NCBI GenBank assembly: GCA_021325525.1
Contig: JAJPHB010000137.1
Span: forward strand, 1 to 42,186
Direction: 5' to 3'
Length of the DNA stretch: 42,186 nucleotides
Origin: Alphaproteobacteria bacterium
GTDB taxonomy: Bacteria; Pseudomonadota; Alphaproteobacteria; ATCC43930; CGMCC-115725
Shown: one piece after another, positions 1-42,186 of the stretch
Layout of the letters: each line of letters begins with the position of its first letter
Numbering within the stretch: position 1 is the stretch's first letter
Position numbers and translations under genes: made by a program
The notes under the pieces: generated by a model
What the model was told of the DNA's origin: nothing
Databases searched by the model: none
What the model saw: the letters and a program-made list of their open reading frames with translations, nothing else

Positions 1-222
1 CGCTCGGCCAACTGCCTCAAGAACGACAACATCGTCTATATCGGCGATCTCGTGCAGAAGACCGAGGCGGAGATGCTGCGGACGCCGAATTTCGGCCGCA
101 AGTCGCTGAACGAGATCAAGGAGGTGCTGGCGCAGATGGGGCTCCACCTCGGCATGGAGATCCCGAATTGGCCGCCCGAGAATATCGAGGATTTGGCCAA
201 GCGCCTCGAAGAGCCGTACTGA
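1..222 (+). CDS. rpoA: DNA-directed RNA polymerase alpha subunit, C-terminal end (partial)
   Basis: The window opens inside this gene; 73 codons and a TGA remain in frame 1. The fragment is the end of the alpha C-terminal domain, the helix-hairpin-helix module that binds UP-element DNA and activators. Visible hallmarks are the stretch [15 protein letters not shown] and the [17 protein letters not shown] segment, both typical of alphaproteobacterial RpoA. The 3' neighbour is rplQ, 56 bases on, the usual order at the end of the alpha ribosomal-protein operon. The N-terminal assembly domain lies outside the window. Confidence 0.97.
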
Positions 223-278
223 TCGCCGACAAAACGGCCGGCGAATCCGGCCATAAGGTTTGTGGAGAGGGGAGTTCC

Positions 279-707
279 ATGCGTCATCGCCTCAGCGGCC
301 GCAGCTTCAGCCGCACCTCGGCGCATCGCAAGGCGATGTTCGAGAACCTTGCCCATGCGCTCTTGAAGCACGAGCAGATCACGACGACGCTGCCGAAGGC
401 CAAGGATCTGCGCCCGATCGCAGAGAAGCTGATCACCCTCGGCAAGCGCGGCGGCCTCCACGCCCGCCGGCAGGCTCTGGCGGCGCTGCAGGACACCAAG
501 ATCACGGAGAAGCTGTTCACGACCTTGGCGGAGCGCTACCGCAGCCGGCAGGGCGGATATACCCGCATCGTCAAGGCGGGGTTCCGCTATGGCGACGGCG
601 CCGCCATGGCTGTCATCGAGCTCGTCGATCGCGATCCATCGGCCAAGGGCGTCGATTCGGGCCCGGTGCAGAAGGACGAGACGGAGGAGAGCCCGGCCGC
701 CGCTTGA
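279..707 (+). CDS. rplQ: 50S ribosomal protein L17
   Basis: A 142-residue L17, a component of the large ribosomal subunit near the exit tunnel. The N-terminus [20 protein letters not shown] is the family signature, followed by the conserved [24 protein letters not shown] region. The frame stays open upstream of 279, but the start is set by the L17 N-terminus and by the purine-rich GGAGAGGGGAG about five bases before the ATG. The C-terminal tail after residue 120 is acidic and variable, as in other alphaproteobacteria. It is presumably co-transcribed with rpoA. It ends 13 bases from the convergent acylphosphatase gene. Confidence 0.97.
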
Positions 708-720
708 GGCCGGCGTCCTC

Positions 721-999
721 CTATGCCGTCGGCGCCGTGCGAAAGCCGGTGCTGCCGTCATCCTGATCGGGTGTTGCCGCGACATTGGTGACGGCGGCGA
801 GACGCGGGCCCTGCCGGCAGGCACCGATGACCGCCATGAGCGCTGCCGAGGGGCCGATGAGCAAGGCTTCGACGCTGCCGTCGCGCCGGTTGCGCACCCA
901 GCCGCGCAAGCCTTGCGCTCGCGCTTCGTCTTCGAGCCAGGCGCGGTAGCCCACCCCCTGAACGCGTCCCTCGATCCGCAGCCGGACGGCGCCGTTCAT
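721..999 (-). CDS. acyP: Acylphosphatase
   Basis: A 92-residue protein of normal acylphosphatase length; the family hydrolyses carboxyl-phosphate bonds such as acetyl phosphate. The phosphate-binding loop GRVQGVGYRAW carries the catalytic Arg, and GWVRNRRDGSVEALLIG carries the catalytic Asn. The open frame continues upstream, but the ATG at 999 gives the standard start (MNGAVRLRIEGRVQG) and lies only 7 bases after the pccA stop, so the two genes are probably co-transcribed. No clear Shine-Dalgarno is visible. The longer frame would overlap pccA and is not needed. Confidence 0.93.
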   Translation of the reverse strand: MNGAVRLRIEGRVQGVGYRAWLEDEARAQGLRGWVRNRRDGSVEALLIGPSAALMAVIGACRQGPRLAAVTNVAATPDQDDGSTGFRTAPTA

Positions 1000-1006
1000 C
1001 GCGGCG

Positions 1007-2992
1007 TCACGCGAATTCGAGGATGATGTCGTCGACGGCGAGGCTGTCGCCGGCCCGGGCGCGGATCTTGGCGACCCTGCCGTCGCGCTCGGCGCGGAGC
1101 ACATTCTCCATCTTCATCGCTTCGACCGTCGCCAGCTCCTCGCCGGCCTTCACCTCCTGTCCCTCCTTGACGGCGATGCCGACCAGCAGGCCCGGCATCG
1201 GCGACAGCAGGAAGCGGGAAAGATCGGGCGCTTCCTTGACCGGCATGTGCGCAAGGAGCGCGGCGGCCGCCGGCCTCAGAACGCGCACCGTCATCGCCGC
1301 GCCGGCATGAGCGAGGCGAAATCCGACCCCGTCGCCGTCGATCTGGAAAACGGACAAGACACCGTCGATCCTTGCTCGCAAGATCGGCTCGCCGGGCCGC
1401 CAGTCAAGGGCCACATGCTGGGTTGCGGCTCCCCCTGCGGTGACCTGATAGCCGCCCGCCGCGGGCTCGACCATGACGGCATGCTGCTCGGCGCCGCTCA
1501 CGACGACCCATTGCGCGCCGATGCTCGGCGCCTGAGTCGAGACCTGACCCGAGATCCGGCTCTCGCGCTCGGCGAGGCGGCGCCGAACCGCGGCGGCGAC
1601 TGCGATCAGATTTCGCTTGGCCTCATCGGATAGGGTCGCGCCGGCATAGCCGCCGGGAAATTCCTCGGCGATGAAGTTGGTCGAGAGCGCGCCTCGGCGG
1701 AACCGCTCCTTGCCCAGCACGGCGGCGAGGAAGCCGAGATTGTGCGAAAGCCCGCGGATGCAGAAGGCGTCGAGCGCCTCCGCCATCCGCCGCGTGGCCG
1801 CCTCCCGGCTGGCGCCGCGCGTCACCAGCTTGGCGATCATCGGATCGTAATGGACGGTGATTTCCGCGCCCTCATAGATGCCTGTATCGACGCGGATGTC
1901 ATCCCCTGTCGGCGGCAGATAGCGGGTGAGGCGGCCGATCGACGGCAGGAAGCCGCGCACCGGGTCCTCGGCATAGACGCGCGCCTCGATCGCCCATCCG
2001 GAGAGCCGCACATCCTCCTGTCGCAGCGGCAGCCTCTCGCCGGCGGCGATGCGGATCATGAGCTCGACGAGATCGAGGCCGGTCACCCATTCCGTCACCG
2101 GATGCTCGACCTGCAGGCGCGTGTTCATCTCGAGGAAATAGAAGTTCCGTTCGCGATCGACGATGAATTCGACGGTGCCGGCCGAGCGGTAGCCGACGGC
2201 TTTGGCGAGGGCCACGGCCTGCGCGCCCATGGCGGCGCGCGTCGCCTCGTCGAGGAAGGGGCTCGGCGCCTCCTCGAAGACCTTCTGATGGCGGCGCTGG
2301 ATCGAGCATTCGCGCTCGCCGAGATGGATGACGTTGCCGTGGGCATCGCCCAGGACCTGAATTTCGATATGGCGCGGCTCCTCGATGTATTTTTCGAGGA
2401 AGACGCGGTCATCGGCGAAGCTGGAGCGCGCCTCGTTGGCGGCCGAACGGAACCCTTCCCGCAGCTCGCCATCGGTGCGGGCGATGCGCATCCCCTTGCC
2501 GCCGCCGCCCGCCGAGGCCTTGACCATGACGGGGTAGCCGATCTCGCGCGCGATGCGGAGCGCCGTCTCGGCATCGGGAATGACGCCGAGATGGCCGGGC
2601 ACGGTCGACACGCCGGCGGCATGCGCCAGCTTCTTCGACTCGATCTTGTCGCCCATAGCGGCGATGGCCGCGGGCGGCGGTCCGATGAAGACGATGCCGG
2701 CCGCGGCGAGAGCCTCCGCAAAGGCGGCCTTTTCCGAGAGGAAGCCGTAACCCGGATGCACCGCCTCGGCCCCGGTCTGCCGGCATGCCTCGATCATCCG
2801 GTCGATCCTGAGATAGCTCTCGGCCGAAGCCGCCGGCCCGATCCGCACCGCCTCATCGGACTCGCGAACATGGAGCGCGTCGGCATCGGCGTCGGAATAG
2901 ACGGCGACCGTCTTGATGCCCATGCGCCGCGCCGTTCGGATGACACGGCAGGCGATCTCGCCGCGATTGGCGATGAGGATCTTGGAGAACAT
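1007..2992 (-). CDS. pccA: Propionyl/acetyl-CoA carboxylase alpha subunit (biotin carboxylase and biotin carrier)
   Basis: A 661-residue biotin-dependent acyl-CoA carboxylase alpha chain that carboxylates biotin with ATP and bicarbonate and carries it to the beta subunit. In order: biotin carboxylase N-domain (MFSKILIANRGEIACRVIRTA, about 1-110), ATP-grasp domain with the Gly-rich loop SAGGGGKGMRIA (about 115-330), carboxylase C-domain (about 335-445), a linker region where the family has its BT domain, and the biotinyl domain with EAMKMENVL. Biotin would attach at Lys627. The beta subunit gene pccB lies upstream on the same strand across a repeat-bearing spacer of 160 bases. Propionyl-CoA is the likelier substrate given length and domain order; acetyl-CoA or methylcrotonyl-CoA cannot be excluded. 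Confidence 0.93.
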   Translation of the reverse strand: MFSKILIANRGEIACRVIRTARRMGIKTVAVYSDADADALHVRESDEAVRIGPAASAESYLRIDRMIEACRQTGAEAVHPGYGFLSEKAAFAEALAAAGIVFIGPPPAAIAAMGDKIESKKLAHAAGVSTVPGHLGVIPDAETALRIAREIGYPVMVKASAGGGGKGMRIARTDGELREGFRSAANEARSSFADDRVFLEKYIEEPRHIEIQVLGDAHGNVIHLGERECSIQRRHQKVFEEAPSPFLDEATRAAMGAQAVALAKAVGYRSAGTVEFIVDRERNFYFLEMNTRLQVEHPVTEWVTGLDLVELMIRIAAGERLPLRQEDVRLSGWAIEARVYAEDPVRGFLPSIGRLTRYLPPTGDDIRVDTGIYEGAEITVHYDPMIAKLVTRGASREAATRRMAEALDAFCIRGLSHNLGFLAAVLGKERFRRGALSTNFIAEEFPGGYAGATLSDEAKRNLIAVAAAVRRRLAERESRISGQVSTQAPSIGAQWVVVSGAEQHAVMVEPAAGGYQVTAGGAATQHVALDWRPGEPILRARIDGVLSVFQIDGDGVGFRLAHAGAAMTVRVLRPAAAALLAHMPVKEAPDLSRFLLSPMPGLLVGIAVKEGQEVKAGEELATVEAMKMENVLRAERDGRVAKIRARAGDSLAVDDIILEFA

Positions 2993-3008
2993 CAGTCAGC
3001 CGACAAGA

Positions 3009-3125
3009 GCCCTCTCCCGCGTGCGGGAGAGGGCAGGGTGAGGGCATGTCGCTTGGGAGGTCCCGCGAGTGAGTCTCGGCGGCAGCCCTCACCCCGACCC
3101 TCTTCCGCAAGCGGGAGACGGGGGA
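3009..3125. repeat. Two inverted copies of an interspersed palindromic element
   Basis: Positions 3009-3034 form a perfect 12-bp inverted repeat (GCCCTCTCCCGC / GCGGGAGAGGGC) followed by AGGGTGAGGGC. A second, slightly degenerate copy of the same unit lies in opposite orientation at 3085-3125. This looks like the short CCTCTCCC-type palindromic repeats scattered between genes in many alphaproteobacterial genomes. It lies in the pccB-pccA spacer, where the transcript would fold into strong hairpins. It could affect mRNA stability or partially terminate; that is inference. Confidence 0.8.
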
Positions 3126-3152
3126 AGCTGTAATCGAGCATAGCCAAGAGCG

Positions 3153-4685
<1,533 letters not shown>

Positions 4686-4805
4686 CGGCCGGCTCGTGCG
4701 CTCCCTCTCTGTTTGGTGCCGTCGGAGGCCACAATTCCGGACTGAATAGCGTGAACGCAATGCCGATGAAAGAGCATTGAAACGGGCAGTAGCGCGTCGG
4801 CCTCG

Positions 4806-5279
4806 TCAGCGACCGGGATCCGGACCCATGCCCTTTTCGGCAAGCTCGCGCCGGGCCTTCTCGCTCTTCTCGAGGCGAAGCCCCATGCCACGAAGGACAT
4901 GCGGCGCCTTCGTGAACTGGATGTCGCCATATTCCACCACCTCGACCCGGTTGCCCCAAGGATCGAGGAAGTCGAGGAAGGGGCCGTCGAGCAGCATCGC
5001 GCCCGCCGCCGCGGCGAGGGTGCGCACGGCCGAGCGGTCGTCGACGACGACGCCGACATGGCGATGCGCGTCCTTGTGCGGAGTCGGCGTCTCCATGAGG
5101 GCAATGAATTGGTCGCCCATATCGATGAAGGCCTGACCTTTGCCCTTGCCCCGCAGCGTGAAGCTGAAGATCTTGCCGTAGAAGGCCAGCGCCTCTTCGA
5201 CATCGCCGACTTCGAGGGCGATGTGATTCATGCCAATCAGCTTCGGCCTCTCGGCCCTGGGCACCGTCCTGTCGCTCAT
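4806..5279 (-). CDS. VOC-fold (glyoxalase/bleomycin resistance-like) protein
   Basis: A 157-residue member of the vicinal oxygen chelate superfamily with the paired beta-alpha-beta-beta-beta layout. Candidate metal ligands sit where the family places them: His in MNHIALEV, Glu in FIALMET, His in HRHVGVVVDD and Glu in NRVEVVEYG. The text LDPWGNRVEVVEY is a common glyoxalase-family motif. Its place next to the PCC genes raises the idea of methylmalonyl-CoA epimerase, but the conserved epimerase segments are not evident, so only the fold is assigned. It ends 120 bases before the pccB start on the same strand. Confidence 0.82.
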   Translation of the reverse strand: MSDRTVPRAERPKLIGMNHIALEVGDVEEALAFYGKIFSFTLRGKGKGQAFIDMGDQFIALMETPTPHKDAHRHVGVVVDDRSAVRTLAAAAGAMLLDGPFLDFLDPWGNRVEVVEYGDIQFTKAPHVLRGMGLRLEKSEKARRELAEKGMGPDPGR

Positions 5280-5378
5280 TCGTCCGCGCCTCCCTTCCCT
5301 CGCGCCATATCTCTCATCCTAGGTGGGATGCGGCGCCACAATCGGAAAGAGTGGCGATCGCGACGGTGTTCGCGCTCT

Positions 5379-6074
5379 TCAGCCTCGCGCGAGCGCGGCG
5401 AAGCGGGCGGTCGCGGCGATGTCCTCTTTGAGCGCGGCACGGCGCTCGGCCTGCTCGGCGTCCTCGCCCCATTGCTCGATCTGGAAGCTTTCGTCGAGCT
5501 GAGCGGCGGCGAAGGCGCTCGCCGGATCGAGCCGTTCTTCGAGCAGCGCCAAAGCGATGATCAGGGAGCCGCAAGCCGTCGTCGCGGCGTGGAGCGCCGT
5601 CAGCAGCAGGAGGTCGTAGCCCTCGACCGCCGCGGTGAAGGCGCGCAGCGTCGCCGGCGTCTGGGCGACGGGAACGACGCCGCTGGTCACCGCGAGCGGC
5701 GCGTCGTACCGCAGCACCGCCCAGTCGATGAGCGGCTGCCAGACCGCCTGTTGTCGGCGAATGAGCTCCGGCGGATGCTCGGCGCGATAGCAGACGAGGT
5801 CGGTCTTGGCATAGCCGGCGATTTCGGCGATCGCATCGGCGCGCCGGCGAGCGACGAGATCGAAGGCAGTGCTGGCCAGGCGCATGAGCGGCATCGAATG
5901 CGGCCGCACCTCTTGGCCTTGCGCGGCCCATTCCTCCGCGATCGCCTCGGCGAGTGCGCGGTTCGGCAGGATGAGGGGCGATTTCGCGGGAGTGCGCAGC
6001 CGCTTGTCGTCGAGAGCGATGCCGTATCCTCCGTCGACGGCAATCACCGAGACCTCCTTGTAGGTTCGCCGCAT
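5379..6074 (-). CDS. Atp12-family F1-ATPase assembly chaperone
   Basis: A 231-residue homologue of mitochondrial Atp12, which in mitochondria binds the F1 alpha subunit before assembly. Recognisable family text includes YGIALDDKRLRTPAKSPL near the start, LAEAIAEEWAAQGQ, the MPLMRLASTAFD helix, and the ETDLVCYRA-like AKTDLVCYRAEHPPEL segment. The gene follows the pseudouridine synthase on the same strand with 3 bases between stop and start, so they should share a transcript; rluC-atp12 proximity recurs in alphaproteobacteria. No membrane segment or export signal is seen, so it is cytoplasmic. Confidence 0.9.
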   Translation of the reverse strand: MRRTYKEVSVIAVDGGYGIALDDKRLRTPAKSPLILPNRALAEAIAEEWAAQGQEVRPHSMPLMRLASTAFDLVARRRADAIAEIAGYAKTDLVCYRAEHPPELIRRQQAVWQPLIDWAVLRYDAPLAVTSGVVPVAQTPATLRAFTAAVEGYDLLLLTALHAATTACGSLIIALALLEERLDPASAFAAAQLDESFQIEQWGEDAEQAERRAALKEDIAATARFAALARG

Positions 6075-6077
6075 TCG

Positions 6078-7073
6078 CTACCGCGCTCGCCGCGTCGGAA
6101 CGAGATCGGCGAAGGGATCGCCATCCGCCGCCGGAAAGCCGAAGAAGCGCCAGCTTTCCGCCATGTGCGGCGGCAGCGGTGCCTCGGCCCGCAGCATGCC
6201 GCCAGCGGGATGCGGCACCGCAATGGCACGGGCGTGGAGATGCAGCAGGCGTCCGCCGGGAACTCCGGGCAGATGCGCCGCGGCGCCGCCATATTTGCCG
6301 TCGCCGAGAATGGGCGTGCCGATCGCGGCACAATGGGCGCGGAGCTGATGCGTGCGGCCGGTCACCGGCATCAGGGCCAGGAACGCGGCCGTGGTGCCCG
6401 CTCGCTCGATGACGGCATAGTAGGTGACGGCAGCCTGCCCGTCCTCCTCCGGCGCCATCTTCTCGCCTGCGGCTCCCGGCAGTTTTGCGAGGGGCAGGTC
6501 GATGCGGCCGCGTTGCGGGCGCGGCACGCCGACGACGACCGCCCAATAGGTCTTGCGCGCCGCCTTGCTGCCAAAGGCTTCGGCAAGCTTCTGGGCGGCT
6601 CCTGCGCTGCGTGCCAGCAAGAGGACGCCCGAGGTGTCCTTGTCGAGCCGATGGACGAGGCGCGGGCGCTCCGCCGCCTCGAAGCGCAAGGCATCGAGAA
6701 GGCCGTCGAGATGGCGCACCGTTCTGGTGCCGCCCTGAACCGCCAGCCCCGCTTGCTTATTGATGGCGATGACATCGGCGTCGCGGTAGAGGATCGCGGC
6801 GCGGAGCGCGGCGGCGTCTTCGCTGCGAACCGCCCGCGGCCGCGCAATCGGCGCTGGCGTCTTGGTGTCGGAGAGCGGCGGCACGCGCACCGCCTGCCCC
6901 GGCGCAAGGCGGTCGCCGGCGCGGGCGCGTCTGCCGTCGATCCGAACCTGCCCGGTCCGCAGCAGCTTTTCGAGCCGCCCATGGCCGAGCTGCGGGAAGT
7001 GGCGCCGGAACCAGCGGTCGAGCCGGATGTCGCCTTCTTCCGCAGACACCGCGATGATCTGCACGCTGCTCAT
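6078..7073 (-). CDS. RluC/RluD-type ribosomal large subunit pseudouridine synthase
   Basis: A 331-residue enzyme of the RluA superfamily that isomerises uridines in RNA, probably 23S rRNA. An N-terminal S4 RNA-binding domain (about 15-75, RLDRWFRRHFPQLGHGRLEK) is followed by the catalytic domain. The catalytic motif reads RLVHRLDKDTSGVLLLAR, with Asp144 as the predicted nucleophile; later conserved text is PVTGRTHQLRAHCAAIGTPI and GDGKYGG. The S4 domain argues for RluC or RluD rather than RluA; the exact target uridines cannot be read from sequence. It is the first gene of the pair with atp12. Confidence 0.92.
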   Translation of the reverse strand: MSSVQIIAVSAEEGDIRLDRWFRRHFPQLGHGRLEKLLRTGQVRIDGRRARAGDRLAPGQAVRVPPLSDTKTPAPIARPRAVRSEDAAALRAAILYRDADVIAINKQAGLAVQGGTRTVRHLDGLLDALRFEAAERPRLVHRLDKDTSGVLLLARSAGAAQKLAEAFGSKAARKTYWAVVVGVPRPQRGRIDLPLAKLPGAAGEKMAPEEDGQAAVTYYAVIERAGTTAAFLALMPVTGRTHQLRAHCAAIGTPILGDGKYGGAAAHLPGVPGGRLLHLHARAIAVPHPAGGMLRAEAPLPPHMAESWRFFGFPAADGDPFADLVPTRRAR

Positions 7074-7127
7074 CGGCGGCGATGGTAGCCGCGCGGGCGC
7101 GGCGTCTCCACCCTTTCCCCGCGAGGC

Positions 7128-8042
7128 TCAATCGGCGCCGGCCAGCGCTCGGCTGCGCGCCCGCCGGATGGTCTCGCGATAGACGATATAGAGGCCGGAG
7201 GCGATGACGATGGCGGCGCCGATCAGCACCGCCGGCGTCGGCACGTCGCCCCATATGGCATAGCCGAGAGCCAGCGCCCACACCATCGAGGTATAGGAGA
7301 AGGGCGCGGCGACGGCAGCCGGCGTGAAGCGGCAGCCTTCGGTCCACCAGAGCTGGCCGATGCCGGCGATGAGGCCGGCCAGCAGGAAAAGGCCGAGATC
7401 GGAGAGGCTCGGGGTCCGCCAGAAGAACGGAAGGGCGAGAAGGCCGAGGACCGCGGTGCAGACCTGCTGATAAAAGGCGAGCGCCGTGCTCGCCTCGGTC
7501 AGGGTCATGCGGCGGATGGCGATCGTCACCGACGCGTTGATGAGCGCGTTCGCCAGCGCGAAGAGGGCGCCCGTGTGCAACATGCCGGCGCCGGGCGGCA
7601 GGATGACGAGGATGCCGACGAAGCCGAGCACCACCGCAGACCAGCGGTGCGGGCCGACCTGCTCGCCCAGAAACGGGATCGACAGGATGGTGAGGAAGAG
7701 GGGCGAGGAGAAGGTGATCGCCACCGCATCCGCCAGCGGCATCAGGCTGAAGGCGGTGAAGATGCACATCATCGAGACGAATTGCAGCGCCGAGCGCGTC
7801 GCGTGGTCGTGGAAGCGGTGCGTCCGCAGGACGCCGAGCCCGCCGTTTCGGGCGACGACATAAAGACAGGGTAGCAGCGCGAAGAGCGAGCGGAAGACGA
7901 TGATCTCGACGACGGAGTAGCGCGCGACGAGCCACTTGACGATGGCATTCACGATCGCGAAGACGAAGACCGAGGCGACGACGTAAAGAATGCCGCGCCG
8001 GATATCCTCGCGCGTCAGGACCGGCATCTGAAGACTTGCCAT
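7128..8042 (-). CDS. EamA/DMT-family permease
   Basis: A 304-residue polytopic membrane protein with about ten hydrophobic helices arranged as two EamA repeats, the drug/metabolite transporter layout. The first repeat begins at GILYVVASVFVFAIVNAIVKW; the helix ending one repeat reads VGILVILPPGAGM, and the second repeat ends with AVLIGAAIVIASGLYIVY. The family exports metabolites or amino acids, or imports S-adenosylmethionine or riboflavin in some branches; the substrate here cannot be told. The start at 8042 gives a short cytoplasmic leader; an internal ATG five codons on (MPVLTRE) is also possible. Confidence 0.88.
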   Translation of the reverse strand: MASLQMPVLTREDIRRGILYVVASVFVFAIVNAIVKWLVARYSVVEIIVFRSLFALLPCLYVVARNGGLGVLRTHRFHDHATRSALQFVSMMCIFTAFSLMPLADAVAITFSSPLFLTILSIPFLGEQVGPHRWSAVVLGFVGILVILPPGAGMLHTGALFALANALINASVTIAIRRMTLTEASTALAFYQQVCTAVLGLLALPFFWRTPSLSDLGLFLLAGLIAGIGQLWWTEGCRFTPAAVAAPFSYTSMVWALALGYAIWGDVPTPAVLIGAAIVIASGLYIVYRETIRRARSRALAGAD

Positions 8043-8293
8043 TATCGAAATGTCCGGCGGCCGACTCTTCCGGCATTAACCCTGAATTTCGTGGAGCGAG
8101 CCAGCGCTTTGCTCGCATGGCTGCTCCCCGCATGCCGACGGCGATCGTCTGCCGGCGCAGGCTTTCGGGCCAAGCTACGGGAAAAGCGGCAAAAACAGCT
8201 CCGAGCGCGGTATGCGAAGGGGTCAGGCGAATGAAGCCCCGGCAAGCGCTCCGCGCCGAGCGGTAATCGATTTTTAGCGAAATTACGGAATAG

Positions 8294-11179
8294 ATGTCCG
8301 ATTACGCAAGTGTCCGCCGCATTCCGGAAAGGCAGGGCCGCGCGGAGACAAGAATGCGGCGACGCGAACTGGTGCAAAGACGAGAGGCGGAGCTGCCGTC
8401 CTTGGTCGACGCGCAGTCGCTGCTCGATGCCATCCTCGCGAATGGCAAGGCCCGCCTGTTCCTCGTCCGCCTCGATCCGCGCGGCGGATTCAGCTATCTC
8501 CCGCTCTCCGGTCGCGAAGACGGCGCCGGCATAGACCTCGCCAAGCCTGGCCTTCCGGTCGAGGTCGCCCTCGGTGTCGAGGCGGCGCGCTTTGCCGCTC
8601 CGCACTTCCGCGCCTGTATCGCCGGCAAGGCGCCCGTCAGTTATGAGGAGCGCGCAAGCCGGTCTGACGAGCGGTGGTGGCAAACGACCCTGCTGCCGAT
8701 CAGGGACGGCCGCGGGAGCGTGACGCAGCTTCTCGGTATCTCCTTCGACATTACGGAGCGCAAAAGCGTCGAGAGGACGCTGACGGCGACGAAACGGCAA
8801 TTCGAGACGATTGCCGCCAATCTTCCGGGCGTGGTCTATCAGCGCGTCCGCCATCCCGATGGGCGAGTCTCCTATCCTTATGTCAGCGAAGGCGCAAAGC
8901 GACTTTTCGGGCATGATGCCGAGAAGCTGCAAAGCGACTCCGCCTTGATGCTTGGCCTCATCCACCCCGACGATCGGCCATTGTTCGACCGCGCGATCGC
9001 CAAGTCGATGCGCGATCTCGGCCCGTTCGAGATGGAGGTACGCAACGTCGTCGCCTCGGGCGAGGTGATCTGGGTCCGCTCGGTGGCGCAGACCACCAAG
9101 CTTGCCGATGGCAGCATCCAGTGGAACGGGCTCATCCTCGACATTACCGACCGTCGCCGCGCCGAAGCGCAGGTCTTGGAGCGCGAGGTACGCCTGCGCG
9201 ACTTCGCTGAAGCAGCCTCGGATTGGCTGTGGGAAACGGATGCAGAGCTCCGCTTCACGCATATCTCGGACCGATTCTTCGAAATCTTCGGTATTCCGGG
9301 AGCCATGTTCCTCGGCAAGCGCCGCGACGAGGTCGCTGACACTAGCGACGAGCCGGAGAAGTGGCGCGAGCACTTCCGGACCCTCGCCGAACGCCGCCCG
9401 TTCCGTGACTTCACCTATTGCTGGCGGGTGAATGGACAGCCGGCCGGCTGGGTCAAGGTCAGCGGCCGTCCCGTCTTCGACGAGACGGGTGCGTTCCGCG
9501 GCTATCGCGGGACCGGCACCGACCTCACGGCGCAGCGCCAGGCCGAAGAGCAGGCCGCTGCCGCTTCTCGCCAGCTCCTCGATGCCGTCGAGGGCTTGTC
9601 CGAAGGCGTCGCCATCTTCGATGCCGAGGACAAGCTCGTCCTGTGCAATGCCCGCTATAGCGAAATCAACAGCGCGATCAGCGATATCCTCGTGCCCGGC
9701 GTGTCGTTCGAGGTCGTGCTCCGCAAAGGAATCGAGCGCGGCCTGCACCCGGCGGCGATCGGCAGCGAAGAGGAGTGGCTCTTGGAGCGCCTCGCCGACC
9801 ACCGCGCCGGGAATAGCCATTTCGAGCGGCAAGGCTCGGATGGCCATTGGCTCCAGGTCCTGGAGCAGCGGACGCCGGGCGGCGGAACGACGATTCTCGC
9901 CACCGACATCACCGAGGTGAAGCGACGGGAGCTCGCTCTCAGCATGCTTGCCGCCGCCGGCCAGGACGGCGCCGATTTCTTCGCCGATGCCGTCGAATCC
10001 TTGGCGGCGGGGCTCGGTTATCGCTGCGCGGGCATCGGCTGGCTCGACCGGGGCCGCACGCGGGTGAGGCCGCTCGCCTTCTGCGAGGCGGGGCTGCTGA
10101 CGGCGGGCGAGGCTTTCGACATCGCCGGCACGCCTTGCGAGACGGTGCTCGAGGAAGGCGGCTTCTGGGCGGTCGATCGCGAGGTGACGCAGCACTATCC
10201 ACAGGACACCCTGCTGCGCGCGCATGCTGCCCAGAGCTATGTGGGCGATCTCGTCTGCGATGCGGCCGGGCAGCCGATCGCGATCGTGTTCGGCTTCGAC
10301 GACAGGCCTGATCCGAACTCCGTCAAGCGGCGGGACATCACCGGGCTGATCGCTGCGCGGATCGGCCTCGAGCTGCAGGGCCGCGAGGCGGAGAAGCAGC
10401 TCCGCGAAGCCAAGGAAGCCGCCGAGGCCGCGAGCCGGGCGAAAACGGATTTTCTCGCCAATATGAGCCACGAGTTGCGCACGCCGCTCAACGCCATCAT
10501 CGGCTTCTCGCAAATTATCGCCGACGAGGCGCTGGGCGCCGCGGGACGTCCGGAATACAAGGACTACGCGCGCGACATCCATTCGAGCAGCCAGCACCTC
10601 CTCAAGATCATCAACGACATTCTCGACATGTCGAGGATCGAGGCCGGCGTGTTGAGCCTGCGCGAGGCGGAGGTCGACATCGCCGCCGTGCTGCGGAGCT
10701 GCCAGGGCCTGCTCGCGGCGAAGGCGACGGCGGCGGAGATCGCGCTGGTCCGGGATGTTCCGCATGAGCTGCCGGTGATCCTCGCGGATGAGCGCATGGT
10801 GCGGCAGATCGTGCTCAATCTGCTGGCCAATGCCCTCAAATTCACGCCGAGGGGAGGCACCGTCACGCTGGGCGCTCGAGCCGAAGCCGATCGCGGCGTC
10901 GTGATCGCGATCAGCGATACGGGAATCGGCATCGCGCGCGAGGATTTCGCCAAGATTTTCCGACCCTTCGGTCAGCTCGACTCGGCGCTCAATCGCCGCT
11001 TCGAAGGCACCGGCCTCGGCCTGCCGTTGAGCAAGGGGCTTGTCGAACTGCACGGCGGCACGATATCGCTCGATAGCGAGATCGGACGCGGTACGACGGT
11101 CTCCGTCTTCCTGCCTCTCGGCCGCGATGGCAGCGCTTCCTCCCTCGGGGATGTTCCGGCGAAGCGTCGCCTAGGATAA
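8294..11179 (+). CDS. Multi-PAS sensor histidine kinase
   Basis: A 961-residue histidine kinase without obvious membrane segments, so probably cytoplasmic. Four PAS-like modules can be traced: about 35-155, 165-285 (with LIHPDDRPLF), 295-420, and 430-545, each but the third ending in a DIT-type motif. A GAF-like region follows (about 550-695), then a short coiled coil. The dimerisation domain reads FLANMSHELRTPLNAIIGFS, with phospho-acceptor His726. The ATPase domain shows NLLANALKFTPRGG (N box), DTGIGIAREDF (G1) and FEGTGLGLPLSKGL (G2). There is no receiver domain and no adjacent response regulator, so it is an orphan resembling DivJ/PleC-type kinases. Signal unknown. Confidence 0.92.
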   Translation: MSDYASVRRIPERQGRAETRMRRRELVQRREAELPSLVDAQSLLDAILANGKARLFLVRLDPRGGFSYLPLSGREDGAGIDLAKPGLPVEVALGVEAARFAAPHFRACIAGKAPVSYEERASRSDERWWQTTLLPIRDGRGSVTQLLGISFDITERKSVERTLTATKRQFETIAANLPGVVYQRVRHPDGRVSYPYVSEGAKRLFGHDAEKLQSDSALMLGLIHPDDRPLFDRAIAKSMRDLGPFEMEVRNVVASGEVIWVRSVAQTTKLADGSIQWNGLILDITDRRRAEAQVLEREVRLRDFAEAASDWLWETDAELRFTHISDRFFEIFGIPGAMFLGKRRDEVADTSDEPEKWREHFRTLAERRPFRDFTYCWRVNGQPAGWVKVSGRPVFDETGAFRGYRGTGTDLTAQRQAEEQAAAASRQLLDAVEGLSEGVAIFDAEDKLVLCNARYSEINSAISDILVPGVSFEVVLRKGIERGLHPAAIGSEEEWLLERLADHRAGNSHFERQGSDGHWLQVLEQRTPGGGTTILATDITEVKRRELALSMLAAAGQDGADFFADAVESLAAGLGYRCAGIGWLDRGRTRVRPLAFCEAGLLTAGEAFDIAGTPCETVLEEGGFWAVDREVTQHYPQDTLLRAHAAQSYVGDLVCDAAGQPIAIVFGFDDRPDPNSVKRRDITGLIAARIGLELQGREAEKQLREAKEAAEAASRAKTDFLANMSHELRTPLNAIIGFSQIIADEALGAAGRPEYKDYARDIHSSSQHLLKIINDILDMSRIEAGVLSLREAEVDIAAVLRSCQGLLAAKATAAEIALVRDVPHELPVILADERMVRQIVLNLLANALKFTPRGGTVTLGARAEADRGVVIAISDTGIGIAREDFAKIFRPFGQLDSALNRRFEGTGLGLPLSKGLVELHGGTISLDSEIGRGTTVSVFLPLGRDGSASSLGDVPAKRRLG

Positions 11180-11236
11180 GTCGCACGCCGCGGCTTCCGC
11201 ATTGCGTGCGAGCTTCATGGAAGGGGCAGGGCGGCC

Positions 11237-11395
11237 ATGGTGCGGCACCGGGTTTCCTCCTTCGATCACGACGAGATCGGCCATTCCGCGAGCGGCGCAT
11301 GGGGCACGGTTTCGGCCTGGGCGGTGGTTGCCCTCCTTATCCTCGCCAATCTTGCCGGCATCCTCCTTGACCGCGCGGCGACGATCGCGCCCTGA
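11237..11395 (+). CDS. Small single-span membrane protein (52 aa), unknown function
   Basis: A short frame not overlapped by any convincing gene. It begins at an ATG preceded by the purine-rich GGAAGGGGCAGG and encodes MVRHRVSSFDHDEIGHSASG, then one hydrophobic segment (about residues 25-43, AWAVVALLILANLAGILL), ending RAATIAP. One charged N-terminal head and one helix suggest an inner-membrane small protein. It starts 57 bases after the histidine kinase on the same strand and could be co-transcribed. The family is not recognised. A longer 90-codon frame across the same bases has no comparable protein character. Confidence 0.5.
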   Translation: MVRHRVSSFDHDEIGHSASGAWGTVSAWAVVALLILANLAGILLDRAATIAP

Positions 11396-11445
11396 GGCGC
11401 CCGGTCGCGGGCGGAGGCGACATTGGATGACTGGCCGCCCCGGTC

Positions 11446-12783
11446 TTATCGTCCGGGTATCGCCGCGCCGCTGAGATCGGCGTCGGCGAATTTCGCATCG
11501 TCGAGCTTGGCGTCGACGAGAATGGCATTGCGCAGGGTGGCGCGGGAGAAATCGGCGTCGGTCAGATTGGCGTCGCGCAAATTGGCGCCCGTCAGATCCG
11601 CTTCGCAGAGCTTCGCCGCGGCGAGGTTGGCCGGCCAAACCCGTCCGGTCGGCTTGCCGTCGGCGCCGCGCAGCGGCACGGCGCCGAGCAGCGCGTTCCT
11701 AAGATTGGCGGCGCTGAGATTGGCTTCCGAGAGGTTGACGCCGTCGAGCGTCGCGCCGTCGAGGACGGCCTCGCTCAGATCGACATGGGAGAGGTCGGCC
11801 ATGACGAGCAGCGCCTGATCGAGGCGCGCGCCGGTGAGGTTGGCGCCTTTCAGATTGGCGCCGCTCAGATTGACGTTGCGCAGATCGACCCGGTTGAGAT
11901 CGGCGCCGGCGAGCTCGGCCCGCGCGCCCTCGCGCCCGTCGGTCTCCATCCATTTATAATGCGCTTTGAGCGCCGAGCTCAGCTCGTCCGGCAGGTCGTC
12001 GCTCGAGCGGACGATCTTGGCGCCTTGCAGATTGGCGGTGCGCAGGTCGACGCCGTCAAGCACGGCGCCTTCGAGGTCGGCGTTCTCGAAATCGGCGCCG
12101 TCGACATCCGCGTGCGAGAGGTTGACGTTGCGCAGATTGGCGCCCTTCAGCTTGGCGCCGCGCAGATTGACGCGCCGCATGTTGGACATCGAGAGATTGC
12201 TGCCGTCGAGGACGGCGTTCTCGAGATTGGCGCCGACAAAGCGCACATTGCTGCAATCCGCATCGCGCAGATTGGCGCCGCTGAGATTGGCGCCCGAGGC
12301 GTTCGCCTTGGCGAGGATCGCCTTTTCGAGATTGGCGTCGCCGAGGTCGGTCGTCTCGTAGCCGACCGTGCCGTCCTGCTGCGAGGTGAGCAGCGCTCCG
12401 CCGCGCAGATCGGCGCCGCGCAGGCGCGCCCCGGCCATCTTGGCGTGGCGCAGGCACGCGCCGCGCAGATCGGCGCGGGTCAGATCCGCCTTGGTGAGAT
12501 CGGAGCGGTCGAGATTGACGGCGAAAAGATCGGCCTCGCACAGGATGGCGCCGCTCAGGATCGCGCGCGCCAGATTGGCGCCGGAGAGCTTCGCCGAATG
12601 CATCTGCGCCTCGCGCAGGTCGCAACCATGCAGATCGGCGAGCGAAAGGTTGAGCCGCGCGCCGCCCGATTTCTTCAGGAACCAGTTCTTGTGCTTCTCC
12701 AGCATCGACTGGAGCACGTCGGGCATCATGGGCGAGACATTCCCTGCGCCGTTGCCCCCGGGATCGGGCGGCAGGTCACCCAT
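11446..12783 (-). CDS. Pentapeptide-repeat protein
   Basis: A protein of 445 residues made almost wholly of A(D/N)LXX-type pentapeptides, which fold as a right-handed quadrilateral beta-helix. There are two blocks: about 26-257 and about 271-445, each introduced by a similar helix-like stretch (LEKHKNWFLKKSGGARLNL and LKAHYKWMETDGREGARAEL). No catalytic motif, export signal or membrane helix is seen. An upstream TTG at 12789 is in frame, but the ATG at 12783 is preferred. It lies 60 bases downstream of tadC on the same strand and could be read with the Tad operon. Role unknown; some family members mimic DNA and protect gyrase, but nothing here shows that. Confidence 0.9.
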   Translation of the reverse strand: MGDLPPDPGGNGAGNVSPMMPDVLQSMLEKHKNWFLKKSGGARLNLSLADLHGCDLREAQMHSAKLSGANLARAILSGAILCEADLFAVNLDRSDLTKADLTRADLRGACLRHAKMAGARLRGADLRGGALLTSQQDGTVGYETTDLGDANLEKAILAKANASGANLSGANLRDADCSNVRFVGANLENAVLDGSNLSMSNMRRVNLRGAKLKGANLRNVNLSHADVDGADFENADLEGAVLDGVDLRTANLQGAKIVRSSDDLPDELSSALKAHYKWMETDGREGARAELAGADLNRVDLRNVNLSGANLKGANLTGARLDQALLVMADLSHVDLSEAVLDGATLDGVNLSEANLSAANLRNALLGAVPLRGADGKPTGRVWPANLAAAKLCEADLTGANLRDANLTDADFSRATLRNAILVDAKLDDAKFADADLSGAAIPGR

Positions 12784-12843
12784 CAGCAAAGCACAAATGC
12801 TGTAAAGGTTTGGTAAAACTAAGAAAAGCCGCCGCTGGCCGGG

Positions 12844-13812
12844 TTAATGCCGGAAGGTGTGCATCACCTGAATGAGGGCCGGACCGATGAGGACGATGAA
12901 GAGCGTCGGCAGGATGAAGAGGATCATCGGAACGGTGAGCGTCGCCGGCAGGCGTCCCGCCTTCTCCTCCGCCTTCATCATGCGGGCATCGCGGAATTCC
13001 GCAGCAAGCACGCGCAGGGACTGCGCCAGCGGCGTGCCGTAGCGCTCGGTCTGCATCAAGGTGTTGACGACGCCGCGAATGGCGGCGAGGTCGACCCGGC
13101 GCGTCAGATTGCGCAGCGCTTCGGTACGGTTCGGCAGGAATCCGAGCTCGATCGCGGCAAGTCCGAATTCGTCGGCGAGCTCTGGCGCGGCACCGCCCAT
13201 CTCCCGCGCCACTCGTGTCAAGGCGCCATCGAGGCTGAGCCCCGCCTCGGCGCAGATGACGAGGAGGTCGAGAGCATCGGGCAGCGCCTTCTGCATCTTG
13301 CGGTAGCGGCGGCTGATCGCCTTCTTGAGCCCGAGCGTCGGGCCGTAGGCGCCGATGCCGACGCCGAGCGCGGCGCCGAGCAGTTGCTGCAGCATCGAGG
13401 CCTTGGCCCCGGCCAGCACATTGGCGAGCAGCCAGAACAGCATGCCGAGGACGAGCGGCAGGACGAGGCGAATGCTGAGAAAGACGACGAGCGCGTCGCG
13501 CGAGCGCCACCCGGCCTGCGCGAGCTGGTCGGCGGCCTTTCGCGAATCCTCGCTCTGCGTCAGCTTCAGGCGCTCGACCAGGTTGCGCAGCATCCCGACA
13601 TTGGCGCGGCGGGTGCGGCGGGGCGCCGCGATGAGGCCGGCGCGAAGCTGCGCGCGGCGCCGCGCATGCGCCTTGATCCGCGCCGTCATCGGATCGTAGG
13701 GCATGAAGGCGCGAGCGAGTGCGATGAGGGTGAGGAAGGCGGCAAGGCCGGCGGCGAGCGAGAGCGCGGTCTCGCCGCTCATGCCGACGGGAAGGAATTC
13801 GGTCGGGCTCAT
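12844..13812 (-). CDS. tadC: Tad pilus platform protein TadC (GspF-type)
   Basis: A 322-residue integral membrane protein of the T2SSF family. It has an N-terminal helix (about 13-36), a central pair of helices (about 110-160), and a C-terminal hydrophobic pair ending LFIVLIGPALIQVMHTFR. The cytoplasmic core contains CAEAGLSLDGALTRVAREM, which matches the conserved GspF-family helix. With TadB it forms the inner-membrane platform on which the CpaF motor acts. Its start is 10 bases after the tadB stop, so it is the last core gene of the operon in this window. Confidence 0.92.
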   Translation of the reverse strand: MSPTEFLPVGMSGETALSLAAGLAAFLTLIALARAFMPYDPMTARIKAHARRRAQLRAGLIAAPRRTRRANVGMLRNLVERLKLTQSEDSRKAADQLAQAGWRSRDALVVFLSIRLVLPLVLGMLFWLLANVLAGAKASMLQQLLGAALGVGIGAYGPTLGLKKAISRRYRKMQKALPDALDLLVICAEAGLSLDGALTRVAREMGGAAPELADEFGLAAIELGFLPNRTEALRNLTRRVDLAAIRGVVNTLMQTERYGTPLAQSLRVLAAEFRDARMMKAEEKAGRLPATLTVPMILFILPTLFIVLIGPALIQVMHTFRH

Positions 13813-13822
13813 CTTGCGCGCC

Positions 13823-14794
13823 TCATATCTCGAAGCGGACCATCTTCGCGATGACGAGGCAGCCGATCGTCATGCTGGTCAAGCCCGCCGCGAGCAGCAG
13901 GTTCCCGGCATGCGTCGTGACCAGTGTCATGACGTAGCTGCTGTTCACCAGCATCATCAGCACGAACATGATGAAGGGCAGCGAGCCGATGATCATGGCG
14001 CTGGCCCGCGCCTCGGCCGACATCGCCTTGATCTTCAGCTTCATCTGCCGCCGCCGGCGCAGCATCTGGTCGAGGTTCTCGAGTGTCTCGGCAAGATTGC
14101 CGCCGGTTTCGCGCTGCACCACCATGGTGACGACGAGAAAGTTGAATTCGGGCGTGCCGATGCGGCGCGCGGCTTCCCACAGCGCCTGCTCGACGGGCTG
14201 GCCGAGCCTGATCTGGTCGCTGATGCGGCGAAACTCCTCGCCGACGGGATTGGCGATCTCGCGGCCGACGACCTGGAAGGATTCGGTGATCGGCAGACCC
14301 GATCGGAGGCCGCGCACCATGAGGCCGATCGCCTCCGGAAAGAGCGCCTCGAAGCGATTGAGACGGCGGCTGATCGCGCGCCCGACGAAGAGGTGCGGCA
14401 GCCATAGTCCGGCGACGATGCCGAGAGGCAGGGCCGCCTTCAGCGACAAGCCCAGGATGAGCGGGACCAGCATGCCGATGAGGGCGACGACGAGACAGGC
14501 GATCGCGTAGCCGCCAAGCCCCCATGAGCGGCCGGTGCGCGCGAGGCGCTGGCGCAGCAGCTCGGGGCGCGGCAGCAGCCGGCGGATCACCGTGTCGAGC
14601 CCGCCCTCGGCCGCGCGGCGAAGGCTCGGCGCCGCCTGCGCTTCTCCGCGCGTCCGGCGGGTCGCCAGCCGTGCCGCGCGCTTCTTCAGCCGCTGATCGC
14701 CGCCGTCGCTGAAGGCGAGGGCGAGGCAGCCGAAGACCAGCGCCGAGGCGAGGCCGAGAGTGAGGAGGAACGGTCCGCCCGCGAGCGCGCCCAT
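13823..14794 (-). CDS. tadB: Tad pilus platform protein TadB (GspF-type)
   Basis: A 323-residue inner-membrane protein of the T2SSF family, paralogous to TadC. An N-terminal helix (about 9-28) is followed by a basic stretch rich in Arg and Lys, a central hydrophobic pair (about 93-135), and a C-terminal pair. The GspF core shows LFPEAIGLMVRGLRSGLPIT and RETGGNLAETLENLDQMLR, both family signatures. Its start is 3 bases after the cpaF stop, which fits tight translational coupling to the motor ATPase. Confidence 0.93.
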   Translation of the reverse strand: MGALAGGPFLLTLGLASALVFGCLALAFSDGGDQRLKKRAARLATRRTRGEAQAAPSLRRAAEGGLDTVIRRLLPRPELLRQRLARTGRSWGLGGYAIACLVVALIGMLVPLILGLSLKAALPLGIVAGLWLPHLFVGRAISRRLNRFEALFPEAIGLMVRGLRSGLPITESFQVVGREIANPVGEEFRRISDQIRLGQPVEQALWEAARRIGTPEFNFLVVTMVVQRETGGNLAETLENLDQMLRRRRQMKLKIKAMSAEARASAMIIGSLPFIMFVLMMLVNSSYVMTLVTTHAGNLLLAAGLTSMTIGCLVIAKMVRFEI

Positions 14795-14797
14795 GGC

Positions 14798-16309
14798 TCA
14801 GCCGATCGCTTCGAGAAGGGCGCGGTCGAGGCCGAAATACTCGGCCCGCGGCGTGAAATGCGGACGCAACCCGGCCGAGACGAAGCTGCCCGCCAGCTTG
14901 CCGTCGGCCTGTTCGCCCTCGAATTTGTAGGTGAAAAGGTCCTGGGTCGTGATGACGTCGCCTTCCATGCCGACGATCTCCATGACGTGGGTGACGCGGC
15001 GGATGCCGTCGCGCATGCGGCTCACTTGCACGATCATCTGCACCGCCGCGGCGATCTGGGTGCGCACCGCCTTGCTCGGCAAATTGACGCCGGCCATGCC
15101 GATCATGTTCTCGAGCCGCGTCAGCGCCTCGCGCGGGCGGTTGGCGTGGATCGTGCCGAGCGAGCCGTCATGGCCGGTATTCATCGCCTGCAGCATGTCG
15201 AGCGCCTCGGAACCGCGGATCTCGCCGACGATGATGCGGTCGGGGCGCATGCGGAGCGCGTACTTCAGGAGATCGCGCATGGTGATCTCGCCCTTGCCTT
15301 CGAGATTCGCCGGACGGGTCTCGAGCCGCACCACATGCGGCTGCTGGAGCTGCAGCTCGGCCGCGTCTTCGATGGTGACGATCCGCTCGTCCGGGTCGAT
15401 CATCTGCGAAAGGGCGTTGAGGAGCGTCGTCTTGCCCGATCCGGTGCCGCCCGAGATGAGGATGTTGAGGCGGCAGCGCGAGGCGATCTTCAGCACGGTC
15501 GCCATGGCCGGCGAGATGTTGTTCTGCCGCGCCATGACGTCGAGCGTGATCGACTTCTTCGAGAATTTGCGAATGGAGATGGAGGGGCCGTCGATGGCGA
15601 GCGGCGGAATGATGATGTTGACGCGGCTGCCATCGGCGAGGCGCGCATCGACGAGCGGCGTCGATTCGTCGATGCGCCGCCCGACCTGCGTCACGATGCG
15701 CGTCGCGATCGACATGACATGGGCGTTGTCGCGGAAGGTGACGTCGGTCAGGACGAGCTTGCCGCGGCGCTCGACATAGACCTGCTTCGGACCGTTCACC
15801 ATCACGTCGTTGACGGTCTCGTCGGCAAGCAGCGGCTCCAGCGGGCCGAGACCCAGCATGTCGTTGAGCAGCAGAGCGACGAGATCGCGCTGCTCGGATT
15901 GGTTGAGCTGGATCTTCTGCTCGACCAGGATCTCGGCGACGACGCCGGCGAGCTGCTGCGCCAGCTCGGTGCGGCCGAGCTTTGCCGCCACCTCGCTGTC
16001 GATGCGCTCCATGATGAGCGGATAGATGCGCGGGATGGCCTCGTCGATGCTGGCGCGACTGGCGCTGCTCGCGGATTTTTCCGGCGGGCGCGGCTCGCGC
16101 TTACCCGCATCGAGCACGTTGTCGCCCTTGGCGGCGGGCGGGGAGGGCGTCTTCGCCTCGGGCGCGGCCGGAGCAAAGTCGAACAGCGCCGCCGCCGCCG
16201 CGCCGCCTGCCGGCGACGCCGCTACGACGGCAAGAGGCGGCGCCGGACGCGCGCCGGACATGGGCGGGCGCGCCGGCGGGCTGTCATCCCGGCCGCGGCG
16301 TCCGAACAT
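14798..16309 (-). CDS. cpaF: Tad secretion motor ATPase CpaF/TadA
   Basis: A 503-residue type II/IV secretion ATPase that powers Flp pilus assembly. An Ala/Pro-rich leader (about 1-85) precedes the N-domain and the RecA-like ATPase core. The Walker A loop GGTGSGKTT is at 287-295; downstream come the Asp box (IVTIEDAAELQLQQPHVVRL), the Walker B region (RMRPDRIIVGEIRGSEALDM) and the His box (NTGHDGSLGTIHANRPREAL). A much longer open frame runs upstream, but it overlaps cpaE in another frame and lacks protein character; the ATG at 16309 is 2 bases after the cpaE stop and gives MFGRRGRDDSPP, a usual CpaF start. Confidence 0.95.
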   Translation of the reverse strand: MFGRRGRDDSPPARPPMSGARPAPPLAVVAASPAGGAAAAALFDFAPAAPEAKTPSPPAAKGDNVLDAGKREPRPPEKSASSASRASIDEAIPRIYPLIMERIDSEVAAKLGRTELAQQLAGVVAEILVEQKIQLNQSEQRDLVALLLNDMLGLGPLEPLLADETVNDVMVNGPKQVYVERRGKLVLTDVTFRDNAHVMSIATRIVTQVGRRIDESTPLVDARLADGSRVNIIIPPLAIDGPSISIRKFSKKSITLDVMARQNNISPAMATVLKIASRCRLNILISGGTGSGKTTLLNALSQMIDPDERIVTIEDAAELQLQQPHVVRLETRPANLEGKGEITMRDLLKYALRMRPDRIIVGEIRGSEALDMLQAMNTGHDGSLGTIHANRPREALTRLENMIGMAGVNLPSKAVRTQIAAAVQMIVQVSRMRDGIRRVTHVMEIVGMEGDVITTQDLFTYKFEGEQADGKLAGSFVSAGLRPHFTPRAEYFGLDRALLEAIG

Positions 16310-16311
16310 GC

Positions 16312-17526
16312 CTATCCGAGCCAGCGCTTCAGAAAGGAGCGCGGCGGCTCCTTGGCGGTGCCGGCCATGAGCGTCGCGAGGCGCCGCAGCTCGATCGCGG
16401 CCTTGCCCGACTTCGCCGCGGCGGGCAGCGCCTTGGCGTGTTGCGCCATGACGGCGGCGGCCTTCACATCGAAGGGCACGATGCCGTCGACCTTGCGCCC
16501 GATGCCCTTCTCGAATTCGGCGCGGGCGATCTCGCCGCGCGGGAGCGCGCCGGCGCGGTTGACGAAGACGAGCGGCTTGGCGCCCGGCTGTAGGATTTCG
16601 ACGAGGGCCGCGAGGCGCTGCGTGTCGCGCATTGCGGCCAGCGACAGATCGGTCACGATCGCGATCTTGTCGGCACGCGCGAGGAGGCGCCGCGCCATCC
16701 CGTCGAGGCCGCGCGGAAGATCGGCGATGACGAAATCGAAGCCCTCGCCGAGAGAAGCGAGGAGCGGATCGATCGCGCTCGGATCGAGCAGCGGCTGATC
16801 GTCGAGAGCTTCCTCGGCGGCAAGGACGCGCAGGCGGTCGCTGGTGCCGTTCATGGCGCCGGCGATGAGCAGGCTGTCGATGCGCTCGGGATGCTCGAGC
16901 GCCTCGCGCAGGCCGCGCCCCGGCTCGAGGTCGAGGCCGAGCGCCAGGTTGCCGAACTGCAGATCGAGGTCGAAGAGGGCGACGCGCTTGCCCTGCTCCT
17001 CGCTGAGGCACCAGCCGATCCCGGTCGCGAGCGTGCTCGTGCCGACTCCCCCCCGCGCCCCGATCATGGCGAAAAGGCGGGCGCGCTTTGCCGCGGCCGC
17101 CGCTTCCTTGCGCTCGCTCGGGCGCGAAGCTTGCAGCAGCGCCTCCCGCAGATGCTCGGCGGCGATCGGTTTGACGAGATAGTCGCCGATGCCGATGGCG
17201 ATGAGACGGCGGTAGAGCGTCACGTCGTTGGCGCTGCCGACCGCCAGCACCCGAGTTTCGGGCGGGCAGTGCTCGGCGAGCCCGTCGAGCGCCGCGAACG
17301 GATCGGCGCCGTCGCCGAGATCGACGAGCAGGACTGTCGGCGGGCTCGCCGGGTCGATCATGCCCGCCGCCGCGGCGATGCCGCCCTCGGCCACCTTGGC
17401 GCCATGCCAACCCAGCTCCGCGACGAGCCGGCTGACGGTGTCGCGCGTTTCCGCGTCCTGCACGCAGGCAAGGAAGCGGAGCTCTGCCGCCTCCGACGCG
17501 CTCGGCAATTTGATCTCGAAGCCCAC
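16312..17526 (-). CDS. cpaE: Tad pilus localisation ATPase CpaE
   Basis: A 404-residue protein with a receiver-like N-terminal domain (about 16-135, containing DVTLYRRLIAIGIGDYLVKP) and a MinD/ParA-type ATPase domain. The deviant Walker A reads GARGGVGTSTLA (about 156-167), followed by VALFDLDLQFGNLALGLDLE and the SVIADLP-like FVIADLPRGLD. In Caulobacter CpaE places the pilus machinery at a pole. The start codon is GTG at 17526; no better in-frame start is near. It lies 3 bases after the cpaD stop. Confidence 0.93.
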   Translation of the reverse strand: MGFEIKLPSASEAAELRFLACVQDAETRDTVSRLVAELGWHGAKVAEGGIAAAAGMIDPASPPTVLLVDLGDGADPFAALDGLAEHCPPETRVLAVGSANDVTLYRRLIAIGIGDYLVKPIAAEHLREALLQASRPSERKEAAAAAKRARLFAMIGARGGVGTSTLATGIGWCLSEEQGKRVALFDLDLQFGNLALGLDLEPGRGLREALEHPERIDSLLIAGAMNGTSDRLRVLAAEEALDDQPLLDPSAIDPLLASLGEGFDFVIADLPRGLDGMARRLLARADKIAIVTDLSLAAMRDTQRLAALVEILQPGAKPLVFVNRAGALPRGEIARAEFEKGIGRKVDGIVPFDVKAAAVMAQHAKALPAAAKSGKAAIELRRLATLMAGTAKEPPRSFLKRWLG

Positions 17527-17529
17527 GGC

Positions 17530-18255
17530 TCAGCCTCCGGATCCGCCGCTGCTACCGCTGCCACCGCCGGCGGTGGCGCCGGGCGCGGCGGCGCTCGCTC
17601 CCGGCGAGGAATTGCTGGAGAGGTCGTCGGGCAGCACGATCGGCTTGCCGGCGCGGTAATTCTGGATGGCGCGCAAGGCGGGCTCGGCGTCGGCGGGACC
17701 GGCGCGGCGGCCGGCGATGAGGTCGCGCGGGTTGGCCACCATCAAGCCGAGATTGGTCGCCGTCGCGCAGCCGAAATTGCTGGCCACGGTATTGGTCGGA
17801 TCGCCGCCGGTCGGCTTGCTCCAGTTCGGGCAATCGGGCGGCGTGACGACATAGCGCTCGAGCTCGATGGTCACGACGTCGCCCAGCGCCAGCTGCTCGC
17901 CGAGCGGCGATTTCGATTCCGGGACCGTCCCGACCAGGATGCCGCGGCGCGCGAGGATGCGCCGGATCGTCGCCTCGCGGGCGCGCGAGAGGCTGTCGTC
18001 CCGGGGCGCCTGCAGATAGACGTGCTCGCCGGGAACGAGATCGGAGTCATCGAGGAAGCCGACGAGCCGGGTCGTCTCCGACGGCGACATCTTGGTCGCG
18101 CTCGGCTCGAAGCGCACCGTATGGCTGAGCCGGGCGAGTTCGACCTTGCTCGTCTTCGGCGCCTCGACGGGCTGCCATTCTTCGACCGGCGATTCGCAGC
18201 CGCCGAGCGCGGCGAGGGCGACGAGTCCGATCAAGGGAATGAGTCTGCAGATCAC
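17530..18255 (-). CDS. cpaD: Tad pilus assembly lipoprotein CpaD
   Basis: A protein of about 241 residues belonging to the alphaproteobacterial CpaD family, thought to help the CpaC channel in the outer membrane. The N-terminus carries a lipoprotein signal ending ALAALGGC. Family text includes LVPGEHVYLQAP, the CPNWSKPTGGDPTNTVASNFGCATATNLG-type region (read in two parts around residues 150-180), and the VANPRDLIAGRRAGPADA motif. A TTG at 18270 is in frame, but GAGGAGG lies just upstream of a GTG at 18255, which is the better start. The end is low complexity (Gly/Ser/Ala). The next gene upstream, cpaC, stops at 18267, just ahead of this start. Confidence 0.88.
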   Translation of the reverse strand: MICRLIPLIGLVALAALGGCESPVEEWQPVEAPKTSKVELARLSHTVRFEPSATKMSPSETTRLVGFLDDSDLVPGEHVYLQAPRDDSLSRAREATIRRILARRGILVGTVPESKSPLGEQLALGDVVTIELERYVVTPPDCPNWSKPTGGDPTNTVASNFGCATATNLGLMVANPRDLIAGRRAGPADAEPALRAIQNYRAGKPIVLPDDLSSNSSPGASAAAPGATAGGGSGSSGGSGG

Positions 18256-18266
18256 GGGAAGCCTCC

Positions 18267-19730
18267 TCAATCGAGATCGAAGCCGACAGGGCCGAGCAGG
18301 GTCGAACCGGACCGGCTGATCGGCGGCGTCGCGCGGTTGACGAGTTGCGGACGATAGCTGGCGCCGCTGATGACGCGCTCGGAATCGTTGGGCGCGACAT
18401 AGCCGTCCGTCGGCGCCATCAGCCGCTTGTTCGAGACGGGGCGGACGATATAGGGCGTGACGATGATGACGAGCTCCGATTCATCGCGCTGGAAGCGGTC
18501 CGAGCGGAAGAGCTGGCCGAGGATCGGCACGTCGCCGAGCCAGGGGAATTTCTGCAGGTCGTGCTTGATGTTGTTCTGCAGCAGGCCGGCGATGGCAAAG
18601 CTCTGGCCGCTGCCGAGCTCGATCGTCGTCTCGGCGCGGCGGGTCGTGAGCGCCGGGATGGTGATGCTGTTGAGAGTGACGGCGCCGGCGGTGGAAAGCT
18701 CGCTCACCTCCGGCTTGACGCGCAGATTGATGCGGTCGCGCGCCCCGATCGTCGCCACGAAGGCGAGGCTCACGCCGAATTTCTTGAATTCGATCGTGAT
18801 CGAATTGTTCTCGCCCGGCACCGGGATCGGGAACTCGCCGCCGGCAAGGAAGCTCGCCGTCTCGCCGGAGACGGCGGTGAGGTTGGGCTCGGCGAGAATG
18901 GTGACCAGCCCTTGCTGGTCGAGCGCGTCGATGAGGCTGTTGATGTTGGTGCGCCCGCCTTGATAGCCGGCGATGATGTTGTTGACGCCGTTGTTGCGCG
19001 TGAGGAAGGGGAAGGTTCCGGCCGGGTTCTGCAGCGGCGGTATGGAGACGGGAGCGTTGTGGCCGGGCGCCAGGATGGCGCCGTTCTGCAGCACCTGGTT
19101 GCCGGTGGCGAGGCCGAGCAGGAAATTGCCGGGGCCGAAGACGCTTTCCCAATTGAAGCCGAGCGCCTTGATCGTCGATCGCGAGACCTCGGCGACGCGA
19201 ACGCGGAGGTTGACCTGATTGGGCGCGTCGACCTGGACGTTGTTGATGAGCTGCGACTTGTCCGGCACGAAATGCGCGGCGATGCGGCGGATGTCGTCGC
19301 CTTCGGCAGCGGAGAAGACGGTGCCGCTCAGCACCAGCGAGTCATCGACCGTGCTGACGTCGACGGGCGTATCGGGGGCGAGCTTCTCGAGTGCCTGCTG
19401 CAGGCGCTGAAGATCGTGGCGGACGACGATCTGGGCGTTGAGCAGAATCTGATCCTTGTCGCCCACGGCAAAGAGGCTCGTCTCGCCGGCCGCCTTGGCG
19501 ACGATGTAGACGAGGCTCGGCGATTTCACCTGGACATCGGCGACATCAGGGTCGGCGATGAAGACGCTGGCGGCGGGCTGATCGAGCTTGACGAGCCGGC
19601 CCTTGCCGACTTCGAGATCGATCCGCGTTCCGCTGGGCGCGACGACCGTCACCGCCGCTGCGGCGCGCGGCGCGCCGGCGAGGGTGGCGACCAGGCAGAA
19701 TGCGCCCAAGAGCAGAGTAAAGATGCGCAT
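18267..19730 (-). CDS. cpaC: Tad pilus outer-membrane secretin CpaC
   Basis: A 487-residue secretin that forms the outer-membrane channel for the pilus. A Sec signal peptide (MRIFTLLLGAFCLVATLAGA, cleavage after AAA near residue 26) is followed by a periplasmic pilus-N domain (about 30-100), a BON-like module (about 105-175) and the secretin domain (about 180-440). The secretin signature is FPWLGDVPILGQLFRS, with ESELVIIVTPYIVRPV near the end. It begins 1 base after the cpaB stop codon, consistent with a single transcript. Confidence 0.95.
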   Translation of the reverse strand: MRIFTLLLGAFCLVATLAGAPRAAAAVTVVAPSGTRIDLEVGKGRLVKLDQPAASVFIADPDVADVQVKSPSLVYIVAKAAGETSLFAVGDKDQILLNAQIVVRHDLQRLQQALEKLAPDTPVDVSTVDDSLVLSGTVFSAAEGDDIRRIAAHFVPDKSQLINNVQVDAPNQVNLRVRVAEVSRSTIKALGFNWESVFGPGNFLLGLATGNQVLQNGAILAPGHNAPVSIPPLQNPAGTFPFLTRNNGVNNIIAGYQGGRTNINSLIDALDQQGLVTILAEPNLTAVSGETASFLAGGEFPIPVPGENNSITIEFKKFGVSLAFVATIGARDRINLRVKPEVSELSTAGAVTLNSITIPALTTRRAETTIELGSGQSFAIAGLLQNNIKHDLQKFPWLGDVPILGQLFRSDRFQRDESELVIIVTPYIVRPVSNKRLMAPTDGYVAPNDSERVISGASYRPQLVNRATPPISRSGSTLLGPVGFDLD

Positions 19731-19731
19731 G

Positions 19732-20616
19732 TCACTCCCCCCGCACCGCCGAGGATGCGAACTGCACGTCCGTGCTGGCGCTGCCGCGGACGATGCTGAC
19801 CTTGCGGCCGGCGATGGTGCCGCCGGGCCCGTGCGCGCGCAGCAGGCTCGCCGCGTCGCTGTCCCAGGTGTATGGCGTGGTCTCGGCCGAGGCGAGCGTG
19901 TCCTGGGCGAGGCTCCGCAGGCTGAGCGAGATTTTGCCCATCTCGCTGATGACGGCGATGATTTCCGCCTGCTTCGGCGTCACCTCCAGCGTCGCCGTCT
20001 TGGCCACCGCGACCTCATGCTTCTGGTCGTCGGCGCGCTGATCGACGGCAAGGACGCGGATGTCGGAGAGCACGGTCTCGCTGGCGCGCCGCTCGACGCC
20101 CTCCTTCTGCCCGTCCTTGCCGGTCTGCGGCTCGATGGTGAGCGTCAGGATCACGTCGACCCGGTCGCCGGGGAAGACGAAGCCGGCAATGCCCGAGCTC
20201 GGCGTCACCGGCACCGTCACGGCGCGGTAGCCCGGCGTCAGGACCGCCGCCATGAAGCCGCGATCGCCCGGCCGCACGACGCGACCCTCGGCGATCGGCT
20301 CGCCGGCGGTGAGGCCGCTGCGCACGACGGCGCCGACATAGTCTTCGAGCTTGCCCTTGCCTTCGACGACATAGCTGTCGGGGATGGTGTCGTCGGGCCA
20401 GGCCTGCCAGCGCAAATTCTCGGGCCGCACGAATTGCCCGGCCGGCAGATCGACCTTGGCGACGAGCACCATCTTGCTCGGCTTCGCGGCGACGACGGGC
20501 GGCGGCGCCTGCTCGCGTGCCGCGAGCTGGCTGTGCAGCCAGCTCCGCGCGGCAAGCACGGTGCCGATGGAAACGACGACCGCGACGAGGAGAAAGGCGA
20601 GGCGGCGCATGGGCAT
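19732..20616 (-). CDS. cpaB: Tad pilus assembly protein CpaB (SAF domain)
   Basis: A 294-residue periplasmic protein anchored by one N-terminal helix (about 4-24, LAFLLVAVVVSIGTVLAA). A SAF domain follows, with VLVAKVDLPAGQFVRPENLR and a typical GFVFPGDRVDVILT stretch; the family is thought to steady the secretin channel. The frame is open to 20655, but GGAGTGGGG lies just before an ATG at 20616 (MPMRRLAF), which also gives the usual short cytoplasmic leader; the ATG two codons further on is an alternative. It follows cpaA by 16 bases. Confidence 0.92.
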   Translation of the reverse strand: MPMRRLAFLLVAVVVSIGTVLAARSWLHSQLAAREQAPPPVVAAKPSKMVLVAKVDLPAGQFVRPENLRWQAWPDDTIPDSYVVEGKGKLEDYVGAVVRSGLTAGEPIAEGRVVRPGDRGFMAAVLTPGYRAVTVPVTPSSGIAGFVFPGDRVDVILTLTIEPQTGKDGQKEGVERRASETVLSDIRVLAVDQRADDQKHEVAVAKTATLEVTPKQAEIIAVISEMGKISLSLRSLAQDTLASAETTPYTWDSDAASLLRAHGPGGTIAGRKVSIVRGSASTDVQFASSAVRGE

Positions 20617-20632
20617 GTGACCCCACTCCATC

Positions 20633-21136
20633 CTAGGCGTTGAGACGCGCGGCAAGCGCGAAAAGGCCGCCGGCTGCGATGGCGACCCCGAACGGCATCG
20701 GCTGGCGCAGAGAGCCGGCGACGCCGCTCGACAAGAGCTCCTCCGGCGCCGGCGGCAGCCAGCGCCGCAGCGGGCTCAGCATGACGAGCCCGAGCGCGGC
20801 TCCGACGGCCGCGGTAACGAGGGTGAAGGGCGCGAACAGCGCGGGCGGCACCCAGAGCGCCGTCGCGGCGAGCAGCTTGACATCCCCGCCGCCAAGGCAA
20901 CGCTGGACGAACAGCACGACGCCGATGGCGAAGACGCCGCCGGCGGTGGCGATCGCCGCGACCGCGCTCGCCGCGCCCGTTCCCGGTGCGGCAGCGAGGA
21001 AGGAGAGCGCGATGATCGCCGGCAGCCGGTTCGGAATCTGGTAGGACCGCACGTCGCAAAAGGCCGCGGCAAGCAGCGCGCCGGCGCTGAGAAGCATGGC
21101 GATCAGACGGAGCGTGTCGAAAAACGCGGTCATCAT
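20633..21136 (-). CDS. cpaA: Prepilin peptidase CpaA/TadV
   Basis: A 167-residue aspartic-type membrane protease (A24 family) that cleaves and may methylate Flp prepilins. It consists of about five or six hydrophobic helices. The two predicted catalytic aspartates are in AAFCDVRSYQIPNRL and in the GxGD-type motif GGGDVKLLAA. TadV/CpaA enzymes lack the N-terminal Cys domain of PilD, as here. It is the first gene of the operon in transcription order. No Flp pilin gene precedes it in the 356 bases upstream, the usual location. Confidence 0.92.
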   Translation of the reverse strand: MMTAFFDTLRLIAMLLSAGALLAAAFCDVRSYQIPNRLPAIIALSFLAAAPGTGAASAVAAIATAGGVFAIGVVLFVQRCLGGGDVKLLAATALWVPPALFAPFTLVTAAVGAALGLVMLSPLRRWLPPAPEELLSSGVAGSLRQPMPFGVAIAAGGLFALAARLNA

Positions 21137-21492
21137 TTCGTCTCTGCGGTGACTCCACCGGCCGTCGGAGCCTTGCGACGGGACCCGTCACGAAAGGCTG
21201 TCTCCTGCGCCGCACTGAGGGGCGCCGTGTCGACTCTTTCCTTTCGACAGTAAATATCTGGTGAGGAGGAGTTAAGCTTGTGTGAATAACCGAGCCAATA
21301 CTCAAAGTATTCACCGGCAAAATGTTAAAATTTGTTCAGTAATCTTACGCGCGACCGGGTTGCCGCCAGCGCTGCCCGCTTGCACAAACGGCTTGATCCT
21401 GCGCCCGGCGCGCGCAACCTGCCGGAGAGCGCGGAACCAAATGGTTAACGCACCGTGTTCTCCCTCCAGTTTCATCGCGCTGGAGGAACCGG
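21137..21492. promoter_or_regulatory. Divergent intergenic region between cpaA and the Gly/Ala-rich gene
   Basis: This stretch of 356 bases is AT-richer than its surroundings between about 21245 and 21350, as expected for promoters. It holds a perfect palindrome AATACT-CAA-AGTATT at 21297-21311, and a near CtrA-type box TTAA-N7-TGAA at 21272-21286, about 136 bases upstream of cpaA. On the other side, GGAGGAA precedes the ATG at 21493. No pilin-like or other coding frame was found on either strand. Assignment of the sites is inference. Confidence 0.45.
21297..21311. repeat. 15-bp perfect palindrome, possible operator
   Basis: AATACT and AGTATT are exact reverse complements around a 3-base centre. 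The site sits between the divergent cpaA and Gly/Ala-rich genes in AT-rich DNA, where a dimeric regulator could contact it. It has no GC-rich stem or T-tract, so it is not a terminator. The binding protein is unknown. Confidence 0.4.
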
Positions 21493-22497
21493 ATGATTCC
21501 GTCGCGCGGCTCCGCAGTCCTGCTGTGGACCACATCCGCCCTTGCCCTCGCGGTCGCGGCAGGGGCCATGCTCGAAGCGGCAAAAATCGATCTCGGACTG
21601 GTGACGGCGGCTCAGGCGAAGGGCGCCGGGGGTGGCGGGGCAGGAGGCGCCGGCGGCGCGGGCGGGAGCGGTGCGGGAGGGGCGGCAGGAGCGGGTGCAG
21701 GCGGTAGCGGCGCCGGAGGGAGCGGCAGCGGCGGTTCCGGCGCCGGTGCCGGCGCGGGTGGCAGCGGTGCGGGAGGAGCGGCAGGAGCCGGTGCCGGCGG
21801 CAGCGGTTCCGGTTCTGGAGGTAGTGCCGGCGGTTCCGGCGCGGGCGGCAGCGGAGCCGGTGGCGCAGGAGCAGGAGCAGGAGCCGGCGCGGGTGCTGGG
21901 GCAGGCGCCGGTGCCGGCGCGGGAGCCGGGGCTGGGGCTGGTGCCGGCGCTGGAGCCGCGGGCGCCGGCGGTGCGGGTTCCGCCGGCGGGGCAGGCGGCA
22001 GCGGCGGAGCGGCAGGCTCCGGCGCTTCGGGCTCGGCTGCAAGCGGCAGCGGGGGACATGGCGGCGCGGCCGCTTCCGGCGAAAGCGCCGGACATGGCGG
22101 CGGCGCCGGCGCGCCCGGCAGCGCCGCGGCGGGCGGTGGATCGGCCGGTCCCGGCGCCGGGACGGGCGCCGCCGCTGCGAGCGGTGGCGCGGCGGCCGCG
22201 GCCAGCGGCAGCAGCGCGCCGGCCGGCGGGACAGGCGGCAGCGCCTCCGCCGCCGCCGGAACGAGCGGCGGCGGCGGCAATGAGGACGAGGTCGCGGCGC
22301 GCAGCGCGATCGCGGAGGCGCTGGCGGCGCGAGGCGCGCATCCGCTTGCTCCGGGCGAGGCGGTCGCCACCTTCACCGATCTCTTCGGGCGGCCGTGCCG
22401 CGTCTATGCGCAGCGCATCACCGTCGAGCGCGCGACGACGAGCGCCTGGGCCACGGTGTGCAAGGAGCGGAGCGGCCAATGGGCGCTCGCCCAGTAG
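21493..22497 (+). CDS. Exported Gly/Ala/Ser-rich protein with a 17-kDa surface antigen-like C-terminal domain
   Basis: A 334-residue protein in three parts. Residues 1-42 form a signal peptide or anchor (hydrophobic core LLWTTSALALAVAAGAML). Residues about 44-262 are almost only Gly, Ala and Ser, including 16 uninterrupted Gly-Ala dipeptides at 124-155 written with varied codons. Residues about 263-334 are ordinary sequence containing FTDLFGRPCRVYAQRITVE and AWATVCKERSGQWAL, which resembles the C-terminal GRpCR..Q...A..tvC...G.W pattern of rickettsial 17-kDa and RT0821-type surface antigens. GGAGGAA precedes the start. It is divergent from the Tad operon and ends in a strong hairpin. Function unknown; surface or matrix role is inference. 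Confidence 0.75.
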   Translation: MIPSRGSAVLLWTTSALALAVAAGAMLEAAKIDLGLVTAAQAKGAGGGGAGGAGGAGGSGAGGAAGAGAGGSGAGGSGSGGSGAGAGAGGSGAGGAAGAGAGGSGSGSGGSAGGSGAGGSGAGGAGAGAGAGAGAGAGAGAGAGAGAGAGAGAGAAGAGGAGSAGGAGGSGGAAGSGASGSAASGSGGHGGAAASGESAGHGGGAGAPGSAAAGGGSAGPGAGTGAAAASGGAAAAASGSSAPAGGTGGSASAAAGTSGGGGNEDEVAARSAIAEALAARGAHPLAPGEAVATFTDLFGRPCRVYAQRITVERATTSAWATVCKERSGQWALAQ

Positions 22498-22823
22498 GGG
22501 CGCTGCCGTGAGCCGCTAGCCCGCCGGCGCCGGGCGCCGGCGGGTCGCGAGCCGAGGCATGTGACAAATTTGCGCCGCGGCCGCAGGCGGGCCTTAATCC
22601 TTTTCTTACTATCCTCCGCTTTTACCGAGCAAGTCGCGCTCTGCGCGCTCCAAGACTCTCCAAGACGAAATCGGTGGAAATTCTTGGCAGGCGCGCGAAT
22701 CCCTATCGCAAGCCTGCCCGAGTGTGATATAAGAGTTGCGTACCGTAACGCCTAAGCAACAGGCGATATCGATCCGTCACCTCTCGTGATGCTGCATCCT
22801 CCCTGAATGTAGGAGTTCTCAAA
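22498..22823. other. Intergenic region with a GC-rich hairpin and a probable promoter
   Basis: Besides the hairpin at 22520-22544, this stretch contains a moderately AT-rich part (about 22595-22625) and a TATAAG-like hexamer near 22729-22734, possibly a -10 element for the small exported gene at 22824. A 64-codon frame starting with GTG at 22561 is not convincing. Nothing else was recognised. Confidence 0.35.
22520..22544 (+). terminator. Strong hairpin after the Gly/Ala-rich gene
   Basis: CCCGCCGGCGC and GCGCCGGCGGG are perfect inverted repeats of 11 bp around a CGG loop, starting 22 bases after the stop codon. No T-tract follows, so it may end transcription weakly or protect the 3' end of the mRNA rather than act as a canonical intrinsic terminator. 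Confidence 0.5.
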
Positions 22824-23021
22824 ATGAAGGCGCTTGTCACCGCGTTCGCCCTCCTGGCTTTCATCGGGGCGTCCACCGTTCCGTACGTCGCCAGCGCGCA
22901 GACGCAGCCGCAGACCCAGGCTCCGCACAAGACGACGCATAAGAAGCACAAGAAGATGGTCAAGAAGGCGTCCCACAAGAAGGTCTCGAAGAAGGCGAAG
23001 AAGCCCGCCAACCAGGCCTGA
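22824..23021 (+). CDS. Small exported Lys/His-rich protein (65 aa), unknown function
   Basis: The first 26 residues form a clear Sec signal peptide (MKALVTAFALLAFIGASTVP, cleavage site ASA-Q). The mature part of about 39 residues begins with a Gln/Thr/Pro-rich stretch and is then extremely basic, with repeated KK, HKK and SKK motifs and no acidic residue. TAGGAG lies 8 bases upstream of the ATG and a good intrinsic terminator follows. Such short basic periplasmic proteins are common but uncharacterised in Hyphomicrobiales. Possible roles include binding nucleic acid, polyanionic surface polymers or metals, which is inference. Confidence 0.75.
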   Translation: MKALVTAFALLAFIGASTVPYVASAQTQPQTQAPHKTTHKKHKKMVKKASHKKVSKKAKKPANQA

Positions 23022-23042
23022 TCTTCGGCTTCTTCCGGTCCG

Positions 23043-23080
23043 AAGCCCCCGGCGAGGCGAGCCTTCCCGGGGGCTTTATC
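23043..23080 (+). terminator. Rho-independent terminator
   Basis: AGCCCCCGG pairs with CCGGGGGCT across a 15-base loop, and the stem is followed by TTATCTTT. It lies about 20 bases after the stop codon of the small Lys/His-rich gene and points away from it. Confidence 0.8.
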
Positions 23081-23152
23081 TTTGCGGGCGCGCGGGGACC
23101 CGAGGCGCGGACGGAAGCGCCGTCCCGGCACGGCTTTCGAGCAGCGCTCGCT

Positions 23153-23782
23153 TCAATAGAGCAGCAGCACGAGCCCGGTCGCGCTCAGCGCCGCGATCCA
23201 CAAGCGGTCGAGGTTTATCCAGCCGCGGCGCAGGAAGCCGACGCCCATCCAAGTATAGACGGCAATTGCGATCGTTCCCGAAACCAGCAGCATGGCGAGC
23301 GTGTGAATCCCGACAGCGGCAAGCGGGATCAGCCGCGAGTCGGCAGCCCCCATTGCAGCGTGTGCGCCGGGCGAAAGGCAGAGCGGGATCAGCGCCGGCA
23401 CCAGCATGAGTCCCGCCCCGTGAGCGCTCGCCATCAGAAAGGACCACAGGATCAATCCGGCAAGGCCGGTTTGCATCCCGATCCTGGTCCGATGCCGGGC
23501 CCCATAAAAAAGGTGGTAGAGCGCCCAGGCGAGAAGCGCGGCTCCGCCCGCCAGGCGAAGCGTTCGCGGATCGACGGCAAGACCGATCGTCACCACCGCC
23601 GCCGCGACGACGACGATCGCCAGGGCGTGTCCGAGCGCAATCGGCGCCAGGGATTGCAGCACCACGGCTTGGCTGCGGCGATGCAAGCCCAGCGCCACGG
23701 CGAACAGCCATCCCATCGCCGGGTTGAGCCCGTGATACATGCCGAGCCCGGCAATGGCGAGCCACGGCCAGAGCGTCGTCAT
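23153..23782 (-). CDS. NicO/UreH-like polytopic membrane protein
   Basis: A 209-residue membrane protein with about six hydrophobic helices. The N-terminal helix contains GLGMYHGLNPAMGWLFAVAL, like the HGLxPGH-type metal-binding signature of NicO/RcnA and UreH-like proteins but with Met in place of the second His region. A second His-bearing helix reads LAPIALGHALAIVVVAA. Homologues are sometimes labelled as arginine/ornithine antiporter ArcD, which the sequence does not support. Transport of nickel, cobalt or another ion is possible but not shown. It follows the selenium-binding-protein gene by 40 bases on the same strand, so the two probably share a transcript. Confidence 0.7.
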   Translation of the reverse strand: MTTLWPWLAIAGLGMYHGLNPAMGWLFAVALGLHRRSQAVVLQSLAPIALGHALAIVVVAAAVVTIGLAVDPRTLRLAGGAALLAWALYHLFYGARHRTRIGMQTGLAGLILWSFLMASAHGAGLMLVPALIPLCLSPGAHAAMGAADSRLIPLAAVGIHTLAMLLVSGTIAIAVYTWMGVGFLRRGWINLDRLWIAALSATGLVLLLY

Positions 23783-23822
23783 CGGCGCCGGCCGTACCGC
23801 CGATGGCCGCCCGCGACCGCCA

Positions 23823-25214
23823 TCAAGGATAGCAGTACGAATCGGACGAGGCGTCGCCGCCCTGGAGACGCACTTGATGCGGCAGGTGGCCGGCTGGCCA
23901 GTCGATGAAGAAGTCGCGATCCAGTTCGATGCCGCCTTCCGGCTTGGCCTCTACCTTCGCCATCCAACCCTTGAGGCCGTCCGGATAGAATTGCGGATCG
24001 ATCGCGCCGTAGAGCGAGTTGGTGAAATATATCCGCCGGCCGTCGCGGCTGACCTCGACCATCTGCGGTCCCCCGTTGAGAGGAGCGCCCGATTTGGGGT
24101 GCGCGGCCCGCGACACGATGCCGCCGAGACGCAAGGAGCCGGTGAGCCGCGGCTTGTGCGGGTCGGAAACGTCGTATTGCTGGAAATCGCCCGTGCCCCA
24201 ACAGGAGACGTAAAGAAACTTGTCGTCGACCGAGAGGTCGATGTCGGTGACCAACGGCGGGCAGGCCTTGAAGTCTTTGAGCGCCGGCGGCAGGCGATCC
24301 GGGTCCGCCGGTTCGGCGGGAATCTCGATAACCTTCTCGACCGACCATTTGCTGCCGTCGCGGTACCAGACCCAGATGGAGGAAGACAGGTTCTCCAGGC
24401 TGACGACGCAGTTGACGAAACCATAGGCCTTGGTCGGGTCATGGGCGGGCCGCAGCTCGAAGACGAGCTGGTGCTGCTTGCCGAAGTCGATCTCCTGAAG
24501 ATGGCGGCGCTTGTGGAGATCCCAGAAATGCAGCTTGCGCCCGTATTTGCTGCCGAGCAGAAGTTCGGGCACGAGCCCTTCTTCGAACATGTCGGGCGTG
24601 CCCCACTCGCTCGTCACCAACGTGTCGTAGCCGAGGTGCCACCACATATCGTAGGCGAATTCCTGCGGTCCGCGATCGATCTCCCAGCGGCCGCGCGGCT
24701 CGAAGCTTTCGTGGTCCATAAGGAAGACGCCGCCCGGCCCCTTGCCTTCGGCGTTGCCGAGAGCGCTGATGTAGATGCCGTCGGGACCGCAATGGACGGT
24801 ATGCGGCCGCGTATAGCCGGTCCGCTCGGCGAGCTCGTCCGGCTCGATGACCTTCACCACTTTCGGCTTTTTCGGGTCCGGCTTGGTGTCGAGGATGTGG
24901 ATCCGCGAGGACCGCAGCCCGGGCACGACGAGGTAGCGGCGCTCGACATGCGGATGCGGGGCGTTGGGGCACAGGCATGAGCTGCAGGCGTTCCAGCCGA
25001 AATGATGCAGCTCGTCGCCGGCTCCCGACATTTCGACATTGCCGACGATCTGTGCGTAGCTCGGCGATTGCGGGTCGAGATCGACCACCGAGACCGCGTC
25101 CTTGCGTCTGCGCTCGGGATCGAAGCTCGCGACATAGGCGAGCTTTTCGGCCGGGGCGCGCGCCGCCATGCGCGGTGAAGGGTAGAAGCTCGGATCGGGT
25201 GTCCAGGTGGCCAT
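23823..25214 (-). CDS. mtoX: Selenium-binding protein SBP56/SELENBP1 family, probable methanethiol oxidase
   Basis: A 463-residue member of the SELENBP1 family; characterised members oxidise methanethiol to formaldehyde, hydrogen sulfide and hydrogen peroxide using copper. Hallmarks are DELHHFGWNACSSC (residues about 68-81), RPHTVHCGPDGIYISALG, PQEFAYDMWWHLGYDTLVTSEWGTP and GIVSRAAHPKSG, the last near the C-terminus. Histidines in these motifs are the expected metal ligands. Bacterial MtoX from Hyphomicrobium is periplasmic, but no signal peptide is present here, since catalytic-domain sequence begins almost at once; a cytoplasmic location is likely. A GGAGA precedes the ATG. The gene symbol is by homology only. 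Confidence 0.87.
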   Translation of the reverse strand: MATWTPDPSFYPSPRMAARAPAEKLAYVASFDPERRRKDAVSVVDLDPQSPSYAQIVGNVEMSGAGDELHHFGWNACSSCLCPNAPHPHVERRYLVVPGLRSSRIHILDTKPDPKKPKVVKVIEPDELAERTGYTRPHTVHCGPDGIYISALGNAEGKGPGGVFLMDHESFEPRGRWEIDRGPQEFAYDMWWHLGYDTLVTSEWGTPDMFEEGLVPELLLGSKYGRKLHFWDLHKRRHLQEIDFGKQHQLVFELRPAHDPTKAYGFVNCVVSLENLSSSIWVWYRDGSKWSVEKVIEIPAEPADPDRLPPALKDFKACPPLVTDIDLSVDDKFLYVSCWGTGDFQQYDVSDPHKPRLTGSLRLGGIVSRAAHPKSGAPLNGGPQMVEVSRDGRRIYFTNSLYGAIDPQFYPDGLKGWMAKVEAKPEGGIELDRDFFIDWPAGHLPHQVRLQGGDASSDSYCYP

Positions 25215-25261
25215 GCCGTGTCTCCATTATTCGGTGGCGAAAATGGGCGTAGCAGGCTGCC

Positions 25262-25281
25262 GAAGAACGCTCGCGTTCTTC
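25262..25281. repeat. Hairpin or operator in the mtoX/ABC divergent region
   Basis: GAAGAACG and CGTTCTTC are exact reverse complements around CTCG. The element sits 48 bases upstream of the mtoX-like start, in the 244-base space between it and the ABC ATPase gene. There is no T-tract, so an operator is more likely than a terminator. The regulator is unknown. The rest of this spacer shows nothing recognisable. Confidence 0.4.
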
Positions 25282-25458
25282 ACCCCCGGAGGATAGCGCA
25301 AGAGCCTCGCGATTGAAACGAATGCCCGGATTGCGGGGACACGCGCCGGCACCGACAAGTATGGACGAGCGCGGCAAAATCCGAGATTACTGTAGGTCGG
25401 GAGGACCTTTCGCGGCCGGCGGAGCGCTCCGCCCACTGCGGGAGATGAGAGGGAACAA

Positions 25459-26514
25459 GTGTCGGCGGTCGCGGTCGAAGAGGTCACGAAGCAGTGGGGC
25501 GAGACGCGTGCCGTCGACGGCGTCAGCTTCACCGCCGCTGCCGGCTCGCTCGTCGTGCTGCTGGGCCCCTCGGGCTGCGGCAAATCGACGACGCTCCGCC
25601 TCATCGCCGGACTTGAAGCGGCGAGCGCGGGGCGCATCCGCATCGCCGGTCGCGATGTGACCCACTTGCCGCCGGCCCGGCGCGGCATCGCCATGGTCTT
25701 CCAATCCTATGCGCTCTTCCCGCATCTGACGGTCGCGGAGAACATCCTGTTCGGTCTTCGCGTCCGCAAGGTCCCCGCCGCCGAGCGGCGGCGCCGCCTT
25801 GCCAAGGTCGCGGGACTCCTTGGCCTCGAGCGCCTCCTCGAGCGCAAGCCGGCGCAGCTCTCCGGCGGCCAGCAGCAACGCGTCGCCCTCGGCCGCGCCA
25901 TCATCGCCGAGGCGCCGGTCTGCCTCATGGACGAGCCGCTCTCCAATCTCGACGCGCAGCTCCGCCACGAAATGCGGCGCGAGATCCGCGCACTTCAGCA
26001 GAAGCTCGGCATGACCATGCTCTATGTGACGCATGATCAGAGCGAGGCGATGAGCATGGCGGATCAGGTCATCCTGCTGCGCGGCGGCCGCATCGAGCAG
26101 GATGCCGCGCCGGCGGCGCTCTATGACCGGCCCGCCACCGCCTTCGCCGCGCGCTTCATCGGAACCCCGCCCATGAACATCCTGCGCTCGGCCGATGCGG
26201 GCGTCCTTCTCGGCATCCGGCCGGAGGATATCGTCCTCGCCGAGCGGGGAGACGTCGCGGCGCGCATCGGCGCCATCGAATATCTCGGTGCCGATTCGAC
26301 CGTCACTTGCATGCTCGGCGGCGAGACGGTCCTGGCGCGCGTTCAAGGGCGCGTCGGTTTGCCGGCCGGGGCTGCGGTGCGACTTTCCTGGCCGCGCGAG
26401 CGGGTGCACCTTTTCGATGCGGCGACCGGACGGCGCCTCGACGACACCATGTCGCCGCCGCCCGCCGCTGCCCAAGAACTCGGCGAGAGGGTCGCGGCCG
26501 CGGCTGGAGGGTGA
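25459..26514 (+). CDS. ABC transporter ATP-binding protein (UgpC/MalK type)
   Basis: A 351-residue ATPase of the carbohydrate/glycerophosphate importer class. Walker A GPSGCGKST is at 36-44, the Q-loop region reads GIAMVFQSYALFPHLTV, the signature LSGGQQQR begins at 134, and Walker B VCLMDEPLSNLD is at 154-165, followed by the H-loop YVTHDQSEAM. The C-terminal third (about 235-351) is the TOBE/MalK-type regulatory domain. The start is GTG, with GAGAGGGA upstream. It is the first gene of an operon of four that contains a binding protein and two permeases. The substrate cannot be told from the ATPase. Confidence 0.93.
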   Translation: MSAVAVEEVTKQWGETRAVDGVSFTAAAGSLVVLLGPSGCGKSTTLRLIAGLEAASAGRIRIAGRDVTHLPPARRGIAMVFQSYALFPHLTVAENILFGLRVRKVPAAERRRRLAKVAGLLGLERLLERKPAQLSGGQQQRVALGRAIIAEAPVCLMDEPLSNLDAQLRHEMRREIRALQQKLGMTMLYVTHDQSEAMSMADQVILLRGGRIEQDAAPAALYDRPATAFAARFIGTPPMNILRSADAGVLLGIRPEDIVLAERGDVAARIGAIEYLGADSTVTCMLGGETVLARVQGRVGLPAGAAVRLSWPRERVHLFDAATGRRLDDTMSPPPAAAQELGERVAAAAGG

Positions 26515-26573
26515 GGGTGGCTCGTCGCCCGTCGCGGCGGCATTCTGCAACAGGGAGAAGGGGGAGGAGAGTC

Positions 26574-27863
26574 ATGCGGATACTGAAGACCTTGGGCGCG
26601 GCGGGCTGCGGCGCCGCGCTGCTCGTCGCTAGCGCCGTCTCGGCGCGCGCGGTCGAGCTCAGCTTCTATTACCCCGTCGCCGTCGGCGGACCCATCACCA
26701 AGATCATCGACAGCATGGTCGCCGATTTCGAGAAGGCCGATCCCGGGATCACGATCAAGGCGATCTACTCAGGGACCTATCAGGAGACCATCACCAAGGC
26801 CCTCACGGCTCTCAAGAGCGGCGAGCCGCCGCATGTCGCGGTCATCCTCTCGACCGACATGTTCACCCTCATCGACGAAGACGCGATCTTGCCCTTCGAC
26901 GAGCTGGCGACCGGCCCCGAGGGCAAGAAGTGGCTGAACGCCTTCTATCCCGCTTTCATGGCGAATAGCCGGACCGGCGGCAAGACCTGGGGCATTCCCT
27001 TCCAGCGCTCGACGGTCGTCCAGTACTGGAACAAGGAGGCCTTCAAGGAGGCCGGGCTCGATCCCGAGAAGCCGCCCAAGACCTGGGACGAGATGGTGGC
27101 CTTCGGCAAGAAGCTGACGAAGCGCGATGCCAATGGCCATGTCACGCAATGGGGCTTGCAGATCCCCACTTCGGGCTTTCCCTACTGGCTCTTCCAGGCG
27201 CTTGCCACCGAGAATGGCGCAATCCTCATGAACGAGGCCGGCACCGAGGTCCATTTCGACGATCCGAAGGTGATCGGCGCCCTGCAATTCCTCGTCGATC
27301 TCTCCAAGAAGGACGGCATCATGCCGGCCGGCATCACCGAATGGGGGACGACGCCCGAGGATTTCTTCCAGCGCAAGATCGCCATGATGTGGACGACGAC
27401 GGGCAACCTCACCAACGTCAAGGCGAAGGCGCCGTTTCCCTTCGGCGTCGCCCAGCTTCCCGCCCATGCCCGGCCGGGATCGCCCACCGGCGGCGGCAAT
27501 TTCTATATTTTCAAGAAGACGACCCCCGAGCAGCGTCAGGCCGCGCTCAAATTCGTCGAATTCATGACGTCGCCGGAGCGCGCCGCCGAATGGGGCATCA
27601 AGACCGGCTATGTCGCCGTCCGGCCGGATGCCTGGGAGACGCCGGCGATGAAGGAGTACGTCGCCTCTTTCCCCGCAGCGGCCGTGGCGCGCGACCAGCT
27701 CGCGAGCGCCGTCGCCGAATTTTCGACGCACGAGAACCAGCGCGTCACCAAGGCACTCAATGACGGCCTCCAGGCGGCGCTGACCGGCACCAAGACGCCG
27801 GCGCAGGCGATGAAGGACGCGCAGCGCGAGGCCGACCGCATCCTCCGGCCTTACCGGCATTGA
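26574..27863 (+). CDS. ABC transporter extracellular substrate-binding protein (family 1, UgpB-like)
   Basis: A 429-residue periplasmic binding protein. The signal peptide MRILKTLGAAGCGAALLVAS ends near ARA at residue 25. The mature protein shows family 1 features: IIDSMVADFEKADPGITIKA, SGTYQETITKALTALKSGEP, and NFYIFKKTTPEQRQAALKFV, where the hinge strand precedes a conserved helix. These resemble the glycerol-3-phosphate binder UgpB more than maltose binders, so a sugar phosphate, polyol or glycerophosphodiester is the best guess. The frame is open upstream, but GGGGGAGGAGAG lies directly before the ATG at 26574. It follows the ATPase by 59 bases. Confidence 0.92.
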   Translation: MRILKTLGAAGCGAALLVASAVSARAVELSFYYPVAVGGPITKIIDSMVADFEKADPGITIKAIYSGTYQETITKALTALKSGEPPHVAVILSTDMFTLIDEDAILPFDELATGPEGKKWLNAFYPAFMANSRTGGKTWGIPFQRSTVVQYWNKEAFKEAGLDPEKPPKTWDEMVAFGKKLTKRDANGHVTQWGLQIPTSGFPYWLFQALATENGAILMNEAGTEVHFDDPKVIGALQFLVDLSKKDGIMPAGITEWGTTPEDFFQRKIAMMWTTTGNLTNVKAKAPFPFGVAQLPAHARPGSPTGGGNFYIFKKTTPEQRQAALKFVEFMTSPERAAEWGIKTGYVAVRPDAWETPAMKEYVASFPAAAVARDQLASAVAEFSTHENQRVTKALNDGLQAALTGTKTPAQAMKDAQREADRILRPYRH

Positions 27864-27895
27864 GGGCGGATGCGGGTCGTCGCTTGATTCACGAT

Positions 27896-27975
27896 CGTCA
27901 TTGCGAGCCGCAGGCGAAGCAATCCATGGTGGAGTGCCCGTGGCTTAGATTGCTTCGCTGGCGCTCGCAATGACG
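27896..27975. repeat. Large imperfect palindromic repeat in the ABC operon
   Basis: The left arm CGTCATTGCGAGC (27896-27908) with GCGAAGCAATC (27914-27924) is matched by the right arm GATTGCTTCGC (27948-27958) with GCTCGCAATGACG (27963-27975). Each arm pairs almost base for base with the other across about 23 unpaired bases. It resembles the TCATTGCGAG...GCGAAGCAATC repeats found between genes in many alphaproteobacteria. It lies between the binding-protein and first permease genes, so the transcript would hold a long stem there. Confidence 0.85.
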
Positions 27976-28031
27976 ACGTGGACTTGTCCAGGCGATCCCT
28001 CCCGATTCCCGGCTGCAAGCATTGATCGCCC

Positions 28032-28907
28032 ATGAGGCGCTTCGAGCCGCAAATTCAGGGCTGGCTCCTGCTGCTTCCGGCGGCCGTGCTGCTCGTCGCC
28101 TTCACGCATTACCCGGCGGTGGCGACGGTGTGGCACAGCTTTTTCTCGACGGCGCGCGGCGGGCGTGCGGCGCAGTTCATCGGGCTCGACAACTACCGCG
28201 ACATGATGGACGACCCGGTCTTCTGGCAGGCCTTGCGCAACAACGCCGTCTTCGCGCTCGGCACCATCCCGGTCTCGATCGCGCTCGCGCTCCTGATGGC
28301 GCTTTGGGTGAATGGCCGCATCCTCGGGCGCGGAATGCTGCGCCTCGCCTTCTTCACCCCGACCGTCCTGCCGATGATCGCCGTCGCCAATATCTGGCTC
28401 TTCTTCTACACGCCCGGCTACGGCCTCATCGACCAGCTCGGAAGCCTCTTCGGCCTGCCCGAGCACAATTGGCTTGGCAACCGGGACACGGTTCTCGGCT
28501 GCCTCATCGTCGTCACGGTGTGGAAGGAAGCCGGGTTCTTCATGATCTTCTATCTCGCCGCGCTGCAGCAGATCTCGCCCGTTCTCGGCGAGGCGGCGGC
28601 GGTCGAGGGCGCCGGCCGCTGGTACTTCTTCCGCCGCGTCACCTTCCCGCTGCTCATGCCGACGACGCTCTTCGTGCTCGTCAACGCCGTCATCAACTCC
28701 TTCCGCCTCGTCGACCATGTCGTGGCCATGACGAAGGGCGGTCCCGACAATGCGAGCGCGTTGCTCCTCTACTACATCTACGATGTCGGCTTCCGCTTCT
28801 GGGATACCGGCTACGCCGCCGCGCTGACCGTCGTGCTGCTCGTCATCCTCGCCGTCCTCGCCCTCGGGCAGTTCCTCATCCTCGAAAGGCGGGTGCATTA
28901 CCAATGA
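28032..28907 (+). CDS. ABC transporter inner-membrane permease (UgpA/MalF type)
   Basis: A 291-residue permease with six predicted membrane helices. The first begins at GWLLLLPAAVLLVAFTHYPA. The cytoplasmic EAA loop reads GEAAAVEGAGRWYFFRRVTF, the site that contacts the ATPase. Conserved text FIGLDNYRDMMDDPVFWQAL and FRLVDHVVAMTKGGPDNAS is typical of sugar and glycerophosphate permeases. Its last codons overlap the start of the next permease by four bases (ATGA). No strong Shine-Dalgarno precedes the ATG at 28032. Confidence 0.92.
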   Translation: MRRFEPQIQGWLLLLPAAVLLVAFTHYPAVATVWHSFFSTARGGRAAQFIGLDNYRDMMDDPVFWQALRNNAVFALGTIPVSIALALLMALWVNGRILGRGMLRLAFFTPTVLPMIAVANIWLFFYTPGYGLIDQLGSLFGLPEHNWLGNRDTVLGCLIVVTVWKEAGFFMIFYLAALQQISPVLGEAAAVEGAGRWYFFRRVTFPLLMPTTLFVLVNAVINSFRLVDHVVAMTKGGPDNASALLLYYIYDVGFRFWDTGYAAALTVVLLVILAVLALGQFLILERRVHYQ

Positions 28908-29725
28908 CGGGCTCGGCGTCACGTCTCGCTCGTCCGCTCGAGACGGCCGCCGCCTGGCTGCTCGGGCTTCTCTGGATCTTGCCGCTCGCCTACGCCGTCT
29001 GGACGGCGATTCATCCGGCCGCCTATGTCGCGCATTTCGCCCCGGGCGCGCCGCTGACCGCGGCGAATTTCGTCAAGGCCTGGAACGCCGCCCCCTTCGC
29101 GCGCTACTTCCTCAACACGGTCCTGCTCGTCACCATGATCCTGGCGGCCCAGCTCGTCCTCTCGACCCTCGCCGCCTACGCCTTCGCGCGCTTTCCCTTC
29201 CGCGGCAGCACCATCGCCTTTCTCCTCGCCCTCCTGCAGCTGATGGTCATGCCCGACGTGCTCATCGTCGAGAATTACGCGACGATGAGCCGGCTCGGCA
29301 TTCTCGACAGCATCCTTGCCATCGGCCTTCCCTACATGGCGTCCGCCTTCGGCATCTTTCTGCTGCGGCAGACCTTCAAATCGGTGCCGCGCGAGCTCGA
29401 CGAGGCGGCGCGCGTCGAGGGAGCGGGACCGATTGCGGTGCTGCTGAAGGTTTATGTGCCTTTGGCGAAGCCGGTCTATATCGCCTTCGCCCTCGTCTCG
29501 GTGAGCTATCACTGGAACAATTTCCTGTGGCCTCTCGTCGTGACGAATTCCGTGACGACGCGGCCGCTCACCGTAGGCTTGCAGGTTTTCGCTTCTGTCG
29601 ATCAAGGCGTCGATTGGTCGATCATCACCGCCGCGACGCTGATGACCTCCGCGCCGCTGCTTCTCGCCTTCCTGCTGTTCCAGCGCCAGTTCGTGCAGAG
29701 CTTCATGCGTGCCGGAATCCGGTGA
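28904..29725 (+). CDS. ABC transporter inner-membrane permease (UgpE/MalG type)
   Basis: A 273-residue permease, the partner of the preceding one. Six hydrophobic helices are seen, beginning AAAWLLGLLWILPLAYAVWT. The EAA loop reads LDEAARVEGAGPIAVLLKVY, followed by VPLAKP. Conserved NNFLWPLVVTNSVTTRPL lies near the end and is typical of MalG/UgpE. The start is the ATG of the ATGA overlap with the upstream permease; a much longer upstream frame is a shadow of that gene. This is the last gene of the importer operon, and no obvious terminator follows. Confidence 0.92.
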   Translation: MTGSASRLARPLETAAAWLLGLLWILPLAYAVWTAIHPAAYVAHFAPGAPLTAANFVKAWNAAPFARYFLNTVLLVTMILAAQLVLSTLAAYAFARFPFRGSTIAFLLALLQLMVMPDVLIVENYATMSRLGILDSILAIGLPYMASAFGIFLLRQTFKSVPRELDEAARVEGAGPIAVLLKVYVPLAKPVYIAFALVSVSYHWNNFLWPLVVTNSVTTRPLTVGLQVFASVDQGVDWSIITAATLMTSAPLLLAFLLFQRQFVQSFMRAGIR

Positions 29726-29743
29726 CGCCGGAGCCGATTGGGT

Positions 29744-29893
29744 TCAGAGAACCTCGTACAGGGCCAATCCCACCAGCCCCCAGAAACTCAACGACAAGCC
29801 GGCGATGATCGCGATTGATCGTCGGACGGAGTAGGGCTTGCCGTCTGGTTCCGCTCTGGCGAAGGCGAAGCGATTTTCGTCCAATGCCGCCAT
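29744..29893 (-). CDS. Small single-span membrane protein (49 aa), possibly CtrA-controlled
   Basis: A frame of 49 codons not overlapped by any convincing gene. It encodes MAALDENRFAFARAEPDGKP, then one hydrophobic helix (about residues 26-46, IAIIAGLSLSFWGLVGLALY), ending EVL. The charged head and single terminal helix suggest an inner-membrane protein with its N-terminus in the cytoplasm. A perfect TTAA-N7-TTAA box lies 46 bases upstream of the start. There is no clear Shine-Dalgarno before the ATG. The family is not recognised. A longer overlapping frame on the same strand (29703-29927) lacks protein character. Confidence 0.55.
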   Translation of the reverse strand: MAALDENRFAFARAEPDGKPYSVRRSIAIIAGLSLSFWGLVGLALYEVL

Positions 29894-29938
29894 TGGCCAA
29901 ATATGGCGGTTTTCGGAACAAAGACAATGACTATTTGG

Positions 29939-29953
29939 TTAACAATTCCTTAA
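29939..29953 (-). promoter_or_regulatory. CtrA-type binding site
   Basis: TTAA, seven bases, TTAA: an exact match to the consensus of the alphaproteobacterial cell-cycle regulator CtrA. It lies in AT-rich DNA 46 bases upstream of the 49-residue membrane protein. No rightward gene starts nearby, so it most likely controls the leftward one. Binding itself has not been shown. Confidence 0.55.
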
Positions 29954-30077
29954 TTCAATGAAACCATTACGACAAATACCAGTGATTGTTGAGAAGTGAC
30001 CGCGCAGCCATGGCGATTCATGAGCACGCGATTTTAGACTTTATTTTATCTATAGCATGAGGCGTGACTGGTCGACG

Positions 30078-30536
30078 TTACAGGACTTCATACACGTCAT
30101 AAATCGGTCCGGCGGGAAGACGACATCCGGTCGCGACCGCGACAATCTTGTTGAGCCAGAGATAGGAGGGGGCGCTCGTCTCGAAATACGGCGTCGTCCG
30201 GAAGTAATACTCTGAAGGCTCGACCGCTTCACCGCGATCGAGCCGCGCGATGACCTCTGCCGGACCGTGCCGGACGCCGCGATAAGCCATGTTGACGAGC
30301 GCCCCGTCCTCGGTTCGCAAGGTCGCGCGGACATCGAGCTGAAGGACATCGTCGCTGCGCCGGATGATCCAATCCGCGCCGCCGGGCAGCACGGATCCGC
30401 GCAAGCGCGGCCCTTCGAAGGAGCCGCCGGTGATCTGGACGATGCGGCGGTCGCCCAGCGGCGTCGCTCCCAGCACGAGTGCCGGCGCAACGGTGATGGT
30501 CACAGTGAAGAGAAACCGGGTGGCGATGTCGGCCAT
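30078..30536 (-). CDS. DUF3237 (UPF0311) family protein
   Basis: A 152-residue protein whose sequence follows the DUF3237 pattern: TRFLFTVTITVAPALVLGAT at the start, GDRRIVQITGGSFEGPRLRG, VLPGGADWI, DVRATLRTEDGALVNMAYRG in the middle, and FETSAPSYLWLNKIVAVATG near the end. The fold is expected to be a beta-barrel; the biochemical role of the family is unknown. AAGGAAAGGG precedes the ATG. No export signal is seen. It stands alone: its upstream neighbour is divergent and its downstream one is 184 bases away. Confidence 0.88.
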   Translation of the reverse strand: MADIATRFLFTVTITVAPALVLGATPLGDRRIVQITGGSFEGPRLRGSVLPGGADWIIRRSDDVLQLDVRATLRTEDGALVNMAYRGVRHGPAEVIARLDRGEAVEPSEYYFRTTPYFETSAPSYLWLNKIVAVATGCRLPAGPIYDVYEVL

Positions 30537-30667
30537 GGCGAAGGCCCTTTCCTTGAGGTCGAGCCGGGCAGCTTAGCGCCGGATGTTGCCGCAGGACAGA
30601 ATGGCGACCGCCTGCGCTCACAGAAATGACATCTCACTCGTCTTTCGCCGCTTGTAGGGTTCGCCGC

Positions 30668-30943
30668 ATGAGAGAGCCGCGAACGAGAGACGATCTGCAC
30701 CGTTCCGTCTGGTACGCCTATCGCCGCGCCATCGGGGCCGATGCGAGCTGGGATGCCGCCCGCGCCTTCCAGAGCGCGCTCGATGTGCTGCTGCGCCTGC
30801 GCCCCGAGCTGGACGCGCCGGGCGCGTGCCGCGAGGCCGCGAGAATGGTGATGACGCGGCCGCGCGGAATCGGCAACCGCGGGCGTGTCGCATCGCCGGC
30901 GCTGGTCCATCTCGGCGAGACGACGCTCGCCGCCGTCGCCTGA
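30668..30943 (+). CDS. Hypothetical protein (91 aa)
   Basis: A short frame with many Arg and Ala residues: MREPRTRDDLHRSVWYAYRR, then an amphipathic helical stretch (about 28-60, DAARAFQSALDVLLRLRPEL). No known motif was recognised. The in-frame start at 30626 is also possible, but the ATG at 30668 avoids a Cys/Arg-rich stretch without protein character. The Shine-Dalgarno is weak. It lies between the divergent DUF3237 gene and the OmpA-like gene. Reality as a gene is moderately likely. Confidence 0.5.
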   Translation: MREPRTRDDLHRSVWYAYRRAIGADASWDAARAFQSALDVLLRLRPELDAPGACREAARMVMTRPRGIGNRGRVASPALVHLGETTLAAVA

Positions 30944-31026
30944 GGGCCGGCGCTGCGGCGAGGCGGCCCCGGCCTCACCTCAGCCCGAGTCTGGCCAATT
31001 GCATCCGGCGCCGCTAAAACACGGCG

Positions 31027-31503
31027 ATGGCGCCGTGGGAAGCTGCTGCCGCGCAGAGGGCGCGGATTTTGCGTTGGTTGGGGGGATGGCGTGGGCCGGT
31101 GCTCGCCGCCCTGGTGCTGGCAAATGCCGGATGCGGGTCGGCGGAGCCGCCGCATTCCGAGTATTTCGTCGTCTTCTTCCAGCCGAGCAGCGCGCAATTG
31201 CTGCCGGAGGGCCGGCTGGCTCTCGATGAAGCCATTCGCGACGCCAAACGCGGCGAGCCGCGCGAGATCTCGGTCAAAGGCTATGTACGCGCCGATGGCG
31301 GCGAGCGCGAGCTTTCCGAGCAGCGCATGCGGGTGGTGGAAGAGGCGCTGACCGCCGGCGGGCTTTCGACCAGAATCGTCCGCCTCGCGCCGGAAACGGT
31401 TGATGCGCAATCCTTCGCCCGCCTCGGGAACGGCGTCGTCGTCCAGGTCGCGCGCGGCGCCCTGCCGCAGCCCGCAACGCCGCAAGCGCCGGGGCAAAGC
31501 TGA
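31027..31503 (+). CDS. OmpA-like domain protein, probable membrane-anchored
   Basis: A 158-residue protein. After a basic leader comes a hydrophobic stretch (about 21-35, GPVLAALVLANAGC), which could be a signal or lipoprotein anchor, though the lipobox is imperfect. Residues about 45-145 resemble the OmpA peptidoglycan-associated fold: FVVFFQPSSAQLLPEGRLAL (start of the domain), ISVKGYVRADGGERELSEQR and MRVVEEALTAGGLSTRIVRL. The family NxxLSxxRA motif is present as ELSEQRMRVV. The ligand Asp/Arg pair of true OmpA is only partly kept. The tail is Pro/Gln-rich. Expected in the cell envelope. Confidence 0.75.
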   Translation: MAPWEAAAAQRARILRWLGGWRGPVLAALVLANAGCGSAEPPHSEYFVVFFQPSSAQLLPEGRLALDEAIRDAKRGEPREISVKGYVRADGGERELSEQRMRVVEEALTAGGLSTRIVRLAPETVDAQSFARLGNGVVVQVARGALPQPATPQAPGQS

Positions 31504-31528
31504 TGCGGCGCCGATGCGAGCAGGCCTG

Positions 31529-32923
31529 TCAGTCCGCGGCTTCGCGGAGTTCCGTCTCCTGCGTCGGGCGGTCCGTCTTGATGAGCGCGACCGCCGCCGC
31601 CATGACGGCGGTCACCATGACCAGCAGCAGGAAATCGACGCGATAGGCGTCGAGGAGCCGGCCCGAGCCCATCGACTGCCCGAAGGCGAAGGTGCTGACC
31701 ACGGCGACGCCGATCCCGCCGCCGAGGTGCCGCAGCAACGCGAAGATGCCGGTCGCGTCGGTCCGCATCGCGACCGGAAGGAATGAAAAGGCGGCCGTGC
31801 TGAGCGGCGTGAAGATGAGGCCGACGCCGAGCCCCTGCACCAAGGTCAGTCCGGCAATCGCAGCGAAGCCCCAGGCCGGCGCCGCGAAGGCGAGGCCGAG
31901 GAGGGCGAGGGCGCTGAGGGAGACGCCGACCCACAGAAGAGCACGATGATCGACCCGCCCCACGATGCGGTTCATCGCCAGCATCATGGCCATCGTGCCG
32001 AGGCCGCGCGGCGTCATGGCGAGGCCGGCGGAGGCGGCGTCATAGCCGAACGCGTTCTCGAGCATCATCGGAACGAGCGCGATGCTGCTGATGACGACGA
32101 AACCGGCGAGGAAGCTGCATGCGGTCGTCACCGAGAAGTTGCGGTCGGCAAATGGCTGCAAGGAGGGAAACGCGTCGCGGCGGCGGGCAGCGCGGAGGAC
32201 GGCACCGACGATGCCGAGGCTCATGACGAGGGCGTAGAGCCAGACCTTGGCCGAGGACAGCCAGCCGAGGATGGGTCCGCGCTCGAGCAGCAATTGCAGC
32301 GCGACGATCCCGCTCCCGAAGACGACGAGGCCGGTGGCATCGATGCCCAGCTTCTCTTGGCGCGATACTCTATCGAGCCCGGCGCCGAGGCCGAGGAGCG
32401 CCAGCACCCCGAACGGCAGGTTGATGAGGAAGATCGTTCGCCAGCCGAAAGCGTCGACGAGAACGCCGCCGATCGATGGTCCCAGGATAGGGCCGACCAT
32501 CACGGCGGCGCCGAAGAAGCTCATGGCCCGGCCATGGCTCGATCTCGGGACAAGGTCGAGCAGCGTCGCCTGGACCAAAGGCATGATGAGGCCTGCGGCG
32601 GCGCCTTGCGCCAGCCGCGCGCCGAGGAGGATCGGCAGGTTCGGCGCGGCGGCGCAAACGAGCGATGCGAGCGTCAGGCCGCCGACCGCCATCAGAAGCG
32701 CCGACCGGCGCCCGACCGCCGCGCTGAGCGCCCCGGCCGTCGGCGTCGCGAGCGCCGTCGCCACGATGTAGGTCGTCAGGATCCAGGGGCTGGACTGCGC
32801 GTCGACCTCGAGGCTTCTCGTCATGGCGGGGAGAGCGATCGTCGCGATCGTCAAGTCGAGGGCTTGCAGCGCCGTCGCCGTGAGCAGAGAGAAAAGCGCC
32901 ATTCGGTTGATGCCAGCCAGCAT
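31529..32923 (-). CDS. MFS drug/proton antiporter (DHA2, EmrB/QacA family)
   Basis: A 464-residue transporter with about fourteen hydrophobic helices, the size of the DHA2 class. The start of helix 1 reads ALQALDLTIATIALPAM, a form of the LDxTIVNVALP motif D1. Motif A reads LSAAVGRRSALLMA after helix 2, and motif C reads GAAVMVGPILGPSIGGVLVD in helix 5. The family exports lipophilic drugs or toxic metabolites in exchange for protons; the substrate here is not known. No membrane-fusion (EmrA) partner is adjacent. The gene converges with the OmpA-like gene, 25 bases away. Confidence 0.9.
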   Translation of the reverse strand: MLAGINRMALFSLLTATALQALDLTIATIALPAMTRSLEVDAQSSPWILTTYIVATALATPTAGALSAAVGRRSALLMAVGGLTLASLVCAAAPNLPILLGARLAQGAAAGLIMPLVQATLLDLVPRSSHGRAMSFFGAAVMVGPILGPSIGGVLVDAFGWRTIFLINLPFGVLALLGLGAGLDRVSRQEKLGIDATGLVVFGSGIVALQLLLERGPILGWLSSAKVWLYALVMSLGIVGAVLRAARRRDAFPSLQPFADRNFSVTTACSFLAGFVVISSIALVPMMLENAFGYDAASAGLAMTPRGLGTMAMMLAMNRIVGRVDHRALLWVGVSLSALALLGLAFAAPAWGFAAIAGLTLVQGLGVGLIFTPLSTAAFSFLPVAMRTDATGIFALLRHLGGGIGVAVVSTFAFGQSMGSGRLLDAYRVDFLLLVMVTAVMAAAVALIKTDRPTQETELREAAD

Positions 32924-33125
32924 ACGGAGGTCCCGATCTCGCCTGGTCCGTTACATCAATCTGCCTCGCGGCCGAGCCGCGTCCGCGATCTCGGCGCTCG
33001 TCTTTTCCTGGCAGACCTGGCGCAGTTTTGCAATCCCCGCGTGAACGGGCGCTTATTAGTAATTTTTAGCAATTCGTTCACCTATTACGCGATAATTCAT
33101 TTACCAGTTCGTGTCAGGAGCTCGC

Positions 33126-34523
33126 GTGGATTCCATCGGCGGCCAGACTCATCGGCTGCGGCTCGAGCCGGGAGGCGCTTCCGGCGCCGCTCATGCGGAG
33201 CCGGGGCCGGGCGCGAGACGGGGCGCGCAGCCGGACGAGCTGGGGCCGATCGCGTTTCTGATCAACGCGGACGGCACATGGTTGCAGCTCGGCACGGAAG
33301 AAGCCGACCACTGCATCGCTCTGACGGGGGCGACCGCTGCCGCGGACAGCGCCTTTGCCACCAGCGGCTTCATTCAGGTCGAATACGGGCGCTCCGTCGT
33401 GCGCATCGAATTCAATCCGGCAAATACCGCCGAGATGGCGCTGGCATCGCTCCGTCCGCGCCTTGCTGTCGTCGAGCTTCCCGTCGAACTCGCCTTCCGC
33501 GCCGTGGCCCTTTCCGGCGAGCGCCACAGCTCGGGTGCCGCCGGGCTCGTCCGCATCGACGCCTTGGTGAGGCCCTACCGCGAAGCGGCCTTCGCCCGCT
33601 TCGCCGCCTCGGTTCCGATCATCGGCCAGAATCCGGTGGCCATGCCGGGGGTGGGCCCCGGAGAGTATGTCGTCTCCGACAAGGGCGAATGGTTCCGCGA
33701 CAACGATCCCCGGCTCGCGGAAGCCGTCGGATTCGCCGATCCGGCGCTCGATGCGATCGGTTATGCCCTCCGCAACATGGGATTCATCAAGGTCACGTTC
33801 CGCGAGGCGGGGACCGTCTGCATCGTCCTCCATCCGCGCAATACCGAAGCGGCGGCGGTCGGTTCGGTGACGAAGCGGATCGAGACGATCGATGTCGGAC
33901 GGTTCGAGATCCGCTATCTCGGCGAGGAAGGATGGGTGTCCGAGACACATGCCGGCGCGCTCGCCGCCGCGACGCGGCTCCGGAAATTGTGCGGCATCGA
34001 TGCCGGTGCGCGGCCGCGCGAGCGCTGGCATCTCACCACGGTAACGCCCGCGGCGCTCGCGGAGACGGGCAGCGAGGTGCTGCGTCTCATGCACCAGAAA
34101 TGGCGCGTCTCCTTCGGCATCTTCGGCGAGTCGGTTTTTGCCTTCGCGATGCGGCACGGACTGCTCGGGCGCTTGATCCTGGCCGAGGCGAAACGGCCGG
34201 GCGACGATCTGATCTGGCGCTACATCGGCGATGACTTCGGGACGTTCTTCTCCGAAGAATTCCGCTTCAACGCGATCGGAAACAGCGTCCGCGAACAGCC
34301 CGACAGGGACTACGGGCAGTGGGTCCATGCGGCCTACCATTCCGTCGTCCTGACCGGCGCGCCGCGCGTCGACTACATCGATGCTTATCTTCCAGGATCG
34401 GCGCGCGGCCCCTGGATCCGCTATGAGCGCCTCCTGCTGCCCTGGCGGCTGCCGACGGGCGAAACCCTCGTCAGCGTGTCCTCGCGCATCAAATCCGACC
34501 GAATGCTCAAGCGGCCTGCTTGA
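33126..34523 (+). CDS. Protein with an internal duplication and a PAS-like C-terminal domain
   Basis: A 465-residue protein, family not recognised by name. Residues about 42-130 and 180-265 look like two copies of one domain: GFIQVEY...VVRIEFNPANTAEMALASL at 81-109 aligns with GFIKVTF...VCIVLHPRNTEAAAVGSV at 219-248. Residues about 320-455 form a third domain resembling the alphaproteobacterial PAS_5 type, with DDLIWRYIGDDFGTFF and the YERLLLPWRLP motif near the end. No membrane segment or signal peptide is seen. AGGAG lies before the GTG at 33126; an in-frame GTG at 33111 is possible. The last 17 bases overlap the tail of the convergent GNAT-like gene. Role unknown; a sensory or regulatory function is inference. 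Confidence 0.75.
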   Translation: MDSIGGQTHRLRLEPGGASGAAHAEPGPGARRGAQPDELGPIAFLINADGTWLQLGTEEADHCIALTGATAAADSAFATSGFIQVEYGRSVVRIEFNPANTAEMALASLRPRLAVVELPVELAFRAVALSGERHSSGAAGLVRIDALVRPYREAAFARFAASVPIIGQNPVAMPGVGPGEYVVSDKGEWFRDNDPRLAEAVGFADPALDAIGYALRNMGFIKVTFREAGTVCIVLHPRNTEAAAVGSVTKRIETIDVGRFEIRYLGEEGWVSETHAGALAAATRLRKLCGIDAGARPRERWHLTTVTPAALAETGSEVLRLMHQKWRVSFGIFGESVFAFAMRHGLLGRLILAEAKRPGDDLIWRYIGDDFGTFFSEEFRFNAIGNSVREQPDRDYGQWVHAAYHSVVLTGAPRVDYIDAYLPGSARGPWIRYERLLLPWRLPTGETLVSVSSRIKSDRMLKRPA

Positions 34524-35277
34524 GGCGGACATAATCCCGCCAGTCGGCGGCGAATCTGGCGAAATCCGCGTACATGTCGTCCTGCCGAAGCCGACAGATC
34601 GCGGCCTCGACGCAGCCGGTCGGGTAGTCGGGAAATTTGACGCTGTAGCTGACGTCGCTGTAGCCGTACCGCGACGGATCGGTCTTCGCCAATGTCTTGA
34701 GCTGAGTGAGGTTGAAGGCGCACTCGATCGGCCAGCGCGTCGCCGCATATGCGCGCGCGGCGTGCGGCAGAAGGCTGGAGAGGCCCGAGCCGCGCAGATG
34801 CGGCGCAACCCAGACGCCGCCGGCGTAGTAGACGATGCCGGTGATGTCGGTCGCGAGCGGCGCCGTCACGAGACATTGCTGTCCGACATCGCGGCCGCCG
34901 TAAAAGGCCAAGCGAATCTCGCGTGCGAGATTGGTGTTGCGCCAATCGAAGATGCGCCCGCAGCAGGTGGCGACGATTTCGCCCGCTTCGTTCTCGCCGG
35001 CGAGCCAAAAGCCGGTCTGAGGGCCGAGGTCGAGGGAGGCATCGGGATCGAAGACGCCGAACATCCTGTACCAGGTGCCCTTCGCGGTTTCGGCCTCGTT
35101 GACGCGCATCAACGCCTGGAAATCATTCCTGAATTTCAGCTCGACCCCGAGGCTCCGCGCCATGTTGTCGGCGGCGATGAAAAAGCGCGACAGGATGCGC
35201 GCGTCGCCGTGGCGGATGGTGATCGCTTCGGGAAAGCGGATGTTGTCCGCGGGAATCGGATAGTTGTCGCTTGTCAT
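34507..35277 (-). CDS. GNAT-like acyltransferase domain protein
   Basis: A 256-residue protein. The central part has a GNAT-style strand-turn-helix: TGIVYYAGGVWVAPHLRGSG (about 145-165) followed by LSSLLPHAARAYAATRWP, where the RGSG turn would bind acyl-CoA phosphate. The rest does not match a named family. It has no export signal. A purine-rich ACAGGGGGC precedes the ATG. The tail overlaps that of the convergent PAS-like gene by 17 bases. An N-acetyltransferase is the best guess, with unknown acceptor; low certainty on function. Confidence 0.7.
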   Translation of the reverse strand: MTSDNYPIPADNIRFPEAITIRHGDARILSRFFIAADNMARSLGVELKFRNDFQALMRVNEAETAKGTWYRMFGVFDPDASLDLGPQTGFWLAGENEAGEIVATCCGRIFDWRNTNLAREIRLAFYGGRDVGQQCLVTAPLATDITGIVYYAGGVWVAPHLRGSGLSSLLPHAARAYAATRWPIECAFNLTQLKTLAKTDPSRYGYSDVSYSVKFPDYPTGCVEAAICRLRQDDMYADFARFAADWRDYVRLKQAA

Positions 35278-35437
35278 GTCGGCTTGCCCCCTGTCCCCCG
35301 CCGGCGTCCAGCATCGCTGCTACCGGGGGATGCCATTTTCGCCGACTATACATCGATTGCGGCACGAATGCTCGTGTCTCTTTCGCGACCCGGCAAGAAA
35401 AGTGAAGAAATGGTTAAGCGGGTCCGCCGGAGAGCGG

Positions 35438-36652
35438 TCAGCCGAAGAGGCAGCGGGCCGGAAAAACGACGCGCGCGACCGTGCCGACGCCGCGCTCGCT
35501 CGACAGTTCGAGCTGGCCCCCATTCGCCTCGGTCAGCGATTTCGCCAGCGGCAGGCCGAGGCCGGTGCCCTGGTGGCGGCGGCGAAACGGGCTCTCGATC
35601 TGGCTGAACGGCAAAATGGCGATGGCCAGCTCCTCCTCGCTCATGCCGATGCCCGTATCCGCGACTTCGATGGCCATGCCGCGCCCGGCTGTGAGCGCGA
35701 CCGAAACGGAGACGCGCCCGCCCTCGCCGGTGAACTTGACCGCGTTGGAGAGGAGATTGAGCAGAATCTGCTTGAGCTTGAGCTCGTCGGCGAGGAGGCG
35801 CGGCACCTCCGCGGCGGCGAAGTCCAGAGCGACGCCGCCCTGATCGGCGCGGCCCTGGACGAGGGCGATGCAGGCGCGCACCGCGGCGGGGACATCGACG
35901 GGCTCGATCTTCAGCTCGAGCTTGCCCGACTCGATTTTCGAGAGGTCGAGAATGTCGTTGATGATCGCGAGCAGATGGCGGCCGCTGCCATAGACGTCCT
36001 TGGCGTATTGGATGTAAGCGGGGTTCGCCATCGGGCCGAAAAGCTCGCGCATCATGATGTCCGAGAAGCCGATGATGGCATTGAGCGGGGTGCGCAGCTC
36101 GTGGCTCATATGCGCCAGGAAATCGGATTTGATGCGGTTCGCCCGCTCCGCCGCATCCCGTGCCGCCGCGAGATCGCTGGCGAGGGTCTTCAGGCTCTCA
36201 TGCGCGCGCTCGAGCGCATGGACGCGATCCTGCAGCCTCAGCTCGCTGTCGCGCAGCGCCTGCTCGACCGCAACCCGCGCCGTCACATCCTCGCAGGTGA
36301 TGACGCTGCCGCCGCCGGCGAGCGGCGCCGTTCTCGTCTCCAGGATCGGCCGGTCGTCGGAACGGTGCTCCGTGGCCGCGCTGCTGTCGACCCGATTGCC
36401 GGCGGGCGGGACGAATTTCATTCCGAGCCGCAAGCAGCCGTGGCTCGCGTGGCAGAGTTCGGCAAACCGCCGATTGAAGGCGATCAGCCGGTTCTCGCGG
36501 TCGACGGCGGCCACACCCTGATCGACGGCATCGAGAATCGAGACCAGGATCTGCAGATCTTTCCTGACATCTCCAGAGAGCTGCAGGCCGGAGGATCGCG
36601 TCTTGCCCTCGCCGTGATCAGCAATGCTCTGGTCGTCCGACGGGGCAGCCAT
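35438..36652 (-). CDS. PAS-domain sensor histidine kinase
   Basis: A 404-residue cytoplasmic histidine kinase. A PAS-like module (about 35-125, VSILDAVDQGVAAVDRENRL) leads into a coiled coil and the dimerisation domain FLAHMSHELRTPLNAIIGFS, with phospho-acceptor His184. The ATPase domain shows LLNLLSNAVKFTGEGG, DTGIGMSEEEL and HQGTGLGLPLAKSL. The layout resembles PleC/DivJ-type alphaproteobacterial kinases. The ATG at 36652 is chosen over 36676 because AGGAAGG lies directly before it. No receiver gene is adjacent. AT-rich DNA upstream (36705-36750) is a likely promoter. Confidence 0.92.
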   Translation of the reverse strand: MAAPSDDQSIADHGEGKTRSSGLQLSGDVRKDLQILVSILDAVDQGVAAVDRENRLIAFNRRFAELCHASHGCLRLGMKFVPPAGNRVDSSAATEHRSDDRPILETRTAPLAGGGSVITCEDVTARVAVEQALRDSELRLQDRVHALERAHESLKTLASDLAAARDAAERANRIKSDFLAHMSHELRTPLNAIIGFSDIMMRELFGPMANPAYIQYAKDVYGSGRHLLAIINDILDLSKIESGKLELKIEPVDVPAAVRACIALVQGRADQGGVALDFAAAEVPRLLADELKLKQILLNLLSNAVKFTGEGGRVSVSVALTAGRGMAIEVADTGIGMSEEELAIAILPFSQIESPFRRRHQGTGLGLPLAKSLTEANGGQLELSSERGVGTVARVVFPARCLFG

Positions 36653-36765
36653 TCGCCTTCCTGTAGTATTGCGCATCCTCGCTCAAATGGCGGGGAGCGT
36701 GCATGATGACAGGTAAATATTAGAAATCGGTAACGCGATAACGAAATGGCTGTCTGCCCATTCCA

Positions 36766-37971
36766 TCATTCCTCGCGAAGGAGTGCTGGCGTCGTGATGC
36801 CCCGGCGGCGGAGCGCGCCGATCGCCTCCGTGTCATAGCCGAGCTCGCGCAGAATTTCGTCGGTGTGCTTGCCCAGCGTCGGCGCCGGGCGCGTCGCGGC
36901 GACGGGCGCGTGGCGCAGACGGAACGGGAAGTTGACGACCTTGGTGGGGCCGGCGACCTCGTGGTCCATCGCGATGAAGGCCCGGTTGCGCTCGAGTTGC
37001 GGATCGCTCAGCACCGCGTCGTAGCTCAGCACCGGCCCGCAGGGCACGCCCGCGGCGACCAGCCGCTCGACCCAGCGCGCTACGGTCTCGGCGCGAAAGC
37101 GCGGCGCGAGGAGCTCCATCAGAGATTGCTGGTTGGCAAGGCGCGAGACGGTGCTGCGGAAGCGCGCATCAGCCCTGAGCTCGGGCATGCCGACGACCTC
37201 GCAAAAGAGCCGCCAGAACTTGGCGCTCGGGAGCGAGACCAGGAGGTCGCCGTCGCGCGCGCGGAGATCCATGACCAGCGCCAAGGGTGACCAATTGCCG
37301 AGGCGCTCCGGGTTGCGCTTGCCGAGCGCGGCCGCGGAGAAGAGCGGCGACTGCAGGAACACGGCCTGGTCGAAGAGCGAGCCTTCGATGTATTCGCCTT
37401 CGCCGGTGCGCAGCCGCCGCAGCAGGGCGCTGACCACCGCGAACGCGGCCGAGATCCCGGCCGCCATGTCGATGACGGGGGCGCCGGCCCGCATCGGTCG
37501 GCCGTTCGGCTCGCCGGTGATCGACATGAGCCCGCCCATCGCCTGCAGCAGCACGTCGGTTCCGGGCCGCCGCGCGTAAGGCCCGTCCTCGCCGAAAGCC
37601 GAGATCGAGCAGTAGACGATGTCCGGCCGGATCGCGCGCGCCGCCGCGTAATCGATCCCCAGCCGCTCGACGATGCCGGGGCGGAAATTGTGCACCAGAA
37701 CATCGGCGCCGGCGATGAGCCGGCCGACGATCTCGCGTCCTTCGGGCGCCGTGATATCGGCGACGATGCTCCGCTTGTTGCGATTGACTGCGATGAAATA
37801 GGGGCAGGACTCAGGATTGTGCTCGGCTTGCAGGTAGCGCGTGTCGTCGCCGGCGGGCGGCTCGACCTTGACGACGTCGGCCCCCATATCGGCGAGCAGC
37901 ATGGTCGCCACCGGGCCGACAATGACCCGCGTCAGGTCCACCACGCGGATGCCGTCGAGCGGCTTCGTCAT
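36766..37971 (-). CDS. Family III CoA-transferase (CaiB/BaiF)
   Basis: A 401-residue or slightly shorter enzyme that moves CoA between carboxylic acids without a free acyl-CoA hydrolysis step. Family text includes LDGIRVVDLTRVIVGPVATM at the start, KVEPPAGDDTR, VNRNKRSIVADI, LVHNFRPGIVERLGID, and PGTDVLLQAMGGLMSITGEP. The catalytic Asp is predicted at residue 168 (APVIDMAAG). The frame is open to 38019, but the ATG at 37971 (MTKPLDGIR) gives the standard family start. It is divergent from the Mo-hydroxylase operon; the two may serve one pathway. Substrate unknown. Confidence 0.92.
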   Translation of the reverse strand: MTKPLDGIRVVDLTRVIVGPVATMLLADMGADVVKVEPPAGDDTRYLQAEHNPESCPYFIAVNRNKRSIVADITAPEGREIVGRLIAGADVLVHNFRPGIVERLGIDYAAARAIRPDIVYCSISAFGEDGPYARRPGTDVLLQAMGGLMSITGEPNGRPMRAGAPVIDMAAGISAAFAVVSALLRRLRTGEGEYIEGSLFDQAVFLQSPLFSAAALGKRNPERLGNWSPLALVMDLRARDGDLLVSLPSAKFWRLFCEVVGMPELRADARFRSTVSRLANQQSLMELLAPRFRAETVARWVERLVAAGVPCGPVLSYDAVLSDPQLERNRAFIAMDHEVAGPTKVVNFPFRLRHAPVAATRPAPTLGKHTDEILRELGYDTEAIGALRRRGITTPALLREE

Positions 37972-38293
37972 CCCACGCCCCCCTGTCTCGCGCGGCGCCC
38001 CGTTGCGCCACCTTATCACAAGCGATCATCCCGCGGCGCGGGGTGTTTGCGGGCTCTCCTCGCCGCGGCTTCGGCGCCTTGACACCTGCGCCGGGCGATC
38101 GCTAGCTTCGCCCGACCCCCGAGCGGGGCGGCGCATCGCCGATCGGAAAGATAAAGAGGGAGAACGCCGTGGCACGACGGCTCGGCAAGGATTCGGCGAT
38201 GAAGCGCGATCGCGGCGTGAACGCGCCGTGGACCCAGGGCGGCCTCATCGACGCCATGTCGTTGCAGTGACATCCGAGGAGAGGGTAGGGGCC
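37972..38293. promoter_or_regulatory. Divergent region between the CoA-transferase and the coxL-like gene
   Basis: This stretch of 322 bases should hold both promoters. No clear -35/-10 pair can be named. Its right half contains a short translated-looking frame (38169-38270). No palindromic operator of note and no gene on the minus strand were found. Confidence 0.3.
38169..38270 (+). CDS. Possible 33-residue leader peptide upstream of coxL
   Basis: A GTG preceded by AAAGAGGGAG at a good distance opens a frame of 33 codons: MARRLGKDSAMKRDRGVNAP, then WTQGGLIDAMSLQ and TGA. The stop lies 23 bases before the coxL-type GTG and just before its Shine-Dalgarno, so translation of the leader could influence that of coxL. 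It has no run of a single amino acid that would signal classical attenuation. It could also be a chance frame. Confidence 0.35.
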   Translation: MARRLGKDSAMKRDRGVNAPWTQGGLIDAMSLQ

Positions 38294-40630
38294 GTGACTT
38301 CCGGCATCGGTGCGCGCGTTCTGCGCAAGGAGGATGACCGCCACCTGCGCGGCCGCGGCCAGTTCGTCGGCGACATCAAGCTGCCGGGGCTGCGCGAGGT
38401 GGCGTTCCTGCGGAGCCCCGTGGCGCATGCCCGCATCAAGCGGATCGTGGTCCCCGAGGAGCTGCGCGGCAAGGTCTTCACCGCCGCCGATCTCGAAGGC
38501 GTCAAGGCGATCCGTGCCGTCTCGGCGCTCCCCGGGTTCAAGCCGTCGGAGCAGCCTGTCCTCGCTAGTGGGAAGGTGCGCTATGTCGGCGAGCTCGTCG
38601 CCGCCTGCGTCGCGCCGAGCCGAGCCGAAGCCGAAGATCTGGCCGAGCGCGTCGAGGTCGAGTTCGAGGAACTGCCCGTCGTCGCCGACATGCTGGCGGC
38701 CCGTGCGGAAGGGGCGCCGCTCGTTCACGAGCAATGGGGCGACAACGTTTATCTCGAGACCTTCGTCAAGGGCGACATCGCGACGGCCGCCGCGAGCGCG
38801 CCCGTCAAGGTCACGCGCGAGTTCCGCACCGCCCGGCAATGCATGTCGCCCCTCGAAGGCAAAGGCGTCGTCGCCTCGTGGGAGCCGCGGCGCGACCAGC
38901 TCGTCGTCTACACCTCGACCCAGCAGCCGCATATCGTGCGGACCGGGCTGTCCGAATGCCTCGGCATCGATCACGGCAAGATCCGGGTCATCGCGCCCGA
39001 TGTCGGCGGCGGCTTCGGCTTTAAGGGCATCCTCTGCCCCGAGGAGGTGGCCGTGGCCTATCTCGCCCGGCGCCTCGGCCGGCCGCTGCGCTGGATCGAG
39101 GATCGCCGCGAGCAGCTCATCGCCACGGCCAATTGCCGCGAACACCACTACGTCATCACCGCCTATGCCGACCGCGAAGGCAAGCTTCTCGCCCTCGATG
39201 CCGAGGCGACGGTCGATGCCGGCGCCTATTCGGCCTATCCCTTCTCGGCCTGCCTTGAAGCCGCGCAAGTGGCGAGCATCCTGCCGGGTCCCTACGATTT
39301 TCCGGCCTATCAGTGCCGCACCTGGTCGATCGCCAGCAACAAGCCCCCCATCCTGCCCTATCGCGGCGTCGCGCGCACCGGCGTCTGCTTCGCGATGGAG
39401 CTCATTCTCGACGCCATCGCCCGCGAGATCGGGCGCGAGCCGCATGAAGTCCGCCAGAAAAATCTGGTGCGGCCCGAGCAGATGCCGTTCGAGAACGTGA
39501 CGAAGAAGCATTTCGACAGCGGCGATTACCCCGAATGCCTGCGCCGCGCCGTCACGGCCATCGATCTCGAAGGCGTCCGCGCCCGGCAGAAGCGCGGCGA
39601 GGCGGATGGGCGACGGATCGGCGTCGGCTTCTCGATCTTCTGCGAGCAGGCGGCGCATGGCACCTCGGTCTATGCCGGCTGGGGCATTCCGATGGTGCCG
39701 GGGCACGAGCAGGCCACCGCGCGGCTGACGCCGGATGGCGGCCTCGAGCTCCGCCTCGGCATCCAGTCGCACGGGCAGGGGCTTGAGACGACGCTGGCGC
39801 AGGTGGCGAACGAGGTGCTGGGCGTCGCCATCGACCGCGTCAATGTCGTTCATGGCGACACCGAATACACGCCCTATTCGACGGGAACCTGGGGCTCGCG
39901 CTGCATGGTGATGGCGGGCGGTGCCGTCGCCCGCGCCTGCCAGGAGATGAAGAAGCGCGTCCTCGCGATCGGCGCCAAGATGCTGCAGGCGAGCCTCGAC
40001 GAGGTGAAGCTCGCCGGCGGCGAGGTCGTCGGGCCGGCAGGCAGCGTCAGCCTCGCCGAGGTGGCGCGGACCTGGTATTTGCGGCCGCAGGACCTGCCGG
40101 CCGATGTCGATCCCGGTGGCCTCGAAGTCACGACCGGCTACAAGCCGGTGCGCGACAGCGGCACCTTCTCCTATGCGGCGCATGCCGCGGTCGTCGCGGT
40201 CGATACCGAGCTCGGCGCGGTCGAGATCCTCGACTATGTCGTCGTCGAGGATGGCGGCGTCCTCGTCAATCCGATGATCGTCGACGGTCAAGTCTATGGC
40301 GGCACGGCGCAGGGAGTCGGCACGGCTCTTTACGAGGAGATGCCCTTCGATGAAGCGGGGCAGCCGCAAGCTTCCACCTTGGCCGACTATCTCCTGCCCG
40401 GCGCAACCGAGGTGCCGGCCATTCGCATCGAGCATATGGAGACGCCGTCGCCCTACAGCGAGTTCGGCCAGAAGGGCATCGGCGAGGGCGGCGCCATCGG
40501 CCCGCCGGCGGCGATCGCCAACGCCATCAACGACGCGCTGGCCCCGCTCGGGGTCGAGGTGACGGAGACGCCGGTGACGCCGCGGCGATTGCTGGCGGCG
40601 CTTGCTGCCGCCCGGCGGAGCGCGGCATGA
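38294..40630 (+). CDS. Mo-hydroxylase large subunit, xanthine dehydrogenase/CoxL family
   Basis: A 778-residue molybdenum-cofactor subunit. The N-domain begins IGARVLRKEDDRHLRGRGQF; cofactor-binding text includes VIAPDVGGGFGFKG, LPYRGVARTGVCFAME with Arg357 near the active site, and GIQSHGQGLETTLAQVANEV. The catalytic base is predicted at Glu731 in GQKGIGEGGAIGPPAA. The true CO-dehydrogenase loop AYXCSFR is absent, so this is not a form I CODH; aldehydes, N-heterocycles or other carbonyls are likelier substrates. The start is GTG with AGGAGAGGG upstream; an earlier in-frame GTG at 38267 is less well placed. It is the first gene of the large-medium-small operon. Confidence 0.92.
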   Translation: MTSGIGARVLRKEDDRHLRGRGQFVGDIKLPGLREVAFLRSPVAHARIKRIVVPEELRGKVFTAADLEGVKAIRAVSALPGFKPSEQPVLASGKVRYVGELVAACVAPSRAEAEDLAERVEVEFEELPVVADMLAARAEGAPLVHEQWGDNVYLETFVKGDIATAAASAPVKVTREFRTARQCMSPLEGKGVVASWEPRRDQLVVYTSTQQPHIVRTGLSECLGIDHGKIRVIAPDVGGGFGFKGILCPEEVAVAYLARRLGRPLRWIEDRREQLIATANCREHHYVITAYADREGKLLALDAEATVDAGAYSAYPFSACLEAAQVASILPGPYDFPAYQCRTWSIASNKPPILPYRGVARTGVCFAMELILDAIAREIGREPHEVRQKNLVRPEQMPFENVTKKHFDSGDYPECLRRAVTAIDLEGVRARQKRGEADGRRIGVGFSIFCEQAAHGTSVYAGWGIPMVPGHEQATARLTPDGGLELRLGIQSHGQGLETTLAQVANEVLGVAIDRVNVVHGDTEYTPYSTGTWGSRCMVMAGGAVARACQEMKKRVLAIGAKMLQASLDEVKLAGGEVVGPAGSVSLAEVARTWYLRPQDLPADVDPGGLEVTTGYKPVRDSGTFSYAAHAAVVAVDTELGAVEILDYVVVEDGGVLVNPMIVDGQVYGGTAQGVGTALYEEMPFDEAGQPQASTLADYLLPGATEVPAIRIEHMETPSPYSEFGQKGIGEGGAIGPPAAIANAINDALAPLGVEVTETPVTPRRLLAALAAARRSAA

Positions 40631-41460
40631 AGGCGGCGCGCTTTGCCTATGAACGGCCGAAATCGCTGCGGCAGGCGGTGGAGCGGCTGGGGGATGGCGG
40701 CGGCTTCGTCAAGCTGCTGGCGGGCGGGCAGACCCTGGGGCCGATGCTCAATCTCCGCCTCGTCCAGCCCGATCTCCTCATCGATGTGACGAAGCTCTCG
40801 GAGACGACGGGCTGGAGCGAGGAGGCGGGGGCGATCCTCATCGGCGCCTGCGTCACGCATGCCATGATCGAGGACGGAAAGGTGCCCGATCCGACGGGCG
40901 GCATCCTGCCGCGCGTCGCCGCCGGCATCGCCTACCGGGCCGTGCGCAACCGCGGCACGATCGGCGGCAGCCTCGCCCATGCCGATCCCGCGGCGGATTG
41001 GCTCTCGGCGCTGGCCGCGCTCGGCGCCGAGGTGGTCCTCGTCGGCCGCAGCGCCGAGCGCCGCGTTCCTGTCGCCGAGCTTTCGACCGGCGTCTTTTCG
41101 ACGGTCATCGCCGAGGACGAGGTGCTGCGCGCGGTGCGCATTCCGCGCCTCTCGCGCCATGCGCGCTGGGGCTATTACAAGTTCTGGCGCAAGACCGGCG
41201 ATTTCGCCGAGGCGATCGGCGCGGCGCTGCACGATCCCGAACGCGAAGCGTTCCGCCTCGTGATCGGCGCCACCAACGGCGCGCCGCTCGTTCTCGATGG
41301 CGCTGCGCTCGGCGTCTCCGGCAGCGCGCTTCCCGAGCGGATCGACATGGCGGCGATCGGCCGCGCGCTCGACGCGCATGGCTTCGCCGATGACGACTAT
41401 GGCAAGGCGGTGCATCTCGTCGCGGCGAGGCGCGCCATTGAGCGGGCCCGGAGAACATGA
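40627..41460 (+). CDS. Mo-hydroxylase FAD-binding medium subunit (CoxM type)
   Basis: A 277-residue flavoprotein subunit that passes electrons from the iron-sulfur subunit to the final acceptor. FAD-binding signatures are LLAGGQTLGPMLNLRLVQPD near residues 35-55 and RNRGTIGGSLAHADPAADW at about 105-125. The C-domain (about 180-277) is the CO-dehydrogenase flavoprotein C-terminal type. The ATG overlaps the coxL-type stop by four bases (ATGA), and its own stop overlaps the next start in the same way. Confidence 0.93.
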   Translation: MKAARFAYERPKSLRQAVERLGDGGGFVKLLAGGQTLGPMLNLRLVQPDLLIDVTKLSETTGWSEEAGAILIGACVTHAMIEDGKVPDPTGGILPRVAAGIAYRAVRNRGTIGGSLAHADPAADWLSALAALGAEVVLVGRSAERRVPVAELSTGVFSTVIAEDEVLRAVRIPRLSRHARWGYYKFWRKTGDFAEAIGAALHDPEREAFRLVIGATNGAPLVLDGAALGVSGSALPERIDMAAIGRALDAHGFADDDYGKAVHLVAARRAIERARRT

Positions 41461-41948
41461 GCGACAGGAGTACAATCTCCCTCACCGTCAATGGCGAGCC
41501 GGTCACGGCCGAAGTCGAGCCGCGGCAGCACCTTGCCGATTTCCTCCGCGAGAAGCTGCTCCTCACCGGGACGCATCTCGGTTGCGAGCACGGCGTCTGC
41601 GGCGCCTGCACGCTCATGATCGACGGCGCGCCGGCACGCTCCTGCATCACGCTCGCGGTTGCCTGCGATGGCGCCGCGGTGCGCACGATCGAGGATTTCG
41701 ACGACGATCCGGTCATGGCCGAGCTGCGCGCCGCCTTCTCGGCCGAGCACGCGCTGCAATGCGGCTATTGCACGCCGGGTATGCTGATGACCGCGCGCGA
41801 CATCGTCACGCGCCTTCCCGAGGCCGATGCGGCACGCATCCGCGTCGAGCTCAGCGGCAATCTCTGCCGGTGCACCGGCTATGTCGGCATCGTCAACGCC
41901 ATCCAGCGCGTCCTGAAGGCGCGGGCGGGCAATCCGAGCGGCGCGTGA
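41457..41948 (+). CDS. Mo-hydroxylase 2Fe-2S small subunit (CoxS type)
   Basis: A 163-residue iron-sulfur subunit with two [2Fe-2S] clusters. The plant-type cluster has Cys43, Cys48, Cys51 and Cys63 (CEHGVCGAC and later C); the second has Cys102, Cys105, Cys137 and Cys139 (CGYC and CRC). Conserved text LTVNGEPVTAEVEPRQHLAD begins the protein. The order large-medium-small differs from the medium-small-large order of the classical coxMSL. Its ATG overlaps the coxM-type stop. Confidence 0.95.
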   Translation: MSDRSTISLTVNGEPVTAEVEPRQHLADFLREKLLLTGTHLGCEHGVCGACTLMIDGAPARSCITLAVACDGAAVRTIEDFDDDPVMAELRAAFSAEHALQCGYCTPGMLMTARDIVTRLPEADAARIRVELSGNLCRCTGYVGIVNAIQRVLKARAGNPSGA

Positions 41949-41955
41949 GGGCTCT

Positions 41956-42186
41956 TTATCGGCGCAGGCGCGCGAGACGGGTCGCCTGCTCGGCGTTGAC
42001 CGCGCCTTTCGGCACCTTGCCCCTTAGGATCTCCGCCGCCTGCGCGACCGTCTCCAGCGCCTGATGCTCGATCGCCTCCGGCGTCAGGCCGCCGATATGC
42101 GGCGTGGCGATGACATCGGCCCGCCGCGCGAGGCGAAGCGTCGGCATCTGATCGGGGGCGCGGCCGACATCGAGCGCTGCGCCGGC
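41956..42186 (-). CDS. D-2-hydroxyacid dehydrogenase, C-terminal end (partial)
   Basis: The frame runs off the right end of the window; 76 codons and a TAA remain. It carries the end of the NAD-binding domain of the D-isomer-specific 2-hydroxyacid dehydrogenases: AGAALDVGRAPDQM, then ADVIATPHIGGLTPEAIEHQ, in which the His is the catalytic acid of the family. The tail VPKGAVNAEQATRLARLRR is ordinary. The exact substrate (phosphoglycerate, glyoxylate or another) needs the missing N-terminal part. It converges with the coxS-type gene, 7 bases away. Confidence 0.88.
   Translation of the reverse strand, partial: AGAALDVGRAPDQMPTLRLARRADVIATPHIGGLTPEAIEHQALETVAQAAEILRGKVPKGAVNAEQATRLARLRR

Follow-up and report, generated by a model that had tools for sequence, protein, structure and literature searches.

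The Flp pilin PilA is a CtrA-controlled protein of 50–60 aa with one helix. In Caulobacter crescentus, HfiA, a protein of 65–68 aa with a hydrophobic stretch and no Pfam domain, is encoded by a gene that CtrA binds and activates at a TTAA-N7-TAAA site (92 bp), according to excerpts of three papers (PMC3900383, PMC6530869, PMC9980756). In the same excerpts, HfiA inhibits the polysaccharide glycosyltransferase HfsJ through direct interaction (PMC3900383), and HfsJ is assigned to the WecG/TagA family (PMC3900383, PMC6530869, PMC9980756). A 2023 commentary, likewise in excerpt, gives no known homologs of HfiA outside C. crescentus by BLAST at identity above 50% (PMC9980756). ExoX of Sinorhizobium meliloti and PsiA of Rhizobium leguminosarum are described, in an excerpt of PMC1403797, as small proteins attached to the inner membrane and proposed to be post-translational inhibitors of the priming transferase ExoY/PssA. 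Activation has been described as well: a single-domain response regulator is reported to bind the initiating transferase and thereby to activate the synthesis of exopolysaccharide (PMC12802240, excerpt).

A small gene behind a CtrA box

The relevant features of the window, the whole stretch of 42,186 nucleotides analysed here, are as follows.

29939..29953, no strand assigned: CtrA box TTAA-N7-TTAA, exact, at −60 to −46 from the ATG (motif search, TTAACAATTCCTTAA)
29744..29893, minus strand, stop codon included: gene of 49 codons for a small membrane protein with a single helix, predicted N-in (ORF list and relatives)
29828..29893, minus strand: charged head, residues 1–22, low confidence, positive residues adjoining the helix (AlphaFold2 and charge count)
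29750..29827, minus strand: predicted membrane helix, residues 23–48, with the family core S-x3-W (hydropathy, AlphaFold2, alignments)
30078..30536, minus strand: DUF3237 gene, a same-strand upstream neighbour outside the system (PF11578, E 1.7e-49)
30626..30943, plus strand: gene for a 105-aa protein with no Pfam match, a relative of which is also divergent beside the congener's small gene (BLASTP E 3e-19 with L002:1008-1283 (-))

The first-pass annotation of the window had pointed to an exact CtrA consensus with a leftward 49-codon frame beside it, and both were recovered. The box is the window's only exact match (0.01 expected; one of 100 shuffled sequences had one), and the frame (MAALDENRFAFARAEPDGKPYSVRRSIAIIAGLSLSFWGLVGLALYEVL, 49 aa, 29893–29744 on the minus strand) starts with an ATG, leaving 45 bases between start codon and box. 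It stops (29744) 18 bases away from where a convergent ABC permease frame ends, and 184 bases lie between the ATG and the last base (30078) of the DUF3237 gene. The further claim that this is the only gene start the box can serve was slightly too strong: the 49-aa frame stands, but two others are also near, a 74-aa frame with a TTG start (29927–29703, on the same strand but in another reading frame) and, at 30057, a rightward 52-aa frame with an ATG start, antisense to the DUF3237 gene. We judged both implausible as the gene of the box because of codon-position GC (0.56/0.48/0.74 in the 49-aa frame, 0.65/0.56/0.53 in the 74-aa frame) and because relatives were found for the 49-aa frame. No ribosome-binding site was obvious by eye before the ATG, and no sigma-70-like promoter or terminator was found in 29650–30150. 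An RNA gene at the locus was considered and rejected, with no tRNA or Rfam match anywhere in the window.

The charged head and single membrane helix proposed in the first-pass annotation were borne out by prediction. The best 19-residue mean hydropathy is 2.17, with 4 residues behind that stretch, and AlphaFold2 (20-row alignment) places one helix at residues 23–48, with a pLDDT of 93–98 in this block and 59–67 in the head. The 12 residues that precede the most hydrophobic stretch include three basic ones and the residues after it include none, which, under the positive-inside rule for the orientation of membrane helices, suggests an N-in topology.

That annotation had also made its reading depend on the presence of ctrA. 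The window's genome (G000; 4.79 Mb, 172 contigs) carries the gene on C172; its product scores 420 bits with the CtrA model and is the only protein above the cut-off of 350. Upstream of ctrA itself there are two exact boxes, at 74 and 191 bp from its start. Genome-wide, there are 23 exact boxes vs 16 for the reversed pattern, a mild excess. All 23 were inspected, 22 via crude gene calls plus the window's own; 20 of them lie ≤250 bp from a gene start, a raw count from these crude calls without a chance baseline, the exceptions being one box near no start (C79:27340) and two inside called frames (C136:6754 and C33:36431). Pfam matches for ten boxed genes were FlgI, flagellin, DUF1217, CheZ, a Tad protein, SLT_2, two DUF2336 proteins, a guanylate-cyclase/TPR protein and CtrA. 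The classical CtrA regulon consists of flagellar, chemotaxis, Tad and ctrA targets, and by sequence the small gene would belong to this regulon in G000. Among the family copies of this genome, the box is found only at the C18 copy, the paralogs on C142, C165 and C151 having none.

Two separate observations were made among the boxes of G000. Its DUF2336 genes L295:599-1738 and L297:1165-1854 have an exact box 160 and 25 bp in front, respectively, which suggests that DUF2336 proteins may be part of the CtrA regulon there. The genome has three PF02397 genes, and a one-mismatch box lies 216 bp ahead of one of them (L299:1001-1015, G000:C26).

Relatives of the small protein and their upstream boxes

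Conservation of the frame and of its box had been named as a check on the first reading, and the frame proved conserved, both as a 47%-identical relative beside a common neighbour gene in a congener and as a family with members in further genomes of the class. A single-sequence search of 99 genomes gave matches only in the window's own genome and the congener, and scanning contigs of named genomes with the window protein alone produced no confirmed match. In the congener, the relative is again a 49-aa frame, and its divergent neighbour is a relative of the window's 30626–30943 protein (54% over 54 residues). A second copy in this congener (L003, G001:C461), without a usable start codon and with a stop just upstream, is probably decayed or frame-shifted.

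Profiles of 2, 6, 11 and 26 rows, extended by protein pattern, led to relatives class-wide; the later rows were picked on protein, the boxes of some rows having already been seen at that point. By eye, the family core reads [E/D/S]-[R/K/P]-[L/W]-[S/P]-x-R...I...S-x3-W..I and ends near the C-terminus. The core W is invariant across the 26 rows of the last profile, within which identity to the window protein is 10–41%. At E≤0.01, the profile matched 16 of 39 genomes of the window's own family (f1) and 18 of 19 in the family f125. Class-wide, matches at E≤1e-3 were found in 38 of 389 genomes (own genome and profile rows included, some spurious), probably an underestimate because only 17–18 candidates per genome were scored. 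At the same threshold, a phylum-level draw gave matches in 13 of 396 genomes, 11 of the same class (own included) and two of other classes, one of the latter sitting in a 428-aa frame. Reversed-frame decoys scored at most 12.9 bits, and 52 frames at member positions (L195–L246) at least 20 bits, many of these being profile rows; other frames in the same loci reached at most 17.7 bits, and the top one (L243:10037-10231) resembles a further member. Uncorrected pN/pS was 0.38–0.69 (15 pairs, f125).

None of the curated cut-offs of Pfam and NCBIfam was exceeded by the window protein, the congener relative or 10 other members; for the window protein, even E values up to 10 gave no Pfam hit, and its NCBIfam hits all stayed below threshold. 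A plasmid tblastn search with two relatives returned nothing or chance-level matches, and the family model found only noise on ten plasmid loci (best E 0.067). On one replicon, Sinorhizobium fredii NZ_CP024310.1, a frame convergent to a sugar transferase (L268:4715-4924 (-)) has a W-rich C-terminal hydrophobic stretch; it looks like the family by eye, without a score from the family model. Gene order in f125 showed, by eye, only small clusters of common neighbours, such as uvrB. No description of the family was found in titles and abstract openings, a survey covering mostly non-subscription papers. The family apparently consists of undescribed bitopic inner-membrane proteins of 40–70 residues with a short cytoplasmic head and one C-terminal helix.

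For the box test, 59 profile hits were entered and 52, from 36 genomes, kept by a mechanical filter; the tail/W rule removed seven (G024, G033:C29, G351:C2, G363, G304, G108 and G000:C134), and start codons were likewise picked mechanically. Left out were early-profile hits without recurrence (e.g. L048, L051, L053–L055), the G001:C461 copy and hits above 1e-3. Within the first 150 bp upstream, 27 of the 52 relatives have a box with at most one mismatch and eight an exact one, against means of 1.8 (max 8) and 0.09 (max 2) in 300 shuffle runs. Ten other spacings (N2–N6 and N8–N12) gave 2–8 matches vs 27 at N7. Other half-sites at N7 gave 6 (AATT), 6 (ATTA) and 0 (TATA), and other positions 2 (150–300 bp upstream) and 1 (downstream). 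In 23 of the 27 boxed relatives, the box starts between −95 and −38.

These counts treat sisters (G206/G411, G181/G056, f125) separately, so that the sequences are interdependent. The f125 members are boxed in 14 of 15 cases; with f125 removed, 13 of 37 relatives remain boxed (shuffle mean 1.67, max 6). The box was enriched across the relatives at large and weakly so within f1, where 6 of 22 members have a box, other spacings give 0–4 and AATT-N7-AATT gives 5. In a later count of 11 members outside the profile, three had a box, two of them exact (G483:C35 at −52, G900 at −39; G570 with one mismatch at −38) and the other eight had none; these 11 are partly dependent on earlier material, as G132 had already come up, G900 is congeneric with profile row G206 and G483:C35 has a paralog among the profile rows. 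The tail rule dropped the later hits G043:C23b, G543, G469, G590, G867 and G796, and the profile rows G493 and G043:C23a (no box) and G126 (one-mismatch box) count towards neither of the two sets (52 and 11). Within the G206 group, the half-sites are constant and the spacer differs (CACGCCC in G206, AGGGCTG in G900). Taken together, the results support a real and conserved small membrane protein that is probably under CtrA control.

Polysaccharide genes beside the relatives

Gene neighbourhoods were compared in 52 loci (L195–L246, 765 kb), a set that differs from the 52 relatives used for the box test in lacking the window, C426 of the congener and near relatives and in including later hits. 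Adjacency was recounted for 66 members with flanks, of which seven have a priming sugar transferase of the PF02397 type within 250 bp, with <0.1 expected at about one gene per kb. PF02397 had 100 matches in 38 member genomes (about 169 Mb), a density from which 0.45 genes would be expected in 765 kb; the member loci contain 11, at eight loci. A transferase model matched 9 of 52 member loci, six of which had served as its seeds, vs none of 20 control loci; PF02397 confirmed eight of the nine, not L205. The contrast of 8/52 with 0/20 (one-sided Fisher 0.06) is weak taken alone because the controls span 320 kb vs 765 kb, and the density argument is the stronger one. BLAST with polysaccharide queries from three member loci matched 16 of the 52 member loci and, weakly, one of the 20 controls; three of the 16 are the query sources, L213 is a near copy and L238 matched a metallophosphatase only.

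The seven adjacent pairs differ in layout. In G206 and its sister G411, the small gene is convergent to the transferase, which is the only PF02397 gene of G206. It is divergent from the transferase in G544 and at G020:C253, the transferase at the latter being a fragment (104/179 positions). The two genes share a strand in G136, with the small gene just upstream, in G593, with the transferase upstream and a second small frame on the transferase's other side, and in G032, where the neighbour was detected by the transferase model only. Boxes are present in G206, G411 and G136 and absent in G020:C253, G032, G544 and G593. In G593, the two small one-helix frames (L243:7955-8074 and 10037-10231) flank the same PF02397 sugar transferase.

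Further members stand near other polysaccharide genes. The G195 member lies within a cluster of GT2, Polysacc_synt flippase and PF02397 genes, and GNVR chain-length genes are found about 1 kb or less from the members of G181 and G056. The G000:C165 paralog precedes, in the same orientation, a BBP2 barrel gene and a Wzz/kinase gene; the order of small gene and BBP2 recurs in G006. Among f125 loci, one of nine (G166) matched a polysaccharide query, and the window itself holds no priming transferase in its 42 kb and no polysaccharide gene beside its small gene. On a Paracoccus marcusii plasmid (NZ_CP157014.1, L276), a gene that carries the annotation response regulator CtrA is about 1.7 kb away from a gene for a sugar transferase.

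Possible function and comparison with known systems

What these results add to the first-pass annotation is the family and its polysaccharide company. The gene and its promoter are well supported. For its function we tentatively favour, at a confidence that stops short of an even chance, a CtrA-timed membrane regulator, most simply an inhibitor, of the initiation of surface polysaccharide, similar to HfiA or ExoX/PsiA without demonstrated homology. CtrA would bind at −60 and switch the small gene on along with flagellar, chemotaxis and Tad-pilus genes; the short protein would insert in the membrane with its head inside and meet a membrane glycosyltransferase of surface polysaccharide, namely a PF02397 phosphoglycosyl transferase and its Wzc/BBP2/Wzx company; and synthesis of polysaccharide or adhesin would be restrained in the CtrA-active, motile phase until CtrA falls. 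The window's stand-alone copy would act in trans. Of this, the box, ctrA, the gene, its predicted helix, the family, the box enrichment and the closeness of some relatives to polysaccharide genes are direct results. We infer the role as a polysaccharide regulator, and with it CtrA binding and activation at the box, the polysaccharide enzyme as target, inhibition, and the trans action of the window copy. We prefer inhibition to activation because HfiA and, as proposed, ExoX/PsiA, the small membrane partners in the excerpts cited, are inhibitors.

The polysaccharide link rests on the relatives, because the window copy, like most of the boxed copies in f125, is a stand-alone gene. The same stand-alone f125 relatives, the window copy's lack of a polysaccharide neighbour and the flagellar and pilus genes marked by boxes in G000 would also fit a real CtrA-controlled small membrane protein that serves another CtrA-timed process (flagellum, pili, division or envelope remodelling), the polysaccharide neighbours belonging to a different subfamily. 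We hold this rather unlikely, and the combination of box and polysaccharide context in G206/G411, G195, G136 and G181/G056 speaks against it. Improbable to a clearly greater degree is a positive accessory subunit, CtrA-induced to build an adhesin, that stabilises or activates the priming or export complex. The same-strand position of the small gene just upstream of PF02397 in G136 and upstream of BBP2 at G000:C165 and in G006 is what complex subunits might show, and the excerpted response regulator that binds an initiating transferase is reported as an activator (PMC12802240); against this stand the convergent or divergent layouts in G206, G020 and G544 and the inhibitory action described, in the excerpts, for HfiA, ExoX and PsiA. 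A chance frame beside a stray AT-rich match, in keeping with the frame's shortness, the unproductive scan with the window protein alone, the small genome-wide box excess and the weak excess in f1, is very hard to reconcile with the conserved frame, the box enrichment, the pN/pS values and the distance in score between reversed-frame decoys and the 52 member frames, many of them profile rows, and we give it almost no weight.

The preferred reading, a CtrA-timed regulator of polysaccharide initiation, can be set beside the described systems. HfiA, as its excerpts describe it, shares with the window protein its small size, a hydrophobic stretch, a CtrA site in the promoter and the lack of a Pfam domain, but, compared by description, its 35-aa hydrophobic stretch is central (78-aa annotation), whereas the window protein has one C-terminal helix, and its target HfsJ is of the WecG/TagA family, in contrast to the PF02397 transferases near the window protein's relatives. 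A search with a 19-mer from the hfiA promoter matched only a cyanobacterium and a Bacillota bin, and no Caulobacter record.

ExoX/PsiA, going by the excerpt, resemble the family as small proteins of the inner membrane. A gene near a priming transferase, as for the ExoX/PsiA type, is seen in the seven adjacent members and not for the window copy. On pSymB, where the record is unannotated, we take a 98-aa frame beside exoY to be ExoX, from its position and its length; this presumed exoX is 718 bp from exoY. By eye, its product has a hydrophobic N-terminal half and a charged C-terminal tail, the reverse of the window protein's architecture, and membership of or homology to ExoX/PsiA was rejected on the difference between one C-terminal helix and the hydrophobic N-terminal half of the presumed ExoX. 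From the Flp pilin PilA, the family differs, again by eye, in its core and in lacking a prepilin-type site ahead of the helix.

With fewer than 75 codons and no entry in either of the two curated libraries searched, this probable CtrA target is easily overlooked. An excerpt of the 2023 commentary asks whether other adhesin-making bacteria have an HfiA-like master regulator (PMC9980756), and for such bacteria the family supplies concrete candidates. More speculatively, and with doubt on our part, the family may as a whole be the class-wide counterpart of HfiA: CtrA-timed single-helix gatekeepers of adhesin or exopolysaccharide priming in bacteria without a known HfiA, the unboxed paralogs having become parts of particular polysaccharide clusters.
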